A model generated the notes under the pieces. It worked only from the letters and a program-made list of their open reading frames with translations, ran no database searches and had not been told where the DNA came from. From assembly GCF_002831685.1 (NCBI RefSeq), contig NZ_CP025119.1, positions 2,192,001 to 2,256,000 on the forward strand: a stretch of DNA of 64,000 nucleotides, in the 5' to 3' direction. This document shows, in pieces, positions 1 through 64,000 of this stretch (position 1 is the stretch's first letter; the number at the start of each line of letters is the position of its first letter). The translations under genes and the position numbers were made by a program. The DNA is from Polaribacter sp. ALD11. GTDB taxonomy: Bacteria > Bacteroidota > Bacteroidia > Flavobacteriales > Flavobacteriaceae.

Positions 1-278
1 AAAACATGGAAAAAGTACTAATTACGCATGATAGAAATGAAGTAAAAACTATTATGACGAATTACGTGGGTATTGTGCGTTCTAACGAGCGTTTAAAACG
101 CGCCGAGAAAAAGTTAAGCGTACTTTATGAAGACAATAAACGCCTATATGACCATTCTGAACTTTCTGTAGATTTATGCGAATTAAGAAACTTAATTACA
201 ACTGCATATTTAATTACGCAGTTTTCTAAAAAGAGAACCGAAAATTGTGGTGGCTTTTATAGTTTAGATTGTATCTAA
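1..278 (+). CDS. nadB: L-aspartate oxidase, C-terminal fragment (gene begins before the window)
   Basis: Only the last ~90 residues are present and the reading frame is open to the left edge, so the ATG at position 6 is an internal methionine. The visible part matches the C-terminal helical domain of L-aspartate oxidase: a YVGIVRSNERL segment, then CELRNLITTAYLI, and an ending of CGGFYSLDCI, where the family usually has an arginine-rich 'RGxHYxxDYP'-like tail. NadB is a cytoplasmic FAD enzyme that oxidises L-aspartate to iminoaspartate, the first step of de novo NAD synthesis. The FAD-binding and catalytic parts lie outside the window. It converges on the thioredoxin gene with a 31-nt gap and no clear terminator. 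Confidence 0.85.
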   Translation, partial: NMEKVLITHDRNEVKTIMTNYVGIVRSNERLKRAEKKLSVLYEDNKRLYDHSELSVDLCELRNLITTAYLITQFSKKRTENCGGFYSLDCI

Positions 279-309
279 AAAAATGCTTGCGAACTAACGT
301 TCAGAGAAA

Positions 310-603
310 CTAGCTAAACTTGGTAATAACAGCAACTAACTCGTTTTTCTGTACTGCACCAGATTGACGCCAAACTTGTTTACCAGACTTGTATAAAATT
401 AAAGTAGGTACACCTCTAACTTGGTATTTAGCTGCTAAAGTTTGGTTTTTATCTACATCTATTTTAACAATAGAAATTTTATTACCTAAAGTCTCTTTTA
501 CTTCTTTTAAAATAGGACTCATCGTCTTACAAGGTCCACACCATTCTGCAAAAAAATCTACTAAAACAGGTTTCTCTTGATTGATTATTTCTGTAAAATT
601 CAT
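310..603 (-). CDS. trxA: thioredoxin
   Basis: A compact 97-residue thioredoxin without signal peptide, so cytoplasmic. The redox motif WCGPC is at residues 21-25 and the conserved cis-proline is in GVPT (Pro66), the two hallmarks of the fold. It reduces disulfides in client proteins and is recycled by thioredoxin reductase, which is not in the window. It lies 62 nt downstream of the Crp/Fnr regulator gene in the same direction, and the two may be co-transcribed; the pairing with a cysteine-containing regulator is noted in the findings. It is slightly shorter than E. coli TrxA (109 aa) but has all the core elements. Confidence 0.95.
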   Translation of the reverse strand: MNFTEIINQEKPVLVDFFAEWCGPCKTMSPILKEVKETLGNKISIVKIDVDKNQTLAAKYQVRGVPTLILYKSGKQVWRQSGAVQKNELVAVITKFS

Positions 604-665
604 AATTATTATTTTTTAATGACCTCAAAAATAATTCTAAATAAAAATATTTAGTGTCACTTTTG

Positions 666-1298
666 CTATAGTTCTAAAACTTTAATACTATTTCTAAAAA
701 GTTTAATTTTATTTTCATTTTCTAGTTTTTTTAGTAGTCTAGAAATCACGACCCTAGAAGTGTGTAGATCTTCTGAAATTTGTTTGTGAGTCGTGGTCAA
801 CTCATCATTCTGATTTACCATTGCTTTGTCTTTTAAATACTTAAAAAGACGTTCATCCATCTTTAAAAAAGCAATTGTATCTACTGCATCTAAAAGTTCA
901 TCTACTCTATTATGATAGCTTTGTAAAATAAAAGATTGCCAACTTTTAAAATTGCTTAACCAAGCTGTCATTTTTTCTTTTGGCAACATAATTAGTTCTA
1001 CATCTGTTTCTGCAACTGCTCTAATTTTGCTTTTATTTTGCCCCATACAACAAGATAGTGTCATGGCACAAGTATCTCCTTTCTCTAAATAATACAGTAT
1101 CAATTCTTCTCCTTTCTCATCTTCTCGAAGAATTTTAATAGCACCAGACAATAATAATGGCATCGATTTTATATAATCTCCTATCTCTATAATTGTAGTT
1201 TCCGCAGAAAAAGTTTTAGGAACGCCAACTGTACCTATTTCTTTAATTAAATCTTCTTCGAAAAGATAACCAAAATTTGCGTCTAACTCACTTGTCAT
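666..1298 (-). CDS. Crp/Fnr family transcriptional regulator
   Basis: A 210-residue protein with an N-terminal cyclic-nucleotide-binding-type beta-roll (about residues 15-120), a dimerisation helix (about 125-150) and a C-terminal winged helix (about 155-208) containing the recognition-helix segment TSRVVISRLLKKLE. It lacks the N-terminal cysteine cluster of true FNR. Instead it carries TCAMTLSCC with Cys77, Cys83 and Cys84 in the effector domain. The ligand is not predictable from sequence. It sits between a 43-aa membrane peptide gene and trxA, all in one direction; a weak bulged hairpin (about 1367-1386) lies upstream. Targets are unknown. Confidence 0.85.
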   Translation of the reverse strand: MTSELDANFGYLFEEDLIKEIGTVGVPKTFSAETTIIEIGDYIKSMPLLLSGAIKILREDEKGEELILYYLEKGDTCAMTLSCCMGQNKSKIRAVAETDVELIMLPKEKMTAWLSNFKSWQSFILQSYHNRVDELLDAVDTIAFLKMDERLFKYLKDKAMVNQNDELTTTHKQISEDLHTSRVVISRLLKKLENENKIKLFRNSIKVLEL

Positions 1299-1411
1299 TA
1301 CACCTTATTTTTTACATCTATAAAAGTAATGAAATGATTTGTAAAAAGAGAATTTCTTGTAACAACAAATACCCGAGAAAAACTCAGGGTTTTTCACTAA
1401 AAAAAAGTTAT

Positions 1412-1543
1412 TTATTTTGCTTTTTTGTCTGTACTCATTAATAAATAGACAGCAACAACCAAACCAACAACAACTACTGCAAAAACACCAATCATAATTG
1501 TGCCATTTACCCAAGAAACAAGTGGTACGTTTAAAAACTTCAT
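1412..1543 (-). CDS. 43-aa single-pass membrane peptide, unknown function
   Basis: This short frame starts with ATG and encodes MKFLNVPLVSWVNG, then a hydrophobic segment of about 22 residues (residues 15-37) and a charged tail STDKKAK. That is a classic single transmembrane helix with a cytoplasmic lysine-rich end. It overlaps a different frame with Cys/Phe-rich nonsense composition, which I regard as the shadow. It lies between tolC and the Crp/Fnr gene, all on the minus strand. Its start codon and leader are inside a perfect 24-bp inverted repeat, so translation could be controlled by that hairpin. I do not recognise a family. It could resemble small subunits of membrane complexes, but nothing here proves it. 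Confidence 0.55.
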   Translation of the reverse strand: MKFLNVPLVSWVNGTIMIGVFAVVVVGLVVAVYLLMSTDKKAK

Positions 1544-1587
1544 ATTCTGTTTAATTTTATTGCAAAATTAAACAGAATATGAAGTTT
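1535..1587. repeat. perfect 24-bp inverted repeat, 5-nt loop
   Basis: The left arm is 1535-1558 and the right arm 1564-1587, separated by ATTGC. The arms are exact reverse complements (AAACTTCATATTCTG followed by TTTAATTTT). It covers the start codon of the 43-aa peptide gene and ends 23 nt before the tolC stop. No T-tract follows on either strand, so it is not a standard intrinsic terminator. It could be an mRNA hairpin that hides the start codon, an RNA-processing site, or a dyad operator. Confidence 0.8.
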
Positions 1588-1609
1588 AAATTATGATATA
1601 AATCAGTTT

Positions 1610-2929
1610 TTAGAAATTTATATTCAAAATATCTCCACTTAATTGTAATAATTGTAATTCAATTAATTTCGCATCGAATTTTGCATTACTAAAAGCTGTT
1701 TTAGAATTGATAAAATTTATCTGAGCTTGTCTAAACTCGATAGAAGTAACTTGCCCCAATTTGTAACGTTCTTTAGTTCTATCGAAATTATTTTGAGTTG
1801 TAAAAACATTTCTCTCTTGCGCTTTTAGAATGAATAACTGATTTTGATAATTCTCCCAAGTATTTTTTAGCGTATTTTCTACAGTTACTTTTTGCTGTTC
1901 TAATAATATTTGCTGGTTCTCTAAAGCTATTTTTGAATTCGCAACGCGTGTTTTTGTACTTCCACCATCAAACAAATTCCATGATAAATTTAAACCCGCA
2001 TTTAAGCCGTTAGATGTTGAACCTGCTAAAAAAGAGGTTGCGGGGTTTTCACTTTTATTCCAACCATAAGAAGTATTTAAGCCCAAAGAAGGTAAATAAT
2101 TTGCCTTGTTTATTTTGATATTAAATTCGCTGATGGCAATATTTTTTTTGTTTTGTTTTAAAATTGTATTATTTGCGATTGTTTTTTGTTGAAGTTCATC
2201 AAAATTCATCATTTTAATAAAATCTACTGCGGTTTCTACCACATAATCTACCTCTTTTTCTACTCCTAAAATAATATTTAAGCCACGTTTTACGTTACTT
2301 AATTGCTGATTGGCACTTATTAAAGTAATGCTATCATTATTAACATCTACCTCAGCATTTAACAACTCTAATCTGGTAGATTGCCCATATTCATATTGAT
2401 ATTTTGCACGCTGCAATCGTTGTTTAGAAATAGACAAAGCCTCGTTTAAATTCGACTTATTTTCAGACAATCTTGCAATTTCAAAATAAGTAGTAAACAA
2501 CTGTAAATAGGTGTTTTCTATCGTTTCTTTTGCTTGTAATTCTGTTAAATTATAGGTTTCTTTTAATTGCTGATAATTGTACTTTCTACCTAAACCATCA
2601 AAAATAATATAGTTTACATTTAAAGATGCATTATACGATTTTGTTACGGCACCACTTACAATCGTAGAAGTACCGTCTTGTCTATTAATCGTCTGATTAT
2701 CGTTTCTATAATTTGCACCAGAAGAAAGTGAAGCCGTTGGCAAAAAACCTGTATTATAAATACTGGTATTGTTTTTTGCAACTTCTAAATTGTTGTTTGC
2801 TATTTTAATTCCGAAGTTATTCTCTAAGGTAATTTTTAGCGCTTCTTTTTTAGTTAAAATTTCTTGTGAAACTCCTTGTAAAGTCGATAAAAAAACGACT
2901 GCCAATACTGTGTTTTTAATGATCTTCAT
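1610..2929 (-). CDS. TolC-family outer membrane efflux protein
   Basis: A 439-residue outer membrane factor. I start it at the ATG at 2929, which gives a clean signal peptide (MKIIKNTVLAVVFLSTLQG..VSQ, about 22 residues); a TTG three codons upstream is less likely. The body shows two repeats of the TolC type: long alpha-helical hairpins rich in Asn, Gln, Leu and Glu, and beta segments such as NVNYIIFDGLGR and NLSWNLFDGGSTK, the typical strand plus FDGG-type turn found in both halves. It forms the trimeric exit duct of the efflux pump encoded just upstream. Its start overlaps the end of the RND gene by 14 nt, implying translational coupling. Substrate cannot be inferred. Confidence 0.92.
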   Translation of the reverse strand: MKIIKNTVLAVVFLSTLQGVSQEILTKKEALKITLENNFGIKIANNNLEVAKNNTSIYNTGFLPTASLSSGANYRNDNQTINRQDGTSTIVSGAVTKSYNASLNVNYIIFDGLGRKYNYQQLKETYNLTELQAKETIENTYLQLFTTYFEIARLSENKSNLNEALSISKQRLQRAKYQYEYGQSTRLELLNAEVDVNNDSITLISANQQLSNVKRGLNIILGVEKEVDYVVETAVDFIKMMNFDELQQKTIANNTILKQNKKNIAISEFNIKINKANYLPSLGLNTSYGWNKSENPATSFLAGSTSNGLNAGLNLSWNLFDGGSTKTRVANSKIALENQQILLEQQKVTVENTLKNTWENYQNQLFILKAQERNVFTTQNNFDRTKERYKLGQVTSIEFRQAQINFINSKTAFSNAKFDAKLIELQLLQLSGDILNINF

Positions 2930-5900
2930 TTTCGTCAAATTTAGATTCTATAATAGCTCTTTCTACTTCTTCTTTAGTAACTTCTTTGCCAGTTATTAAC
3001 CATTTTACCCCCACTTTTATCGAGTTAGAAACAGATAATAATAAAGGCAACATTACCAATGTTAAAATGGTTGCAATTGCAATTCCGTATGAAATAGAAA
3101 TTGCCATCGGAATTAAAAATTGTGCTTGCCTACTTGTCTCTAATAGTAAAGGTGCTAAACCCGCAACCGTTGTTAAGGAAGTTAAGAATATTGCTCTAAA
3201 ACGAGATTGACCAGCAGCAATTAATGCATCGTCAAATTTCATTCCTTCTTTTAAATAATTGTTGAATTTACCAATTAAAACCAACCCATCATTTACCATA
3301 ATTCCTACGAGCGCAATAATTCCTAGAAAAGATAAAATTCCTATTGAAAAATTATGAAAATAATGCCCCCAAACAACACCAATCATACTAAAAGGTATCA
3401 TAATAATTAACAGAATTGGCTGGCTATAAGAACGGAATGTGAATGCAATTACAATATAAATCAACAATAAAATAATTGGCCCTACAACACCTACAGAATC
3501 TGTAGTTTTCTTTGCTTCTCTATTCTGGCCTTCATATAATGGTGAAACTGTTGGATATTTAGATATTATTTCGGGCATAACACGCGTTTTAATATCAGCT
3601 AAAATTTCTGTTGCACTTGTTTCAAGATCCTTTAAATCTGCAGTCACTTGTATTTCTCGTTGCCCTTTTAAATGATTAATTGCGATGTCTCCTCTTTCTA
3701 TAGTATAATTTGCAATTTCAGAAAATGCAACTCTGGTTCCTGTAGGTGTAGAAATACGCATGTCATCTAAATTTTTTATAGAAGACCTGTCTTTTTTATC
3801 GTATCGAACCCAAACTTTAATCTCATCTTGTCCGCGTTGAAAACGTTGTGCCTGAAAACCAAAGAAGCCATATCTAATTTGCGCCATAATAGATTGCAAA
3901 TTCAACCCTAATAAATAAGCGTTGTCTTTTAAGGTTATTTTTATTTCTTTAATTCCCGCAGGATCATTGTCTGAAATATCTTTTAAAAGTGCATTGTTTT
4001 CTAGCTCTAGTTTTAATTCTTGTTTGGCAGCTTTTAGTTCATTTATATTATTACCTAAAAGGGAAACCGCAACAGGGCTTCCACCAAAATTACCTCCAGA
4101 GCCAATAATTAAACTTTCTACACCATATACTTTACCTACTTTATCGCTAATAGAATTGGTAATTTCTGGTGATGAAAAATCTCTTGCTTCACCAGGTAAT
4201 AAGTTTACAGTTAAAGTAGCATTTGCACTTCCTGGACCAATTCTTTTAATTACATTTTCTACAACAGAAATATTTCCTGTTTGTTTTTCTGTATATTCTT
4301 TGTTTGTAATCCAAACTTTTTCTTCTATAGATGAAATAATTGAATCTGTAATCTGCTCATTGGTACCTTGCGGCATTGTTAACGTAATCTGAACTCGATC
4401 ACTGGCAACTCTTGGAAAAAAAGCTTGTTTTACAATTCCTGCATTCATTGCTAAAACACTAAAAATAACTAATGCTACTGGTATTGAAAATGCTAAAATT
4501 TTGTTTTGTAAACAGAATTTTAAAAAAGGCAAATAAAAAGTATCTCTTAATTTTACTAATAAGCCATCTGCAGCTTTGTTTATTTTATTAAAAAAAGTAT
4601 CCAGTGCATTCGTCTTTTTTTCTTCGCCATTTTCTAATCTTTTTCTGTCTAAAGCTTTCGAATGCGCAATATGTGCAGGTAAAATAATTAATGCTTCTAT
4701 TAAAGAAACCGTTAAAGTTAAAAGTACAATGGTAGAAACTTCACCAAAGAAACTTCCGATTCTACCGTCCACAAAAAAGAAGGTTGAAAAGGCAATAATT
4801 GTAGTTAATATTGCGGAAACAATTGGTGGAATTACTTCCATCGTTCCGTCTATAGCAGCTTGAATTTTCGTTTTCCCTAAATCGTAATAATGATGGTAAA
4901 TATTTTCTCCAATCACAATACCATCATCCACCAAAATACCAATTACTATTATCATTCCAAAGAGTGATAATACATTAATAGTTACATCGAATTGTGCGGC
5001 AAAAATAAACATTCCGAAAAACGCAATTGGTAAACCAAAGGCTACCCAAATTGCCAAGCGTAAGTTTAAAAATAATGCTAAAAAAAATAGTACTAATAAA
5101 ATACCTACAACACCATTTTCTATTAACAATTTTGTTCTTCCGTTTAAAGTGATGGAAGCATCGCTAGAAACATTTAATTGCACATTTTGTTGCTGCTGAT
5201 TAAATTTATGAATGTATTCTTTTATTTTATCTGCAGAAGAAATTAAATCTTCATTATTGGTGTTACTAACGGTTATATTAATAGCTAAGTTGCCATTATA
5301 GTACAATCTATCTGGATTTTCGGACCATGTATCTTTTACCGTACCAATGTCTTTTAAACGAATAATATTTCCGTTAGGACTTGTTCTAACAATTAAATTC
5401 TGAAGTTCTACACCATAATAAGAACGATTACTTGCTCGAATTAGATAATCTTCTTCAGACGTCTTTATGTTACCACCAGTAATTAATATATTAGAATTTC
5501 TAACAGCATTTGCAACTTCTGTGAAAGACATATTATACGAACGCAAATCGCTTTCTCTAACGGCAATTTCGATTTCTTCATCTGGAAAACCAGAAATCTC
5601 AACTTGAGATATTCCTTCAATTCCTCGAATATCATTTTCTACATTTCTAGCATATTGCTTTAACGATTTTAAAGGAACATTTTCTCCACTAACTGTAAAA
5701 CTAATGGTAGGTCTAACACTTTCTACTTTAGCGATTACTGCGGGCTCCATACCTGAAGGAAAAGACGGAACTCTATCTACCGCATTTTTTACATCAGACA
5801 AAACAACATCTATATTTTTGCCCTTTTCTACTTCTATATTTACACTTGCAGAATTTTCTCTAGAAACAGAGGTTACTCTCTCTACTCCCACAATTCCTTT

Positions 5901-6116
5901 TAAATTGTCTTCAATCTTTAGCACAACACCTTCTTCCATTTCTGCTGGTGAGGCTCCTGGATATGCTAGATTAATTCTAATTAATTGCGAATCTACTAGT
6001 GGAAAGAAAGAGGATTTCATACTGAAAGCACCAACGGCTCCAAAAACAATAAATGCAATAATAATTACATTTACAGCCACTGGGTATTTTATAAAATAAG
6101 TAATGATTTTTTTCAT
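2916..6116 (-). CDS. RND efflux transporter inner membrane permease
   Basis: A 1066-residue RND pump with the full twelve-helix plan: TM1 near residues 8-32, a large periplasmic domain (about 35-330), helices 2-6 (about 335-500), a second periplasmic domain (about 570-860) and the last helices to about 1040. TM4 has GILVDDGI with Asp397 and Asp398, equivalent to the proton-relay aspartates of AcrB. It exchanges protons for export of hydrophobic compounds. The sequence looks closest to the AcrB/HAE-type group rather than CusA, since I see no methionine-rich heavy-metal ladder, but the substrate is not determinable. It is flanked by its adaptor (3 nt upstream) and its TolC partner (overlapping downstream). 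Confidence 0.93.
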   Translation of the reverse strand: MKKIITYFIKYPVAVNVIIIAFIVFGAVGAFSMKSSFFPLVDSQLIRINLAYPGASPAEMEEGVVLKIEDNLKGIVGVERVTSVSRENSASVNIEVEKGKNIDVVLSDVKNAVDRVPSFPSGMEPAVIAKVESVRPTISFTVSGENVPLKSLKQYARNVENDIRGIEGISQVEISGFPDEEIEIAVRESDLRSYNMSFTEVANAVRNSNILITGGNIKTSEEDYLIRASNRSYYGVELQNLIVRTSPNGNIIRLKDIGTVKDTWSENPDRLYYNGNLAINITVSNTNNEDLISSADKIKEYIHKFNQQQQNVQLNVSSDASITLNGRTKLLIENGVVGILLVLFFLALFLNLRLAIWVAFGLPIAFFGMFIFAAQFDVTINVLSLFGMIIVIGILVDDGIVIGENIYHHYYDLGKTKIQAAIDGTMEVIPPIVSAILTTIIAFSTFFFVDGRIGSFFGEVSTIVLLTLTVSLIEALIILPAHIAHSKALDRKRLENGEEKKTNALDTFFNKINKAADGLLVKLRDTFYLPFLKFCLQNKILAFSIPVALVIFSVLAMNAGIVKQAFFPRVASDRVQITLTMPQGTNEQITDSIISSIEEKVWITNKEYTEKQTGNISVVENVIKRIGPGSANATLTVNLLPGEARDFSSPEITNSISDKVGKVYGVESLIIGSGGNFGGSPVAVSLLGNNINELKAAKQELKLELENNALLKDISDNDPAGIKEIKITLKDNAYLLGLNLQSIMAQIRYGFFGFQAQRFQRGQDEIKVWVRYDKKDRSSIKNLDDMRISTPTGTRVAFSEIANYTIERGDIAINHLKGQREIQVTADLKDLETSATEILADIKTRVMPEIISKYPTVSPLYEGQNREAKKTTDSVGVVGPIILLLIYIVIAFTFRSYSQPILLIIMIPFSMIGVVWGHYFHNFSIGILSFLGIIALVGIMVNDGLVLIGKFNNYLKEGMKFDDALIAAGQSRFRAIFLTSLTTVAGLAPLLLETSRQAQFLIPMAISISYGIAIATILTLVMLPLLLSVSNSIKVGVKWLITGKEVTKEEVERAIIESKFDENEDH

Positions 6117-6119
6117 AGC

Positions 6120-7235
6120 TTATTTCTTTTTGTTGATTTTTACAATCATACCATCAAAAGCACCAGGCAAAGTTTGTGTTAAGATTTTATCGTTGTCTTT
6201 TAGTCCTTTAATTACAACCCTTTCAGACCCAAAATAAACAGGATTTACCGTTACCAAACTTAAAACACTATCGTTTTTAACGGTATAAACGGCAACATTA
6301 TCTACCAATAATTTTCTAGGAATCTCAATTGCTGCTGTTTCAGATTTTGCAATTAAATTTGCTTCTAAAAACATTCCTTCTTTTAAATCTGGGTGTTTAA
6401 CATCTATATATGCTTTTATTGTTTGCGAAACCTGATCTACTTTACCGTTTACACGCACAACTTTACCCGTATAGTTTCTAGTTTCTTCTAAATTAGAAAG
6501 TGCTACAGAATTGCCTACTTTTAACAAATCTGCAAATTCTGAATTGATGGAAACTTCCATTTCATAAACACTTGGGTCTATAAATTCCCCTAATTTTTGT
6601 CCGACTCTTACTAAAGTACCAGGACTTACTAGCGCCTCTGTTAACGTTCCTCTAAAAGGTGTTTTTATTTGATATTTTGCAAAACGAGCTTCTAAATTTT
6701 TTACATTATAATAAGCAGTTAAAATTCCTCTGCCAGAAATAAAATATTTTTCTTTATCTGATGAAAAATTCGGCAATTTAGAAGTTGATTTGTTCATATC
6801 AAACCCTTTAATGTAGGTTTCCCACTTCGAGAACTCTACAGGGTAATCTAAACGTAAATCTGGTAAAATTGCAGTAATTAAATTATTTAGATTACTTTTC
6901 TGAGACTGCAAGCTTGCGTAAAACTCATCACTATTAATACTTAATAAGACTTCACCTCTATAATAATTTGTACCCGCTTTAAAAGGCTTATTAGATGCTT
7001 TTAAAATCCCTTGAACTTCAGAAAATATTTCTATTTTATTTCTCGCAGTTAAGTTTCCGCTAGCAGACAAAATAATAGGAATCGATTTGTTCTCTACCGT
7101 ATCTACAAAAACTGTTTTTATTTGTTTCTTATATTTTGGCTTGGGTTTTTGGTTTTTATCAATTAGATAATTCCCTAAAAGAATAGCACCTACAATAGTT
7201 AAAACTCCTAGAATAGCTAGAATAATTTTTCTCAT
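6120..7235 (-). CDS. RND efflux periplasmic adaptor (membrane fusion protein)
   Basis: A 371-residue HlyD/AcrA-type adaptor. An N-terminal membrane anchor (residues 4-24) is followed by a lysine-rich linker, then a lipoyl/barrel-sandwich half (SGNLTARNKIEIFSEVQG), an alpha-hairpin, the second half (YQIKTPFRGTLTEALVSPGTLV), a beta-barrel and a membrane-proximal domain. It bridges the inner membrane pump and the TolC channel. It is the first gene of the adaptor-pump-TolC operon, with only 3 nt before the RND start. A -7 box lies upstream, and the leader contains a short A/T hairpin (about 7251-7273) close to the ribosome-binding region. No dedicated regulator is adjacent. Confidence 0.92.
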   Translation of the reverse strand: MRKIILAILGVLTIVGAILLGNYLIDKNQKPKPKYKKQIKTVFVDTVENKSIPIILSASGNLTARNKIEIFSEVQGILKASNKPFKAGTNYYRGEVLLSINSDEFYASLQSQKSNLNNLITAILPDLRLDYPVEFSKWETYIKGFDMNKSTSKLPNFSSDKEKYFISGRGILTAYYNVKNLEARFAKYQIKTPFRGTLTEALVSPGTLVRVGQKLGEFIDPSVYEMEVSINSEFADLLKVGNSVALSNLEETRNYTGKVVRVNGKVDQVSQTIKAYIDVKHPDLKEGMFLEANLIAKSETAAIEIPRKLLVDNVAVYTVKNDSVLSLVTVNPVYFGSERVVIKGLKDNDKILTQTLPGAFDGMIVKINKKK

Positions 7236-7287
7236 AATAAATAAAGTTTACCTTTTTTAGAATAAAAAAAGGTTTTGGTAGTTTGTA

Positions 7288-7295
7288 CAAAGATA
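7288..7295 (-). promoter_or_regulatory. -7 box (TATCTTTG) of the RND efflux operon
   Basis: The minus strand reads TATCTTTG, a perfect match to the Bacteroidota -7 consensus TAnnTTTG, about 52 nt before the adaptor ATG. No TTG at the usual -33 distance is visible, so the call rests on one element. Confidence 0.45.
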
Positions 7296-7428
7296 GTTTT
7301 TAGACTAAAAGTATTTTATGAGGTTTAAAAGCAATATGTTAAAGAAATGTTATAATTATTAAATTTAAACTAAAAATTATAGAATCACTTTTTTTTAGCA
7401 TCTTTAGATCTTCAAAAGAAAAATAACA

Positions 7429-8244
7429 ATGTCTTCTAATTTTAGAATTTCTAGAGCCTTTAAAAATGCAAAAAGAATTAGTTTTAATACAGATTCCAAA
7501 TTCGTGTTTTTTAGCGATTCTCATAGAGGAAACAACGGTTTTACAGAAGATTTTGCTCGCAACCGAGACATGCTCAAACATGCATTAGAGTATTATTATA
7601 AGAATGATTTTACTTATATTGAACTGGGTGATAGAGATGAACTTTGGAAAAATAGACGTTTTGAATCCATTTTTAGAGCCAAAAAACACATTTATATGTG
7701 GTTGAAGAAATTTCATGATAAAGACCGATTACACTTAATTTTGGGGAATCATGACATGAAGTATAAAAATGCAGCAACAATTCGTAAGAATCGGCACTAT
7801 TATTACGACTCAATATCTGACACAAAAAAGAACTTTTAATTGGTACATCATTTTCTGAAGCAATTGTTTTAGATGATAACAGGAAAAGGCATTTTTTTAC
7901 TACACGGACATCAAGCAGATTGGTTTAATTATGTGTTTTGGAGGCTGAGTAGTTTCTTGGTAAAAGTACTTTGGAACCCCTTACAAATTCTAAGTTTTTC
8001 GGACCCAACAAGTCCTGCCCAAAACTTTAAATAATGTATAAAAGTGGAGTGTAAATTGGAAAAATGGATTCAAGAAAACAACAATCAAATGATGATTACT
8101 GGTCATACACACAGACCTCATTTTCCTAATGAAAATAAAATTTGTCTTATAAAATGGCACATTATTACCAAAGAAAACGGAACTATGCAAATTAAGAGAC
8201 CCCCTCTAGAAGGACCAGAAAGCTTAACCCATTATATGAATTAA
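7429..8244 (+). pseudogene. metallophosphoesterase, broken by frameshifts, a stop and a deletion
   Basis: Pieces of one calcineurin-like phosphoesterase are spread over three frames. The first 136 codons carry FFSDSHRG (Asp30, His32), GDRDELW (Asp68) and GNHD (Asn107, His108). A frameshift in the A-rich run near 7824-7830 moves the frame to LLIGTSFSEAIVLDD. A second shift near 7875 moves it to ITGKGIFLLHGHQADW. A TAA at 8032-8034 interrupts that frame, which resumes with KLEKWIQENNN and ITGHTHRPHF. About 25 codons seem to be missing after NENK (near 8138), because the text jumps to LIKWHI. Metal ligands from all parts are recognisable, so loss is recent. It precedes the FemAB-like gene by one nucleotide. 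Sequencing error cannot explain all four lesions. Confidence 0.85.
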
Positions 8245-8245
8245 T

Positions 8246-9412
8246 TTGATTTGTTGTACCAACACAAATACCGCGTTATTTTTCTCTTCTATAGATGAGA
8301 TTCCTTCCCAAATTTGGGAAGCTTTAGGTTGTACAAAAAACACCTACTTTCATCCTGATTTTCTAAAAGCTCTAGAAAATAATCACACTAAAATTACGTT
8401 TCATTATATTGTTTTAGTAGATAATAAAAATAAACCAACTGCTTTTGCAAGTATAAAAATTATTGATTTTTATTTAAAATCCATTAAAAACGACTTAAAG
8501 TTTTTAAGAAATATCGGCAGAAAACTACACGTATTTCCAAATAAAAAACCCTTGAAATTATTAATTTGTGGAAACACATTTGTAAGTGGAGAACACGGTG
8601 TTTTCATAAAGGAAAATCAAGATAAAAAAGCCATTGTAAAAGAACTCGCAGAAAGTATCAATCATTTTGTAAATTCTGATAAAAAACTAAAAAAACAAAT
8701 TGATGCATTCTTAATTAAAGATTTTGCAAACGAATCGCTGTTTATTACAGATGAATTAAAAGAATTTAGTTATCATCCGTTTTCTGTAGAACCAAACATG
8801 ATGCTTCAAATTGATGAAAATTGGCTAAATTTTGATGCTTATTTGGCTTCAATGAAAACGAAATTTAGAGTAAAAGCAAGAAAAGCTTTTAAACAAAGTA
8901 TAAACCTTCAGGTAGAAGAAGTTACAACAGAAAACATCGAAGAGCAATTAGCAGAAATGACAACTTTATATGAAAAAGTTGCTTCGAATGCAGGTTTTAA
9001 TTTAGGCAATTTCAATTTAGAAACCTATACCCAATTAAAAGAAAAATTAGGCGAAAACTATATTCTAAAAACGTATTGGTTAGAAAATAAAATTGTAGGT
9101 TTTCTTTCTGGTGTAATTAACAAAACATCTTTAGATGCACATTTTGTAGGTATTGATTATCGACTAAATAGAGAACATGCAATTTATCAACGAATGTTAT
9201 ATGACTACATAGAAATTGCTATCAATAAAAAATTAAAAATAGTAAACTTTGGAAGAACTGCTAGCGAGATTAAAAGTTCTGTTGGTGCAGTTCCGCAAGA
9301 TTTAACCATGTATCTTCGTCACAAGAAAACGATTAAAAACAAAATTTTAAAGTTATTTTTGCAAAGAGTTCAACCAACTCCTTTTCAACAAAAATTTCCT
9401 TTTAAAAAATAG
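8246..9412 (+). CDS. FemAB/GNAT-like acyltransferase (peptidoglycan-biosynthesis-type, PF04339-like)
   Basis: A 388-residue soluble protein resembling the 'peptidogalycan biosynthesis/recognition' family, which has a FemAB/GNAT-type double acyltransferase fold. The conserved part is in the second half: MKTKFRVKARKAFK, ending in a block with NFGRTASEIKSSVGAVPQ, typical of this group. The substrate is unknown; transfer of an aminoacyl or acyl group to an envelope or small molecule is an inference from the fold. The frame has no ATG near its beginning. The only plausible start is TTG at 8246, because the in-frame triplet 8237-8239 is a stop. Disturbance from the decaying gene upstream may have affected the original start. 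Confidence 0.7.
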   Translation: MICCTNTNTALFFSSIDEIPSQIWEALGCTKNTYFHPDFLKALENNHTKITFHYIVLVDNKNKPTAFASIKIIDFYLKSIKNDLKFLRNIGRKLHVFPNKKPLKLLICGNTFVSGEHGVFIKENQDKKAIVKELAESINHFVNSDKKLKKQIDAFLIKDFANESLFITDELKEFSYHPFSVEPNMMLQIDENWLNFDAYLASMKTKFRVKARKAFKQSINLQVEEVTTENIEEQLAEMTTLYEKVASNAGFNLGNFNLETYTQLKEKLGENYILKTYWLENKIVGFLSGVINKTSLDAHFVGIDYRLNREHAIYQRMLYDYIEIAINKKLKIVNFGRTASEIKSSVGAVPQDLTMYLRHKKTIKNKILKLFLQRVQPTPFQQKFPFKK

Positions 9413-9418
9413 AAATAA

Positions 9419-10294
9419 ATGCAAACTAGTAAAGAATTAATTGCCCTTTTAGATTTAAAAGATTTAGGAAATAATATATTTAGCGGAAATAGTTATACTA
9501 TTGGAAGTCCGAATGTTTTTGGAGGCCAAGTACTAGCACAAGCCGTAAACGCCGCTTATAGAACAATACCAAAAACTCGTTTTTTACATTCTTTGCACGG
9601 TTATTTTTTAGAAGCAGGAGATTTAACAATTCCTATTCATTACAAAGTGGAAGAAATGCGAAACGGTGGAAGCTTTTCAACTAGAAGAGTAACTGCAATT
9701 CAACGTGAAAAAACAATTTTTATTTTGGCGGCGTCTTTTCATCAAAAGGAAGATGGTTTCGAGCATCAAGCAACTTTTGATTCGAATATAAAACAGCCAG
9801 AAGAGTTATTAAGTTGGGAAGATATGTTGGTACAGTTTGGTGATTTTTTACCAAAAACGACCAAAGATTTTTTAAGCGTAAAAAGACCTATAGAGTTTAA
9901 ACCTGTTAGAGTTCCAAACCCTTTAGACCCTAAAAACTTACCGGCAACAGAACAAGTTTGGTTTCGCTTAAAAGGAGATAGTCATGATGGTTTAGATATA
10001 AGAACCAAACAAGAAATTCTTACTTATATTTCTGATTATAATGTATTAAATGCAGCTTTTAACCCTAATGGTAGCGAGTATAACTTTGGGAACACACAAA
10101 CCGCAAGTTTAGATCATTCGATGTGGTTTTTTAGAGATTTCGATTTTGATGACTGGATGTTATTTTCAGCAGAATCTCCAAATGCCTTTGGCGCTAGAGG
10201 TTTAGCGAAAGGAAACATCTTTACAAGAGATGGAAAACTAGTTGCTTCTTTTGCACAAGAAGGATTGTTAAGACCTAAGAAGAGTAAAAAATAA
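9419..10294 (+). CDS. tesB: acyl-CoA thioesterase II
   Basis: A 291-residue double hot-dog thioesterase of the TesB family, hydrolysing acyl-CoA to free acid and CoA in the cytoplasm. The N-terminal hot-dog has VFGGQVLAQAVNAAYRT and LHSLHGYFLEAGD; the C-terminal one has SDYNVLNAAF, ASLDHSMWFFRDF and FAQEGL. These carry the Asp, Ser/Thr and Gln of the catalytic triad; Ser takes the place of the Thr found in E. coli TesB, a tolerated swap. It starts 6 nt after the FemAB-like gene, so the two are probably co-transcribed. Confidence 0.92.
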   Translation: MQTSKELIALLDLKDLGNNIFSGNSYTIGSPNVFGGQVLAQAVNAAYRTIPKTRFLHSLHGYFLEAGDLTIPIHYKVEEMRNGGSFSTRRVTAIQREKTIFILAASFHQKEDGFEHQATFDSNIKQPEELLSWEDMLVQFGDFLPKTTKDFLSVKRPIEFKPVRVPNPLDPKNLPATEQVWFRLKGDSHDGLDIRTKQEILTYISDYNVLNAAFNPNGSEYNFGNTQTASLDHSMWFFRDFDFDDWMLFSAESPNAFGARGLAKGNIFTRDGKLVASFAQEGLLRPKKSKK

Positions 10295-10327
10295 GTAGTT
10301 TCAGTATTAAAAATTAAAAAAAATATT

Positions 10328-10687
10328 ATGAGTGATGCTTTATTATACGTTTTCACCACAAACGGATTGTTATTTTTAATTAGTATTATTTTTTGGAAAT
10401 TTCCACCGAAAAAAATCAATAGCCTTTATGGTTACAAGACACCAAAAGCACAGCAAAATCAACAAATATGGGATTTTGCAAACAGTACTTTTAATAGGAG
10501 TTTACTAATCTATGCTGGTATTTCTTTTCTTGCAGGTTTAGCTTTTGTAACATTTTTAAATGCCGAATTAACCTGGCAACCAATGGCTTTTGTCTTTTTA
10601 TCAATAATTGTAAGTATTGTAAAAACAGAAAAAGCATTAAATGATAATTTTACGGAAGAAGGTAAAAAGAAAAAAATTAAAAAGTAG
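10328..10687 (+). CDS. SdpI-family membrane protein
   Basis: A 119-residue protein with two to three hydrophobic helices (about residues 5-23, 60-80 and 86-103) and the motif KINSLYGYKTPKAQQNQQIWDFAN between the first two. That is the signature of the SdpI/YhfL C-terminal domain family (PF13630). In Bacillus SdpI gives immunity to the SdpC toxin; in Bacteroidota the short stand-alone members have no known role and no toxin gene is adjacent. It follows tesB by 33 nt and its 3' end overlaps the convergent TonB receptor gene by 11 nt. Confidence 0.75.
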   Translation: MSDALLYVFTTNGLLFLISIIFWKFPPKKINSLYGYKTPKAQQNQQIWDFANSTFNRSLLIYAGISFLAGLAFVTFLNAELTWQPMAFVFLSIIVSIVKTEKALNDNFTEEGKKKKIKK

Positions 10688-13151
10688 CCATAAAGGAAAC
10701 AGATAAATTTCTTCCTGGTGAAGCAACGCCAGATGCGAACTCTATATAGTGCTGATCTAATAGATTATCTAATCTCGCTTGTACAGAAAAGTTTGTATTC
10801 ACTACATACCTTCCATTTAAGCCTAATGTAACCCAACTTGGTGCACCAAAATACATATCTATATCTTCAGTTGCATTTGCATCGACAATTGGTGTTAAAT
10901 CATGGTTGTCAATTCCTTCTGTAATGTTAAAATCTTCAATATCTTTTTTAGCATTAAAACGAATCGCCGCTCCCAACTCAATTTTATCTGCTCTATAATT
11001 CACTTCAAAATGACCAAATAAAGGAGGAATAGAAGACATTGGTTCATTTGTGTCATAGGTTCTTCCTTTTGTATACGTTATAAAACCAGACGTTTTCCAA
11101 GCATCGGAAATTTTACCTAAATAATTGGCTGTAAAACCAGTAATGTAAGCTCTTTTTTTATTTTGATTAGAGACTGCGTTCCCAAACTCTCCATCAAATT
11201 CCACTTGCTTTATACTTCCGTCTGTGTTATAAACAAAGTCTCTTTGAATGTAATTATCTAATAAAGTGTAATAGACATTGGCTCCAAAACGGAATTTTTT
11301 ATCATTAAAATATTTCTGAACTCCAATTTCTGCATTGTATGCAAATTCTGGAGTTACATTTATATTTGGTACGGTAACATTGCCTGATTTTTCTCTAACT
11401 CGACCAACATCATCAATGTTTGGAGATCTAAAACCAGAAGAAACAACACTGTTTAATTGCCAATTTTTATTCGGTTTGTAAACATACCCTAAAGTTGCAG
11501 TTACAGCAGAATGATTTGCTTGAATATCACTTTCGGGTAATTGAATAAATGATTGATCAACCCACGTTGCATTTAAGTTTGTATTTGTAAAACGAATACC
11601 CGAGTTTAAAGTAGATTTACTATTAATATCTTGTCTATAATCTATATAAATTGCAGAACTTAAATAATTACTACCACCATCTGGATAACGAGATTGTACG
11701 TTAAAATTGTTTGAAAAACCATCAATCTCTCCGTTTACAATGTTTAGCTCTTTACCAATAGCATTTGAATTTACATCATTATAAGCAAACTCAAAACCAT
11801 AAGAAAGTGTTCTTTTCTTATCTTCTGTTAGCGATATTGAAAAGTCTCCATTCAAACTAAAAACATCTACCGTTTCTTCTCTGTAAGATCTATCTAAACT
11901 GCCAAATTTACGTTGAATTCTGCTTTCTTTTAAATTTTGATACGCTGCGGTTATAACTCCGTTTTCTATCCAATTTTTATTCGGATTTAGTAATAATTGC
12001 GTAGATGCTAAAAATCTTTCTTGTGGGCCATAGAACCATTCTGCGAACTTTAACTCTCCTTTTTTCAACTCTGCTAACCTGTCAAATCTTGGTATGTCAG
12101 ATGATGTAGAATATTGAAGATTCACCTTTAAATCTGTACTTTTTGACAATGGCACAAAGAATTTTTGTAAAACATCTGTCTGATTATAACCTGTATTCCT
12201 TTGCAAATTCGGATCAGTATTTACAGTAGGATTCTCTTTGTAATTTCCATTGCTATTTTCTGAGTAGAAAAACACTTTTCCCCAAGTATCAAAACCATGA
12301 GCACGATTTTTACCTGCTTTTAAATCGCCAAAATCACTATATGAAACACTTGTTAAAGATGCCCATTTTTTCCTTCTAATTTCTGCGGTAACATTGGTTG
12401 TAATTTCATGGTTTACTGTTGAAAACCTAGAAAATAACTGACTCTTCACTTCGTTTTCTTCAGATAATTTTGGCGTTTTTGTATAATAATGAATTACACC
12501 ACCCAAGGCATCTGAACCATAAACAACAGAAGAAGGTCCGAAAACAACTTCTGTTTTATCTAACATATTTGGAGTAACTGTTATTGAGCTTTGTAAATGT
12601 CCTTTTCTATAAATAGCATTGTTCATTCGAACACCATCTACCACTAATAAAACACGGTTAGATTCCATACCACGAATTACAGGGCTTCCACCACCAAATT
12701 GAGATTTTTGCACTTTTATCCCAGGAATTGTTGCTAATAAATCTGCAGAGGTTTGCGGTGAAACCTTCTGAATATCTCTCGCATTTAGAACAGCAATTTG
12801 TTCTGCAATTCTGTTTGTTTTTTCATCCGTTTTAAACAAAGAAATTACTACTTCATCTAATTGCTCAGATTCTTTGGTTAAATAAACAACATAGTTTTTA
12901 GATTTTATAACCGATTTCCTCACTCTTAAAACCGAGTAAGAAAGGTGAGAAAACACTACAAATTCATTGTTTTCAAAAATAGAAATATCTGCAAAACCAT
13001 TATTATCTGTAATTATGCTAATCGTTTGTTTGTCATTAAAAATACTTGCATTTTTAATAATTTTACCTGTTTGCTGATCTATGACCTTTATTTTTTGTGA
13101 AAAAGTAAAACCACTAACTAAAAAAACGATTGTAAAAAGTAAATTCTTCAT
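10677..13151 (-). CDS. TonB-dependent receptor, haem/haemoglobin-receptor-like
   Basis: An 824-residue outer membrane receptor. Residues 1-19 are a signal peptide, followed by a carboxypeptidase-D-like beta-sandwich (about 20-105), the plug (about 115-225) and a 22-strand barrel ending in LSVSFMATF with terminal Phe. The plug sequence GGGSPVIRGMESNRVLLVVDG, with MNNAIYRKGHLQ and YGSDALGGVI, is characteristic of the TonB-dependent haemoglobin/haem receptor families, so haem or a haem protein is the best guess. No haem permease or haemophore gene is adjacent, so the ligand is not certain. Its start codon shares one base with the recO stop (TAATG), indicating coupling. Confidence 0.85.
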   Translation of the reverse strand: MKNLLFTIVFLVSGFTFSQKIKVIDQQTGKIIKNASIFNDKQTISIITDNNGFADISIFENNEFVVFSHLSYSVLRVRKSVIKSKNYVVYLTKESEQLDEVVISLFKTDEKTNRIAEQIAVLNARDIQKVSPQTSADLLATIPGIKVQKSQFGGGSPVIRGMESNRVLLVVDGVRMNNAIYRKGHLQSSITVTPNMLDKTEVVFGPSSVVYGSDALGGVIHYYTKTPKLSEENEVKSQLFSRFSTVNHEITTNVTAEIRRKKWASLTSVSYSDFGDLKAGKNRAHGFDTWGKVFFYSENSNGNYKENPTVNTDPNLQRNTGYNQTDVLQKFFVPLSKSTDLKVNLQYSTSSDIPRFDRLAELKKGELKFAEWFYGPQERFLASTQLLLNPNKNWIENGVITAAYQNLKESRIQRKFGSLDRSYREETVDVFSLNGDFSISLTEDKKRTLSYGFEFAYNDVNSNAIGKELNIVNGEIDGFSNNFNVQSRYPDGGSNYLSSAIYIDYRQDINSKSTLNSGIRFTNTNLNATWVDQSFIQLPESDIQANHSAVTATLGYVYKPNKNWQLNSVVSSGFRSPNIDDVGRVREKSGNVTVPNINVTPEFAYNAEIGVQKYFNDKKFRFGANVYYTLLDNYIQRDFVYNTDGSIKQVEFDGEFGNAVSNQNKKRAYITGFTANYLGKISDAWKTSGFITYTKGRTYDTNEPMSSIPPLFGHFEVNYRADKIELGAAIRFNAKKDIEDFNITEGIDNHDLTPIVDANATEDIDMYFGAPSWVTLGLNGRYVVNTNFSVQARLDNLLDQHYIEFASGVASPGRNLSVSFMATF

Positions 13152-13873
13152 TAATTAAAAACTGTTTCTAAAATTTGTAACGATTTCGGTTTCCTAAAAC
13201 CGTCCAAATGTAATTCAAAATATCTAATTATAATTTGCAATACTAATTGCCTCTCATTTTTACTAAAAGACACGTTTTCTATACTATCAAAATTTATGCC
13301 TAACAGCTTTTTAAATTGATACAATTCGTTACCAGAAATAACATTTTTATCAGTTATTGATTCTGAAAAACTTCCATTTAACAAATCGAAACCATAAATT
13401 GAGGTTTCTGTGGTATCTGGATAAAACCCTAAAAAACGAGAGGTATTTAATAAGAAAAGCAAATGAAAATTAGCCATTTTATCATGAACATCTAACCAAG
13501 TTAAACTTGCTTCTAAATAATTGTAAAAATCTGCATTCTTTTCTTCTTCTTGAATGCTATTAGATAATACTTCAGAAAGGAATAACACCACAGATTGTTT
13601 TACAATATCTCTGTAAATTGTTTTGTACGGATTTAAAATTTGAACTTCTTTTAAAGTGTGAAGAGAACTCTTAGAGCTATGGTTTGCAACTAAAGTTAAT
13701 TGCGTTAACGGTTGAAAATAAGCTATTTTAATCCCGCCTTTTTTCGCTTTTAAAATCCCTTTTATAATGTAAGATTTTATACCTTCTTGCTCGGTATAAC
13801 ATTTCACTATTAAACTAGTGTCGCTATACTTTAAGCTACTTAATACAATTGCTTTGGTAGTTACAACAGCCAT
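13151..13873 (-). CDS. recO: DNA repair protein RecO
   Basis: A 240-residue RecO: an N-terminal OB-fold with TTKAIVLSSLKYSDTSLIVKCYTEQEG, then a helical C-terminal domain. RecO works with RecR to load RecA on SSB-coated gaps in the RecFOR pathway. Cytoplasmic. I do not see the four-cysteine zinc knuckle found in some RecO proteins, which is usual for this phylum. It lies immediately downstream of porZ with no gap between genes, and upstream of the TonB receptor, so the three genes appear to be one transcription unit with unrelated functions. Confidence 0.9.
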   Translation of the reverse strand: MAVVTTKAIVLSSLKYSDTSLIVKCYTEQEGIKSYIIKGILKAKKGGIKIAYFQPLTQLTLVANHSSKSSLHTLKEVQILNPYKTIYRDIVKQSVVLFLSEVLSNSIQEEEKNADFYNYLEASLTWLDVHDKMANFHLLFLLNTSRFLGFYPDTTETSIYGFDLLNGSFSESITDKNVISGNELYQFKKLLGINFDSIENVSFSKNERQLVLQIIIRYFELHLDGFRKPKSLQILETVFN

Positions 13874-16207
13874 TTAATTAACAATTGCTATTTTTGTAAC
13901 TGAAGTTTCAGATGCGTCATCATTAGAAAGCAAAACGATGTATACACCAGATGCCACTTTATTGCCTGCTAAATTTTTCTTGTTCCAAACTACTTTTCCT
14001 CCTTGTAATTCTTGCCCTTCCACAACATTGGTTTCATACACCAAATTGCCTGCAACATCTAATATTTTTACGTTTGTTCCTTTAGGTAAATGTGTACCGT
14101 TTCTACCATCTATAGTGATAGTTTCATGATTTCTCAATGCAGGGTTTGGATACGCGTAAACTTCACCTAAAACATCACCAAAAGGTGCAACATTGCTATT
14201 ATAGGCAACAATACCTTTGTCTGTAGCAAAGTATACTTTACCTGTAGAATTATCTACTCTAATCTTTAAAATTCTATTGGAAGGTAAAGGTGAGTTTTGC
14301 TTGCTAAAATTTGCAATTGTTTTTTGCCCACTTGGGTTTGTATATAAAACACCACCATTGTCTGTACCAATCCATTTGTTATCTGCACCATCTACAGAAA
14401 TTGTATTAATGGTTTGATCTCCTCCTAGTTTTTTAGCAATACCATCATCTAAAATTATAATAGGGCTTGCATTAGAAACTGTTTCTTCAAAAACACCAGA
14501 GGCATTACTGTAAACTACCAAACCAGATTTTGTGCCTAACCAAATTCTATTGCTTTTATCTACAGCTACTGTATTTACGTTTGCATCTGGTAGATTACCC
14601 AAGTTTGGAGTTGCAATTAATGCTTTTTTACGACCCCCATTTTCATTATAAACGTAAACACCGTTCCTTCTTGTCCCTATCCAAATACTATTATTTCTGT
14701 CTACAACAATTTCTGTTAGACCAGGTTTATTAGAAACTGATTCTAAAATTCTCAAATCTACACTACTCCATTTTCCACTAGCAGAAAATTTCACTAATTC
14801 TTCATCTGTTTCATAATTTGTTGCCCAAAGGTTGCCACTACTGTCAAAAACAGAACCACTAACTCTAATATTAATAAGAGGTAAAGAAACCCCAATTGGT
14901 GTAAAAGAACTGTTTAAATGATTATAAGTTTCTACATGTATATTATCTTCTACTACAAGCAAACCACCTGTTGGTTTCGTAAGTATATTATTACTTACAC
15001 CTAAAGCACTAATATAAACCCTGTTTTTATTGTTAGGATCTATGGTAACATCTACTAAATCATTTGGTAAGTTTGAATTAAAATTTGTGTTTACCCAAGA
15101 CTCTCCATTAAAATGACTATAACCTTTTCTATTTAAAACTGGTGTAAATGTAGCATCATAACCACCATAAACTACCCAAAGGTTATTATTTTGAGCCGTA
15201 ATAGAAAAAACGTCATTAGACAAAGGACCATCTGGATGTATTTCTAAATAAGTTGAAGGTTGGGTATTTGTTGCTACTAAAATTCCGAATTCTTTAGTTG
15301 CTAGAAAAACTTTATCATCTTCAAAAAAAGCATTATTTAAAGTATAATTAAAAATTGTATTTGGTGTAAACTCACCAACTTTAGTCATAGTAGTATCTAA
15401 AATAATAGCTCTTTTAGCTAAAGCAATACTTAAATGTGTTGCAGATGTTTTTATACTCTTTATTTCTTCAGATCCTTCAGAAAAAACAACTTCTGGTGGT
15501 GTATTCGTTCCATCAAACCGATACAGATTAGCGCCTTTTGTAACGTATAAAACATCGTTAAATAGAACAATTTCTTCGTAGTTTTCGCCTGTAAATAATG
15601 GTGTCCATTTACTAGAGTCTATTAATAAATTACTAGTTACATCTGCTTTAAAAATACCGCTTTCTGTGACCGCATAAATTGTATTATTAACAATAATTGT
15701 TTCGTTTATTTTTATGGATGCTGAATTGTTTCCTATAAAATAAGTATCGCCAAACTCTAACCTTTTTATGTCATAAACTACTACCGCAAAGGGTGTCGAT
15801 AAATAAAGCTTACCATTAAACTCTGATATATGATTGATACTCTTCTCGCCAGATTGATTAAAATTAACAATGTCTGAAGAAATAGTAATACGACCATCAT
15901 CATCTACAACCTCTACCAAACCATTTTTATAACCAATTACTAGTCTTTTATATTCTTTATTGTAATGAATAGCTGCTGTTGGTTCACCAGACAAACCTTG
16001 CACTGAAGAAAGTTTGTTAATTTCTCCGTTTGAAGTATTGTATGTAAAAACAGCATTATCTGTTAAAGCATAAATAATAGTATCTACCTTTGTAAAATAT
16101 TTTACATTATTATATGAGTAAAAATCTTCCCAAGAGGCACTATAATCTGTTTGTGAAAATATTGCTAGAGAAGAAATTAGTAAATAAAGAGAAAAGAGTT
16201 TTTTCAT
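13874..16207 (-). CDS. porZ: type IX secretion system protein PorZ
   Basis: A 777-residue secreted protein with a signal peptide (residues 1-19, ending FSQ). Two seven-bladed-propeller-like regions of short repeats follow (recurrent 'NNLWVVYGG', 'GNLWATN', 'NSIWIGTRRNG', 'NRIWLGTKSGL', 'NKWIGTDNGG' blades). The C-terminal domain from about 690 has YPNPALRN and SGVYIVLLSNDD, the T9SS C-terminal-domain fold. This domain order is PorZ, which acts at the cell surface with the PorU sortase in attaching anionic LPS to secreted T9SS cargo. It is immediately upstream of recO, an arrangement I associate with Flavobacteriia. A TATCTTTG box lies 17 nt before its ATG. Confidence 0.85.
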   Translation of the reverse strand: MKKLFSLYLLISSLAIFSQTDYSASWEDFYSYNNVKYFTKVDTIIYALTDNAVFTYNTSNGEINKLSSVQGLSGEPTAAIHYNKEYKRLVIGYKNGLVEVVDDDGRITISSDIVNFNQSGEKSINHISEFNGKLYLSTPFAVVVYDIKRLEFGDTYFIGNNSASIKINETIIVNNTIYAVTESGIFKADVTSNLLIDSSKWTPLFTGENYEEIVLFNDVLYVTKGANLYRFDGTNTPPEVVFSEGSEEIKSIKTSATHLSIALAKRAIILDTTMTKVGEFTPNTIFNYTLNNAFFEDDKVFLATKEFGILVATNTQPSTYLEIHPDGPLSNDVFSITAQNNNLWVVYGGYDATFTPVLNRKGYSHFNGESWVNTNFNSNLPNDLVDVTIDPNNKNRVYISALGVSNNILTKPTGGLLVVEDNIHVETYNHLNSSFTPIGVSLPLINIRVSGSVFDSSGNLWATNYETDEELVKFSASGKWSSVDLRILESVSNKPGLTEIVVDRNNSIWIGTRRNGVYVYNENGGRKKALIATPNLGNLPDANVNTVAVDKSNRIWLGTKSGLVVYSNASGVFEETVSNASPIIILDDGIAKKLGGDQTINTISVDGADNKWIGTDNGGVLYTNPSGQKTIANFSKQNSPLPSNRILKIRVDNSTGKVYFATDKGIVAYNSNVAPFGDVLGEVYAYPNPALRNHETITIDGRNGTHLPKGTNVKILDVAGNLVYETNVVEGQELQGGKVVWNKKNLAGNKVASGVYIVLLSNDDASETSVTKIAIVN

Positions 16208-16224
16208 TTAAATATTTTATAATT

Positions 16225-16232
16225 CAAAGATA
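16225..16232 (-). promoter_or_regulatory. -7 box (TATCTTTG) for porZ-recO-receptor operon
   Basis: The minus strand reads TATCTTTG, ending 17 nt before the porZ ATG. A TTG occurs 14 nt further upstream, closer than the usual 17-23 nt, so the -33 element is uncertain. Confidence 0.5.
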
Positions 16233-16294
16233 TTTATTAATTGTTACAATAACGTTAAAACAGACTACATTAGTACAAAATTGAATACAAGCTT

Positions 16295-16768
16295 ATGAGC
16301 ATAGAAATAGAAAGGAAATTTTTAGTTAAAAACTTGAATTTTAAGACGGAAAGCTTCAAAAAAAATTACATAAAACAAGGTTATTTAAATGCTGATAAAA
16401 ATAGAACTGTAAGAGTTAGAATTTCTGATGATAATGCATTTATAACAGTAAAAGGTAAATCTAATGCAGAAGGAACAAGTAGGTTTGAATGGGAAAAAGA
16501 AATACCCGTTTCTGAAGCCAAAGAACTAATGCTTTTATGTGAACCTAGTTTAATTGAAAAGCACAGGTATCTCGTAATAAAAGGAAAACATACTTTTGAA
16601 GTTGATGAATTTCTTGGGGACAACCGAGGTTTAATTGTTGCTGAAGTTGAATTGAATTCTGAAAATGAAAATTTTGAGAAACCAAACTGGTTAGCTAAAG
16701 AAGTTACAGGAGAGTTAAAATATTATAATTCTAGTATTAGTAAAAATCCTTTTAAAAATTGGATATAA
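16295..16768 (+). CDS. CYTH-domain (triphosphate tunnel) protein
   Basis: A 157-residue stand-alone CYTH protein. The start IEIERKFLV contains the ExExK metal/triphosphate motif that opens the family, followed by alternating basic and acidic strands (RTVRVRIS, FITVKGKS, FEWEKEIP, EVDEFLG, IVAEVEL) that form the eight-stranded tunnel. Bacterial relatives hydrolyse tripolyphosphate or make cyclic nucleotides; this size and form suggests a tripolyphosphatase-like enzyme, but the substrate is an inference. It is divergent from porZ and converges on the haemolysin III gene with no strong terminator between them. Confidence 0.88.
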   Translation: MSIEIERKFLVKNLNFKTESFKKNYIKQGYLNADKNRTVRVRISDDNAFITVKGKSNAEGTSRFEWEKEIPVSEAKELMLLCEPSLIEKHRYLVIKGKHTFEVDEFLGDNRGLIVAEVELNSENENFEKPNWLAKEVTGELKYYNSSISKNPFKNWI

Positions 16769-16834
16769 AAAACTCAACCAAGTGTTTGAAAAAATTTAAT
16801 AATTTTATAGAGACCCAATAAGATAATTAGAGAC

Positions 16835-17476
16835 TTACAGAATATAATATATCGTCAAAAAGTGACTAAAACTACCTAAAAGAACAAAAAGGTGAAATAT
16901 TGCGTGATTGTATGGTAATTTTTTTATCATGTAAAGAATTGCCCCTATACTATAAAATACACCTCCAATAAATAATAAATTCAAACTAAATGGAGTTAAA
17001 TTTTCTATTAAAGGATTGATAAAAAAAATAACTTGCCAACCCATTAATAAATACATTGCAGTAGAAATCTTATCAAACCTTCCTGTAAAAAACAATTTTA
17101 AAACAACACCAACTAACGCAAAAAGCCACACAAAAATTACCATGTAATTACCTAAACTAGAATTTAAACCGACCAAGCAAAGTGGCGTGTAACTACCTGC
17201 AATTAGTACATAAATTGCAGCATGGTCTAAAATATTTAATTTTCTTCTTTTTCTAGGCTCTTTTGCTGCATGGTAAAATGTAGATGCTGCATATAATATA
17301 ATTAAACTAACACCATAAATTATAAAACTTGTAGGTTTCCAAAAACCGTTAAAATTTAATGCTTTTATAACTAAAAAAGGAAAAGCAATTACACTTAGCA
17401 ATAAACCAAAAGCATGAGACCAAATGTTTAAATTCTCTTCAGAAGTATCATATGCATGATTTAGTTTTTCACTCAT
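16835..17476 (-). CDS. trhA: haemolysin III / PAQR family membrane protein
   Basis: A 213-residue inner membrane protein with seven hydrophobic helices. The PAQR metal-site residues are visible: NIWSHAFG near the start, STFYHAAK, DHAAIYVLIAGSYTP in the middle and NHAIFHLFVLLGSFSHF at the end. The His/Ser/Asp positions match the zinc site of adiponectin-receptor-like proteins. E. coli YqfA (TrhA) affects membrane energetics and lipid balance. The gene starts inside the last four bases of the acyltransferase gene (ATGA overlap), so the two are translationally coupled, which fits a role in membrane lipid homeostasis. Confidence 0.9.
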   Translation of the reverse strand: MSEKLNHAYDTSEENLNIWSHAFGLLLSVIAFPFLVIKALNFNGFWKPTSFIIYGVSLIILYAASTFYHAAKEPRKRRKLNILDHAAIYVLIAGSYTPLCLVGLNSSLGNYMVIFVWLFALVGVVLKLFFTGRFDKISTAMYLLMGWQVIFFINPLIENLTPFSLNLLFIGGVFYSIGAILYMIKKLPYNHAIFHLFVLLGSFSHFLTIYYIL

Positions 17477-18240
17477 CTTTTTCTATTTGTATCTTTCATG
17501 TATTTAGAATCATTTTCTAAATTATTATAAAGAAGATTAAATGTTTTATTCTTTACATTTTCTAAGTCTTGCTGTAAACACATTCCTTTCGTTTCTATAA
17601 AATTATATTGTTGCACTCTTAGTATACCTGGTCTGCCTTTAAAAAAATCCCAAGAAAAAAAACGTTTGCAGTCATAATAAATTTGTGGTACAATTGGTAT
17701 TTCAAACTCTATAGCCAAACTAAATGCTCCCTTCTTAAATGGTGCTAAAATCACATCTTCAGTTGGCACTAACCCTTCAGGAAAAATGGCCATACTTACA
17801 CCATTTTGTAACCTTTCTTTTGCCATTTTAAAAACACGTTTTCTACTTTCTAAACTGCTTCTATCTACCATAATAACAGTTCTTTTATATATTAACCCAA
17901 ATATAGGAATTTTAGCAAGTTCTTTTTTCCCTACAAATACAATCGGGTTTTTGCTGATAGCAATCAATAAAAAAGGGTCTAAAAGTGATGCATGATTAGG
18001 ACAAAACATATAGCTTTTATCTAATTCAATTTTTTCTTCAGAATTAAAATCTATTCGAAAACCCATTCCATAAATCAATATTTTAGAAAATAATCTTGCG
18101 AACTTCCAAAATATGTGATAATGCTTTTCTTTAATTGAAAAAATCAATAAAAAAGGAAAAAGTAACAAGAGAGAACTAAACATTAAAATGTAAAACCAAA
18201 CTCGCCAAATTAGTACTAAAGGAATTTTTAAAAATCTCAT
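17473..18240 (-). CDS. 1-acyl-sn-glycerol-3-phosphate acyltransferase-like (PlsC family)
   Basis: A 255-residue membrane-associated acyltransferase. I start it at the ATG at 18240 (MRFLKIPLVLIWRVW); a TTG three codons earlier is possible but lies within the promoter. An N-terminal helix (about residues 10-35) anchors it. The catalytic HX4D is in NHASLLD, and FPEG follows about 70 residues later. It would transfer an acyl chain to a lysophospholipid or a related acceptor. It is coupled to the PAQR gene. A second, only distantly similar PlsC-type gene is at 62.6-63.3 kb, so the two probably have different acceptors. Confidence 0.85.
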   Translation of the reverse strand: MRFLKIPLVLIWRVWFYILMFSSLLLLFPFLLIFSIKEKHYHIFWKFARLFSKILIYGMGFRIDFNSEEKIELDKSYMFCPNHASLLDPFLLIAISKNPIVFVGKKELAKIPIFGLIYKRTVIMVDRSSLESRKRVFKMAKERLQNGVSMAIFPEGLVPTEDVILAPFKKGAFSLAIEFEIPIVPQIYYDCKRFFSWDFFKGRPGILRVQQYNFIETKGMCLQQDLENVKNKTFNLLYNNLENDSKYMKDTNRKR

Positions 18241-18246
18241 AAAGAC

Positions 18247-18254
18247 CAAAAATA
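18247..18254 (-). promoter_or_regulatory. -7 box (TATTTTTG) 6 nt before the acyltransferase ATG
   Basis: The minus strand reads TATTTTTG, then GTCTTT, then ATG. With transcription normally starting a few bases after this element, the mRNA would have almost no leader. Confidence 0.45.
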
Positions 18255-18336
18255 CTAATTTATTTTTGTTTATTGATTTTCATAATCAAAACCTTATTTT
18301 TGTATTTGGATAAGATTTATATCTCACACTCTATTG

Positions 18337-18344
18337 TATTTTTG
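18337..18344 (+). promoter_or_regulatory. -7 box (TATTTTTG) upstream of trpS
   Basis: A perfect TAnnTTTG element, 53 nt before the trpS ATG. A TTTG lies 27-28 nt upstream, further than usual, so the -33 element is doubtful. Confidence 0.4.
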
Positions 18345-18397
18345 TGATTTATAGAACTTCATTATCACGTTTATAAAAGCAGTAAAAACAAAAATTA

Positions 18398-19366
18398 ATG
18401 TCAAGAATTTTAACAGGCGTACAAAGTACAGGAACACCACATTTAGGTAATTTATTAGGAGCTATTTTACCAGCAATAGAAATGGCTAACAAGCCAGAAA
18501 ACGAATCTTTTATATTTATTGCAGACATGCATTCTTTAACACAGATTAAAGATGGTAATTTATTAAGAGAAAACACATATAGTGTTGCTGCTACTTGGCT
18601 TGCTTGTGGTTTAGATATTAATAGAACTGTTTTTTACAGACAGAGTGATATCCCTCAGACAGCAGAATTAACTTGGTATTTAAGTTGCTTTTTTCCGTAC
18701 CAAAGATTAACATTAGCACATGGTTTTAAAGACAAATCAGATAGATTAGGAGATGTAAATACGGGTTTATTTACCTATCCAATGTTAATGGCAGCAGATA
18801 TTTTATTATATGATGCAGAAATTGTTCCTGTAGGAAAAGATCAATTACAGCATTTAGAAATGACACGTGATGTTGCCAATAGATTTAACAATATTGTTGG
18901 CGAAACGCTGGTGGCACCAGAAGCTAAAATACAAAAAGGTACAAAGTTAGTTCCAGGAACCGATGGTGAAAAAATGAGTAAATCTAGAGAAAACACCATC
19001 AATATTTTTCTTACTGATAAAAAATTGCGCAAACAAATTATGGGAATTAAAACCGATAGTTTGGCTTTAGAAGACCCAAAAAACCCAGATACTGATAATA
19101 TTTTTGCATTGTATAATTTATTAGCTTCAGAAGCTCAAATTAAAGAAATGAGAGCAAACTATGAAGGAGGTAATTATGGTTACGGACATGCAAAACAAGC
19201 GCTATACGAGCTTATTCTAGAAAAGTTTGCAACTGTTAGGGAGCGCTACCATCATTTTATGGAAAACAAACATGAAATTGACGAAGCGCTTAGTATTGGT
19301 GCTAAAAAGGCAAGAGTTACTGCAGATTCTGTATTAAAAAGAGTTCGAAAAAAAATAGGGTATTAA
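18398..19366 (+). CDS. trpS: tryptophan--tRNA ligase
   Basis: A 322-residue class Ic aminoacyl-tRNA synthetase charging tRNA-Trp. The HIGH-type motif is TPHLGN (His15), and the KMSKS loop is at residues 192-196 (GEKMSKSRENT). The tryptophan-pocket region around DMHSLTQ and the GKDQLQHLEMTRDVANRFN segment are typical. The length is normal for bacterial TrpRS. It has its own promoter region and a strong hairpin terminator downstream, so it is probably monocistronic. I see no T-box or leader peptide. Confidence 0.96.
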   Translation: MSRILTGVQSTGTPHLGNLLGAILPAIEMANKPENESFIFIADMHSLTQIKDGNLLRENTYSVAATWLACGLDINRTVFYRQSDIPQTAELTWYLSCFFPYQRLTLAHGFKDKSDRLGDVNTGLFTYPMLMAADILLYDAEIVPVGKDQLQHLEMTRDVANRFNNIVGETLVAPEAKIQKGTKLVPGTDGEKMSKSRENTINIFLTDKKLRKQIMGIKTDSLALEDPKNPDTDNIFALYNLLASEAQIKEMRANYEGGNYGYGHAKQALYELILEKFATVRERYHHFMENKHEIDEALSIGAKKARVTADSVLKRVRKKIGY

Positions 19367-19491
19367 CTATTGAAGCATAGCATTACTGCAATTAAGAATA
19401 CTATAAATTCATTTTTATGCTAAAATTTTGTTATGGCTGATCACCAAATTCAGTATTAAAGTTTTTAGTAACAAATGCATTAAAAAACAAG

Positions 19492-19523
19492 AGCGCCTAA
19501 AATGATATCTTTTAGGCGCTTTA
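19492..19523. terminator. bidirectional intrinsic terminator between trpS and the DUF4837 gene
   Basis: An 11-bp perfect stem (AGCGCCTAAAA, loop TGATATC, TTTTAGGCGCT) with short A/T tracts on both sides, placed between convergent genes. Confidence 0.8.
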
Positions 19524-19546
19524 AATTATAGAATTAAAAGGTGTAT

Positions 19547-20530
19547 TTACTTAATCTTCATCGATTTTGCAATAGCCTCTAACTCAAACAAAAAAGCTCT
19601 TTTATTTACTGAAGGTGCATAGGTAAAACCTTCAAAAACTACAATTCTATTATTCTTTTTATCAACAACAGAATAATTTACAAATGGGCCTGCCATAAAA
19701 TCGTTTTTCACCTCCCATTTCCCTCTTGTTTCATAGGTTTTTTTGCCATCTAAAATCATTTCAGAAGTAAAAGGTGTATACGCTTCCTCTGTAATCATGT
19801 GCATGGTTTCTGGGTCTGTACCAGGAATGTATTTTTCTCCAATACTATTTCTAACAGCTACAATGTTTTCAGAAACGCTAGCTTCATCTTCTAAAGGAAC
19901 CGAATATACTAAGATGTTATTACTCCCTGTTTTTGCAATTCCGCTTGTTAAATGTTGTCTTAACCATAAAAAATCTCCAGTATCATCTACTGTCTTAAAA
20001 TTTTCTGGCGCAGTAAAAGAAATCCCTAAGTTTTGAAGCGTTTTAAATTGAGACTCATCTAACTTCTTTTCTTTAAAAATATTCTGAGTCATTAGAACAT
20101 CTGAAGAAATATAAGCAGCTATAATTTCTTTTTTATGTTTGTTAAATGTTTTTATAATACTTGCGTCATCTGTACCATAGACATAAATAATAGTTTGTGG
20201 TTGTGCATACACATTTTTCTTAATATAAAAATCCTCTTTCTTTCCTTCACCAATAATTAAAATGTTTCTAGAAACTTTCATCATACTTCCAAAACCATTT
20301 GGCGCAATTTGTGAAACGGACAATATTGGTTCTGGTTGAGGCAAACCTACCATAATCTCTCCAAAAGAATTTCTAATTGATGTTCCTAAATCCCCATTCC
20401 AGTGACTCGCTTTAGTAACAACCATTACTTTATTAATTTTTCCTAAAGAATTTCTTAGCACAAATTTATCTGTTCCTACACAAGAAGTTAGTAAAGTTGC
20501 TACAATACATATTGAAAATATTTTTTTCAT
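19547..20530 (-). CDS. DUF4837 family lipoprotein
   Basis: A 327-residue protein with lipoprotein signal LLTSC (Cys17). The rest matches my memory of DUF4837, a Bacteroidota family of unknown function: a Rossmann-like first half with INKVMVVTKASHWNGDLG and SRNILIIGEGKK, and a second half with FLWLRQHLTSG and NDFMAGPFVNYSV. It would be exported and lipid-anchored in the periplasm or outer membrane. It starts 2 nt after the MltD-like gene, which suggests a link with cell-wall turnover, but no enzymatic motif is evident. Confidence 0.75.
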   Translation of the reverse strand: MKKIFSICIVATLLTSCVGTDKFVLRNSLGKINKVMVVTKASHWNGDLGTSIRNSFGEIMVGLPQPEPILSVSQIAPNGFGSMMKVSRNILIIGEGKKEDFYIKKNVYAQPQTIIYVYGTDDASIIKTFNKHKKEIIAAYISSDVLMTQNIFKEKKLDESQFKTLQNLGISFTAPENFKTVDDTGDFLWLRQHLTSGIAKTGSNNILVYSVPLEDEASVSENIVAVRNSIGEKYIPGTDPETMHMITEEAYTPFTSEMILDGKKTYETRGKWEVKNDFMAGPFVNYSVVDKKNNRIVVFEGFTYAPSVNKRAFLFELEAIAKSMKIK

Positions 20531-20532
20531 AA

Positions 20533-22017
20533 TTAGCTTTTATAGATTTTAAGTTTGGTTCCGGGTTTTATGCTTTTACCACTCCAAATATTGTTCCACT
20601 TTTTAATTTCATCAATAGAAACATTTTTAAACTTTCTAGATATCGTCCAAAGAGAATCTCCTTTTCTTACTGTATAGGTTTCAAAAGCTCCTTTTTTAGA
20701 AAATTTTTCTTTCTTTTTTGTTGATGAAACTTTTACAGAAGATTTTAAAATTGCTATTTTTTTAGGATAAATACTTAAACGTTGTCCAATTTTTAATCGA
20801 CTCGTCTTCATTCGGTTCCAACGTTTTATTTCACTAACTCGTACTCCGAACTTATTAGCAATTTTCCCTAAGAAATCTCCACTTCTTACTTTGTAACGAA
20901 TACGTTTATCCATTTCAAAATACTTTGGCAAAGGTTTTTCTCTTTTAGAGGCATCTGCTTCTGCTAATGTATAAATAGCATCTTCACTTTCAATAAAGTT
21001 AAAAGAATTTTTTCTTGGTAATGTAATTACATAATTTTTTCCTTCAACAAAAGGAATAATATCTAACTTGTAAGACGGGTTTAAAAACTGAATTAACTCT
21101 GAACTTATTCCTGTAGTTTCTGAAACATGATCGAAACTTATTGTCTTCTTTACATGAATAGTATCGGTTTCAAAATGACGAATTTGTGGTGCGTCTGCAA
21201 TTAAATCATGTTCTTTTTGATATTCAAACAAATACATCGTTGCATAGAATGCAGGTACATAACTTGCTGTTTCTTGTGGTAAAAACGGACGAATATTCCA
21301 ATAATTTCTGTAACCTCCAGAACGTTTTATTGCTTTTGCAACGTTACCAGGCCCCGAATTGTAGGCTGCTAAAGCCAAATCCCAGTCACCAAAAATATTA
21401 TATAAGTCAGATAAATATTTACACGCAGCAATTGTTGCTTTTACAGGATCTTGTCGTTCATCTACATAAGAACTTACTTTTAAATTATATTGTACACCAG
21501 TTGGGTACATAAATTGCCACAAACCTGTTGCGCCAACTCTAGATTTTGCTGTAGGATCTAAAGCAGATTCTACTATTGCTAAATACTTCATTTCTAAAGG
21601 AATATCATATTGATCTAGATACTTCTCGAACATTGGAAAATAATATTCTGCCTTCGCCATTAAAGCAGGGTAATATCTTTTTCTATACTTTAAATAAGAT
21701 TTAATTACCTTTTCTAATGCAGGGTTGTATGCTATATGAAAAGGCGTTTTTGCATTTACTTTTTGCAATCTTTCTTTTAAAAGTTCTGTTGACAATGTTA
21801 CGTTAGAAACATCTTTTGTTTCTGCGTCTTTTATAATGTAAGTTGATGTTTCATATAATGGAGACTTGTATTTTGTATCCATCAATAAACTATCTATCAA
21901 TACAATATCATAGTCAGAGAACAAGTCTGCTTGTGTAATTTTCTTAGGAATGGCGTCTTTTGGAGTTTGTGCAAAAAGACTTGTAGTAAAAAGTAATAAT
22001 AGGAGGAATTTTTTCAT
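20533..22017 (-). CDS. mltD: membrane-bound lytic murein transglycosylase D-like, with two LysM domains
   Basis: A 494-residue exported protein (signal peptide 1-16, ending LFAQ). The SLT domain (about residues 130-270) has the catalytic Glu150 in the IVESALDPTAKSRVGATGLW context, followed by AAYNSGPGNVAKAIKRSGG and the aromatic NYWNIRPFLPQET region. Two LysM modules close the protein (about 372-417 and 446-492; 'KVRSGDFLGKIANKFGV' and 'TVRKGDSLWTISRKFKN'). It cleaves the glycan strands of peptidoglycan with 1,6-anhydro product formation. There is no lipobox in the signal region, unlike E. coli MltD. It is the first gene of a pair with the DUF4837 lipoprotein. Confidence 0.92.
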   Translation of the reverse strand: MKKFLLLLLFTTSLFAQTPKDAIPKKITQADLFSDYDIVLIDSLLMDTKYKSPLYETSTYIIKDAETKDVSNVTLSTELLKERLQKVNAKTPFHIAYNPALEKVIKSYLKYRKRYYPALMAKAEYYFPMFEKYLDQYDIPLEMKYLAIVESALDPTAKSRVGATGLWQFMYPTGVQYNLKVSSYVDERQDPVKATIAACKYLSDLYNIFGDWDLALAAYNSGPGNVAKAIKRSGGYRNYWNIRPFLPQETASYVPAFYATMYLFEYQKEHDLIADAPQIRHFETDTIHVKKTISFDHVSETTGISSELIQFLNPSYKLDIIPFVEGKNYVITLPRKNSFNFIESEDAIYTLAEADASKREKPLPKYFEMDKRIRYKVRSGDFLGKIANKFGVRVSEIKRWNRMKTSRLKIGQRLSIYPKKIAILKSSVKVSSTKKKEKFSKKGAFETYTVRKGDSLWTISRKFKNVSIDEIKKWNNIWSGKSIKPGTKLKIYKS

Positions 22018-22084
22018 AAAAACAGTTGTCTAATCGAGCGATATCGAGATATAATAAAACCTATCTAGCACTCATTTATATTTT

Positions 22085-22123
22085 CTATCACATAGAAACG
22101 CAAGCTATATTTTTATGTGATAG
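22085..22123. repeat. 10-bp inverted repeat CTATCACATA with 19-nt spacer
   Basis: CTATCACATA at 22085-22094 faces TATGTGATAG at 22114-22123, between xth and mltD. No T-tract follows on the minus strand that both genes use, so it is a poor terminator; an operator or processing hairpin is possible. Confidence 0.4.
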
Positions 22124-22135
22124 CTTTTATTTATT

Positions 22136-22897
22136 TTAAATATCTAATTCTAAAGCAATTGGGCAGTGATCTGAATGTTTTGCTTCCGGCAAAATATAAG
22201 CTCTAGAAATTGCGTCTTTTAAAGGTTCTGAAACCATTGCATAATCTAAACGCCATCCCTTATTATTCGCTCTTGCATTGGCTCTATAACTCCACCAAGA
22301 ATATTCTTGTTTGTCTTGGTTTAAATAACGAAAACTATCTATAAAACCATTGTTAATAAAATCGCCAATCCAGGTTCTTTCTTCTGGCAAAAAACCAGAA
22401 ACACCTTTCATTTTCGGGTTGTGAATATCTATTGCTTCATGACAAATATTATAATCTCCACAGATAACTAAATTCGGAATTTCTTGTTTCAAATTATTGA
22501 TGTATTCTTGAAATTCATCCATAAAATTAAACTTAAAACTAAGTCTGTCTGAATTTGTTCCCGAAGGTAAATACAAACTCATCACAGAAACATTGTCAAA
22601 ATCTACACGAAGATTTCGCCCTTCAAAATCCATGGTTTCAATTCCAGTTCCATACTCAATATGATTTGGTTTTTCCTTACAAAGAACAGCTACAGAAGAA
22701 TAGCCTTTTTTTTGTGCAGAAAACCAATAATTATATTTATACCCAGCATTTTCAAACTCAGATAAATCTAATTGTTCTTTATGTGCCTTCGTTTCTTGAA
22801 TACAAATTACATCTGGTTTTGCCGCCTCTAACCATTCTATAAAACCTTTTTTTAAGGCAGCTCTTATTCCGTTTACGTTGTAGGATATTATTTTCAT
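22136..22897 (-). CDS. xth: exodeoxyribonuclease III (AP endonuclease)
   Basis: A 253-residue Mg-dependent nuclease of the ExoIII/APE1 family. I start it at the ATG at 22897 (MKIISYNVNGIRAA), the family's usual beginning; a 30-codon upstream extension would run into the neighbouring small gene and has no family similarity. Catalytic residues are visible: Glu35 in CIQETK, the CGDYNICHE region, WWSYRANARANNKGWRLDY and the terminal SDHCPI. It repairs abasic sites and 3'-blocked ends. It appears to be at the end of a run of minus-strand genes from scoA. Confidence 0.95.
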   Translation of the reverse strand: MKIISYNVNGIRAALKKGFIEWLEAAKPDVICIQETKAHKEQLDLSEFENAGYKYNYWFSAQKKGYSSVAVLCKEKPNHIEYGTGIETMDFEGRNLRVDFDNVSVMSLYLPSGTNSDRLSFKFNFMDEFQEYINNLKQEIPNLVICGDYNICHEAIDIHNPKMKGVSGFLPEERTWIGDFINNGFIDSFRYLNQDKQEYSWWSYRANARANNKGWRLDYAMVSEPLKDAISRAYILPEAKHSDHCPIALELDI

Positions 22898-22950
22898 AAA
22901 AATCTTTTCTTCATTTCTTTCCTTAAGAAAAGGAAATAATCTCAATGTTA

Positions 22951-23178
22951 TTAATCTATAAGTATTGGTTGCTTTAAAAACAGCCAATTAATTTGTTTTA
23001 TTTTTCCTTTTTCAGTTTGGATTATCTTTTTTCTTGGTGATAAAATAAAGGCTAAAACAGCACAAATTCCTGCTTTCATTATAAAATTATCCGTTTTAAA
23101 AAGTTGATCAAAAATCAACATAAAAACAACTATTAATATTGGATAGATGAGCCAATACACCTTTTTAAATAACTTCAT
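22951..23178 (-). CDS. small two-helix membrane protein, paralogue of the next gene upstream
   Basis: 75 residues with two hydrophobic helices (about 8-25 and 33-47), then LSPRKK and a basic tail ending WLFLKQPILID. It aligns end to end with the 73-residue protein encoded immediately upstream (shared LAFxLSPR, a basic linker and WLFxK). No known family is recognised. Both lie between scoB and xth with 1-2-nt gaps, so they are read with the CoA-transferase genes. The role is unknown; the LSPR turn directly after the helix looks like a conserved cytoplasmic membrane-interface motif. Confidence 0.6.
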   Translation of the reverse strand: MKLFKKVYWLIYPILIVVFMLIFDQLFKTDNFIMKAGICAVLAFILSPRKKIIQTEKGKIKQINWLFLKQPILID

Positions 23179-23179
23179 A

Positions 23180-23401
23180 TTACTTCAGTATTTTTTTATA
23201 AAATAGCCACCTAAATTGGGTCTCTGTTTCGTTTTGTTTTTTAACCTTTTTTAATCTTGGTGATAAAACAAAAGCCAAACCAATGTTTATTATTATGGTG
23301 TAGAGATTGGGTTCATACTCTAGAACCTTATAAGTAATTAACCCAAAAAAGATGATTAAAACTGGAAATAAAAGAGGAACAAATGGTGTAATTTTTTTCA
23401 A
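23180..23401 (-). CDS. small two-helix membrane protein, tandem paralogue
   Basis: 73 residues: a short N-terminus MKKITPF, helix about 8-25, helix about 33-47, then LSPRLKK, a charged linker and RWLFYKKILK. The hydrophobic-LSPR-WLF pattern matches the neighbouring 75-residue protein, so the pair arose by tandem duplication. It starts 1 nt after the scoB stop. I know of no assigned function. Two adjacent diverged copies argue that both are translated and that neither is a random frame. Confidence 0.6.
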   Translation of the reverse strand: MKKITPFVPLLFPVLIIFFGLITYKVLEYEPNLYTIIINIGLAFVLSPRLKKVKKQNETETQFRWLFYKKILK

Positions 23402-23402
23402 T

Positions 23403-24059
23403 CTAGATATTCATTTCAGGGATCTCTCCATTTACAACTAAGGTTCCTTCCGTTGCTTGCTGAATTTCTTCAACAGAAACCCCAGGAGCTCTTTCTAATA
23501 AATGAAAAGCATTGTCTTTAACTTCTAAAACAGCTAAGTTTGTAACTACTTTTGTTACACAACCAACACCTGTTAATGGCAAAGAACATTTTTTTAATAT
23601 TTTAGATTCACCTCGTTTATTAGAGTGCATCATTGCCACAATAATATTTTCTGCAGAGGCAACTAAATCCATTGCGCCTCCCATTCCTTTTACCATTTTT
23701 CCGGGAATTTTCCAATTGGCAATATCTCCATTTTCAGAAACTTCCATTGCACCAAGAATGGTTAAATCTACATGTTTTCCTCTAATCATAGCAAAACTCA
23801 TAGAAGAATCAAAAAAACTTGCACCTGGCATGGTTGTAATGGTTTGCTTTCCTGCATTTATAATATCTGCATCTTCTTCTCCATCAAAAGGAAAAGGTCC
23901 CATTCCTAAAACACCATTTTCAGACTGAAATTCAACTTCAATATCATCTCTTACATAGTTGGCAACCAAAGTAGGAATTCCAATTCCTAAGTTTACGTAA
24001 AATCCATCTTGAACTTCTTGTGCAATTCGTTTTGCGATTCCTGTTTTATCTAAAGCCAT
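23403..24059 (-). CDS. scoB: 3-oxoacid CoA-transferase subunit B
   Basis: 218 residues, the normal size for the B subunit. The catalytic glutamate that forms the CoA thioester is Glu47 in FQSENGVLGMGP; NLGIGIPTLVANY and ILGAMEVSENGDIANWKIPG are also diagnostic. With subunit A it transfers CoA between succinyl-CoA and acetoacetate (or a related 3-oxoacid), feeding ketone bodies or branched-chain products into acetyl-CoA. The two subunit genes are separated by 2 nt. Substrate specificity within the family cannot be settled from sequence. Confidence 0.93.
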   Translation of the reverse strand: MALDKTGIAKRIAQEVQDGFYVNLGIGIPTLVANYVRDDIEVEFQSENGVLGMGPFPFDGEEDADIINAGKQTITTMPGASFFDSSMSFAMIRGKHVDLTILGAMEVSENGDIANWKIPGKMVKGMGGAMDLVASAENIIVAMMHSNKRGESKILKKCSLPLTGVGCVTKVVTNLAVLEVKDNAFHLLERAPGVSVEEIQQATEGTLVVNGEIPEMNI

Positions 24060-24061
24060 AA

Positions 24062-24763
24062 TTAATCTCTTTGTCTTACTGTTCGTTGTTCAATTCTCTT
24101 TTCATAAGCTGTTCCTTGAAAAATTCTTTGTACAAATATTCCTGGAATGTGAACGTTGTTAGGATCTAACTCACCTACTTCTACCATTTCTTCTACCTCT
24201 GCAACTGTAATTGTTGCTGCACCACACATATTCGGATTGAAGTTTCTTGAGGTTCCTTTAAAAACTAGATTTCCTGCTGCATCACCTTTCCAAGCTTTTA
24301 CAAAAGCAAAATCTGCTTTAAATGCTGGCTCTAAAACATACATTTTACCGTCAAATTCTCTTGTTTCTTTTCCTTCAGCAACTTCTGTTCCATAGCCTGC
24401 AGGTGTGTAAAACGCAGGAAAACCGGCTTGTGCAGCTCTACATTTTTCTGCTAAAGTTCCTTGTGGTGTTAGTTCGACTTCTAATTCTCCAGACAACATT
24501 TGTCTTTCAAACTCATCGTTTTCGCCAACATAAGAAGAAATCATTTTTTTGATTTGCTTATTTTGAAGTAACAATCCCAATCCGAAATCATCTACACCAG
24601 CATTATTAGAAATACAAGTAACATCTCTAACGTCTAATTTAACTAATTCTGAAATTGCATTTTCCGGAATTCCGCACAAACCAAAACCACCTAACATAAA
24701 AGTCATTCCACTTTCTACACCTTCTAAAGCTTCTTGTACGTTATTTACTTTTTTATTAATCAT
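24062..24763 (-). CDS. scoA: 3-oxoacid CoA-transferase subunit A
   Basis: 233 residues with the glycine-rich [19 protein letters not shown] motif near the start and [16 protein letters not shown], which are typical of subunit [29 protein letters not shown] supports the family. It partners with ScoB, encoded directly downstream. It is the first gene of a probable operon scoA-scoB-two small membrane genes-xth. No consensus promoter is obvious in the 59 nt between it and the PBP1A gene upstream. Confidence 0.93.
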
Positions 24764-24822
24764 ATTAATTAAATTTTATAAGTTTTCTACTCCCTTAAGA
24801 TCATATTTTAATTAAAGAAATT

Positions 24823-27096
24823 TTAAAAATCTGTATCCTCTTCTTGCGTTGTCCCTTTTCCTTTTTCATCCTTTTTTTCGTCACAGTCAATATTTATGGA
24901 TAAGTTTTTTGGCTTGTCAAAATTTTCTTTACTAATATTCAAGTCTTTATCTGCATAACATTTCTGCATAAACAAAGCCCAAGAAGGTAAAGCCATGGTT
25001 GCTCCTTGTCCAAAACTAATTCCCGGAAAATGGGTAGCTCTATCTTCACCACCTGTCCAAACTCCTGTTGCTAGGTTTGGTACAATTCCCATAAACCAAC
25101 CATCCGATTGGTTTTGAGTTGTTCCTGTTTTACCAGCAATTGCATTGGTTAATTTATAAGGAAAACCAGTTACAATTTTTGGATAAGAAGTCCAATTAGA
25201 ACGTAATCTTGCCCCAGAACCAGATTGTGTAACTCCTTCTAATAAATTTAAAACTACGTAGGCAGACTCTTCGCTTAAAACTTCTTGTGTCTTTGGTATA
25301 AATTCTTCTAAAACAGTTCCATTTTTATCTTCAATTCTGGTAATAATCATAGGGCTAACTCGCAAACCTCTATTTGCAAAAGTAGAATATGCACTTACCA
25401 TTTCTAATAACGATAATTCTACGGCTCCTAAAGCAATTGATGGGTTTGCTGGAATATCACTTTCTATACCCGCAGCTTTTGCCAAACGAACAACGTTTTC
25501 TGGCGAAACCATATCTATTAATCTTGCAGACATCGTATTTACAGAACCTGCTAGACCTTGTTTTAATGTCAACATTCCGCCGTATTTAGAACTCGCATTA
25601 TCTGGGGTCCAAGCTTCTGGAATTCCGTATTTTCCCTTAGGAATTGTATACGGAATATTCGGAAACTGATCACAAGGAGATAATTTTAATTGATTAATGG
25701 CAGTTGCATATACAAATGGCTTAAAAGTAGAACCTACCTGTCTTTTTTGTTGCTCTACTGCATCAAACTTAAAATGTTTATAATCTACACCACCAACCCA
25801 TGCTTTTATGTGCCCTGTTTGTGGTTCTATAGATAACAGACCAGAACGTAAAAAGTATTTGTAATATTTTATAGAATCATTTGGAGACATAATAGTATCT
25901 ATATCGCCTTTGTAAGAAAATACTTTCATTGCTGTCTTTTTCTTAAAAACTTCCTCTATATATTTTGATGATTTTCCTGCTATTTCTAAACGTTTATATC
26001 TATCAGAATTTTTCTTTGCTCTGTTTATAATTCCTGCAACCTGACTCTTATCAATATCATAAAAAGGTGCGTTCTTATTCTTTTTTAGTTCTTTATAAAA
26101 GAATTTTTGTAAATTAGACATGTGCTCATCTATTGCCTCTTCTGCATATTGCTGCATTCTAGAATCTAACGTTACATAGATTTTTAAACCATCTTCAAAA
26201 ATATTGTATTGTTCTCCGTTTGGTTTTGGGTGTTCTTGAACCCATCTGCGCATTACTTTTTGCAAATGACCTCTAAAGTAAGTTGCTGCGCCATCTTTGT
26301 GGCTTTCTTTATGAATATCTAAACCTAAATCTAGTTTTTGCAAAGAATCTTTTTCTACTTCTGTAATAAACTCACTACGTGTTAGTTGTTTTAACACTAC
26401 GTTTCTACGCTGTTTTACTTTTTCCTCTCTTCTTAAAGGATTAAAATAAGATGAGTTTTTTAACATTCCTACCAACATTGCAGATTCACTTAAATTTAAT
26501 TCTTTCGGTTCTTTTCCAAAATAAATTCTTGCTGCGGAACGAATCCCTACTGCCTGATTCAAAAAATCGTACTTATTCAGGTACATTGCAATTATTTCAT
26601 TCTTAGTGTATTGCCTCTCTAATTTAGTAGCTACAACCCATTCTTTTGCTTTTTGAAGTACTCTTTTAACTATATTTTTTGATGCTTTTCCGGTAAACAA
26701 CATTTTAGCCAATTGTTGTGTAATTGTACTTGCACCTCCACTTCCTGGCTTTAAAATAGCTCTTGCTGTTCCTTTAAAATCGATACCAGAGTGCTCGTAA
26801 AAACGCTCATCTTCCGTAGAAATTAATGCATTTACTAAGTTGGTTGGTAATTCCTTGAAATTTATGGGTGTTCTATTTTCCGTAGCATATTTACCAATGG
26901 TTTTCCCGTCAATAGAAATAACCTCTGTTGCTAAATTTTCTTGTGGATTTTCTAATTCTTCAAACGAGGGCAACGCATTAAAAGGATCCCAAGCGGTGTA
27001 TAAGAACAATAATAAAATAAAGGTAAAACCTCCTAAAACGATTCCCCAGAACCACTTTAAATATTTTTTAAAACTTGTTGTTTCTTTCTTTGCCAT
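24823..27096 (-). CDS. penicillin-binding protein 1A (class A, bifunctional)
   Basis: 757 residues. One N-terminal membrane helix (about 15-35), a GT51 glycosyltransferase domain with catalytic Glu95 in STEDERFYEHSGID and GGASTITQQLAK, and a transpeptidase domain with Ser456-Thr-Phe-Lys459 (GSTFKPF) and AGKTGTT near residue 650. It polymerises and cross-links peptidoglycan in the periplasm. The C-terminus is a short Asp/Glu/Lys-rich tail. It follows gldH by 2 nt, so the operon is ricT-gldH-PBP1A. A second class A enzyme (PBP1C) is encoded about 11 kb away. Confidence 0.93.
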   Translation of the reverse strand: MAKKETTSFKKYLKWFWGIVLGGFTFILLLFLYTAWDPFNALPSFEELENPQENLATEVISIDGKTIGKYATENRTPINFKELPTNLVNALISTEDERFYEHSGIDFKGTARAILKPGSGGASTITQQLAKMLFTGKASKNIVKRVLQKAKEWVVATKLERQYTKNEIIAMYLNKYDFLNQAVGIRSAARIYFGKEPKELNLSESAMLVGMLKNSSYFNPLRREEKVKQRRNVVLKQLTRSEFITEVEKDSLQKLDLGLDIHKESHKDGAATYFRGHLQKVMRRWVQEHPKPNGEQYNIFEDGLKIYVTLDSRMQQYAEEAIDEHMSNLQKFFYKELKKNKNAPFYDIDKSQVAGIINRAKKNSDRYKRLEIAGKSSKYIEEVFKKKTAMKVFSYKGDIDTIMSPNDSIKYYKYFLRSGLLSIEPQTGHIKAWVGGVDYKHFKFDAVEQQKRQVGSTFKPFVYATAINQLKLSPCDQFPNIPYTIPKGKYGIPEAWTPDNASSKYGGMLTLKQGLAGSVNTMSARLIDMVSPENVVRLAKAAGIESDIPANPSIALGAVELSLLEMVSAYSTFANRGLRVSPMIITRIEDKNGTVLEEFIPKTQEVLSEESAYVVLNLLEGVTQSGSGARLRSNWTSYPKIVTGFPYKLTNAIAGKTGTTQNQSDGWFMGIVPNLATGVWTGGEDRATHFPGISFGQGATMALPSWALFMQKCYADKDLNISKENFDKPKNLSINIDCDEKKDEKGKGTTQEEDTDF

Positions 27097-27098
27097 TT

Positions 27099-27596
27099 TT
27101 AATTTATTTTTTCGATACTAAAACCAACATCTTGAATTCCGTTAAGGCTTTCAATAGCATTGACTTCTCCATTTTTTCTCATTGCTTGCCTTATATTTAA
27201 AGAATAAACCCCAGAAACAGGAAAAACCTTATGCTCTTTATAAAACAATTTATTTTCTTTTACTTCAGAGAAACCATCGCCTAAAAAAACACCCGAAGCA
27301 TCTGTCATTTCATACTGTAACGTATCTATAACTAAACTATTATTCGGGAATTTTAACTCTGTAATTATATATAAATTACTAAACTCGTAATCGCTATTAT
27401 TTCTAAGGTTAATAAATAAGTTCTTAGGTAAAACAGTGTCTTTAACTTCAAAGCTAAAAGCTACTTTTTCTCCAGACTGCCAAGAACTATTTTCTAATGT
27501 TTTATATTGATTAAATTCGGAAACATCATCGCAAGAGAACATCACAATTGAAACCAGTAAAAGCACAAAAAATCTATTTTTCTGAATCGCTTCCAT
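27099..27596 (-). CDS. gldH: gliding motility lipoprotein GldH
   Basis: 165 residues with a lipoprotein signal (VMFSC, Cys22), followed by a beta-rich domain: WQSGEKVAFSFEVKDT, LFINLRNNSDYEFSNLYIITEL, FLGDGFSEVKENKLFYKE and FPVSGVYSLNIRQAMR. These are the known hallmarks of GldH, a lipoprotein required for gliding in Flavobacterium johnsoniae. It is probably in the cell envelope with the GldKLMN machinery, whose genes are not in this window. The ATG lies within the last 23 nt of the ricT-like gene, so it is translated by coupling. Confidence 0.88.
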   Translation of the reverse strand: MEAIQKNRFFVLLLVSIVMFSCDDVSEFNQYKTLENSSWQSGEKVAFSFEVKDTVLPKNLFINLRNNSDYEFSNLYIITELKFPNNSLVIDTLQYEMTDASGVFLGDGFSEVKENKLFYKEHKVFPVSGVYSLNIRQAMRKNGEVNAIESLNGIQDVGFSIEKIN

Positions 27597-29097
27597 TTTT
27601 AGGACTGTTGTTATTACGATTTCTATTATTATTTCTTCTTGGTTTACTTGTTTTTTTCACTTCACCTTTTGGCTGATTTGTATTTGCTGCTCCGTTTGTT
27701 TTTATATTTGGTTTTGCAACTACATCTGCCTTAGCATCTGCATTTGGTTTTGCTTTTGCATTTTCACTTGAATTTGGTTTTGGTCTTGGCTTAGGTTTTG
27801 CTCTTGGTCTCGGCTTTGGCTTATTTTGTGCTTGTGGTTTATTCTGCTGCTGTGGCTGTGGTTGCGTTTTGTTTTGTGGTTTTGCCTGAGGTTTTCTTCT
27901 GGCATTAGGTTTTTGTTGCGTAGCAATTGCAACTGCACCAACAACAGGTTTTTTCTTATTCTTATTTCTATTATTTCTTCGTTTACTTGTTTTTGGTGCA
28001 TCAAAACGCGTTAAACTGTCTTGCCCAACTGCATCTTCGAAATCTACTTTTACAGGAACCTCTACATCTGCTTCATATTCTTCTAACGTAGCAGATTTTT
28101 CGTTATCTTTATTTAGCGCTACTATTTCTAAAACTTGCTCTAATGTTAAACGAAACCATTTAAAACGCTCTTCTTTATAAGTATACCAAAGATGGTTTTT
28201 AAAAATATCCATCTTTACAAAAACAGCTTCTCCTTTTTCGGTCTTTAAAACTAAATCTTGTTTTGGAAACGTTTTTAAAGCATCTAAATAGGTGTCTAAT
28301 TCAAAATTTAAACAACATTTTAGTTTACCACATTGTCCTGCTAACTTTAAAGGGTTTAAAGATAATTGCTGGTAACGAGCTGCAGATGTTGTTACTTTTC
28401 TAAAATCTGTTAACCAAGTAGAACAACACAATTCTCTACCACAAGAACCAACACCACCTAAACGTGCAGCTTCTTGCCTTGCGCCTACTTGTTTCATTTC
28501 TACACGAATAGAAAATGCACTCGCTAAATCTCTAATTAACTGTCTAAAATCTACTCTTGTTTCTGCTGTGTAGTAAAAAGTTGCCTTATTACCATCTCCC
28601 TGATACTCAACATCAGAAAGTTTCATTTGTAGTCCTAAACGGCCTAAAATTTCTCTTCCTTTTTTTTGAGTTTCTTCTTCTTTACCTCTCGCTTGCTGCC
28701 AGATATCAATATCTCTTTGAGATGCTTTTCTATAAATCTTCTTTACTTCTTCATGATCTTCAGTAATTTTGTGCTTTTTCATTTGCACTTTTACCAATTC
28801 TCCTGCTAAAGAAACTGTACCAATATCATGCCCTGGAGAGCCTTCTACAGCAACAATATCTCCCATTGTTATGGGTAAATTATCTGGATTTTTATAAAAA
28901 TGTTTTCTTCCGTTTTTAAATCGGACTTCAAAAATATTGAATCTTTCTTGTCCGCTTGGTAACGTCATGTTAGACAACCAGTCGAAAACGGCTAGTTTAT
29001 TACTACCACTTCCACAGGTTCCTGACCCACAATTACCATTACTTTTACAACCTTTTGGTACGCCATCTTCTGTTGTACCACAATTTCCACATGCCAT
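27574..29097 (-). CDS. ricT: PSP1-domain regulatory protein, RicT (YaaT)-like
   Basis: 507 residues. A Cys-rich N-terminus (CGNCGTTEDG, CGSGTCGSG) is followed by the PSP1 domain (about 45-330) with GSCGRELCCSTWL and GQCGKLKCCLNFE, the cysteine pairs typical of RicT. The last 150 residues are low-complexity, rich in Lys, Pro, Gln, Asn and Arg (KPQ/KPR repeats). In Bacillus, RicT with RicA and RicF binds Fe-S clusters and modulates RNase Y processing; here no ricA/ricF genes are near, so the activity is an inference. It heads the ricT-gldH-PBP1A operon. The basic tail is probably disordered and could bind RNA. Confidence 0.85.
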   Translation of the reverse strand: MACGNCGTTEDGVPKGCKSNGNCGSGTCGSGSNKLAVFDWLSNMTLPSGQERFNIFEVRFKNGRKHFYKNPDNLPITMGDIVAVEGSPGHDIGTVSLAGELVKVQMKKHKITEDHEEVKKIYRKASQRDIDIWQQARGKEEETQKKGREILGRLGLQMKLSDVEYQGDGNKATFYYTAETRVDFRQLIRDLASAFSIRVEMKQVGARQEAARLGGVGSCGRELCCSTWLTDFRKVTTSAARYQQLSLNPLKLAGQCGKLKCCLNFELDTYLDALKTFPKQDLVLKTEKGEAVFVKMDIFKNHLWYTYKEERFKWFRLTLEQVLEIVALNKDNEKSATLEEYEADVEVPVKVDFEDAVGQDSLTRFDAPKTSKRRNNRNKNKKKPVVGAVAIATQQKPNARRKPQAKPQNKTQPQPQQQNKPQAQNKPKPRPRAKPKPRPKPNSSENAKAKPNADAKADVVAKPNIKTNGAANTNQPKGEVKKTSKPRRNNNRNRNNNSPKNGSDSEK

Positions 29098-29294
29098 GTG
29101 ATTTATATATTATTTAGTAATTAGCTGACGGCAACTAGCTCTTAGCAATCTCTACTAAAAACGAACACCGAAAACCGAACTACTGTTTGGTTCATAATTT
29201 GATTATCAAGCCACTACAAAAAAGTGATTTGACAAAGTCTAATCAGTAAATATATGAAATCTCGCTGACACCTAAAAGGGATTTTTTTGACAAA

Positions 29295-29323
29295 AAAAAG
29301 ACCTCAAAACTGAGGTCTTTTAT
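29295..29323 (-). terminator. intrinsic terminator of trhO
   Basis: A 10-bp stem AAAGACCTCA with AAAC loop and TGAGGTCTTT. On the minus strand it is followed by a run of T. It sits 20 nt beyond the trhO stop. The stem core GACCTCA recurs in the terminator at 33.5 kb. Confidence 0.85.
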
Positions 29324-29342
29324 ATATTTGTTTATAAATAAG

Positions 29343-30374
29343 TTACTTCTTAAACTTTAAAACTTCACTTCGTCCTTTTTTAAAGATTTTATTGCTATTT
29401 CCTTTTCCTTTTCGAAGTTCTTTTTGCTCTTCGAAAGACAATTGAATTATTTCTTGGCAATCTGTAGAACAGGTATTTTCCATTGCTTCTGAACAGGCAT
29501 CACATTGAATAAATAATAAATGACAGGCTTCGTTTGCACAATTTGTATGTTCATTACATGGTTTACCACATTGGTGACAATTAGAAACTACATCGTCTGT
29601 AATTTTTTCTGCTCTTCTATGGTCAAAAACAAAGTTTTTACCAATAAATTTATTCTCGATGCCTTCTTCTTTTACTTGACGTGTGTATTCTATAATTCCG
29701 CCTTCTAATTGAAAAACGTTTTTAAAACCTTTATGTTTGTAATATGCTGATGCTTTTTCGCAACGAATTCCGCCAGTACAATACATTAGCAAATTCTTGT
29801 CTTCTTTGTTGTCTTTCAAATCTTCTTCTATAATATCTAGAGAATCTCTAAAGGTATCTACATCTGGTGTTACAGCACCATCGAAATGACCAATTTCACT
29901 TTCGTAATGATTACGCATGTCTACACAAACCGTATCTGGGTTTGCCAACATTGCATTGAATTCTGCCGCATTTAAATGCACTCCTTTCGCGGTTACATCA
30001 AACGTTTCATCATTTAAACCATCTGCCACAATTTTGTTTCTTACTTTTACCTTGAGCTTTAAGAACGATTTATTATCGTGCTCTACAGCTACATTTAGAC
30101 GAATATCTTTTAAGAAAGAAATACTGTCTAATTGGTCTTTTAAAGCGTAAAAGTTTTCTGAAGGCACAGATAATTGTGCATTTATACCTTCATAAGAAAC
30201 GTAAATTCTACCAAGTACATCTAAAGCGTTCCATTCTAGAAATAACTTGTCTCTAAATAATTGTGGATTTTCTATCTTATAGTATTGATAGAAAGAAATT
30301 GTTAAGCGGTCTTTGCCAGCTTCGTCTATTAATGCAGCGCGTTCTATTGCGCTTAACTTATTGTACAGTTGCAT
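29343..30374 (-). CDS. trhO: tRNA uridine(34) hydroxylase, rhodanese-type
   Basis: 343 residues: an N-terminal acylphosphatase-like domain (about 20-120), a rhodanese domain (about 128-230) with active-site Cys199 in YCTGGIRCEKA, and a C-terminal cysteine-rich part (NCHQCGKPCNEH, CANEACHLLFIQCDAC), then a lysine-rich end. This is the TrhO/YceA family, which hydroxylates U34 of certain tRNAs to 5-hydroxyuridine using O2. The Cys-rich tail may bind zinc. It is monocistronic, with a -7 box 57 nt upstream and a terminator downstream. A short inverted repeat (30403-30421) lies in its leader. Confidence 0.92.
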   Translation of the reverse strand: MQLYNKLSAIERAALIDEAGKDRLTISFYQYYKIENPQLFRDKLFLEWNALDVLGRIYVSYEGINAQLSVPSENFYALKDQLDSISFLKDIRLNVAVEHDNKSFLKLKVKVRNKIVADGLNDETFDVTAKGVHLNAAEFNAMLANPDTVCVDMRNHYESEIGHFDGAVTPDVDTFRDSLDIIEEDLKDNKEDKNLLMYCTGGIRCEKASAYYKHKGFKNVFQLEGGIIEYTRQVKEEGIENKFIGKNFVFDHRRAEKITDDVVSNCHQCGKPCNEHTNCANEACHLLFIQCDACSEAMENTCSTDCQEIIQLSFEEQKELRKGKGNSNKIFKKGRSEVLKFKK

Positions 30375-30431
30375 GCTATACTAATTAGATTTAACGTTTT
30401 TAAACTGAATTTATTTCAGTTCTTCTTACTG

Positions 30432-30439
30432 CAAAGTTA
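30432..30439 (-). promoter_or_regulatory. -7 box (TAACTTTG) for trhO
   Basis: The minus strand reads TAACTTTG, a perfect TAnnTTTG element, 57 nt before the trhO ATG. No clear -33 TTG. Confidence 0.4.
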
Positions 30440-30504
30440 CAAATTTTTAGAAACAGATTTTATGATTTTTATCATGGATTTCATAGGTTTTACTAAGTAA
30501 TAAA

Positions 30505-30607
30505 ATAAGCTAGCAAACAAATTTAGCCTAGATTGAAGCATTTGTTTGAGCTCTTTTTTGCCTTTTTAGGCAGAAAAAGCTAGTGCGGAAAGCTGGAAAT
30601 AGCTTCA
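30505..30607. ncRNA. structured intergenic repeat, copy A (diverged)
   Basis: The ends AAGCTA (30507-30512) and TAGCTT (30600-30605) pair and enclose the same order of blocks as copy C: AGCAAACAA, TTTAGCC, GATTGAAG, a hairpin, then GCGGAAAGC and GGAAATAGCTTC. The hairpin (TGCCT, loop TTTT, AGGCA, flanked by T/A runs) has a different sequence but the same place as in copies B and C. It lies in the 404-nt intergenic region between trhO and asd. Direction of transcription is unknown. The remainder of that region is AT-rich with no gene I can support. Confidence 0.5.
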
Positions 30608-30778
30608 AAAAGAAAAAAAACGAAAAGTTGATTTGTTCAAATTTCACTACGGATTGTTTAATTTTAAACATTACAAAAATTCTTTATTCAATTTTAAACT
30701 TTAGCTGATTTATAACGGTTTGTGTCATTTAACTCCTTCTTTTTTTTAGCATCTTTGCAATATCAAAATTTATAAAAG

Positions 30779-31768
30779 ATGAAAGTAGCTGTAGTTGGCG
30801 CAACTGGAATGGTTGGCACAGTAATGTTAAAAGTTTTAGAAGAACGTAATTTACCAATAACGGAATTAATTCCTGTAGCATCTGCAAGATCTGCTGGTAA
30901 AAAATTAGCATACAAAAGTAAAGAATACACCATTGTAACTTTAGAAGATGCTATAAAAATGACCCCAGATATTGCTTTATTTTCTGCTGGAGGAGATACT
31001 TCTTTAGAATGGGCTCCTAAATTTGCTGAAGCTGGTACAACAGTTATCGATAATTCTTCTGCTTGGAGAATGGATCCTACAAAGAAATTGGTGGTTCCAG
31101 AAATTAACGGAGACGTTTTAACGAAGGATGATAAAATTATAGCAAACCCTAATTGCTCTACGATTCAGTTGGTAATGGCCTTGGCTCCTTTGCACACAAA
31201 ATATAAAATGAAACGTGTAGTTATTTCTACGTATCAATCTGTTTCTGGTACGGGTGTAAAAGCAGTACAGCAACTAGATAATGAAGAGGCTGGTATTGAT
31301 GGCGAAATGGCATATCCTCATAAAATTGGTAGAAATGCATTGCCGCATTGTGATGTTTTCTTAGAAAACGGCTACACGAAAGAGGAAATGAAATTGGTAA
31401 AAGAGCCAAAGAAAATTTTACGAGATGACTCTTTTTCTGTAACAGCAACTGCGGTTAGAATTCCTACTGCTGGCGGACATTCGGAAGCTGTAAATGTGCA
31501 GTTTCATAATGATTTTGATCTGGCTGAAGTACGTCAAATATTAAATGATTCTCCAGGAATTATTGTACAAGATGATTTGGCAAATAACATTTACCCAATG
31601 CCAATTAATGCCCATAATAAAGACGAAGTATTTGTTGGACGTATTAGAAGGGATGAATCTCAAGAAAATACCTTAAATTTGTGGATTGTTGCAGATAACC
31701 TTAGAAAAGGGGCTGCTACTAACACAGTTCAAATAGCTGAATATTTAGTTGAGAATAATTTAGTTTAA
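30779..31768 (+). CDS. asd: aspartate-semialdehyde dehydrogenase
   Basis: 329 residues. The NADP-binding VVGATGMVGTVML is at the start; the active-site cysteine is Cys126 in IANPNCSTIQ, and GGHSEAV (about residue 237) provides the catalytic His region. It makes aspartate semialdehyde for lysine/diaminopimelate, methionine and threonine, in the cytoplasm. A CATCTTTG sequence (30750-30757, one mismatch to the -7 consensus) after a T-run lies 21 nt before the ATG; an almost identical T8-AGCATCTTT string precedes the metallophosphoesterase pseudogene. It is followed 7 nt later by a reductase gene, probably co-transcribed. Confidence 0.95.
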   Translation: MKVAVVGATGMVGTVMLKVLEERNLPITELIPVASARSAGKKLAYKSKEYTIVTLEDAIKMTPDIALFSAGGDTSLEWAPKFAEAGTTVIDNSSAWRMDPTKKLVVPEINGDVLTKDDKIIANPNCSTIQLVMALAPLHTKYKMKRVVISTYQSVSGTGVKAVQQLDNEEAGIDGEMAYPHKIGRNALPHCDVFLENGYTKEEMKLVKEPKKILRDDSFSVTATAVRIPTAGGHSEAVNVQFHNDFDLAEVRQILNDSPGIIVQDDLANNIYPMPINAHNKDEVFVGRIRRDESQENTLNLWIVADNLRKGAATNTVQIAEYLVENNLV

Positions 31769-31775
31769 TACATTT

Positions 31776-32822
31776 ATGGCAGAATTTCACAAAGTAAACA
31801 TACAAGAAATAAAACAAGAAACCGCAGATGCGGTTTCTGTTGTATTTAAGATACCCGAGAATTTAAAAGCAGATTTTAAATTTAAATCGGGACAATACAT
31901 TACACTTCAAAAAGAAATAAATAGCGAAGAAATTAGAAGAGCATACTCTATTTGTTCTACCCCAACAAGTGGAGAAATTAGAGTCGCTATTAAAAAAGTA
32001 GCAGACGGCTTGTTTTCTACTTATGCAACATCTAACTTAAAAGTGGGTGATGAAATAGAAATTTCTGTTCCTGAAGGACGTTTTTCACTGAACGCTGAAG
32101 CAAATAAAAATTACATTGGTTTTGCAGCTGGATCTGGAATTACACCAATTTTATCGATGATAAAATCTGTTTTAGAAACAGAGAAAACATCTAATTTCAC
32201 ATTGGTGTATGGTAATAAATCGATGGCAGATACTATCTTTTTTGAAGAATTAAATCAACTAAAAGAAACGTATTCAGATCGTTTTAAACTGCATTATATT
32301 TATAGTAGAGAAAATGTAAAAAATGGTTTAAGAGGCAGAATTGATGCAAGTGTAACCAACTACTTTGTAAAAAACATGTACAAAGAAACTTCTTTTGATG
32401 CTGCATTTTTATGTGGCCCAGAAGAAATGATCAAAGAGGTTTCTAATACTTTAGAGAAAAACAAAATAGCCAAAGAAAATATTCATTTCGAATTATTTAC
32501 AGCTTCTGTAGACAAAGAAAAGGTAGCGCAAGTTAAAGAAGGACAAACAGAAATTACGGTTCTTTTAGACGATGAAAAAACCACCTTTACAATGTCTCAA
32601 ACAGATGATCTTTTAGCTTCGAGTTTGCGCCATCATTTAGATGCTCCTTATTCTTGCCAAGGCGGAGTTTGTAGTTCTTGTTTATGCAAAGTTACTGAAG
32701 GAAAAGCAGTGATGATTAAAAACTCTATTTTAACAGATAGTGAAGTTGAAGAAGGATTCGTTTTAGCTTGTCAAGCATATCCAACAACACCTAAAATAAC
32801 AATTGACTTTGATGATGTTTAA
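31776..32822 (+). CDS. PaaE-like flavin reductase with C-terminal 2Fe-2S ferredoxin
   Basis: 348 residues in three domains: an FAD-binding barrel (about 1-100; RRAYSICSTP), an NAD(P)-binding domain (about 105-235; GFAAGSGITPILSMI, FLCGPEEMI) and a plant-type ferredoxin with cluster ligands Cys294, Cys299, Cys302 and Cys332 (CQGGVCSSCLC). This is the layout of PaaE, the reductase of phenylacetyl-CoA oxygenase. The paaABCD oxygenase genes are not here, and in Bacteroidota such stand-alone proteins are usually general NADPH-ferredoxin-type reductases. So the electron acceptor is unknown. It follows asd closely. Confidence 0.85.
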   Translation: MAEFHKVNIQEIKQETADAVSVVFKIPENLKADFKFKSGQYITLQKEINSEEIRRAYSICSTPTSGEIRVAIKKVADGLFSTYATSNLKVGDEIEISVPEGRFSLNAEANKNYIGFAAGSGITPILSMIKSVLETEKTSNFTLVYGNKSMADTIFFEELNQLKETYSDRFKLHYIYSRENVKNGLRGRIDASVTNYFVKNMYKETSFDAAFLCGPEEMIKEVSNTLEKNKIAKENIHFELFTASVDKEKVAQVKEGQTEITVLLDDEKTTFTMSQTDDLLASSLRHHLDAPYSCQGGVCSSCLCKVTEGKAVMIKNSILTDSEVEEGFVLACQAYPTTPKITIDFDDV

Positions 32823-32837
32823 AATTCCGTATTTTTG
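32808..32837 (+). promoter_or_regulatory. full promoter (TTTG, 18 nt, TATTTTTG) for the LysE-family gene
   Basis: TTTG at 32808-32811 and TATTTTTG at 32830-32837 match both Bacteroidota elements with normal spacing. The ATG follows 5 nt later, so the transcript is predicted to be leaderless. The -33 element lies inside the end of the preceding gene. Confidence 0.6.
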
Positions 32838-32842
32838 CTAAT

Positions 32843-33508
32843 ATGGATATTTACGACTTTAAAAATGCTTTTTTAATTGGTTTTTTCATGGCTTTCATGA
32901 TTGGACCTGTTTTTTTTATGCTAATACAAACCAGTATTTTAAAAGGTGCTAGAGCTGCAATTGTATTCGATTTAGGTGTAATCTTAGGAGATTTATGTTT
33001 TATTTTAATTGCCTATTACGGTAGTAGGTCTTTGCTAGAAGAAATAAAAGATGATCCAAGATTATTTTTTTTAGGAGGATTGGTTTTAATTATTTACGGG
33101 TTAATCACGTATTTAGAAAAAGAGAATAAAAAAGAAGCGCTAGAGTCTGCAAAAATTGTAAAAGTTCCGATAAAAAATAATTATTTAAAACTCTTTTTTA
33201 AAGGCTACTTCTTAAATTTTATAAACGTTGGCGTTTTAGCTTTCTGGTTAGGTACTGTTCTCGTAATTGGTCCCACTTTAAAAATGGATCAGAATGCTAT
33301 TTTTTGGTACTTCGGAACTGTTCTGTTAGGCTATTTTATAACTGATTTAGGTAAGATATTTTTAGCAAAACAACTTAAAAATAAAATGACACCACCCGTA
33401 ATTTTTAGAATAAAGAAGATTATGGGAATTATCTTAATTGTTTGTGGTGTGTTTTTAATGTTGAAAGGCTTTATTCCGAATGAAAAAATTGAAGAATTTA
33501 TTCAATAA
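32843..33508 (+). CDS. LysE-family translocator
   Basis: 221 residues with six hydrophobic helices. The start FKNAFLIGFFMAFMIGPVFFMLI, with GxxxAxxxGP-like spacing, and the following ILKGARAAIVFDLGVILGD segment are typical of the LysE/RhtB exporter superfamily, which exports amino acids or related small solutes from the cytoplasm. The substrate is not predictable. The gene has its own strong promoter in the tail of the reductase gene and a strong terminator after it. Confidence 0.82.
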   Translation: MDIYDFKNAFLIGFFMAFMIGPVFFMLIQTSILKGARAAIVFDLGVILGDLCFILIAYYGSRSLLEEIKDDPRLFFLGGLVLIIYGLITYLEKENKKEALESAKIVKVPIKNNYLKLFFKGYFLNFINVGVLAFWLGTVLVIGPTLKMDQNAIFWYFGTVLLGYFITDLGKIFLAKQLKNKMTPPVIFRIKKIMGIILIVCGVFLMLKGFIPNEKIEEFIQ

Positions 33509-33523
33509 TAGATAAGTTCAGAT

Positions 33524-33567
33524 AAAAAAAGACCTCATTTATTTATATAAATGAGGTCTTTTTTTTT
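33524..33567. terminator. strong bidirectional terminator between lysE-like and M1 peptidase genes
   Basis: An 18-bp stem (left 33524-33541, right 33548-33565, loop TTTATA) with A-run and T-run ends, including the GACCTCA core seen near 29.3 kb. The genes on both sides converge on it. Confidence 0.9.
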
Positions 33568-33583
33568 GATTATTTTAGAGTAT

Positions 33584-35425
33584 TTACTTTACTTCAAAAA
33601 CATTATTGTCATCATTTACATCTGCCATTAACTTACTTTTGTCTATTGTAACAGATTTTACAGCTTTAGAAACGTTAAAAGAATATGTTGGTATTGCCCA
33701 ACCCCAATCTTTTAAAACGGTTGCTGTAGTAGGTTTATTTCCTCTCATCATTCTTAACGGAATATTAAAATTCTCTTTAGAACCATCTGTATAAACAACT
33801 TCTAAATCCATCGGCATTGGCATTTGTCCGATTCTTTCTAGCGTTATATTTTTTCCATTCACAGATTTAATTCCGTAGTCGATTGTATGAATTGTTTGTG
33901 TCCATTCGTTTAAATACCAATCTAAATGAATTCCAGAAACTTTTTCCATAGAACGTTTTACATCATTTGGTGTTGGATGTTTAAAACTGAAATCTGCAAA
34001 ATACTTTTTAAGTCCGTTAGCAACATTTTCAACCCCAATAATATACTCTAATTGAGATAAAAACATACTTCCTTTTCCATAACTTGCAGTACCGTAAGCT
34101 GCATTCGTATTATATCTATCTGCATGCGTTGTTAATGGCTCTTCAATATTATTATTAACTAAATAATTATATCCTCTGTAAGGACCAGCATTCGGATTAT
34201 TGTCTCCTCTATCTAAAATTTCATAAGATGCTTTATTAGAAATATAAGAAGTAAATCCTTCATCCATCCAAGGATGTTTACTTTCATTAGTCGCTAATAA
34301 AAACTGAAACCAAGTATGTGCCATTTCATGTGCTGTTACTCCAAAAAGGCTTCCAAAACTTCTCTCTCCTGTAATTAAAGTAGACATTGCATATTCCATT
34401 CCACCATCTCCACCTTGTATTACAGAGTATTGCTTGTAAGGATATGCACCAATATGTTTGCTAAAATAACTCATTAACTCAGCTGTTTTTGGTTGTAAAT
34501 CTTTCCAATTACTTAGATATTTTGCTTCTAAGGTTTTCTTATACAAGAAGTGTAAATCAATTCCATTAGCCATTTTTAAAACATCGTGGTTATAGTCTGG
34601 ATCTGCAGCCCACATAAAGTCATGTACGTTCGGCGCCTTAAAATGCCAAGTCAATTTATCTGTATTAGGAATGTTTAAAGGTTTCGATTTGTCTTCATAG
34701 CCATAACCAATTTCTTGCGGATTCTGTAAATACCCAGTTCCACCAAGAATGTATTTTTTATCGATTGAAATTTTTACATCAAAATTACCCCAAACCGCAT
34801 GAAATTCTCTCGCAATATAAGGTGGTGTGTGCCAACCTTCGAAATCATATTCTGCCATTTTAGGATACCATTGTGCCATAGACAAAGCAACACCTTCTTT
34901 GCTATTTCTACCAGACCTTCTAACTTGATCCGGAACTTGTGCATCAAAAATCATATCTAAAGTTACACTTTCACCAGATGCAATAGGTTTATTTAAAGTT
35001 ACTTCTAAAATAGTTCCTACAGTTTCAAAAGAAACGGCTGTTCCGTTTTGTGTAAGTGAATTCACTTTTATATAACCAATCTCATCGGCATTTAATTTGC
35101 TAATTCGATCCCTAACTCTTCTATCTGGATCTTTGATATTTAAAGAACGAACATCCATTTGAGAACCTGGTTGAAATGCATTAAAATACAAATGGTAATA
35201 TACTTTTGTTAACTCATCTGGTGAATTATTTGTATAAACTGCTTTCTGTGTTCCTTTATATTGATGTTTTTCTACATCTACATCAATATCCATCGTATAA
35301 TCGATGTGTTGCTGCCAATATGTAGTAAACTTAGCATCTTTGTTTTGCTGATAAGTTACTTCTTTTGTCTGCGTACAAGAAGTTATCAATGCAATTGTAA
35401 AAACTAAAAATAGGTTTTTTTTCAT
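33584..35425 (-). CDS. M1-family zinc metallopeptidase, lipoprotein
   Basis: 613 residues. A lipobox ITSC (Cys17) predicts export and lipid anchoring. The zinc site is HEMAH (His366, Glu367, His370) with Glu389 in WMDEGF, i.e. HExxH-18-E as in aminopeptidase N. The upstream GGMEYAMSTLITGERS is the exopeptidase GxMEN-like substrate loop, with Tyr-Ala where GAMEN has Asn. It degrades peptides in the envelope or outside the cell. It follows a terminator of the subtilase gene, so it is a separate unit. Confidence 0.92.
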   Translation of the reverse strand: MKKNLFLVFTIALITSCTQTKEVTYQQNKDAKFTTYWQQHIDYTMDIDVDVEKHQYKGTQKAVYTNNSPDELTKVYYHLYFNAFQPGSQMDVRSLNIKDPDRRVRDRISKLNADEIGYIKVNSLTQNGTAVSFETVGTILEVTLNKPIASGESVTLDMIFDAQVPDQVRRSGRNSKEGVALSMAQWYPKMAEYDFEGWHTPPYIAREFHAVWGNFDVKISIDKKYILGGTGYLQNPQEIGYGYEDKSKPLNIPNTDKLTWHFKAPNVHDFMWAADPDYNHDVLKMANGIDLHFLYKKTLEAKYLSNWKDLQPKTAELMSYFSKHIGAYPYKQYSVIQGGDGGMEYAMSTLITGERSFGSLFGVTAHEMAHTWFQFLLATNESKHPWMDEGFTSYISNKASYEILDRGDNNPNAGPYRGYNYLVNNNIEEPLTTHADRYNTNAAYGTASYGKGSMFLSQLEYIIGVENVANGLKKYFADFSFKHPTPNDVKRSMEKVSGIHLDWYLNEWTQTIHTIDYGIKSVNGKNITLERIGQMPMPMDLEVVYTDGSKENFNIPLRMMRGNKPTTATVLKDWGWAIPTYSFNVSKAVKSVTIDKSKLMADVNDDNNVFEVK

Positions 35426-35456
35426 GTTATAATAGATTAAGTTTAACTATAAAAGT

Positions 35457-35488
35457 AAAAAACAGCGATGAAATCATCACTGTTTTTT
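35457..35488 (-). terminator. intrinsic terminator of the subtilase gene
   Basis: An about 14-bp stem (AAAAACAGCGATGA facing TCATCACTGTTTTT, one G/T mismatch) with a T-run on the minus strand, 4 nt beyond the S8 peptidase stop. Confidence 0.75.
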
Positions 35489-35492
35489 GAAA

Positions 35493-37190
35493 TTATTTTT
35501 TTCCGTTTACAATCCTATCTGCCATTTTTACAGCATTGTAGGCATTTACCACTCTACCAGATACAGATAAATCTGAAAATGGAACTTTTTCTTCTTTTGT
35601 TCCTGGCTTAATTACTTCGAAATTAATTTTGATACCAGAATTCATTAAAATATGTTTTACCTGACTTGCAGATAATTGCGGATAATAAGAACGAACCAAA
35701 GCTGCTACTCCTGCACTAGAAGGTGCTGCCATAGAAGTACCACTAATTGCTTGGTATTCATCTTTTGGAAAAGTTGCATAAATAGCTACCCCAGGTGCAA
35801 ATACATCTACATTCATTTTTCCGTAATTAGAAAAAGTTGCTGGTAATTTTTCATCATAATGCAAACTCATTGCACCAATGGTTAAAACATTATCAGAAAT
35901 TTCATTTACCAAGTCTTCAGAATCATTTGGGTATGTTCTTTCTACATCAATATCTTTACCATCGTTACCTGCAGCATTTACAATTAAAACATCTTTACTT
36001 GCTGCATATTTAATTGCGTCGTAAACCCATTGTTTGTTTGGTGAGTATGCTTTACCAAAACTTGTATTGATAACTTTAGCGCCATTATCTACTGCATAAC
36101 GAATTCCTAAAGCGATATCTTTATCATGCTCATCTCCATCTGGCACAACTCTTACTGCCATAATTTTCACATTATTTGCAACACCATTTACCCCTTTACC
36201 ATTGTTTCTAGATGCTGCTACTATACCAGCAACATGCGTTCCATGGCTTTCTAAATCTTTAGAACCTATTACATTATTGTTTCCGTAGAATTTATCTGTG
36301 ATATCATATAAATCATCTCCTAAAGTCTGACGTTCATTAAAATCTAGATCGTAACTTTTAGAAGCATCTTTTCCTTTTTTATAATCTGTTAATTGTTTTT
36401 TATAGTCTAACAAACCTGCTTCAGACATTCCTCTGCCTAACATATTAGAAACATCTGCAATTTTAGCTGCTAGTTGAGCACTTTCTGGCTTTGCACTTTT
36501 TAAGTTTTCTACAGAAAGCTCTTGTTTGCCTAAGAACTTTTTCACCTCCATAAAGTTCTGCTCAATTTGACTAATTCTATCTTCGGTTTGTTTAAGATTG
36601 GCTAACTCTTCCTTGTGGGCATCAACAGATTTTGTGTATTTTTCTTTTAATTTTAAGAATTGTTGAAATTCAGTTTTATCAGCATCCGCAATTTCTGAAG
36701 CTTTTTTATCACCAAACTTATCCATTCCTTTTTTAACAATTCTGGTTAACTCTAACTGATCTGCATTTACAATTTTACCAGCCTTATTTCCTAAGAAATT
36801 CCAACCATGAATATCATCTACATACCCATTATTATCATCATCTTTATTATTGCCAGCAACCTCCTTTAGGTTTACCCAGGCAACATCTTTTAAATCTTCA
36901 TGCTCTACATCTATACCAGAATCTGCAATTGCTACAATAACTGTTGTACCGTTCTTTCCTTCTAAAAATTGATATGCTTTTGCAATACTCATTCCAGGAA
37001 TAGAATCTGTTTGTAAATCCATATGACTCCAAACATGCTCTTCACTTTCAGTTAACACGCCTTTTTTCGCAGGAACATTAATCACAGTATCAGTTCCATT
37101 AGGAACCGGAATTGTATTTACTGATGTTTTACAACTTGCTAATAAAAATGCAGCTACTGCTGTATAAATAATTGGTTTTAATACGCTCAT
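35493..37190 (-). CDS. S8 (subtilisin-like) serine peptidase, lipoprotein
   Basis: 565 residues with lipobox LLASC (Cys20). The triad is Asp90 (AIADSGID), His316 (SHGTHVAG) and Ser486 (SGTSMAAP). Between Asp90 and His316 there are 225 residues, far more than the ~35 usual in subtilisin; the insert (about 140-300) is Lys/Glu-rich and looks helical or coiled-coil. A DDDNNGYVDDIHGWNF stretch after the Asp probably binds calcium. It is predicted to be an envelope-anchored protease. It is 10 nt downstream of the MBL-fold gene, so they may share a transcript. Confidence 0.92.
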   Translation of the reverse strand: MSVLKPIIYTAVAAFLLASCKTSVNTIPVPNGTDTVINVPAKKGVLTESEEHVWSHMDLQTDSIPGMSIAKAYQFLEGKNGTTVIVAIADSGIDVEHEDLKDVAWVNLKEVAGNNKDDDNNGYVDDIHGWNFLGNKAGKIVNADQLELTRIVKKGMDKFGDKKASEIADADKTEFQQFLKLKEKYTKSVDAHKEELANLKQTEDRISQIEQNFMEVKKFLGKQELSVENLKSAKPESAQLAAKIADVSNMLGRGMSEAGLLDYKKQLTDYKKGKDASKSYDLDFNERQTLGDDLYDITDKFYGNNNVIGSKDLESHGTHVAGIVAASRNNGKGVNGVANNVKIMAVRVVPDGDEHDKDIALGIRYAVDNGAKVINTSFGKAYSPNKQWVYDAIKYAASKDVLIVNAAGNDGKDIDVERTYPNDSEDLVNEISDNVLTIGAMSLHYDEKLPATFSNYGKMNVDVFAPGVAIYATFPKDEYQAISGTSMAAPSSAGVAALVRSYYPQLSASQVKHILMNSGIKINFEVIKPGTKEEKVPFSDLSVSGRVVNAYNAVKMADRIVNGKK

Positions 37191-37200
37191 TTCTCTTCTC

Positions 37201-38046
37201 TTAATTAAATATGTCTGTAAATTTATGTATGTTCTTTAATCGAACTCCTTTTTCTGTATGTTGTACTGTACAAATTTCATTGTACGCATCATGCTCTAGA
37301 AAAAGATAGTAATTATTGTCTGCTGCTTCATTTAAAAAAGCTGCTTTTTCTTTTATTGTTAATAAAGGTCTTGTGTCATAACCCATTACATAAGGCAAAG
37401 GAATGTGCCCAACTGTTGGTAATAAATCTGCCATAAAAACAATAGTTTTACCTTGGTAATTCAGCTTTGGTAACATTTGTTTTTCTGTATGACCGTCCAT
37501 AAACAAAACATCAAACCCAATTTGATCTATAGAATTTCTATGGATAAAATTTAATTGTCCGCTTTCTTTTATAGGATTGATATTTTCTTTTAAAAAGGAA
37601 GCTTTTTCTCTAGCGTTAGGCTCGGTTGCCCACTGCCAATGCTTGTCATTAGACCAAAATTTTGCATTCTTAAAAGCGGGTTGTAGTAATGTTTTTTCAG
37701 AATTCCATTCAATAACACCTCCACAATGATCAAAATGCAAATGTGTTAAAAAAACATCTGTAATATCATCTCTATGAAAACCATGTTTTTTCAGAGAACT
37801 ATCTAAAGAAAAATCTCCGAATAAATAATAATAGCCAAAAAACTTATCTGATTGTTTAGAACCTAAGCCCGTGTCTATTAATATGAGACGATCTCCATCT
37901 TCAATAAGCATACAACGCATGCTCATATTAATTAAATTGTTTGAGTCTGCAGGATTTGTTTTTTGCCAGATAGTTTTAGGAACAACGCCAAACATTGCAC
38001 CACCATCTAACTTAAAATTACCTGTTTCTATTGGATAAATCTTCAT
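37201..38046 (-). CDS. MBL-fold metallo-hydrolase
   Basis: 281 residues without signal peptide. The metal-binding HLHFDH motif is at residues 102-107, preceded by LIDTGLG and followed by DGHTEKQ and ADLLPTVGHI, giving the full metallo-beta-lactamase fold. The sequence is closest to the quorum-quenching-lactonase-like/glyoxalase-II-like branch; the substrate is unknown. It precedes the subtilase gene. The 154 nt upstream is AT-rich with no perfect -7 box. Confidence 0.85.
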   Translation of the reverse strand: MKIYPIETGNFKLDGGAMFGVVPKTIWQKTNPADSNNLINMSMRCMLIEDGDRLILIDTGLGSKQSDKFFGYYYLFGDFSLDSSLKKHGFHRDDITDVFLTHLHFDHCGGVIEWNSEKTLLQPAFKNAKFWSNDKHWQWATEPNAREKASFLKENINPIKESGQLNFIHRNSIDQIGFDVLFMDGHTEKQMLPKLNYQGKTIVFMADLLPTVGHIPLPYVMGYDTRPLLTIKEKAAFLNEAADNNYYLFLEHDAYNEICTVQHTEKGVRLKNIHKFTDIFN

Positions 38047-38200
38047 TTTTAAGAAATTAAAAAATCATTAAAATTACTTTTAAAATAATAATTTAATGAT
38101 TTATTAAACAGTAAATCACAAAATACTTTTGCAATTTACAAATATGAAGAAAATTGTATGATTTTCTGTTAATAAAAATCTAATTCTTAAGAAGTATAAC

Positions 38201-38365
38201 TTAGTTTTTTACTAGTCTAGAAACTTTAATTTTGCTTAAAAATTTTGCTCCCTTAATAATTACAAAAACTGAGACTCCTAATCCTAAAATCACCATCAAT
38301 AATTGATTGTCTAAAACATTTTCTGAAGTTGCAAATGCATCTGGTGGTAAAATCTGTAAAAACAT
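38201..38365 (-). CDS. 54-aa single-pass membrane peptide, unknown function
   Basis: ATG start, MFLQILPPDAFATSENVLDN, then a hydrophobic helix (about residues 21-37, LLMVILGLGVSVFVII) and a basic tail KGAKFLSKIKVSRLVKN. The composition and a perfect TACTTTTG -7 box 25 nt upstream of the start support real expression. It occupies most of an otherwise empty 436-nt region between the MBL-fold gene and pbpC. No family is recognised. The rest of the region (38047-38200 and 38399-38482) shows nothing I can name. Confidence 0.5.
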   Translation of the reverse strand: MFLQILPPDAFATSENVLDNQLLMVILGLGVSVFVIIKGAKFLSKIKVSRLVKN

Positions 38366-38390
38366 AATTAATAGTATTTTTATTATAGAA

Positions 38391-38398
38391 CAAAAGTA
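38391..38398 (-). promoter_or_regulatory. -7 box (TACTTTTG) for the 54-aa peptide gene
   Basis: A perfect TAnnTTTG element on the minus strand, 25 nt before the ATG. No -33 TTG at the expected spacing. Confidence 0.4.
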
Positions 38399-38482
38399 CT
38401 ACTGAGGTTCATTTTTCTAGAATATTTTTCGACAAAACACGCTTTAGTTTAGATGACTAGCGACTAACTACCCTTAAGTAAA

Positions 38483-40831
38483 TCAATCTCTTACAATTAT
38501 TTTTTGATGAATTTCATTTCCAAAACTATCTGTAACTGAAATTATATAATCACCTATTTCTAAAGATGTTGAAAACTCATTTATTTCTTTAGTGGTTCCT
38601 AAATACCTGTCATTTACATACCAAAACAAAGTAGCTTCACTATTAGAATGGGCAACTTTTAATATAATTTCATTCTTTTTTCCATCAAACCCTTTTGGTA
38701 AAAAAATCGTGCTTTTTTCTGTTGGATAGATAAACTTCATCGCATTTTTATTTTCGCCCAAACAATCGTTTCTAAATTTTGGCAACGATTTATAAAACGG
38801 ATTTTTATCTTTGTAATAATACTCCATTAATGGCGGCAACACAAACCAAGATTTTTGTTTAATGTTCTCTAAACGTTCACAAGAAGTATTTACTTGGTAA
38901 TTTTCGGATGCGTCTACATTTACCAAAACATGAAACGGACAAGGTTTTGTTTTTAACCCAGCATTTTGAACAAACTCCAATGATTTCTCTTCGCAAATCT
39001 GTGTTGCTCTGTAACCACTTTTATTACAAATCTCGATCTCTGTCATTTCATCAAACGGTTTTTCAAACCATGCTGCATTTGGTAATTTATCAAAAATATC
39101 GAATAAAATGGGTGCAGCAGTTTGCACACCAACCAAACCGGGTCTTCCTTCTCCATCTGCGTTTCCAACCCAAACTCCTACTACAAAATCTTTCGTAGTA
39201 CCAATTGCCCAAGCATCTCTAAAACCAAAACTGGTTCCGGTTTTCCAAGCAATTTGTTTTGATGAATCGAAAAATTCCCAATTTTGGTCTGCATTTGGTC
39301 TGTTTACATCTTTCAAACTCTCGAAAGTTAAATAGATAGAAGCCGCATCAAAAATTATCTTTTCGGATGTTTTTTGCCCAAAATCAATCTTTTCATTTCC
39401 ATAAAAAGTAGGTTCACAAAACTCATTTTTAAAATACCTGCTAGAATTTTGGGTATAATGATTTACTGTTGATGCCATGGATGCGTAACTTTTACATAAA
39501 TCCCACAAGTTACTTTCTGCTCCTCCTAAAGCCAATGTTAATCCATAATAATTCGGATTCTTATTTAAATCTTTTAACTTTAATTTTTGTAAATAATCAT
39601 GAAATTTCTCCAATCCAAAATCTTGTAACATTCTTACGGTTGGCACATTTAAAGATTTTGACAAGGCTAATTTTGCTGAAACTGCTCCTGCATATTTTTT
39701 ATCAAAGTTTTCTGGTTGATAACTTCCAAAGTTTGTAGGTACATCTGCAACCAACATATTGGGCAACAAATCTCCAGCATCTAACATGGCAGCGTACAAA
39801 AATGGTTTAAAGATACTTCCTGTACTTCTTGGTTTGTCTATAACATCTACATCTTTTTGATGTTTAGTATCTGTTGGCGAATTACCAACATAACTTAAAA
39901 CCTGTCTTGTTTTTACATCTAAAACCAACACAGAAATATTATAAATTCCGTTTTTATTAATTTGATTGTAGTGGTTTTTTACAATGGTATTCGCTTGATG
40001 TTGTAATTTTTTATCAATTGTCGTTTTTACAAACTCCCCTTTTTTTTCTTTGTTAATTTTCTGTAATAAATGCGGTGCTATTTGCGGAAGTGGATACGGT
40101 TTCTGTGGCAATTCTTCTAAAACAGATAATTCATAAGTTAAAGAATCAATTACTTTTTTAGCAAGTAATTTTTGTAACAAACGGTTTCTTTTTAGCAATA
40201 ATTTTTGTTGATTTTTCCCCGGATAAATCAGATTTGGTGCATTTGGTAAAACTGCTAAGGTTGCAGATTCTGCCCAAGATAATTGGGATGCATTTCTATT
40301 AAAATACCTCCAAGCAGCTGCATCTAAACCAACTACATTTCCACCAAAAGGTGCATTTGAACTCCAAAAAGAAATAATTTTTTCTTTAGAAAACCGAAAC
40401 TCTAAACGTGTGGCAAAAATCAATTCTTTTATCTTTTCAAAATACGTTCTAGATCGGTTGTCTCTACTTAATCGAATTACCTGTTGCGTAATTGTACTTC
40501 CGCCTCTTTTTACACCTCCTGCTTGCAAATTTTGTTTTAATGCTTTAAAAATAGAAACCGGATTAAACCCAGGATGTTTATAAAAATGTTCATCTTCAAA
40601 CTGAATTAAACAGGTTTTAAACTTCTGCGGAACAGCATTATTATGAGGAAAACGCCATTGCCCATCTTTTGCTATCAATGCACCCAACAACTCATCATTA
40701 TTACTCGTAATTACAGTTGATGTAGGTTTTGTAAATAACTTTGTTGGCAAACAAAATGCATAGAACATCAGTAAAACAACAACGAATATTGTTTTCTTCT
40801 TATGGCGTTTTATGTAGTTTATTATCTGCAT
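38483..40831 (-). CDS. pbpC: penicillin-binding protein 1C
   Basis: 782 residues: a membrane helix (about 14-30), a glycosyltransferase domain (FEDEHFYKHPGFN, RGGSTITQQVIRLSR), a transpeptidase domain (TGSIFKPFLYAAML with SxxK; AWKTGTSFGFRDAW with KTG), and the C-terminal BiPBP_C domain (about 690-782) that defines PBP1C. It makes peptidoglycan in the periplasm. It lies downstream of the alpha-2-macroglobulin gene, as in many proteobacteria, where the two proteins are thought to form a repair and defence pair for wall breaches. A REP-like palindrome separates the two genes. Confidence 0.93.
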   Translation of the reverse strand: MQIINYIKRHKKKTIFVVVLLMFYAFCLPTKLFTKPTSTVITSNNDELLGALIAKDGQWRFPHNNAVPQKFKTCLIQFEDEHFYKHPGFNPVSIFKALKQNLQAGGVKRGGSTITQQVIRLSRDNRSRTYFEKIKELIFATRLEFRFSKEKIISFWSSNAPFGGNVVGLDAAAWRYFNRNASQLSWAESATLAVLPNAPNLIYPGKNQQKLLLKRNRLLQKLLAKKVIDSLTYELSVLEELPQKPYPLPQIAPHLLQKINKEKKGEFVKTTIDKKLQHQANTIVKNHYNQINKNGIYNISVLVLDVKTRQVLSYVGNSPTDTKHQKDVDVIDKPRSTGSIFKPFLYAAMLDAGDLLPNMLVADVPTNFGSYQPENFDKKYAGAVSAKLALSKSLNVPTVRMLQDFGLEKFHDYLQKLKLKDLNKNPNYYGLTLALGGAESNLWDLCKSYASMASTVNHYTQNSSRYFKNEFCEPTFYGNEKIDFGQKTSEKIIFDAASIYLTFESLKDVNRPNADQNWEFFDSSKQIAWKTGTSFGFRDAWAIGTTKDFVVGVWVGNADGEGRPGLVGVQTAAPILFDIFDKLPNAAWFEKPFDEMTEIEICNKSGYRATQICEEKSLEFVQNAGLKTKPCPFHVLVNVDASENYQVNTSCERLENIKQKSWFVLPPLMEYYYKDKNPFYKSLPKFRNDCLGENKNAMKFIYPTEKSTIFLPKGFDGKKNEIILKVAHSNSEATLFWYVNDRYLGTTKEINEFSTSLEIGDYIISVTDSFGNEIHQKIIVRD

Positions 40832-40842
40832 TATTTATTATC

Positions 40843-40910
40843 TGTCATTGCGAGTTTACGAAGCAATTTGTTATTTTAATTGAGAGATTGCTTCGTTCCT
40901 CGCAATGACA
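40843..40910. repeat. REP-like palindrome of the TGTCATTGCGAG...GAAGCAAT type
   Basis: The left arm TGTCATTGCGAG-ttt-ACGAAGCAAT (40843-40867) faces ATTGCTTCGT-tc-CTCGCAATGACA (40887-40910), an imperfect inverted repeat enclosing an AT-rich loop. The sequence matches a short repeat I recognise as common in intergenic regions of many Bacteroidota genomes. Its place between A2M and pbpC may cause partial termination or RNA processing. Confidence 0.75.
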
Positions 40911-40912
40911 TC

Positions 40913-43900
40913 TTATTTTACAACATCAATCCAACGTCCTTTAGTTCTCACTAAATAATCGTTATCATACATCGCTTCTACCTGAACTCCTGGTAAATAA
41001 TAATTCCCTAAATAGGCCGCATTCAGTAAAACAGTAAAGGTTTTTGTCTCTGTTTTTTTAGATTGCTGATTCAAATCGAAATAGAAATTTACACGGTCAT
41101 CTCTTATATCTGTGTAACGTGCTTCACTTTTTGTCGTAGTTCCAAAATCTGTGAAACGGGTATTTACAATTTCCCATCCAGAAGGAAAAACTTGTGTTAA
41201 CGCAATGTCTTTTACACTTTCATTTTTCGGATTACTCACTGTTATTTTTGCAACAAAATCTTGACCTTGTTTCAACTCATTTATTTCGATTAACTTCCCT
41301 TCCAAATCGATATACTGAACAGCAACACTTAAACCTCTACTTTCAGAAATTTCATCACCCAAAGGCAATTGCCCAGAATTGATAATTCTTGCAAAAACAA
41401 TATTATTTTCATCATTTTTTATACGGATAGAATTTTCGCCTTTTTTCACTTTTAAAGTTCTTTGAACCATCGAACTTTGTGTTTTTACAGCAACCGTTTG
41501 TCCATCATTTGTATACTTTAAATTGATTGCTTTTCCTCCGTTTTTAACAACCATCTTTCCGATTGCTAACAAACTATATGCCGTAGATTGTGTGCTCATC
41601 CATTTATTACTAGACAACTCTTTTGCGATAGATTTTGCTACATCTTTGGTGTCTTTATGATTGGTAATTAACATCGTTTCTAAAGCCATTGCTCGGTTTC
41701 TATCTACAGAACCATACGTGTAATAATTGTGTTTAGAAGTGCTAAAATTAATATTTGCAGTACTCATAATTTCTTTACTAGCTTCTTTCTGACCCGCCAA
41801 AGCATACGCCGCAGCCAAACGCCATTTTGCTTCATTCGAAATTTGTTTAAACTCTCGCATTCTATTCATTGCAGACAAATCTGCACTTCCAGCCAAGGCC
41901 AGCGTATATAACCTATAAGATTGCGCTAAATCTGTGTAATTATTTCTGTAATCTGGTCTCCAATTTCTTGCTGCATTTTTCTGATATCTAATAAAATCAC
42001 TTTTAAAAGTTAACGGTAAAACAAAGCCTTTTTTGGCAGCTTCTAACATAAAATGACCTGCATACGTTGTGCCCCAATCATCTGTCTCGTTTTCTCCAAG
42101 CCAATAACTCAAACCTCCATTTGCTTGTTGAAATTTCCCTAATCGTTTAATTCCGTTTTCTATGTTTTCTTGAACTTGACGTTTTTTATCCGCAGTTAAA
42201 TCAAAAATATCATTTAAAAATAACTGAGGAAAAACACTTGATGTTGTTTGCTCTACACAACCATGCGGATAGCGAATTAAATAGGCTAGTCTTCCAGAAA
42301 AATTAATGGACGGAATTGTAGACAATTCTAAAATTGCCGTGTTTGAACCTGCGACTCCAAATGTATTAAAGTTGATACTTTGCATTTGTTTTCCTTCAAT
42401 AGTTACATCAACAACTTTAGAGGTCATCGGATTCGGATTTACAACATCTAAATCTACTTTATAAGTTGCTTTTTCTCCGTTTCCGCTCGCAATAATTTCA
42501 ACCGTATTGATGCCATTTGCTTTTAAAACATCCAATTCAAAATACACCATCTTTTCATCTGGTTTTTTGAAGTTGATTGTTTGATACTTGTTCCCAACAA
42601 CAGAAATTCCGTTGGAAGTTTTTACCTGAACAGTAACATTCTTTACTTTTTTATCCATTGCAAAAATGGTAATTGGTAGGGTAACTTTTTCTTTTGGCGA
42701 TAATTTTCTTGGCAATGTAGCCAACACCATTAAAGGTTTCTTAACAGGAACTGCTTTTTCTACATTTCCAAAAGCCCCTTTATTAACATCACCAGCAATT
42801 ACCATTGTTCTCACAGAACCAATATAATTCGGTAAGGTAATTTTGTGAGAATCCGTTTTTCCTTTTTCTAAATAAAACGGTCCTAAATATTTTACAACAG
42901 GTTTAAATCTGTTTGCTTTTCTGTTTTTCCCTTTTGATGCATTTCCATCTCCACCAATGGCAAAAACTTGATCGATACTTCCTGAATATCCGCCAATTAC
43001 ATCGTCAAAAATATCCCAGGTTTTTACACCTAAAGCTTCTCTTGCATAAAAAACATCGAATGCATTCGGGGTTCTAAATCGTGTTAAATCTAACAAACCT
43101 TCTTCTACAACAGCCAAAGTATAGGTCATTGGTTTGTTGTTTTTTTCTGAAACTTTTACAACAAACTCTTTTTCTGGTTGCAATTCATTTGGCATCGAAA
43201 TTTCTGGTTCTAATTTGGTAGACTTATCTTCAACCAATATCGGAATAATACCAAACAATCGAATTGGTAAATCGTTTTCTGAAACCTGATGCGGTTGTAA
43301 TAATGAAATGTTTACAAACACATTTGGCGCCATGTTTTTATTGATAGGAATTTCTACAGAAGTCGTTCCTTTTTGCGTTTCCACCCATTTCGTTTCCAAA
43401 ACCTTTGTACCATTTTCGATACTGATTAACGCACGTCCTTTACTTCCTGAAGGAAACGTAATTTTTGCAGTTTCACCAACATTGTATTTTTCCTTATCCG
43501 CAGAAAATACCAACATTTTTGCAGCCTCTTTATCACCCGAAGTAGAATTTTGCCACCAATTTTTATAGAAATAAGCAGTTCTACCGGTTGCATGACCACT
43601 TTTTTTATCAAGAACTCTTATTAAAAAACGTCCTCTGTCTTTCTCTGGAATATTCAAACTGAAACTTCCTTTTCCTTTTGAATTTGTGCTGATTTTTAAA
43701 GTTTTGTATTTGTTCTGATAACTGCTAGCAGTATATCTAGATAAATTATCATCAGCAGCACTCCACCACCAACGCCACTGAATTTGATAAACTTCAACCT
43801 CAATTTCATCTCTTTGAATCGGATTTCCTTTTTCATCTACAGAAACCACAGAAAAGGTCTGATTCTCATCTGTAAAAAACGAACCATATCTATTTCCTTC

Positions 43901-46474
43901 TGGAGATTTTAAACCCACAAAAGAGGTGAAAGGTGCATATTTTTTAGTGAAAGCATCCATAGAAAAATCACCGCCAGTTTCAAAAGCTCTTACCAAAAAT
44001 TGAACGTTTAACATTCCTGGAGCATTTTTACCAATACTTAATTTACTATTAATTTTTGCAATTCCGTTTGCATCTAATTTCCCTTCGAAAACAGTTATTT
44101 CTTCTGACGAAAACTCTCTTGATGGATCTGTAAAAACAAAATCCTTATAATTTTCAAAACTATAATTAGCCGCCGAAACCTTTGCTTTAATTTCTGCTTT
44201 TAGATTTTTTGCAGGCGTTCCGTGTAGCCATTTTACATCTAACGTACCGTTAATTGGGTTTCTGCTTGTTAGAACCTCACCATCAAAATCAATTTTAATT
44301 TTTAATCGGTTTGGTTTTACGGTTTCAATTTTTAGACTTTTGTAAAACTTTGCGCCACCAACAGAAATTTTTGCAGAATAATTTCCTGTTTTTGCTTCTT
44401 GTGAAGTTGTTACAGAAAACTTATAAAAGTTGTGTAGATTTTCTGACGTCACCTTCTTATACACCAACTTTCCACTTGGGTCTGTAACTTCTAATTTTAC
44501 TGGGTGATTTTTAGGTAACCTATTTTCTGCATCATTTAGCATAAACGTTAAATGCAGAGAATCTCCAGGTCGCCAAACGCCACGTTCTCCGTAAATATAC
44601 CCTTTTAAACCTTTTTGAGTTTTACTTCCTGCAACATCAAACTTACTTAAAGACAAAGAATTTCCGTCTAATAATTTGATATACCCTTTTTTATTTCCTT
44701 TAGAAACAATTGCAAATGCTGCGTTTTTAGTACTTTCTACCTTTACAAAACCTTGTGCATTTGTTCTAGTTGATAAAATTTCTTTTTGCTGAAAATTATA
44801 TAATTTAACAATAGCACCAATTATAGGTTTTGTATTTAAAATATCTGTTACAGCAAAAAAGTATTCATTATTTGTCCCTTTTTTAGCGATAATTCCCATA
44901 TTGGAAGCCAATAAATTTTGCGATATTCCTCTTTCATTATAATAAACTTCATGACACGGATTGTCTCTTTCTCTCCAATTATAATTATAGTTCTTGTAGC
45001 TATACAATTTATTATCCCAATACAATTCTTCTCTTTCTTCTTCACCTTCAACTTCACTTAAATTGTCATATTCTTCACCATAATAATCACCTTCAAAATC
45101 AGTATTATTCGCAATAGAAACCGTACTTTCTGAACAATTGTAAATAGCCTGATCCTTATTAAAACTCAGCTCTATTCTGTAAATTGCTCCGGTTTCAGCT
45201 TCCATCATTTTAGCCAAATCTACACTATATGCTTTCCATTTTTGAGTATTGTTTTCATTCTTATCAATTAAAGTAATGGTTTCTTTTGCAACTCTTCTAC
45301 CTACTCTTTTTATAGCATATTCATTATTGCTATTTATGTTATTCTCTTGCAGAAATTGCAACACATTCTCTTCATAAATTTTAATAATCCGAACATCAAC
45401 TTCCCTAACATTTATGGCTTCAAAATTGAATTTTAAGTCATTCGAATTCGGCAAAATAGTTCCACTACTAATTGCTCTAATCTCTGGTTTTTTCTGCTCG
45501 AAAGTGATGGTTTCTGTATAATTGTTTTTTAATTTATAATTGTCAATGTTCTTTATTCCTTGAAAAACGGAAACCAAAATAGCGCCTTCAAATTTCGTTT
45601 CAGAAAACACTTTTAACTCATTTCCGTTAACAATGAAACGTGGATTTTTTACATTTTTGACGGTTACTAAACCATCAAAATTTTGTTGCTTTTTAAGTTG
45701 ATCAGAAAAATTAATAGAAATATATTGTTCTGAAGTGTTATTCACTTTTAAATGAATTACATTAAAATTATTTTTCCCTGGAATTATAATTTCATTTTCT
45801 CCTTTTGACTCTGAATTTATCGGATCTCCATTCCAAATAATTTCTAATTTAGAATCTTCTACAAAACGTTGAATGCTATCAATTTTAAATTCAAAAACTT
45901 TTCCCTTTTCATAAGATTCATTCCAAACGATGTTTCTTGAAGTTCCTTTTTGTGATGCCTTTATCAATTCTTTAGCATTTTCTAAAGAAATTACATCTGC
46001 AGATTTTACAACGCCTCCTAAATATTGATATTCTTTAGAATACGATTGCAAATTATTCGTTTGAATATTAAAATTCGGTGCGATTGTTTTAAACTGAAAC
46101 GTGTAATTTTTAAATTCTTTGGAAGTCTTTTTATAGATTTCATTCAATTTTATAGTCACAGAATATTCGGTATCAGCATCTAAATTCTCATCAGGTATAA
46201 ATATAAAAGCATGTTTATTCACCGTTTTAATAGTACCATTTACAAATGGTTTTATAGAAATAATTTCTGATGATATTTCTTTATTCGCCTCCCAACCATC
46301 TACTTCTTTGGCAAGATTTACTTCTAAATTATTCGCCACAGAAACAACACCAGAAGTTGTATAACTGATGTATTCTTTAAATTTATAGATGTTATCGGTT
46401 TTAATCTCTTCTTTTTTGCAAGAAAAAATTAATAAAAGAATTGAGATTCTAAAAAGTAGATTTTTCGCTTTCAT
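40913..46474 (-). CDS. bacterial alpha-2-macroglobulin, thioester-containing lipoprotein
   Basis: 1853 residues from the ATG at 46474; lipobox IFSC (Cys19). The order is an N-terminal Ig-like/FN3 set, the MG2 domain (about residue 660; KGYIYGERGVWRPGDSL is diagnostic), further MG domains, the alpha-2-macroglobulin region (SVRTMVIAGD, about 1270), and the thioester domain with the intact CxEQ site GCVEQ (Cys1406), then alpha-helices and a C-terminal domain. It is predicted to trap attacking proteases in the envelope by covalent thioester linkage. This is the YfhM-type partner of PBP1C, encoded just downstream. It is one of the largest proteins in the window. Confidence 0.92.
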   Translation of the reverse strand: MKAKNLLFRISILLLIFSCKKEEIKTDNIYKFKEYISYTTSGVVSVANNLEVNLAKEVDGWEANKEISSEIISIKPFVNGTIKTVNKHAFIFIPDENLDADTEYSVTIKLNEIYKKTSKEFKNYTFQFKTIAPNFNIQTNNLQSYSKEYQYLGGVVKSADVISLENAKELIKASQKGTSRNIVWNESYEKGKVFEFKIDSIQRFVEDSKLEIIWNGDPINSESKGENEIIIPGKNNFNVIHLKVNNTSEQYISINFSDQLKKQQNFDGLVTVKNVKNPRFIVNGNELKVFSETKFEGAILVSVFQGIKNIDNYKLKNNYTETITFEQKKPEIRAISSGTILPNSNDLKFNFEAINVREVDVRIIKIYEENVLQFLQENNINSNNEYAIKRVGRRVAKETITLIDKNENNTQKWKAYSVDLAKMMEAETGAIYRIELSFNKDQAIYNCSESTVSIANNTDFEGDYYGEEYDNLSEVEGEEEREELYWDNKLYSYKNYNYNWRERDNPCHEVYYNERGISQNLLASNMGIIAKKGTNNEYFFAVTDILNTKPIIGAIVKLYNFQQKEILSTRTNAQGFVKVESTKNAAFAIVSKGNKKGYIKLLDGNSLSLSKFDVAGSKTQKGLKGYIYGERGVWRPGDSLHLTFMLNDAENRLPKNHPVKLEVTDPSGKLVYKKVTSENLHNFYKFSVTTSQEAKTGNYSAKISVGGAKFYKSLKIETVKPNRLKIKIDFDGEVLTSRNPINGTLDVKWLHGTPAKNLKAEIKAKVSAANYSFENYKDFVFTDPSREFSSEEITVFEGKLDANGIAKINSKLSIGKNAPGMLNVQFLVRAFETGGDFSMDAFTKKYAPFTSFVGLKSPEGNRYGSFFTDENQTFSVVSVDEKGNPIQRDEIEVEVYQIQWRWWWSAADDNLSRYTASSYQNKYKTLKISTNSKGKGSFSLNIPEKDRGRFLIRVLDKKSGHATGRTAYFYKNWWQNSTSGDKEAAKMLVFSADKEKYNVGETAKITFPSGSKGRALISIENGTKVLETKWVETQKGTTSVEIPINKNMAPNVFVNISLLQPHQVSENDLPIRLFGIIPILVEDKSTKLEPEISMPNELQPEKEFVVKVSEKNNKPMTYTLAVVEEGLLDLTRFRTPNAFDVFYAREALGVKTWDIFDDVIGGYSGSIDQVFAIGGDGNASKGKNRKANRFKPVVKYLGPFYLEKGKTDSHKITLPNYIGSVRTMVIAGDVNKGAFGNVEKAVPVKKPLMVLATLPRKLSPKEKVTLPITIFAMDKKVKNVTVQVKTSNGISVVGNKYQTINFKKPDEKMVYFELDVLKANGINTVEIIASGNGEKATYKVDLDVVNPNPMTSKVVDVTIEGKQMQSINFNTFGVAGSNTAILELSTIPSINFSGRLAYLIRYPHGCVEQTTSSVFPQLFLNDIFDLTADKKRQVQENIENGIKRLGKFQQANGGLSYWLGENETDDWGTTYAGHFMLEAAKKGFVLPLTFKSDFIRYQKNAARNWRPDYRNNYTDLAQSYRLYTLALAGSADLSAMNRMREFKQISNEAKWRLAAAYALAGQKEASKEIMSTANINFSTSKHNYYTYGSVDRNRAMALETMLITNHKDTKDVAKSIAKELSSNKWMSTQSTAYSLLAIGKMVVKNGGKAINLKYTNDGQTVAVKTQSSMVQRTLKVKKGENSIRIKNDENNIVFARIINSGQLPLGDEISESRGLSVAVQYIDLEGKLIEINELKQGQDFVAKITVSNPKNESVKDIALTQVFPSGWEIVNTRFTDFGTTTKSEARYTDIRDDRVNFYFDLNQQSKKTETKTFTVLLNAAYLGNYYLPGVQVEAMYDNDYLVRTKGRWIDVVK

Positions 46475-46499
46475 ATTGGTTGTCTTTATAAACACACCA

Positions 46500-46507
46500 C
46501 AAAAATA
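46500..46507 (-). promoter_or_regulatory. -7 box (TATTTTTG) for the A2M-pbpC operon
   Basis: A perfect TAnnTTTG element on the minus strand, 25 nt before the A2M ATG. A -33 TTG is not evident. Confidence 0.45.
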
Positions 46508-46534
46508 AGGATTCCTTTTTAGCTTATGGATAAC

Positions 46535-46569
46535 TATTTAGTATTCGCTATTGTTTATTTAGTATTCGC
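46535..46569. repeat. two direct repeats of TATTTAGTATTCGC, 21-nt period
   Basis: TATTTAGTATTCGC occurs at 46535-46548 and again at 46556-46569, just upstream of the A2M -7 box. Two turns of DNA separate them, as expected for a pair of regulator sites on one helix face. The rest of the region up to 46662 is AT-rich with nothing else recognised. Confidence 0.5.
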
Positions 46570-46662
46570 GTAAAATAAAAATAATAGTTCTTTACTTCCC
46601 AACCATAAAGTTTTTAGGTAAATTCTTCTCTCATTAAGCTAAATCCTCTTTTATCGAGATAA

Positions 46663-46815
46663 TCAGCTGGTAATTATTAAAAAATAAACACTCTCGACGT
46701 TACCTTCTTTTAGAATTAAATGGACTAACCCATTTTTAACTCTTATAACAGAGTTTGAACAACTAATTTCTTTTACTTGGTTTCTTTTTAAACCGATAAA
46801 TATATTATGTTCCAT
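46663..46815 (-). CDS. 50-aa ORF, possible small protein or gene remnant
   Basis: ATG start, MEHNIFIGLKRNQVKEISC, then SNSVIRVKNGLVHLILKEG and NVESVYFLIITS before TGA. The amino-acid pattern (alternating polar and hydrophobic, beta-like, with conserved-looking RVKNGLVHL) is more protein-like than nearby frames, and the codons fit the genome. No ribosome-binding site or family is recognised and it lies in an otherwise empty 448-nt region between A2M and tRNA-Cys. It might be a relic of a larger protein. Confidence 0.3.
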   Translation of the reverse strand: MEHNIFIGLKRNQVKEISCSNSVIRVKNGLVHLILKEGNVESVYFLIITS

Positions 46816-46890
46816 AATATAGAGTGAAACTATTTTGTGTCTCTTCTTATATAACTAAGAACATATGTTATTGTTATTTTTTTTTTACAT

Positions 46891-46921
46891 AAAAAAAAGC
46901 CCAATCTTTAGATTGGGCTTT
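46891..46921 (-). terminator. intrinsic terminator directly after tRNA-Cys
   Basis: An 11-bp stem AAAGCCCAATC, loop TTTA, GATTGGGCTTT, then eight T on the minus strand. It begins 2 nt past the tRNA 3' end. Confidence 0.9.
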
Positions 46922-46922
46922 G

Positions 46923-46996
46923 TGGAGGTGTCTAGCGGATTCGAACCGCTGTACATGGTTTTGCAAACCATTGCCTAGCCACTCGGCCAAGACACC
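46923..46996 (-). tRNA. tRNA-Cys (anticodon GCA), 3' CCA encoded
   Basis: The minus strand folds as a cloverleaf: acceptor GGTGTCT/AGACACC, D-arm GGCCGAGTGGCTAGGCA, anticodon arm ATGGTTTGCAAAACCAT with GCA, and T-arm CAGCGGTTCGAATCCGCTA with the invariant TTCGAAT. The discriminator base is U, the standard identity element for cysteine, and CCA is present in the DNA. It is 95 nt downstream of folB and stands with its own terminator. Confidence 0.97.
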
Positions 46997-47091
46997 TTTT
47001 AGTTTTAAAACTTATTTCTAATAAATTAGGAAGCTGTTTTAAGGATTGCAAATTTACGCAAATTTACAAGTATTACAAGCATTTTTTTATC

Positions 47092-47448
47092 TTATCGCTT
47101 TTTTGTGAGAATTATAACAACTTCTTCTACGTTTCCGCCTATTGGTGGATTTATTTTTGCTACAGAAACTTTGGCACTTTTTACCTTTCTTATTTCTTTA
47201 AAAAGACGATTTAGAATGCGTTGTGCAACCTCTTCTAAAAGCTTAGAACGAATAGCCATTTCTTCTTTTACAATATGATTTAAATGCACATAATCTACCG
47301 TGTCTGCCAATTCATCTGTTTTTGAAGATTTTCTTAAACTTGCCTTTACTTCTACATCTACTCGGTATTCACTTCCTATTTTAGCCTCTTCATCTAAACA
47401 ACCGTGAAATGCATATAGTTTGATATTGTTTACTTGTATAATTCCCAT
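47092..47448 (-). CDS. folB: dihydroneopterin aldolase
   Basis: 118 residues, the usual size. It has LYAFHGCLDEEAKIGSEYRVDVEV with the catalytic glutamate after His-Gly, DYVHLNHIVKEEM, LLEEVAQRILNRL and SVAKINPPIGG with the conserved Lys. It converts dihydroneopterin to 6-hydroxymethyl-dihydropterin and glycolaldehyde in folate synthesis. Its ATG directly abuts the TAA of the DUF2452 gene, with GAAGAA as ribosome-binding sequence in that gene's last codons, so the two are coupled. Confidence 0.92.
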   Translation of the reverse strand: MGIIQVNNIKLYAFHGCLDEEAKIGSEYRVDVEVKASLRKSSKTDELADTVDYVHLNHIVKEEMAIRSKLLEEVAQRILNRLFKEIRKVKSAKVSVAKINPPIGGNVEEVVIILTKKR

Positions 47449-47880
47449 TTATTCTTCTTTATTTGAAATACTTTCAATTTTTTCCCACATTTTATCTGAG
47501 TTTAACCTAAAAGATCCTTTAAACTCTAAACTCCATTCGCTAGGTTCTATAATCGATAAAAATAATTCTTCTTTTTTATTTATATATAAGTGATATGTTT
47601 CGCCAATAATAGGCTCAAAACCAAATTTCGCATTGTACAACATGTCATTGTATTGAAATTTCTCCATCAATAGCTCATACTCTTTTCTTACTTCTTCAAA
47701 CTTCCCTTTGAGTATTTTATTTGTACGTCTTACGCCATCTGCCGTCCAAGTTGCAGTATTTGTAGGTTTAATTACTGGCGAACTCGCAGAGGTCCCGTAG
47801 GGTTTTAAAGCAGCGTCATATTTTTGTGTTTCTTCATTAAAAACAACTAAATCTGGCTTTTTTTCTGCGTCTTTCTTCAT
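47449..47880 (-). CDS. DUF2452 family protein
   Basis: 143 residues, soluble. The start KKPDLVVFNEETQKYDAALKPYGT and the middle EYELLMEKFQYNDMLYNAKFGFEPIIGETYHLYINK match what I recall of DUF2452, a bacterial family of unknown function with a small beta-rich core (SLIEPSEW...FKGSFRLNSDKMWE). No catalytic motif is evident. It is the first gene of a pair with folB. Its promoter is a TAATTTTG box only 4 nt before ATG. Confidence 0.7.
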   Translation of the reverse strand: MKKDAEKKPDLVVFNEETQKYDAALKPYGTSASSPVIKPTNTATWTADGVRRTNKILKGKFEEVRKEYELLMEKFQYNDMLYNAKFGFEPIIGETYHLYINKKEELFLSIIEPSEWSLEFKGSFRLNSDKMWEKIESISNKEE

Positions 47881-47884
47881 TTTA

Positions 47885-47892
47885 CAAAATTA
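47885..47892 (-). promoter_or_regulatory. -7 box (TAATTTTG) 4 nt before the DUF2452 ATG
   Basis: A perfect TAnnTTTG element on the minus strand, followed by TAAA and then ATG. If used, the DUF2452-folB mRNA would be leaderless. Confidence 0.5.
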
Positions 47893-47935
47893 CGACAAAA
47901 TATAAATACTAAAGTAGCTTTTAGAGAACTTTAAA

Positions 47936-48060
47936 TAGCAAGTATGCCCGCGTTAAGGATTGAAACGGCATCCTTTTTATTTTTTTTATAAATAAAAAGA
48001 TATAGTGAAAAGCCTGACCAAGCTTTTTTGCTTGGTAACGCCCAAGAACTGTAAATGCTA
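47936..48060. ncRNA. structured intergenic repeat, copy B (longest)
   Basis: Nested pairings can be drawn: outer TAGCA/TGCTA (47936-47940, 48056-48060), GCGTTA/TAACGC (47950-47955, 48036-48041), GGAT/ATCC (47957-47960, 47970-47973), the hairpin CTTTTTATT/AATAAAAAG (47973-47981, 47991-47999), and an extra hairpin CCAAGC/GCTTGG (about 48018-48035). The linear blocks ATTGAAACGGCATCC and GATATAGTGAAAAGC match copy C. It lies between the DUF2452 and zinc-ribbon genes. It may belong to a known flavobacterial RNA class such as Flavo-1, which I cannot verify here. Confidence 0.6.
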
Positions 48061-48061
48061 G

Positions 48062-48135
48062 TTTTTAAGACCCTGAAATAAATTCAGGATTAATTCAATT
48101 GCTAATTTTAAGTTTATGCTGAAGGCTCTTAAAAA
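48062..48135. repeat. palindromic region: CCTGAAATAAATTCAGG inside TTTTTAAGA/TCTTAAAAA arms
   Basis: An outer 9-bp inverted repeat (48062-48070 and 48127-48135) encloses the short palindrome CCTGAA-ATAAA-TTCAGG (48072-48088). CTGAAATAAATTCAG also occurs, reversed, in the trhO leader (about 30404-30420). CCTGAAxxxxxTTCAGGAT palindromes are, to my knowledge, common in Bacteroidota intergenic DNA. Confidence 0.55.
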
Positions 48136-48144
48136 TAAGTTTCA

Positions 48145-48360
48145 TTAACTCGTAAAAAAGTCGAAAACATTGCTAATTCCGCTTGTTTTGGTTTTATAGA
48201 ATTCTGTATAGGTACAACGTGTACAAGTTACACTAGTAAATTTCTGATTTTGAATATCGAAAATCTTTGATAAGGTTCCGCCAGTTGCTCGCATTTCTCC
48301 TAACTTATAGGTTTTAGAGTCGCATTTCGGACACGTGTAATTTCTAATTTGATCGCTCAT
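48145..48360 (-). CDS. zinc-ribbon nucleic-acid-binding protein (DUF2082-like)
   Basis: 71 residues from the ATG at 48360 (MSDQIRNYTCPKC); a longer start would add 21 residues with no family similarity. The metal ligands are Cys10, Cys13, Cys46 and Cys49 (CPKC and CTRC). The middle LGEMRATGGTLSKIFDIQNQKF and the end VTCTRCTYTEFYK.. match the family of small zinc-ribbon proteins annotated as DUF2082. A nucleic-acid role is assumed, not shown. Its promoter region is shared with the divergent glnS gene. Confidence 0.85.
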   Translation of the reverse strand: MSDQIRNYTCPKCDSKTYKLGEMRATGGTLSKIFDIQNQKFTSVTCTRCTYTEFYKTKTSGISNVFDFFTS

Positions 48361-48437
48361 AGGAAATAGTGTTTGTTTATTAGTTGCTGAATTTACAATT
48401 TTGTTACAAACTCTTAATACCAATGAAGTATTTTATG

Positions 48438-48445
48438 TAATTTTG
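48438..48445 (+). promoter_or_regulatory. -7 box (TAATTTTG) for glnS
   Basis: A perfect TAnnTTTG element, 25 nt before the glnS ATG. No TTG at normal distance. Confidence 0.45.
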
Positions 48446-48470
48446 TGTTCTAATTTTTTCAAATAAAACG

Positions 48471-50156
48471 ATGTCTGAAGAGAAAAAATCGCTCAATTTT
48501 TTAGAGCATATTATTGAAGAGGATTTAGCAAACGGAATGCCAAAAGAAAACTTACGTTTCCGTTTTCCGCCAGAACCAAATGGGTATTTGCATATTGGTC
48601 ACACCAAAGCAATCGGAATTAGTTTCGGTTTGGGTGAGACGTATAATGCGCCTGTAAATTTGCGTTTTGACGATACAAATCCTGCAAAAGAAGAACAAGA
48701 GTATGTAGACGCTATTAAGAAAGATATTTCTTGGTTGGGCTATTCTTGGGCAAATGAATGTTATTCTTCAGACTATTTTCAGCAATTGTTCGATTGGGCA
48801 GTTTTGTTGATAAAAGATGGAAAAGCGTATGTAGATTCTCAATCTTCGGAAGAAATGAGAGCGCAAAAAGGTACGCCAACGAAGGTTGGTACAAATAGTC
48901 CTTTTAGAACGCGTTCTGTGGCAGAAAACTTGGAATTGTTCCAAGGAATGAAAGACGGAAAATTTAAGGAAGGTGAACATACTTTGCGTGCTAAGATTGA
49001 TATGGAGAACCCAAATATGTTACTGCGTGATCCTTTAATGTACAGAGTTATGTTTAAAACACACCATAGAACTGGTGATGATTGGTGTATTTATCCGATG
49101 TACGATTGGACGCATGGTGAGAGTGATTATATTGAGCAAATTTCACATTCTTTGTGTTCTTTAGAGTTTAAACCTCACAGAGAATTGTACAATTGGTTTC
49201 GTGATAATGTTGTTGATTATAGTAGATCTGAATACCCGAATGCACCAAAACAACGTGAGTTTTCTCGTTTGAATTTGAGTTATACAATTATGAGTAAACG
49301 TAAATTGTTGACGTTGGTTGAAAATGGAATTGTTAATGGTTGGGACGATCCAAGAATGCCAACAATTTCTGGTTTACGTAGACGTGGTTATACACCAGAA
49401 TCTATTAAAAGTTTTGTGGAAACGGTTGGTGTTTCTAAACGTGAAAATATAATTGATGTGGCACTTTTAGAGTTTAAAATTCGTGAGGATTTAAATAAAA
49501 CAGCTAAAAGAGTGATGGGAGTTTTAGATCCTGTGAAAGTAATTATTGATAATTATCCTGAAGGAAAAGAAGAATTTCTAACGGCTGAGTATAATGATTA
49601 TGAAGATGGTTTTGGAACTAGAGAGGTTCCTTTTTCTAGAGAGATTTACATAGAACGTGAAGATTTTAGAGAAGAAGCGAACAAGAAGTTCTTCCGTTTA
49701 AAATTAGGAAAAGAAGTCCGTTTAAAAAATGCTTATTTTATTACAGCTACTAGTTGTGAAAAAGATGAAAATGGAGAAATTACCGTTATTCATTGTACGT
49801 ATGATCCATTGACAAAATCTGGAATGGATACAGAAGAAAGCAAGCGTAAAGTAAAGGGTACTTTGCATTGGGTTTCTATAAAACATGCTGTAAAAGCAGA
49901 GGTTAGAGCTTATGACAGATTGTTTTTAGATGAAGCGCCAGACTCTCATAAAGATAAAGATTTTATGGAGTTTATAAATCCTGATTCTTTGGAAGTGATT
50001 ACCGCTTTTGTAGAACCAAGTTTACAAACAGCAAAAATTGGAGAACGTTTTCAGTTTCAACGTATGGGATATTTTAATGTTGATGATGATACCACTACAG
50101 ACAATTTAATTTTTAATAAAATTGTTGGATTAAGAGATTCTTGGGGTGGCAAATAA
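48471..50156 (+). CDS. glnS: glutamine--tRNA ligase
   Basis: 561 residues, a full-length GlnRS. Class I HIGH motif His41-Ile-Gly-His44 in PPEPNGYLHIGHTKAIG, FDDTNPAKE, and the MSKR form of the KMSKS loop (TIMSKRKL). The C-terminal anticodon-binding beta-barrels follow. It charges tRNA-Gln directly, so this organism does not need to depend on GatCAB amidation for Gln-tRNA. It stands alone with its own promoter. Confidence 0.96.
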   Translation: MSEEKKSLNFLEHIIEEDLANGMPKENLRFRFPPEPNGYLHIGHTKAIGISFGLGETYNAPVNLRFDDTNPAKEEQEYVDAIKKDISWLGYSWANECYSSDYFQQLFDWAVLLIKDGKAYVDSQSSEEMRAQKGTPTKVGTNSPFRTRSVAENLELFQGMKDGKFKEGEHTLRAKIDMENPNMLLRDPLMYRVMFKTHHRTGDDWCIYPMYDWTHGESDYIEQISHSLCSLEFKPHRELYNWFRDNVVDYSRSEYPNAPKQREFSRLNLSYTIMSKRKLLTLVENGIVNGWDDPRMPTISGLRRRGYTPESIKSFVETVGVSKRENIIDVALLEFKIREDLNKTAKRVMGVLDPVKVIIDNYPEGKEEFLTAEYNDYEDGFGTREVPFSREIYIEREDFREEANKKFFRLKLGKEVRLKNAYFITATSCEKDENGEITVIHCTYDPLTKSGMDTEESKRKVKGTLHWVSIKHAVKAEVRAYDRLFLDEAPDSHKDKDFMEFINPDSLEVITAFVEPSLQTAKIGERFQFQRMGYFNVDDDTTTDNLIFNKIVGLRDSWGGK

Positions 50157-50221
50157 GTAGGTAATTATCAGTCTTACTGCTGTGTTATTGAAAATATAAT
50201 ATTTATAAACAATTACAAATT

Positions 50222-50536
50222 ATGAAAAAATTACTTTTTTTATCAATCCTTATCTTTACACTTTCTTGTTCAAACAAAAAAGAAGTTACGCAAGTTGCAG
50301 AAGTTTCTTGTGGTCAATGTCAGTTTGAGTTAGACAGTCAAAATGGTTGCGATTTAGCAGTTCGTATAGATGATAAAGCCTATTTTGTAGATGGTTTTAA
50401 TATTGATGATTTTGGTGATGCCCATGATGAACACACAGGTTTTTGCGAAGTAGTTAGAAAAGCAGCAGTTTCTGGTGTTGTAGAAAACGGACGTTTTAAA
50501 GCGACTTCTATAAAGTTGGTAGACGATTTAGAGTAA
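50222..50536 (+). CDS. small Cys-rich lipoprotein (DUF6370-like)
   Basis: 104 residues; lipobox LSC (Cys16). The mature part has VSCGQCQFELDSQNGCDLAVRI, then FVDGFNIDDFGDAHDEHTGFC and a C-terminal beta strand pair. The CGQC, Cys and His/Asp-rich loop suggest a metal or redox site in the envelope. It matches what I recall of DUF6370, of unknown function. It follows glnS by 65 nt, with an own start region but no perfect -7 box, and is closed by a strong terminator. Confidence 0.6.
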   Translation: MKKLLFLSILIFTLSCSNKKEVTQVAEVSCGQCQFELDSQNGCDLAVRIDDKAYFVDGFNIDDFGDAHDEHTGFCEVVRKAAVSGVVENGRFKATSIKLVDDLE

Positions 50537-50563
50537 ATATTTTATATACAAGAATCAAAATAA

Positions 50564-50603
50564 AAAAAAATCCGAAGTAAAATATTTACTTCGGATTTTT
50601 TTA
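50564..50603. terminator. bidirectional terminator between the Cys-rich lipoprotein and aldo/keto reductase genes
   Basis: A perfect 16-bp stem (50566-50581 and 50586-50601, loop AATA, core TCCGAAGTAAA) with A and T runs at either side between convergent genes. Confidence 0.9.
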
Positions 50604-50638
50604 TACTGACAACTGAATACTAAAAACTGCTGATTAAA

Positions 50639-51679
50639 TTAAGGCGCAGGATTTGGAATATCTGAATGTACTGCTTCAATTTCTTTTAAGGTTTCTTCAG
50701 ACAACTCAATATTTATAGAATTGATATTTTCTTTTAACTGGCTCATTTTTGTTGCTCCAATAATAGTACTAGTTACAAATGGCAATTGATTGATGAACGC
50801 CAAAGACATTTCAGATAAGGTAAGTCCGTTTTTCTTTGCAATTGCTTCATATCTTTTTACAGCCTCTAGAGAACTAACACCCATATAACGTGCCGTAAAA
50901 CGCGGAAACAAGGTTCCTCTCGCACCTTCTGGCTTCTTACCGTCTAAATATTTACCAGACAAAACACCTTGCGCTAAAGGCGAATATGCTAACAAACCAA
51001 TGTCTTCTCTCATAGAAACCTCAGACATTCCTATTTCATACGCTCTATGAATTAGAGAATATGAATTTTGAATCGTAACGGGTCTTACTAAATTGTGTGC
51101 TCTGGCTGTTTCTAAATATTTCATGGTTCCCCAAGGAGTTTCATTTGAAAGTCCGAATGCTTTAATAGTCCCTTTTTTCACAAAATCGTTTAGTGTTTCT
51201 AAAATCTCTAAATGATTTTCGGCCTCTTTTGAGGCTGTTTTATACGGATAATCTCTAGTACCAAAACAATTTACACCACGATCTGGCCAATGCAATTGGT
51301 ACAAATCTATATAATCTGTTTGCAACCTTTTTAAACTTGCTTCTATGGCTTCTGTGATGTTTTTTCTATTGAAGCCGCCAGTTCTAATATGTTTTGTATA
51401 ATCGCCACCACCAGCAATTTTAGTTGCTAAAACTACTTTGTCTCTATTTCCTGTTTTTTGAAACCAGTTTCCAATAATTATTTCTGTGTCTGCATATAAT
51501 TCAGGAGTTGCAGGAACAGGGTATAATTCTGCGGTATCAAAAAAATTGACACCTTGTTCTAAAGCATAATCCATTTGTTCAAAAGCTTCTTCTTGAGTAT
51601 TTTGTTTTCCCCAAGTCATGGTTCCTAAACAAATTTTAGAAACTTTAATCTCTGTATTTCCTAGTTTTGTATATTTCAT
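50639..51679 (-). CDS. aldo/keto reductase (Tas-like)
   Basis: 346 residues, TIM-barrel NADPH oxidoreductase. The catalytic set is visible: Asp and Tyr in NFFDTAELYP, Lys in VVLATKIAGG and His in LYQLHWPD. The nucleotide-binding IIGATKMSQLKENI is near the C-terminus. The sequence belongs to the Tas/YajO-like group of AKRs of about 345 residues. The physiological substrate is unknown. It sits between two terminators and is probably monocistronic. Confidence 0.9.
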   Translation of the reverse strand: MKYTKLGNTEIKVSKICLGTMTWGKQNTQEEAFEQMDYALEQGVNFFDTAELYPVPATPELYADTEIIIGNWFQKTGNRDKVVLATKIAGGGDYTKHIRTGGFNRKNITEAIEASLKRLQTDYIDLYQLHWPDRGVNCFGTRDYPYKTASKEAENHLEILETLNDFVKKGTIKAFGLSNETPWGTMKYLETARAHNLVRPVTIQNSYSLIHRAYEIGMSEVSMREDIGLLAYSPLAQGVLSGKYLDGKKPEGARGTLFPRFTARYMGVSSLEAVKRYEAIAKKNGLTLSEMSLAFINQLPFVTSTIIGATKMSQLKENINSINIELSEETLKEIEAVHSDIPNPAP

Positions 51680-51765
51680 CTTATAAATACCTGTACGTTT
51701 ATTAATTTAATCGTATAATTAATTAAAACCTGACAACGAATTTAAAACTTATTCGTCTCAAAAGC

Positions 51766-51799
51766 AAAAAGCGTATAATTATAAAATTACACGCTTTTT
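51766..51799 (-). terminator. intrinsic terminator of pgk
   Basis: A 15-bp stem AAAAAGCGTATAATT, loop ATAA, AATTACACGCTTTTT with one G-T type mismatch, and a T-run on the minus strand, 22 nt beyond the pgk stop. Confidence 0.75.
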
Positions 51800-51820
51800 A
51801 AATTAAATATTATTTACCTT

Positions 51821-53008
51821 TTATTTCAAAATAGCTTCAATACCTGGTAAGGTTTTTCCTTCTAACATTTCTAACATAGCACCACCACCAGTAGAAACAT
51901 AACTTACTTTGTCTGCAAAACCAAATTGCTTTACAGCTGCAACAGAATCTCCACCACCAACTAAAGAAAACGCTCCGTTTTTGGTTGCTTTGTCTATTGA
52001 ATGTCCTAAAGCAATTGTTCCACCAGCAAAAGATTCCATTTCAAAAACACCTAAAGGCCCGTTCCATAGAATCGTTTTACATTTGTTTACAACCGTATCA
52101 AAAATTTCTCTAGATTTTGGGCCAGCATCTAAACCCTGCCATCCATCAGGAATTTTAGTAATGTCTATAATTTGTGTATTTGCATCGTTAGAAAAATCGT
52201 CTGCAGCAATTACATCAACAGGAATATGAACTTCAACCCCTTTTGCTTTTGCTTGCTTTAAAATAGCAAGTGCCAATTCCATTTTATCATCTTCACAAAT
52301 AGAATTACCTACAGTTCCTCCTTGTGCCTTTATGAAAGTGAAACTCATTCCACCACCAATAATCAAGTGATCTACTTTGTCTAAAATATTTTCAATGACG
52401 GTAATTTTAGACGATACTTTTGCACCTCCTAAAATTGCCAAAACTGGTTTTTCAGAATTATTTAATACTTTATCTATACTTTCTATTTCTCTTGCTAGTA
52501 AATTTCCGAAGCATTTTTTTCCTTCAAAAAACTGCGCAATTATTGTTGTTGATGCATGTGCTCTGTGAGCAGTACCAAAGGCATCATTCACATAAATATC
52601 TCCAAATTTCGATAATTTCTCTGCAAAAGCAACATCTCCTTTTGTTTCTTCTTCATAATAACGAAGATTTTCTAATAATAAAATTTCTCCTGCTTCTAAG
52701 TTAGCAACTGCTTCTTCAACTTTATCACCAATACAATCTTCAACAAATTTTACATTGCAGCCAATAACATCTACCACAGATTTTACAATATGTCTTAAAG
52801 AAAATTCTTCTTGAAATCCTTTTGGACGACCTAAATGAGACATTAAAACACAACTTCCTCCTTGTTCTAAAATAGCTATAATTGTAGATTTTGCAGCCTG
52901 AATTCTAGTATTATCTGTTACTTCAAATTTATCATTTAAAGGCACATTAAAATCTACGCGAATGATTGCTTTTTTATTTTCGAAATTAAAATCTTTTAGT
53001 GTTTTCAT
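51821..53008 (-). CDS. pgk: phosphoglycerate kinase
   Basis: 395 residues, standard length. N-terminal IIRVDFNVPLND and SHLGRPKG (substrate side); GGAKVSSKI and the C-terminal AFSLVGGGDSVAAV, STGGGAMLEMLEG (nucleotide side). It catalyses ATP formation from 1,3-bisphosphoglycerate in glycolysis, and the reverse in gluconeogenesis. It has its own -7 box 16 nt before the ATG and a terminator. Single-gene unit. Confidence 0.97.
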   Translation of the reverse strand: MKTLKDFNFENKKAIIRVDFNVPLNDKFEVTDNTRIQAAKSTIIAILEQGGSCVLMSHLGRPKGFQEEFSLRHIVKSVVDVIGCNVKFVEDCIGDKVEEAVANLEAGEILLLENLRYYEEETKGDVAFAEKLSKFGDIYVNDAFGTAHRAHASTTIIAQFFEGKKCFGNLLAREIESIDKVLNNSEKPVLAILGGAKVSSKITVIENILDKVDHLIIGGGMSFTFIKAQGGTVGNSICEDDKMELALAILKQAKAKGVEVHIPVDVIAADDFSNDANTQIIDITKIPDGWQGLDAGPKSREIFDTVVNKCKTILWNGPLGVFEMESFAGGTIALGHSIDKATKNGAFSLVGGGDSVAAVKQFGFADKVSYVSTGGGAMLEMLEGKTLPGIEAILK

Positions 53009-53024
53009 TATGTCTTGTTTTCAA

Positions 53025-53032
53025 CAAAAATA
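53025..53032 (-). promoter_or_regulatory. -7 box (TATTTTTG) for pgk
   Basis: A perfect TAnnTTTG element on the minus strand, 16 nt before the pgk ATG; no clear -33 TTG. Confidence 0.45.
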
Positions 53033-53143
53033 CCTAATTCTTTAGATGTATAGAAATCGAAACCTGAAAAATTAAGTTAACGTTTGCGTAGTTCTCCTTT
53101 ATTATTATCACATTTTTATAAATTGAAAGATTGCTTTCTAAAA

Positions 53144-53177
53144 TTGATGAATTTCTGAAGAACAAATTTTATATTTG
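53144..53177 (+). promoter_or_regulatory. promoter TTG-23 nt-TATATTTG for the delta' gene
   Basis: TTG at 53144-53146 and TATATTTG at 53170-53177. The ATG comes only 3 nt later, so transcription would begin at or near the start codon. Confidence 0.55.
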
Positions 53178-53180
53178 TAG

Positions 53181-54326
53181 ATGCTTTTCAACCAAATTAT
53201 AGGCCAAGAACACATAAAAAACCATCTGCAGGTTTCTGCTGAAAATGGTCGAATTCCTCATGCTCAACTATTTGTTGGTAAAGAAGGAAGTGGTACCTTA
53301 CCAATGGCAATTGCATATGCACAATTTTTACTTTGCAATTCTTCGAATAATGCAGCGGCTTGTAATATAAAGTGTGATAAATTACAACATCCTGATTTAC
53401 ATTTTGCTTTTCCTGTAACTACAAATGATGCTGTAAAAAAACATGCAGTAAGTAATTTGTTTCTAGAAGATTGGCGCGATTTTGTTAAAAACCAACCGTA
53501 TGGAAGCTTGTTTAATTGGTTACAATTTATTGGCGTAGAAAATAAACAAGGTAATATTGGCGTTGATGAGGCAGAAGCAGTTGTTAAAAAATTACAATTA
53601 AAATCTTACGAAGGTGGTTTTAAAGTGATGATTATTTGGATGGCAGAAAAAATGAACATTGCTGCTGCTAATAAACTTTTAAAACTAATTGAAGAGCCAC
53701 CAAATAAAACGGTATTTATTTTAATTACAGAGAATGAAGAACATATTATAAATACCATAAAATCTCGTTGCCAAGCTTTGCATTTTCCTGTTTTAAGTGA
53801 AAATAATATTGCAAATGCTTTGATTGAAAGAGAAAATTGTTCTGAAAATGAAGCAGTTAAAATAGCACATCAGGCAGAAGGAAATTATAACAAAGCAGTG
53901 CATTTATTGCACAACGATTCTTCTGATTTAGTTTTTGAAGAATGGTTTATCGCTTGGATTAGAACTGCTTTTAGAGCCAAAGGAAATGCCTCTGTTGTAC
54001 AACAATTAATAGAATGGTCTGAAACAATTGCAAAAACCGGACGAGAAACTCAGAAACGTTTTTTAGAGTATTGTTTGCAATTTTTTAGACAAGCTTTGTT
54101 ATTAAATTACAAAAGTGATAACTTGGTTTTTATGGAAACTAAAACGGGTTTCGATCTTTCTAAATTTGCTCCTTTTGTACATTCTGGTAATATTTTAGAC
54201 ATCGAAAAAGAATTAAATGATGCCATGTTTCACATTGAAAGAAATGGAAACGCTAAAATTATTTTGTTAGACCTTTCTATGAAATTAACTCGTTTTTTAC
54301 ATAAAAAGGAGGAAACAGTTTCTTAG
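53181..54326 (+). CDS. holB: DNA polymerase III delta' subunit (HolB-type clamp-loader ATPase fold)
   Basis: 381 residues, AAA+ clamp-loader fold. The start MLFNQIIGQEHIKNHLQ is the usual one for this family. The P-loop is degenerate (GKEGSGTL in place of GxxGxGKT), as in delta', which does not hydrolyse ATP. The sensor region has KLLKLIEEPPNKTVFILITE and the SRC motif is IKSRCQALHF. It is the stator of the clamp loader. A Cys-rich zinc module is present (CNSSNNAAACNIKC). The gene converges on the MOSC gene with a 4-nt gap. Confidence 0.88.
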   Translation: MLFNQIIGQEHIKNHLQVSAENGRIPHAQLFVGKEGSGTLPMAIAYAQFLLCNSSNNAAACNIKCDKLQHPDLHFAFPVTTNDAVKKHAVSNLFLEDWRDFVKNQPYGSLFNWLQFIGVENKQGNIGVDEAEAVVKKLQLKSYEGGFKVMIIWMAEKMNIAAANKLLKLIEEPPNKTVFILITENEEHIINTIKSRCQALHFPVLSENNIANALIERENCSENEAVKIAHQAEGNYNKAVHLLHNDSSDLVFEEWFIAWIRTAFRAKGNASVVQQLIEWSETIAKTGRETQKRFLEYCLQFFRQALLLNYKSDNLVFMETKTGFDLSKFAPFVHSGNILDIEKELNDAMFHIERNGNAKIILLDLSMKLTRFLHKKEETVS

Positions 54327-54330
54327 TAAA

Positions 54331-54888
54331 CTAAATTCCTTTTACAATTCTTTCGGCAAGATACAAATCTGCAATTGTTGGGTTTTCTGGGCAAGATTTA
54401 ATTTGAACGAATTCATCTCCAGATCTAACTAAACCCGTTTGTAAAACTTTAAAATATACACCACAAAAGGTTGTATTCCAGAATTTTTTAACAATCTTCA
54501 TGTCGTTAAAACGAACACCTAATTTTAAACAAGGGTTTCTTGGCTTTGTAGCTTCTAAAATAGTTTCACCAACTTTAAAAGTATCTCCTTGATAAATTTT
54601 TGTTTCATCTAAATCATCAATGGTTAAGTTTTCTCCAAAGATGCCCATTTCAAAATCTAAATTAGGGTACACAGATTTCCAATATTCATAATGTTTTAGT
54701 GAATAACCATAAACTGCTTGTAGAATTCCTCCGTGATCTACTCTATTACAAATAACATCTCCTTTTACATCTTCTAGATCTAAAAAAACAGATCTTTCAA
54801 CTGAATATTTAAAAATACCAGTTGTAACTAAAGTTCCCTTCCAATCAACTTCTTTTCGTTCCCCTATATTTGTTGAAATGATTTTCAC
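54331..54888 (-). CDS. MOSC-domain protein (YiiM-like)
   Basis: 185 residues, soluble. It has the MOSC fold with the conserved cysteine Cys120 in RNPCLKLG and the FGENLTIDDLDE and GDTFKVG strands. MOSC proteins carry molybdenum cofactor-linked sulfur chemistry; YiiM-type members act in N-hydroxylated base detoxification. That activity is an inference here. The start codon is GTG, 4 nt after the enoyl-CoA hydratase stop (TAG), so the two genes are coupled. Confidence 0.85.
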   Translation of the reverse strand: MKIISTNIGERKEVDWKGTLVTTGIFKYSVERSVFLDLEDVKGDVICNRVDHGGILQAVYGYSLKHYEYWKSVYPNLDFEMGIFGENLTIDDLDETKIYQGDTFKVGETILEATKPRNPCLKLGVRFNDMKIVKKFWNTTFCGVYFKVLQTGLVRSGDEFVQIKSCPENPTIADLYLAERIVKGI

Positions 54889-54892
54889 AAGG

Positions 54893-55660
54893 CTATTTTT
54901 TAAATTTTAATAATGCTTTTTTGGTAAATTCAGATAAGACTAATTCACCAGAAACAGCAGCTCTTTCTGCTAATAAATTATTCCAATTTTCTGTTCCTTT
55001 CCACAATACTTTTTTCATTTCTATTAGAGCAACAGGATTGTAAGAGGCTAACTTAGTTGCCATAATATCTATTTCTTTATCTAACTCACTTGTAGACTCA
55101 AAAACCTTGGCATACAAACCTTTTTCTTTTGCCCAATAGGCATTTTTCCAGCTTGTTGCATCTAGCGTTAATTCTGCAGTTCCAGAAATACCTATTTTTC
55201 TAGAAACCGCTGGTTCAATTACAAATGGTCCAATTCCTATGGTAAATTCAGACAATTTTATAGACGCATTTTCTGTTGCTAAAACGTAATCACAAGCTGC
55301 TGCCAAACCAACGCCACCGCCAACAGTTTTTCCTTGAATTCTACCAATAATTAATTTACCACAAGTTCTCATAGCATTAATTACATTTGCAAAACCAGCA
55401 AAAAATTGTTTTCCTTCCTCTAGGGTTGAAACTGCAACCAATTCATCAAAAGAAGCACCAGCACAAAAAGCCTTTTCTCCTTCAGATTTTAAAATAATTA
55501 AAGAAACTTCATCATTTTTTCCTACAGAAATTAATTCTTTGGTTAACCTGTCTAATAATTCACTAGGAAAAGAATTACTTGCAGGATGTCCAAATTCTAT
55601 AGTTGCAATTTTATTTTGAATATTGGTATATAAACTTCCGTTTTGTCTTATTGTGGTCAT
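54893..55660 (-). CDS. enoyl-CoA hydratase/isomerase family protein
   Basis: 255 residues, crotonase fold. Oxyanion-hole segments are AFCAGASFDEL and the GKTVGGGVGLAAACDYVLATENASIKL block. The usual catalytic glutamate pair is not clearly complete; LSEFTIGIGPFV gives one candidate. It could be a methylglutaconyl-CoA hydratase-like or unspecific acyl-CoA hydratase, linking to fatty or branched-chain acid degradation. It is followed by the MOSC gene. Confidence 0.85.
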   Translation of the reverse strand: MTTIRQNGSLYTNIQNKIATIEFGHPASNSFPSELLDRLTKELISVGKNDEVSLIILKSEGEKAFCAGASFDELVAVSTLEEGKQFFAGFANVINAMRTCGKLIIGRIQGKTVGGGVGLAAACDYVLATENASIKLSEFTIGIGPFVIEPAVSRKIGISGTAELTLDATSWKNAYWAKEKGLYAKVFESTSELDKEIDIMATKLASYNPVALIEMKKVLWKGTENWNNLLAERAAVSGELVLSEFTKKALLKFKK

Positions 55661-55763
55661 AAACTGAATTTTAAGTAAAAGTATAATAATAAATGTAAGC
55701 TCTAGCTTTGTGGATAGTTATTTTTAATCTCACGACTCTGTTCGAGGTGACGTTCGTTAGGTT

Positions 55764-57095
55764 TTATTCTTCTGCAAGTGGCAAAAAAGTACTTCGAAAT
55801 TTAAAAACCAACGGTAAGCCTCTTGCAATAATCCAAAGTGTAAAGGCAATCCAAATGGCAATTAATTTAAAATCAAAATAATCAAATATTAATAAAGTGG
55901 GAATAAAAACCAGACCTGTTGCAAAGATTAAAAGGTTTCTTAAATATTTCATTTTTCCCATTCCTTTAAACATTCCATCAAAAATAAAGGTAATTGCATT
56001 TATAGGTTGTGTGATTAGAACAATCCAAAAAACAGTATAAAATTGTTCTAGAACTAATTCTTCTTTCGTAAATATTCTTCCAATGGAATTGTAAAAAAAT
56101 AAACCAATCAACCCCATTATGAGTCCCATTATAAATCCGTATTTAAGTAGTTTATTACTTAATTGTATCAAAGATTTATAATCTTTTGCACCTAATAATT
56201 TACCAGATAAAATATTTCCTGCACTTGAGTATCCATCTATCATAAAAGCGCCTAAAAACCAAATATTTAAACTTATTGTGTATGCTGCAATGTACTCTTT
56301 TCCATAATCTGTAGCATAAGAAGTTGCTAAATACAGCGCCACATTTAAAGCAATCGTTCTTACAAAAAGATTTGAAATCATATTTAGTAACCTCGGAATT
56401 TCTGCATGAAAAGGAAAACTTATTTTTAACGAAATAGACGTTTTCTTCAATAATAAAAACAAAGAAATAACCGCCATTGTTATCTGTGCAATTACACTTG
56501 CATACGCAGCTCCTTCTATATGCATTGCAGGAATATACCCTTCGATTCCGTATACTAAAATTATATCTAAGACAATGTTTAAAGATGCACCAATTATGGC
56601 AATTATCATCGGATAATAAGTGTTTTGTAATCCTCTAAAGGTTCCGAAAACGGCAAATACAAAAAGTGCAAACGGAAAGCCAAAAATTCGAATATTAAAA
56701 TAGGTAATACAATATTCTAAAATTTGACCAGAAGCATTATAAAATTCAAAAATTTGTCTAGAAAACGGATAAGAAATTGCCAAAACCAATAAGCTACCAA
56801 GAACTACAATTGCAATTGCTTGTGCAGGTAATTCTTTAACTTCATCTAATTTGTTTGCCCCTACATATTGAGAGACAATAGACGAAATAGCACTTCTTAT
56901 TTGACCAAAAACCCAAATTAACATAGAAATAAAAGCACCCACAATACCAACTGCTGCTAAGCTTTCTGTTGCATTACTATCTATATTACCAATAATGGCG
57001 GTGTCTGTAATAGACAAAACGGGCTCTGCAATACCAGCAATTAAAGCAGGAATTGCTAACTTATTAATGTTCTTAAAACTAATATTTGTGCTCAA
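55764..57095 (-). CDS. MATE family efflux transporter
   Basis: 443 residues with twelve hydrophobic helices. NINKLAIPALIAGIAEPVLSITDTAIIG is the MATE N-terminal helix pattern, with the second half starting near residue 230 (PRLLNMISNLFVRTIALN). It exports cationic compounds by Na+ or H+ antiport. The start is TTG at 57095, supported by an AAAAAGGA ribosome-binding site 7 nt upstream and by the absence of nearby ATG. A TATCTTTG -7 box precedes it. Confidence 0.88.
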   Translation of the reverse strand: MSTNISFKNINKLAIPALIAGIAEPVLSITDTAIIGNIDSNATESLAAVGIVGAFISMLIWVFGQIRSAISSIVSQYVGANKLDEVKELPAQAIAIVVLGSLLVLAISYPFSRQIFEFYNASGQILEYCITYFNIRIFGFPFALFVFAVFGTFRGLQNTYYPMIIAIIGASLNIVLDIILVYGIEGYIPAMHIEGAAYASVIAQITMAVISLFLLLKKTSISLKISFPFHAEIPRLLNMISNLFVRTIALNVALYLATSYATDYGKEYIAAYTISLNIWFLGAFMIDGYSSAGNILSGKLLGAKDYKSLIQLSNKLLKYGFIMGLIMGLIGLFFYNSIGRIFTKEELVLEQFYTVFWIVLITQPINAITFIFDGMFKGMGKMKYLRNLLIFATGLVFIPTLLIFDYFDFKLIAIWIAFTLWIIARGLPLVFKFRSTFLPLAEE

Positions 57096-57112
57096 AAAAA
57101 ATATCCTTTTTG

Positions 57113-57120
57113 CAAAGATA
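57113..57120 (-). promoter_or_regulatory. -7 box (TATCTTTG) for the MATE gene
   Basis: A perfect TAnnTTTG element on the minus strand, 17 nt before the TTG start. Confidence 0.45.
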
Positions 57121-57244
57121 CATATCTAAAAAATGTAAAAAAGAAAAAAATTCTCTTAAAATTAACTAATTAAGGTGGTTAAAAAATTTAAAAGCAGCGT
57201 TATATTCCAACATGCCTTTATTGGTTTTAAAGGGTAAATAACTC

Positions 57245-59998
57245 TTAATACCTTAGATCTGCAGGCTCAATAAAATCGATTTCTAGATTGTAAATTTCTT
57301 TTACATAACTCTTAATTTCTTCTATAAACTCGTCTAGTTTTTCTTGTGTAATATTTGTTGCTGCCTTTTTTCTAGGCAGTGCAAAATCAATTGGTAAGAA
57401 ACCACTGTTTAAGTTTTTAAACGAATAAATTCCGGCTTCTAAAGGTTGAGAAAAATTATAGTTTTTACTTTTTGTATATAAGTATGCATATAATAAAACC
57501 TGAATCGCTTTTAGGTGCTTCTCATCTCGCAAGTTTTCAAGTTCTGGAACCCGTAAATTCGTACCCGTTACCATGCCTGTTTTATAATCTATAATTCTTA
57601 AAACACCATTTAACTCATCTACTCGATCTACTTGACCATGCAATTTTATAGGAAAATCGATTCCTTCAATTTCTATTTCTGCGGATAGATTTTCTTCTGT
57701 TGCAATAATTTTTAGTTTATTGTTTTCATCTTTTAGCAATTCTTTTTCTTTAGACAAAAAGTTTGAAACAAATCTGTTTGCAACTTCAAAAATTAAACGA
57801 TTTTTTCCTTTAGATATGTCTCCGTTTTTAAACTGCAATTCAAAATGTTTTACCACTAAATCTTTGGCTTCTTTTTCCATTTTAGTAATAATTTCTACAG
57901 ATAAAAAGGCATTTACAAAAGGGGTGTATAATTCGTCTAAAACTTCATGAACCACAGTACCCAAAGTATTAAAAGCAACGGTTTCTTCAACATCATCAAA
58001 CTCTTTAATCTTTAAAATTTTCTGTTTGTAAAACGAAACAGGATTGTGCAGATAGTTGGTTAAAGCAGAGGGTGAAATTCCTTTTTCTGCCAATTCTTTC
58101 AAACGCTCAAAAGTAGCTTCATTCTTACTAATATCTTTTAATTCTTTCTTGTTAGAAATTACTTTTGGCGATATGTTTTTCTGAACAATATCTCCTCGCA
58201 TCATTTCTAATTGTGTTACAAAACGGCTTTTTTCTCCACTTCCAAAAACATCATGTTCTGTATTATAAAGTATGAAAATGTTTTTTGCTCTTTGTAATAA
58301 TCTAAAAAAGTGATACGAAAAAATCGCATCTTTTTCTCTATACGTTGGCAAACCAAAAGCTATTTTCACATCAAAAGGAATAAATGTATTCTGTTGTGAA
58401 CTTGCAGGTAAAACACCTTCATTCGTAGATGTTAAAATTATATTCTCAAAATCTAAAACACGAGTTTCTAACATTCCCATTAATTGCAAACCTCTTAATG
58501 CTTGCCCTTGAAAAGACAAGGTTTCTGAAGAAATTAATTGTTTAAAAAACAAGGACAATGTTTTTAAATCTGTAAAATATTCATATTCTGTTTGCAGTGT
58601 TTTTAACTGTGTAAAAGCGGTATAAAAACGAAACAAGTATTCTTTTTCTAAATCTGTTACATCTTCTTTTAAAAGGTTGATTAGGTTTAAAATTCTATCT
58701 AAAAACTCGTTAATCGTTGTATAAGAACTAAAGATTGAAGAGATTGTGTCTCTTACTTGTACATCTGTATCTTTTAAAATAGTTTCTATTTGTGTTTTAC
58801 TGATAAAAATATGATTTTCTTTTCCAATTTCTTCCGTAAAACTATCTACCAAAGAGTTCTTGTCTTTAGATAATAATTTATAAACAGATTGATGTTTTAA
58901 AAACCGAACAACATCTTTATGATAAAATTCATTCACAATCGTTTTTTGCAGCTTTTCTTGCGATACAAACAATTGAAAAATAGAGAATAACAAGCTTGTA
59001 GTAGGAATATCTTTTAAAGGATATCCCATAGTTATATTGATTGCATTGATGTTTTTTGGCAACGAATTTAACGTAATTGGTAATAACGTTTCATCTGCTA
59101 GAATAAGTGCCGTATTCTTAAAATCGGTAAATTTCTCTAAAATTTCTCCTGCGTATTTTATTTGGGTCGTATTTTTAGAAGCACCAATTACTTCAATATT
59201 TTTTAGCGTAGAAAAATAATTACTTAATGTTTTTAAAGGATTTTTTTCGTAATATTTCCACTCTCTTTTATATTTTCTTATGAATGTACCTGCTTGATGA
59301 TTTGATTTAAAAAATGCCTCATCCAAATCCCAATAAATATCTGAATGCTCTGTTTCTAATACTTTCTGGAACAAAAACTCTTCTGCTTTATTCAAGGCAT
59401 TAAAACCGATAAAAAAAAACTTTTTATGGCTATTTTCTTCAATATAACCTGCTATATTCTTACATGCTTCTCGATACATTAAACCCTGGTAACCAATCTT
59501 TCTCTCTAATAAAAACTGATATAAAGGCGGATAAAAATTATTCAACTTTTCTAAGAAAGAATAATGGTCTTTCATAAACTCGGTTTCCTTAAACGTACCC
59601 GTTACAGACCATTTTCTTAAACGCTCGATATCTCTTATGTAAATAAAAATTTCATTTGTATCTACTAGATGCTGGTCTATTTCATTAAAATCTTGCAACA
59701 CCGTAAATGCCCAAGAAGAAAAAGTGTCAAAAGAGTCTGGTTCTTTTTCTAAATTTTTATAAATCGTATAAAAGTGAAACAACAATTGAATGCTATCTGC
59801 TTTTTCAATACCAGAAACTTGCTGCACAAACTGCTCTATATTTATCGTTTCTGGTAAAAAACCGACCGCTATTTTATCTTTTAATGTTTGCTTTAAAAAT
59901 ACTTTGGCTCTTTGAGAAGGCATTATAAACACCACATCTTCAAAAGATTTAGTCGTTTTTAAAATAGCATCTAAAGTTTCTGAAATAAAGGATTGCAT
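57245..59998 (-). CDS. AddB-like helicase-nuclease subunit with PD-(D/E)XK nuclease
   Basis: 917 residues from the ATG at 59998 (MQSFISETLDA); a TTG six codons earlier is less likely. A degenerate helicase-type N-terminal half starts with FEDVVFIMPSQRAKVFLKQ, where AddB has its P-loop-like region, and continues with AEEFLFQKVLE and LLADETLLP segments. The C-terminal nuclease (about residues 640-905) has GTVVHEVLDELY and the active-site IIDYKTG. In Bacteroidota this protein pairs with a RecB/UvrD-type AddA for double-strand-break end processing; the partner gene is not in the window. I do not see an Fe-S cysteine set. It is divergent from the omega-amidase gene. Confidence 0.82.
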   Translation of the reverse strand: MQSFISETLDAILKTTKSFEDVVFIMPSQRAKVFLKQTLKDKIAVGFLPETINIEQFVQQVSGIEKADSIQLLFHFYTIYKNLEKEPDSFDTFSSWAFTVLQDFNEIDQHLVDTNEIFIYIRDIERLRKWSVTGTFKETEFMKDHYSFLEKLNNFYPPLYQFLLERKIGYQGLMYREACKNIAGYIEENSHKKFFFIGFNALNKAEEFLFQKVLETEHSDIYWDLDEAFFKSNHQAGTFIRKYKREWKYYEKNPLKTLSNYFSTLKNIEVIGASKNTTQIKYAGEILEKFTDFKNTALILADETLLPITLNSLPKNINAINITMGYPLKDIPTTSLLFSIFQLFVSQEKLQKTIVNEFYHKDVVRFLKHQSVYKLLSKDKNSLVDSFTEEIGKENHIFISKTQIETILKDTDVQVRDTISSIFSSYTTINEFLDRILNLINLLKEDVTDLEKEYLFRFYTAFTQLKTLQTEYEYFTDLKTLSLFFKQLISSETLSFQGQALRGLQLMGMLETRVLDFENIILTSTNEGVLPASSQQNTFIPFDVKIAFGLPTYREKDAIFSYHFFRLLQRAKNIFILYNTEHDVFGSGEKSRFVTQLEMMRGDIVQKNISPKVISNKKELKDISKNEATFERLKELAEKGISPSALTNYLHNPVSFYKQKILKIKEFDDVEETVAFNTLGTVVHEVLDELYTPFVNAFLSVEIITKMEKEAKDLVVKHFELQFKNGDISKGKNRLIFEVANRFVSNFLSKEKELLKDENNKLKIIATEENLSAEIEIEGIDFPIKLHGQVDRVDELNGVLRIIDYKTGMVTGTNLRVPELENLRDEKHLKAIQVLLYAYLYTKSKNYNFSQPLEAGIYSFKNLNSGFLPIDFALPRKKAATNITQEKLDEFIEEIKSYVKEIYNLEIDFIEPADLRY

Positions 59999-60077
59999 CG
60001 TTTTTTTGGTATTCAATTGGTTTTCTAAATTACAAAAACTTACTTTTATACTTGTTACATCTTTAAAATTAATTTTA

Positions 60078-60884
60078 ATGAAAGACGAATTGAAAATAAT
60101 TGGAATTCAGGCTGCTTTGGTTTGGGAAAATCCTGCCCAAAACATTGCCTTTTTCGAGTCGAAAATAAAGACTTTAGAAAATGAGGTAGATTTAATTGTA
60201 CTCCCAGAAATGTTTACCACAGGTTTTACAATGAACCCAGAAAAAATTGCTGAAGAAATGGATGGCTTGTCTGTTGCCTGGATGCAAAGAATAGCCAAAG
60301 AAAAACAGACTGCTATTTGTGGCAGTTTGGTAATAAAAGAACCTTTCGACAGCGTTCAAGGAGACAAATTTTACAATCGTTTGGTTTTTGTACATCCAAC
60401 CGGAGAAATAGAAACCTATAATAAAAGACATTCTTTTACGTTGGCTAATGAAGACAAAGTGTATACTTCTGGTGCTGAAAAACTATTAATCGAATACAGA
60501 GGATGGAAAATATGTCCGTTAATTTGTTACGATTTGCGTTTTCCTGTTTGGGCTAGAAATACAGAAAACTACGATCTTCTTATTTTTATGGCTAATTGGC
60601 CAATTGCAAGAGTAAAAGCTTGGGATACGCTTTTAAAAGCACGAGCAATTGAAAACATGAGTTATGTAGTGGGCGTAAATAGAACAGGAACAGATTTTAA
60701 TAACTATGAGTATTCTGGAAATTCTTTAATTATTGATTATTTAGGGGAAGAACTTTCTAATTTAGATAAAAATGAAGTAGGATTTATTTCTGCTAGTTTG
60801 TCTAAAGAGGAACTAAAACAAACAAGAAATAAACTTGGATTTCTAAATGATAGAGATTCGTTTAAAATTGAAAATAATGATTAG
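60078..60884 (+). CDS. carbon-nitrogen hydrolase (omega-amidase-like, YafV family)
   Basis: 268 residues from the ATG at 60078 (MKDELKIIGIQAALVW); an upstream in-frame start would overlap the divergent gene. The nitrilase triad is Glu44 (LPEMFTTGF), Lys116 (NKRHSF) and Cys150 (LICYDLRFP). It resembles YafV/Nit2-type omega-amidases that release ammonia from alpha-ketoglutaramate or alpha-ketosuccinamate, products of transaminases. Cytoplasmic. Its last 8 nt overlap the start of the GNAT gene, so they are co-translated. Confidence 0.9.
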   Translation: MKDELKIIGIQAALVWENPAQNIAFFESKIKTLENEVDLIVLPEMFTTGFTMNPEKIAEEMDGLSVAWMQRIAKEKQTAICGSLVIKEPFDSVQGDKFYNRLVFVHPTGEIETYNKRHSFTLANEDKVYTSGAEKLLIEYRGWKICPLICYDLRFPVWARNTENYDLLIFMANWPIARVKAWDTLLKARAIENMSYVVGVNRTGTDFNNYEYSGNSLIIDYLGEELSNLDKNEVGFISASLSKEELKQTRNKLGFLNDRDSFKIENND

Positions 60885-61392
60885 AAAGGTTAAAATTACT
60901 GATATTGATGAAGTCTTTAAACTTTACAAGGTAGCTTCTAATTATCAGAAAGAAAAGAAAACGGTAGTTGTTTGGCCAGATTTTGATAGAGAAATGGTTG
61001 CCAAAGAAATTCTAGAAAAGAGACAGTTTAAATTTTTAATTAATGATGAAGTTGCTTGTATTTGGGCAATTACTTTTTCTGATGAACAAATTTGGGGAGA
61101 AAAGAATAAGGACAGCGCAGTATACATTCATAGAATTGCTACGAACCCTAGTTTTAGAGGTAATAATTATATTTATAAAATTGTTAAATGGGCAAAAGGA
61201 TTTGCTCAAAAAAAGGGGATTCAATTTATTAGACTAGATACTTTGGGTGAAAACCATAAACTTATTGAGCATTATAAAAATGCAGGTTTTAATTTTTTAG
61301 GTATCTTTAATTTAAAAGACACATCTAATTTACCAGAGCATTATAAAAAAGCACCTGTGTGTCTTTTTGAAATAGACTTAGATAAAAACTAG
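60877..61392 (+). CDS. GNAT family N-acetyltransferase
   Basis: 171 residues from the ATG at 60877 (MIRKVKITDIDEVFKLY). The acetyl-CoA-binding region is AVYIHRIATNPSFRGNNYIYKIVKWA (R/Q-x-x-G-x variant, RGNNYIYK) and the C-terminal IRLDTLGENHKLIEHYKNAGF block is the GNAT beta-alpha-beta ending. The substrate is unknown; coupling to the omega-amidase suggests amino-acid or amine chemistry. A terminator follows immediately. Confidence 0.85.
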   Translation: MIRKVKITDIDEVFKLYKVASNYQKEKKTVVVWPDFDREMVAKEILEKRQFKFLINDEVACIWAITFSDEQIWGEKNKDSAVYIHRIATNPSFRGNNYIYKIVKWAKGFAQKKGIQFIRLDTLGENHKLIEHYKNAGFNFLGIFNLKDTSNLPEHYKKAPVCLFEIDLDKN

Positions 61393-61436
61393 AAAACCTT
61401 TCCGTTCCAAAAATTTAGGAACAGAAAGGTTTTTAA
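61393..61436 (+). terminator. intrinsic terminator after the GNAT gene
   Basis: A stem AAAACCTTTCCGTTCC facing GGAACAGAAAGGTTTT (16 bp with one mismatch, loop AAAAATTTA), followed by a T-rich stretch. Confidence 0.8.
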
Positions 61437-61462
61437 AATTTATAGCTATCGCTTATCTCTAT

Positions 61463-61552
61463 ATAAGCTAGCAAACAAGTTTAGCCCTGATTGAAGTGAC
61501 ATCCTTTTTGTTTTTCACAAAAAGATATAACGGAAAGCAGGAAATAGCTTCT
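61463..61552. ncRNA. structured intergenic repeat, copy C
   Basis: AAGCTA (61465-61470) pairs with TAGCTT (61545-61550), CCTG with CAGG, GAT with ATC, and CTTTTTGT with ACAAAAAG (61504-61511, 61517-61524) as a terminal hairpin with a TTTTC loop. The blocks TGATTGAAGTGACATCC and GATATAACGGAAAGCAGG are those shared with copies A and B. It lies between convergent genes, 26 nt after the GNAT terminator. Confidence 0.6.
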
Positions 61553-61567
61553 ATACCCAAAAACTAT

Positions 61568-62548
61568 TTAAGCTGGTAACATCCATTTAAAATTAAACTT
61601 TGTGTCTGGAATTACAATTCTTTCTGTAATTCTGTACATTCTGTCTGGAAGTTTCATTAAATAATCTCTTGCTTTTTCTGCTTCTGGTGTAAGATTGGTA
61701 ATTTTATCTATTTCCCAAGCTGCATTTAGTTTCTTTATTATGTCTACATAATCGAAACCTGTATATACACCTATTCTTTGTGCTACTGATGAAAAATCGT
61801 CAAACAAGGTACCTTTTGCAGCATACGATTCTCTTAAGTGTAATGCTGGCATTACAATTTTGTGTTTCATCATGTGTTGAAAAGCCAACATCATTTCACT
61901 AGGATCTATCTTAAAAATTTCTCTTACAAACTCTGTATATGCTTGGTGATGACGCATTTCATCTCCTGCAATAATTTTAGACATTTTCGCCAATGCTTTA
62001 TGTCCTTTTTTACGTGCAATTTTTGCTACATTGTTATGAGAAACATAGGTTGCTAATTCTTGAAAACTTGTGTAGACAAAGTTTTTGTATGGATCTGTTG
62101 ATGTACCAATATCGAAACCATCTGAAATTAAATGCTGTGTTGTAATTTCTACTTCACGCATGTTTACACGACCAGATAAATACAAATATTTATTTAAAAC
62201 GTCTCCATGTCTGTTTTCTTCTGCCGTCCAAGTTCTTACCCATCTTGCCCAACCATTATCTGGGTCTTGGCTTACACCATCTAAATCTAATAACCAAGAT
62301 TCATAGGTTGGTAAAGCTTCTTCCGTAATTGTATCTCCTACTAAAACCACCCAAAAATCGTCATGCAGTTCTTTAGATAATTCTCTAATTTCTTCTACTT
62401 CTGTAATAAAAGAATCTTTTTGAGAATTTGGAAGAAAATCTGTTGGTTGCCAAATTTTCTCTGCAGGAATTAAGTACTTGTCCATAAAACGGTCCATACT
62501 TTTTTCTAGCGTTAACATTACTTCTTTTCTGATATTATATATAGACAT
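61568..62548 (-). CDS. acyl-ACP desaturase (soluble di-iron)
   Basis: 326 residues, soluble ferritin-like di-iron enzyme (FA_desaturase_2 family). Iron ligands are visible in AEENRHG (Glu111, His114), QELATYVSHNN (Glu164) and DEMRHHQ (Glu197, His200). It introduces a double bond (probably delta-9) into a fatty acyl-ACP with reduced ferredoxin, raising membrane fluidity. It starts 6 nt downstream of the acyltransferase gene, so the two form a membrane-lipid operon. The PaaE-like reductase at 31.8 kb is a conceivable electron donor, but that is speculation. Confidence 0.92.
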   Translation of the reverse strand: MSIYNIRKEVMLTLEKSMDRFMDKYLIPAEKIWQPTDFLPNSQKDSFITEVEEIRELSKELHDDFWVVLVGDTITEEALPTYESWLLDLDGVSQDPDNGWARWVRTWTAEENRHGDVLNKYLYLSGRVNMREVEITTQHLISDGFDIGTSTDPYKNFVYTSFQELATYVSHNNVAKIARKKGHKALAKMSKIIAGDEMRHHQAYTEFVREIFKIDPSEMMLAFQHMMKHKIVMPALHLRESYAAKGTLFDDFSSVAQRIGVYTGFDYVDIIKKLNAAWEIDKITNLTPEAEKARDYLMKLPDRMYRITERIVIPDTKFNFKWMLPA

Positions 62549-62554
62549 AAGTTT

Positions 62555-63283
62555 CTATTTTATATGTTCTTTAATAACTTTTTCTGTTTTTTCTAATAAC
62601 TCTTCAAAAGGTAAAGAGTTAATTTTAATTGGTTCGTGTGTTATAATTGTAATTGGGCTTCCTAAACCTAACGGAAATTTACCGTATTTAAAAACTTTCC
62701 ACGAATTATTAATTGTTAAAGGTACGATATAACCTTCTTTATTGTACTTTGTTATTATTTTTAATCCGTTTGAAGCGAATTTTTTAGGTTCCCCGTCTCT
62801 ACTTCTTGTTCCTTCCGGAAAAATAATTGCTCCCCATTTTTTCTCTTTAATTCGTTTAGAAAATTCCACTAAAGCTGTAATTGCTTGCTTTGGGTCTTTT
62901 CTATTGATAAGTGCTGCACCACCATGTTTTAAGTTAAAAGAAACACTTGGTATTCCTTTACCTAATTCTACTTTTGCTACAAATTTAGGATACTGTTTTC
63001 TAAAAAACCATCCTAAGGGAGCAACATCGAATGTAGATTGATGGTTTGAAACAAATACGACAGACGCATCTTCTGGTATTTTATGTTTATTTATTAACCG
63101 TACTGAAACACCAAGAATTAACATCGATTTTACCAAACAAAAGTTTAACGCATCTACCATTTTGCCGTGTGCACTTTGTCCAAATAAATTAAAACTTAAC
63201 CATTGCAGTGGGTGAAATATGATTAAGATTAAGAAAAATGCCAATATAAAAATTGGTGATATTATATAACTTAGAATTTTCAC
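62555..63283 (-). CDS. plsC: 1-acyl-sn-glycerol-3-phosphate acyltransferase (PlsC family)
   Basis: 242 residues with an N-terminal membrane helix (about 5-25). The HX4D motif is NHQSTFD and the lower motif is FPEGTRSRDG; HGGAALINRKDP and the VPLTINNSW block support AGPAT function. It would make phosphatidic acid from lysophosphatidic acid. The start codon is GTG (63283). It is upstream of the desaturase in the same operon. This is the more canonical of the two PlsC-type genes in the window. Confidence 0.9.
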   Translation of the reverse strand: MKILSYIISPIFILAFFLILIIFHPLQWLSFNLFGQSAHGKMVDALNFCLVKSMLILGVSVRLINKHKIPEDASVVFVSNHQSTFDVAPLGWFFRKQYPKFVAKVELGKGIPSVSFNLKHGGAALINRKDPKQAITALVEFSKRIKEKKWGAIIFPEGTRSRDGEPKKFASNGLKIITKYNKEGYIVPLTINNSWKVFKYGKFPLGLGSPITIITHEPIKINSLPFEELLEKTEKVIKEHIK

Positions 63284-63375
63284 TGTGTGCGTTCTTTATG
63301 AGTTTAAAGTATATCTTTAGAAAACCTTCTAGTTACTTCTAATATTTAGAAATAAAAAGTTACTATTTATATTTA

Positions 63376-63801
63376 CTAAAACCAGTTACTCCAAGGAATT
63401 CTTGAAAGAATTAATAACAATCCTATTCCGTAAAAGACTACAAATGTTTTAAATTTTGCAGCATCTTCTGTTTTCTTCTTGTGCTTAGACCAACCTATTG
63501 TTATAAAGACAATAGCCAAAATCATCATTATTGGGTGTTCTACAGCTAACAATCTTACCGATTTTTCTTTCATAACTGCACCCGCATCTGCTTTTAAAGC
63601 TTCATACCAAGGCGACATAAAATACCAACCTAAACCTATTAATAATTGTATATGAGACACAATTAGCGCAAACAAGCCAATACGTAAATCTTTGTCTGTA
63701 AATTGTTTTTTTTGAGTTAAGCCAATAATTGCATTTACTACTGCGAATATTAATATAGCAAGTACTAAATACGCCCAATAAGAGTGTACATCTTTCATCA
63801 T
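63376..63801 (-). CDS. four-helix membrane protein, unknown function
   Basis: 141 residues from ATG 63801 (a second ATG follows at once at 63798). Four hydrophobic helices (about 7-25, 39-58, 82-100 and 119-138) with SHIQLLIGLGWY and EHPIMMILAIVFITIGWSKHKK; the conserved-looking His residues in helices 2 and 3 resemble b-type cytochrome haem ligands. I recall similar proteins called only hypothetical or cytochrome b-like in Flavobacteriia. It has a TAACTTTG -7 box 23 nt upstream. A cytochrome role is only a suggestion. Confidence 0.65.
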   Translation of the reverse strand: MMKDVHSYWAYLVLAILIFAVVNAIIGLTQKKQFTDKDLRIGLFALIVSHIQLLIGLGWYFMSPWYEALKADAGAVMKEKSVRLLAVEHPIMMILAIVFITIGWSKHKKKTEDAAKFKTFVVFYGIGLLLILSRIPWSNWF

Positions 63802-63824
63802 AATAGTTGGTTTTTTAGTTCTTA

Positions 63825-63832
63825 CAAAGTTA
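63825..63832 (-). promoter_or_regulatory. -7 box (TAACTTTG) for the four-helix membrane protein
   Basis: A perfect TAnnTTTG element on the minus strand, 23 nt before the ATG. Confidence 0.45.
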
Positions 63833-63847
63833 CTAATTTTTATGCAT

Positions 63848-63878
63848 AAAAAAACCACCTCAGTTGAGGTGGTTTTAA
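63848..63878 (-). terminator. intrinsic terminator of the gene at the right edge
   Basis: AAAACCACCTCA and TGAGGTGGTTTT form a 12-bp stem with a tiny loop (63851-63862 and 63865-63876); on the minus strand a T-run follows. Confidence 0.8.
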
Positions 63879-63900
63879 AAATTAATATAATGTCAATAAC

Positions 63901-64000
63901 TTATTGTTTAACATATTCATTTCCTGACTTTACTACAAATAAAGTCCAAACCGCATTTGCGCCATCATAAATATTAAATGAAGTTGCAAATTTTTGTCCT
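63901..64000 (-). CDS. unidentified protein, C-terminal 32 residues only
   Basis: The minus strand is open from the right edge to a TAA at 63901-63903 and reads GQKFATSFNIYDGANAVWTL followed by FVVKSGNEYVKQ. A terminator follows at the right distance, which supports a real gene. Too little is visible to name a family. Confidence 0.55.
   Translation of the reverse strand, partial: GQKFATSFNIYDGANAVWTLFVVKSGNEYVKQ

Follow-up and report, generated by a model that had tools for sequence, protein, structure and literature searches.

Three intergenic sites in a 64,000-nucleotide stretch of the Polaribacter sp. ALD11 genome (the window) are, with near certainty, copies of Flavo-1 (RF01705), a known family. 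The family has three architectures, many of its positions are common to related species, and individual sites swap their distal module and terminal hairpin without a change of position. The copies resemble neither classical small-RNA genes nor elements that jump freely. We give an even chance to the reading that Flavo-1 is an old dispersed intergenic element that is now fixed beside genes, is selected for a single-strand fold and acts in cis at gene ends.

Flavo-1 copies and their three architectures

The Rfam covariance model RF01705 matches all three window sites on the + strand above its gathering score of 42 bits, with E-values of 2.6e-14 (copy C), 8.1e-12 (copy B) and 2.3e-06 (copy A). 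A preliminary description of this DNA had recognised the same ordered blocks at the three sites and guessed at Flavo-1; the guess was right, and the blocks belong to one family far above chance. The copies, their neighbouring genes and a nearby tRNA gene are located in the window as follows.

61471..61551, + strand: copy C, type I Flavo-1 (RF01705 73.6 bits at 61479-61548)
60847..61392, + strand: GNAT acetyltransferase gene, 5' of copy C (PF00583)
61568..62548, - strand: FA_desaturase_2 gene (PF03405, E 2.4e-132)
47950..48042, + strand: copy B, type II Flavo-1 with a three-way junction (RF01705 64.5 bits at 47942-48023)
47449..47880, - strand: DUF2452 gene, 5' of copy B on the opposite strand (PF10504)
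48145..48423, - strand: Zn-ribbon (DUF2082) gene, 3' of copy B on the opposite strand (PF09855)
46926..46996, - strand: tRNA gene (62.6 bits)
30513..30606, + strand: copy A, type III Flavo-1 (RF01705 44.8 bits at 30521-30603)
29343..30374, - strand: Rhodanese/UPF0176 gene, 5' of copy A (PF17773, PF12368, PF00581)
30779..31768, + strand: semialdehyde dehydrogenase gene, 3' of copy A (PF02774/PF01118)

Copy C consists of the lead GCAAACAAG, TAGCC, the core CTGATTGAA..GAAAGCAGG, a terminal hairpin CTTTTTG/CAAAAAG and the closing AATAGCTTC. Its ends were set by the 5' consensus of 82 and the 3' consensus of 75 type I/III copies, and its pairs were counted on alignment A2. It sits between the convergent GNAT acetyltransferase and FA_desaturase_2 genes, and its 3' end lies 16 bases from the stop codon of the desaturase, whose nearest named relative is found in Polaribacter sp. 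IC073 (99% amino-acid identity). In copy B, stem P1 pairs 47950-47954 with 48037-48041, P2 spans 47956-48015, and P3 pairs ACCAAGC (48017-48023) with GCTTGGT (48030-48036); P1 and P2 were counted on alignment A1, and P3 was taken from the listed variants. Copy A contains the ends and core of type I, with the distal module TTTGTTTGAGCTC..GCTAGTG and a hairpin TGCC/GGCA (pair counts on alignment A3).

In the whole genome, RF01705 gave at least 60 matches at E <= 0.001 with 150 of 969 candidates scored, at least 45 of them above the gathering score. Half-site patterns added five copies, bringing the total to about 65; in four of them the loop is very long, and in the fifth the left part is altered. 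These supply the further copies to which the preliminary description had looked for support. Matches were also found in at least 64 of the 78 genus genomes and at least 17 of 118 in a phylum sample, as well as in 33 of 59 relatives, patchily outside the genus. Copy number within the genus runs from 0 upward; these copy counts are lower bounds, as at most 52 (genus) and 36 (phylum sample) candidates were scored per genome. The range lies within Bacteroidota, as for the known motif, and the closest named genomes are Polaribacter.

The Flavo-1 RNA motif comes from Weinberg et al. 2010 (PMC2864571) and is typed as sRNA in Rfam. In the parts available to us, a 2022 review (PMC9029176) places it among the most abundant sRNA families and leaves its function blank, and a Flavobacterium psychrophilum transcriptome study (PMC9723704) describes its matches as indistinctly sense or antisense, many of them outside transcribed regions. 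The accessible parts of these three papers give no function for Flavo-1, do not describe its three architectures or any in-place exchange (an earlier description in supplements is possible), and contain nothing on conservation of position or gene-end orientation. To the extent of our searches, type II with its three-way junction, the inference of the working strand, the positions common to species and the swapping of modules in place are new.

Architectures were defined on 176 copies with flanks from three genomes, namely 51 of the 60 ALD11 matches and the remainder from two relatives, G063 and G099. By pattern, 86 copies are type II, 43 type III and 39 type I, and 8 are unclassified. Types I and III have common ends (GCAAACAAG..TAGCC and GGAAATAGCTTC) and a common core (GATTGAA..GAAAGC) and differ in the distal module. 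Type II combines the same core with an outer stem P1 (GCGTTA/TAACGC). Many copies of this type also have a third hairpin, P3 (ACC..GGT), longer versions of which vary by locus yet stay complementary. P1 is Watson-Crick in 352 of 375 cells, where 1000 shuffles average 334 and never exceed 344; the count covers the copies whose right-hand site was found (75 of 90 parsed), with two of the five bases fixed by the search pattern itself. The window copies and RF01705 have the same P2 core sequence and structure; the 76-position Rfam model is without the P1 and P3 of type II and does not split off the distal module of type III.

The stems GCGTTA/TAACGC and CCAAGC/GCTTGG and the terminal hairpins are present as the preliminary description had them. 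Its outer stems did not generalise: AGCTA, the basis of the AAGCTA/TAGCTT stem of copies A and C, lies upstream of only 11 of 82 type I/III copies, and the TAGCA/TGCTA stem of copy B has no counterpart in 81 type II copies, where nothing is conserved 5' of GCGTTA except a T (directly before it in 69%). A hammerhead and a kink-turn were considered and dropped because the CUG of the core can be replaced by GGG, GCG or AGG.

Fold, strand and constraint

Covariation supports the fold in each of the three architectures. With structures set by hand, 99.4% of cells are paired in A1 (36 type II copies), 99.5% in A2 (22 type I copies) and 98.3% in A3 (27 type III copies), with two-sided changes in 9, 4 and 7 pairs, respectively. 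These rows represent 36 of 43, 22 of 25 and 27 of 29 eligible copies, the rest being excluded by hand with no fixed rule; copies from G099 or with very long loops are outside all three alignments. None of 500 shuffles reached the covariation score in A1, A2 or A3, and the score drops in each when partners are slid. Covariation, which the preliminary description had named as a check, thus exceeds that of the shuffles, although these overstate significance because the copies are related. The weak point of A2 is that its number of two-sided-change pairs was matched in 155 of 500 shuffles and its number of pair types in 500 of 500; that of A1 is that only one of five P1 pairs shows two-sided change, in 2 cells. 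One A1 row (L243) is misaligned at the 3' end, and one inner pair of A3 has 8 of 27 cells unpaired, two registers being mixed.

The type of non-Watson-Crick pair suggests which strand folds. Five core pairs in 167 of the 176 copies comprise 785 Watson-Crick, 15 G-U, 0 A-C and 35 other cells, of which 24 are G-A, a register effect in a shorter-loop variant of type III. An A-C pair on the strand of the Rfam model is a G-U pair on the opposite strand, so 15 G-U versus 0 A-C suggests that the fold is selected on Rfam's strand as a single strand. In this tally orthologues are counted more than once, and 13 of the 15 G-U cells are type II while one of the remaining two is in a copy with an insertion; the strand of types I and III is therefore hardly probed by this tally. 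Terminal hairpins are nearly devoid of G-U (1067 Watson-Crick, 4 G-U, 1 A-C and 60 other cells in 172 copies). No clear replication-strand bias was seen in the two halves of the ALD11 genome (16+/13- and 18+/13-), of G063 (20+/16- and 17+/22-) or of G099 (14+/12- and 10+/23-), with the origin position assumed.

Many Flavo-1 positions are common to species. G063 and G099, a species pair (91% over 3.8 kb at copy C's site), have 75 and 59 copies by the model, and were compared over stretches chosen around elements that cover most of these copies; the sharing is therefore a lower bound from which an absence rate is not derivable. Both flanks of 43 of the 75 G063 matches fall on the compared G099 stretches, and 39 of these 43 sites hold a single G099 match (23 II/II, 8 III/III, 5 I/I, 1 I/III and 2 with an unclassified copy). 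From ALD11, 29 loci were mapped on G063 and 23 on G099, with a match between the flanks in 24 and 21, respectively. At least 31 of 51 ALD11 loci thus have a model match between the same flanks in G063 or G099; some of these gaps are 1-2 kb, so the match there need not be the same element. Matches at shared loci are oriented as the ALD11 copy, with the exception of L016, where two matches lie between the flanks, one each way.

No clean empty site was seen among the 43 orthologous G063/G099 comparisons listed, with five long-gap pairs left unaligned. At the site of G063 2719188 the element is missing together with about 280 bases. Two apparent absences from G063 (L010 and L077) are long-loop copies, and other sequence of 0.5-2 kb lies between the flanks of L060 in G063 and of L075 and L022 in G099; this check covered loci other than L068 (both genomes) and L075 (G063).

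Between these two species the core changes slowly and mostly keeps its pairing. At 37 of the 43 orthologous sites, parsed for five pairs each, 158 core pairs are unchanged Watson-Crick and 8 are unchanged others. Two-sided Watson-Crick replacements number 10, including 3 at two type-changing loci; there are also 3 changes to or from G-U and 1 break in an intact copy, and a single insertion-carrying copy accounts for 5 altered cells (4 non-pairs and 1 G-U). Over 27 pairs with alignable flanks, divergence is 4.0% in the core versus 14.4% in the flanks, the core being slower in 19, faster in 3 and equal in 5; without the alignable-flank filter the values are 6.2% and 25.5%. The pairing-preserving changes, the slow core and the covariation in A1-A3 bear out the earlier claim of selection on secondary structure. 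Concerted homogenisation of the arms is not supported for G063 and G099: the orthologue is nearest in 22 of 27 cases and a paralogue strictly nearer in 8 of 27, and the mean arm distance by type is 0.031-0.036 for orthologues versus 0.122-0.135 for non-orthologues. Between ALD11 and G063, the orthologue is nearest in only 7 of 13 cases and a paralogue from the ALD11 genome strictly nearer in 5 of 13.

Gene ends, mobility and exchange in place

Flavo-1 copies are predominantly intergenic (162 of 171 outside ORFs of at least 80 aa, 9 inside) and tend to run into the 3' end of an opposite-strand gene. For all types, the 3' neighbour is on the opposite strand in 33 of 43 copies in ALD11 (G000), 50 of 71 in G063 and 38 of 48 in G099, where intergenic base counts give an expectation of 47.8%; the 3' end is within 30 nt of the opposite-strand stop codon in 17 of 43, 23 of 71 and 18 of 48. 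For types I and III, the opposite-strand counts are 19 of 24, 29 of 34 and 18 of 19 in the same genomes; of these, 11, 15 and 12 have their 3' end no more than 30 nt from the stop codon concerned. For type II taken separately the bias is not significant (12 of 17, 19 of 33 and 18 of 27; p 0.087, 0.3 and 0.055). Genes were called with a simple ORF finder (at least 80 aa), and the three genomes share loci, so these counts are not independent. Divergent intergenic regions are avoided (9 of 162 copies vs 158 of 744 control gaps), and copy A, between divergent genes, is in the rarest context.

TANNTTTG is the Bacteroidota -7 motif. It was the sole promoter motif examined, and within 75 nt upstream it is found in sense in 8 of 168 copies vs 12.7 in shuffles, and on the antisense strand in 19 of 168. 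By eye, the A1-A3 consensus contains no intrinsic terminator, that is, no GC-rich hairpin followed by a T run. The preliminary description had proposed either a dispersed small RNA or a structured mobile element. The small RNA is disfavoured by the lack of enrichment of this motif and by the 3' gene usually being on the opposite strand. For the mobile element, dispersal and patchy copy number speak in favour, while the many shared positions and the lack of a clean empty site in the 43 comparisons speak against.

Mobilisation by a RAYT transposase was tried as an explanation and rejected: in a search over 78 genus genomes, Y1/RAYT (PF01797) matches were found in 39 and none in the ALD11 genome. 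There are also none in the high-copy genomes G001, G008, G021, G029 and G098; other high-copy genomes, e.g. G034, G060, G061, G063 and G099, have 1 to 4. No autonomous parent element was found among 8 apparent solo halves inspected. Seven of these prove to be complete copies whose loop holds a second repeat, whose right arm has an insert or whose left part is altered, and in the remaining one (L226, 2550906) the right half is apparently missing and the copy runs into a second one. Six further G063 half pairs are ~155 nt apart by coordinates.

The change that is observed lies inside the element, whose distal module and terminal hairpin are replaced without a change of position. At copy C's site, the window carries type I and IC073 type III, with 89% identity over 2.5 kb, while G099 carries type I with an insert and G063 type III. 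Window/IC073 and G099/G063 are sister pairs with bootstrap 100 in a desaturase gene tree, which requires at least 6 I/III changes among 16 bearers (one gene, with 14 of 39 inner branches unresolved). Types I and III thus swap at one site inside the same outer sequence. By eye, the 42 distinct rows at this site comprise 7 type I, 9 type III, 5 degenerate and 21 without the element; any function there is therefore dispensable, 26 of the 42 being degenerate or empty. The type differs in at least one relative at 5 of 15 shared ALD11 type I/III loci (L001, L004, L006, L012 and L074), L006 lying in a 1.8-kb gap and L016 being ambiguous; it changes at 0 of 16 shared type II loci. Terminal hairpins are swapped whole as well: at one locus, matched by eye (ALD11 L352, G063 2218983 and G099 3372248), the three species carry three different hairpins.

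Several other repeats were seen at Flavo-1 sites. A second dispersed repeat of the GTCATTGCGAGGAACGAAGCAATCT type lies within the terminal loop of ALD11 L350, L351, L352 and L354 and G063 L210 and L226; its pattern occurs 156 times in the about 2 Mb of G063/G099 sequence examined, 150 of them outside model matches. A third (..TATCGAGAAC..) makes up the loop of 12 of the 176 copies, among them G063 1703586, 1939862 and 3601335, G099 3372248 and 3829313, and ALD11 L002 and L026, and 25 of its 34 occurrences in the examined G063/G099 sequence are outside model matches. Three loci (G099 2836625, G063 1855052 and G063 2283484) have similar inserts of about 40 nt, ..GTTGAATGCT..GCATTT or nearly so, at the same core point, GATT^GAA. 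Four loci (G099 1902534, G099 3772152, the G060 desaturase-site copy L092 and G063 990809, L249) have another short insert, CTTTCGACTTCG.TCAAGATAAA or nearly so, at roughly one core position in the right arm. At the desaturase site of G021 (L089) and G001 (L090), where Flavo-1 is absent, part of the gap is taken up by a different palindromic repeat (CGTGTAATTG..CAATTACACG); the same holds in part for G013 (L085).

Possible roles and known systems

In the reading we favour, many Polaribacter copies would have become fixed beside particular genes and been kept by selection on the single-strand fold of the annotated strand, which covariation, slow core divergence and the G-U/A-C asymmetry support. 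Flavo-1 would act in cis at gene ends: the folded strand may arise where transcription or strand separation enters the 3' end of the opposite-strand neighbour, and may mark or block that gene-end boundary. A factor might recognise the core and its G-A-rich internal loops. The terminal hairpin would mainly need to close the stem, so that it could drift, take in other repeats and be replaced through short-homology exchange with other copies. Our confidence in a function in cis at gene ends is moderate at best. Copy A is off the rule, and the gene-end bias could be an insertion preference instead of function. Also to be weighed against this reading are the type II copies, which taken separately have no significant bias, the genus members with 0 copies, the many empty or degenerate rows at copy C's site, the ALD11 paralogues that are nearer than the G063 orthologue, and the indistinct strand of Flavo-1 matches in the F. 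psychrophilum transcriptome.

It is rather unlikely that Flavo-1 is a selfish REP- or MITE-like repeat, moved by a transposase in trans and without host function, for which gene ends are simply harmless places. The dispersed, intergenic, palindromic copies with their patchy distribution, the avoidance of divergent regions and the degenerate copies at copy C's site all fit such a repeat. Against it, many positions are common to species, no clean empty site was seen in the 43 comparisons, and the core is slower than its flanks, with most changes keeping the pairing. Neither the transposase, in ALD11 and the five high-copy genomes named above, nor an autonomous parent among the half-copies inspected was found. 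We regard as improbable another view, in which the folded single DNA strand, like attC or REP hairpins, serves a putative recombinase or polymerase as the substrate for swapping distal modules between copies. It draws on the recurrent switching between types I and III inside the same outer sequence, the near lack of G-U in terminal hairpins, the similar inserts at the same two core points in several loci, and copies often antisense to the neighbouring gene with the tested promoter motif missing. Against it, short-homology recombination could swap modules without a dedicated enzyme, no candidate enzyme was identified, and exchange is not constant, because G063/G099 orthologue arms are distinct from paralogues. 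Equally a long shot is its fuller form, a DNA-level cassette system with a gene-end-anchored base whose distal hairpin module a putative enzyme replaces in place; if true, dozens of anchored sites in the genome bear heads that can be interchanged.

The remaining alternatives place the function in RNA. A role in terminating transcription of the opposite-strand gene or in stabilising the 3' end of its mRNA, in which the working RNA would be the reverse complement of Rfam's strand, is favoured by the copies ending within 30 nt of a stop codon and by a separate terminator-like hairpin that, by eye, is often present beyond the element at copy C's site, as this would put the element inside the 3' UTR of the opposite-strand gene. 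The G-U versus A-C count of 15 to 0 favours the other strand (types I/III giving only 2 of the 15) and the consensus lacks a GC-rich hairpin with a T run, which makes this role very unlikely. For a family of trans-acting small RNA genes speak the Rfam type and the abundance of Flavo-1 among sRNA families in the review cited above. With about 65 diverged copies, the promoter motif at 8 of 168 where 12.7 are expected, and no consistent strand or expression in the part of the transcriptome study available to us, we give this family hardly any credence.

Flavo-1 is thus reframed as a family with three architectures, many fixed sites, a likely working strand, an orientation at gene ends and a replaceable inner module. 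These results indicate the sites and the strand at which experiments should be aimed, and Flavo-1 provides a natural case for studying how dispersed repeats exchange hairpin modules in place.

REP/BIME palindromes, which are associated with RAYT transposases, are dispersed extragenic hairpins, many of them at gene 3' ends. Flavo-1 copies are also dispersed extragenic hairpins often at gene 3' ends, but they are longer (69-150 nt in G063 by model), have conserved internal loops, and in ALD11 occur in a genome without a Y1 transposase match. Integron attC sites have a conserved single-strand fold, unpaired features and a variable terminal hairpin, and Flavo-1 resembles them in all three. For STAXI, found in the same screen as Flavo-1, the authors discussed a role as single-stranded DNA and then favoured RNA, according to the part of that paper available to us (PMC2864571). 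STAXI are pseudoknot repeats near DNA-handling genes, and we claim no sequence relation between them and Flavo-1.
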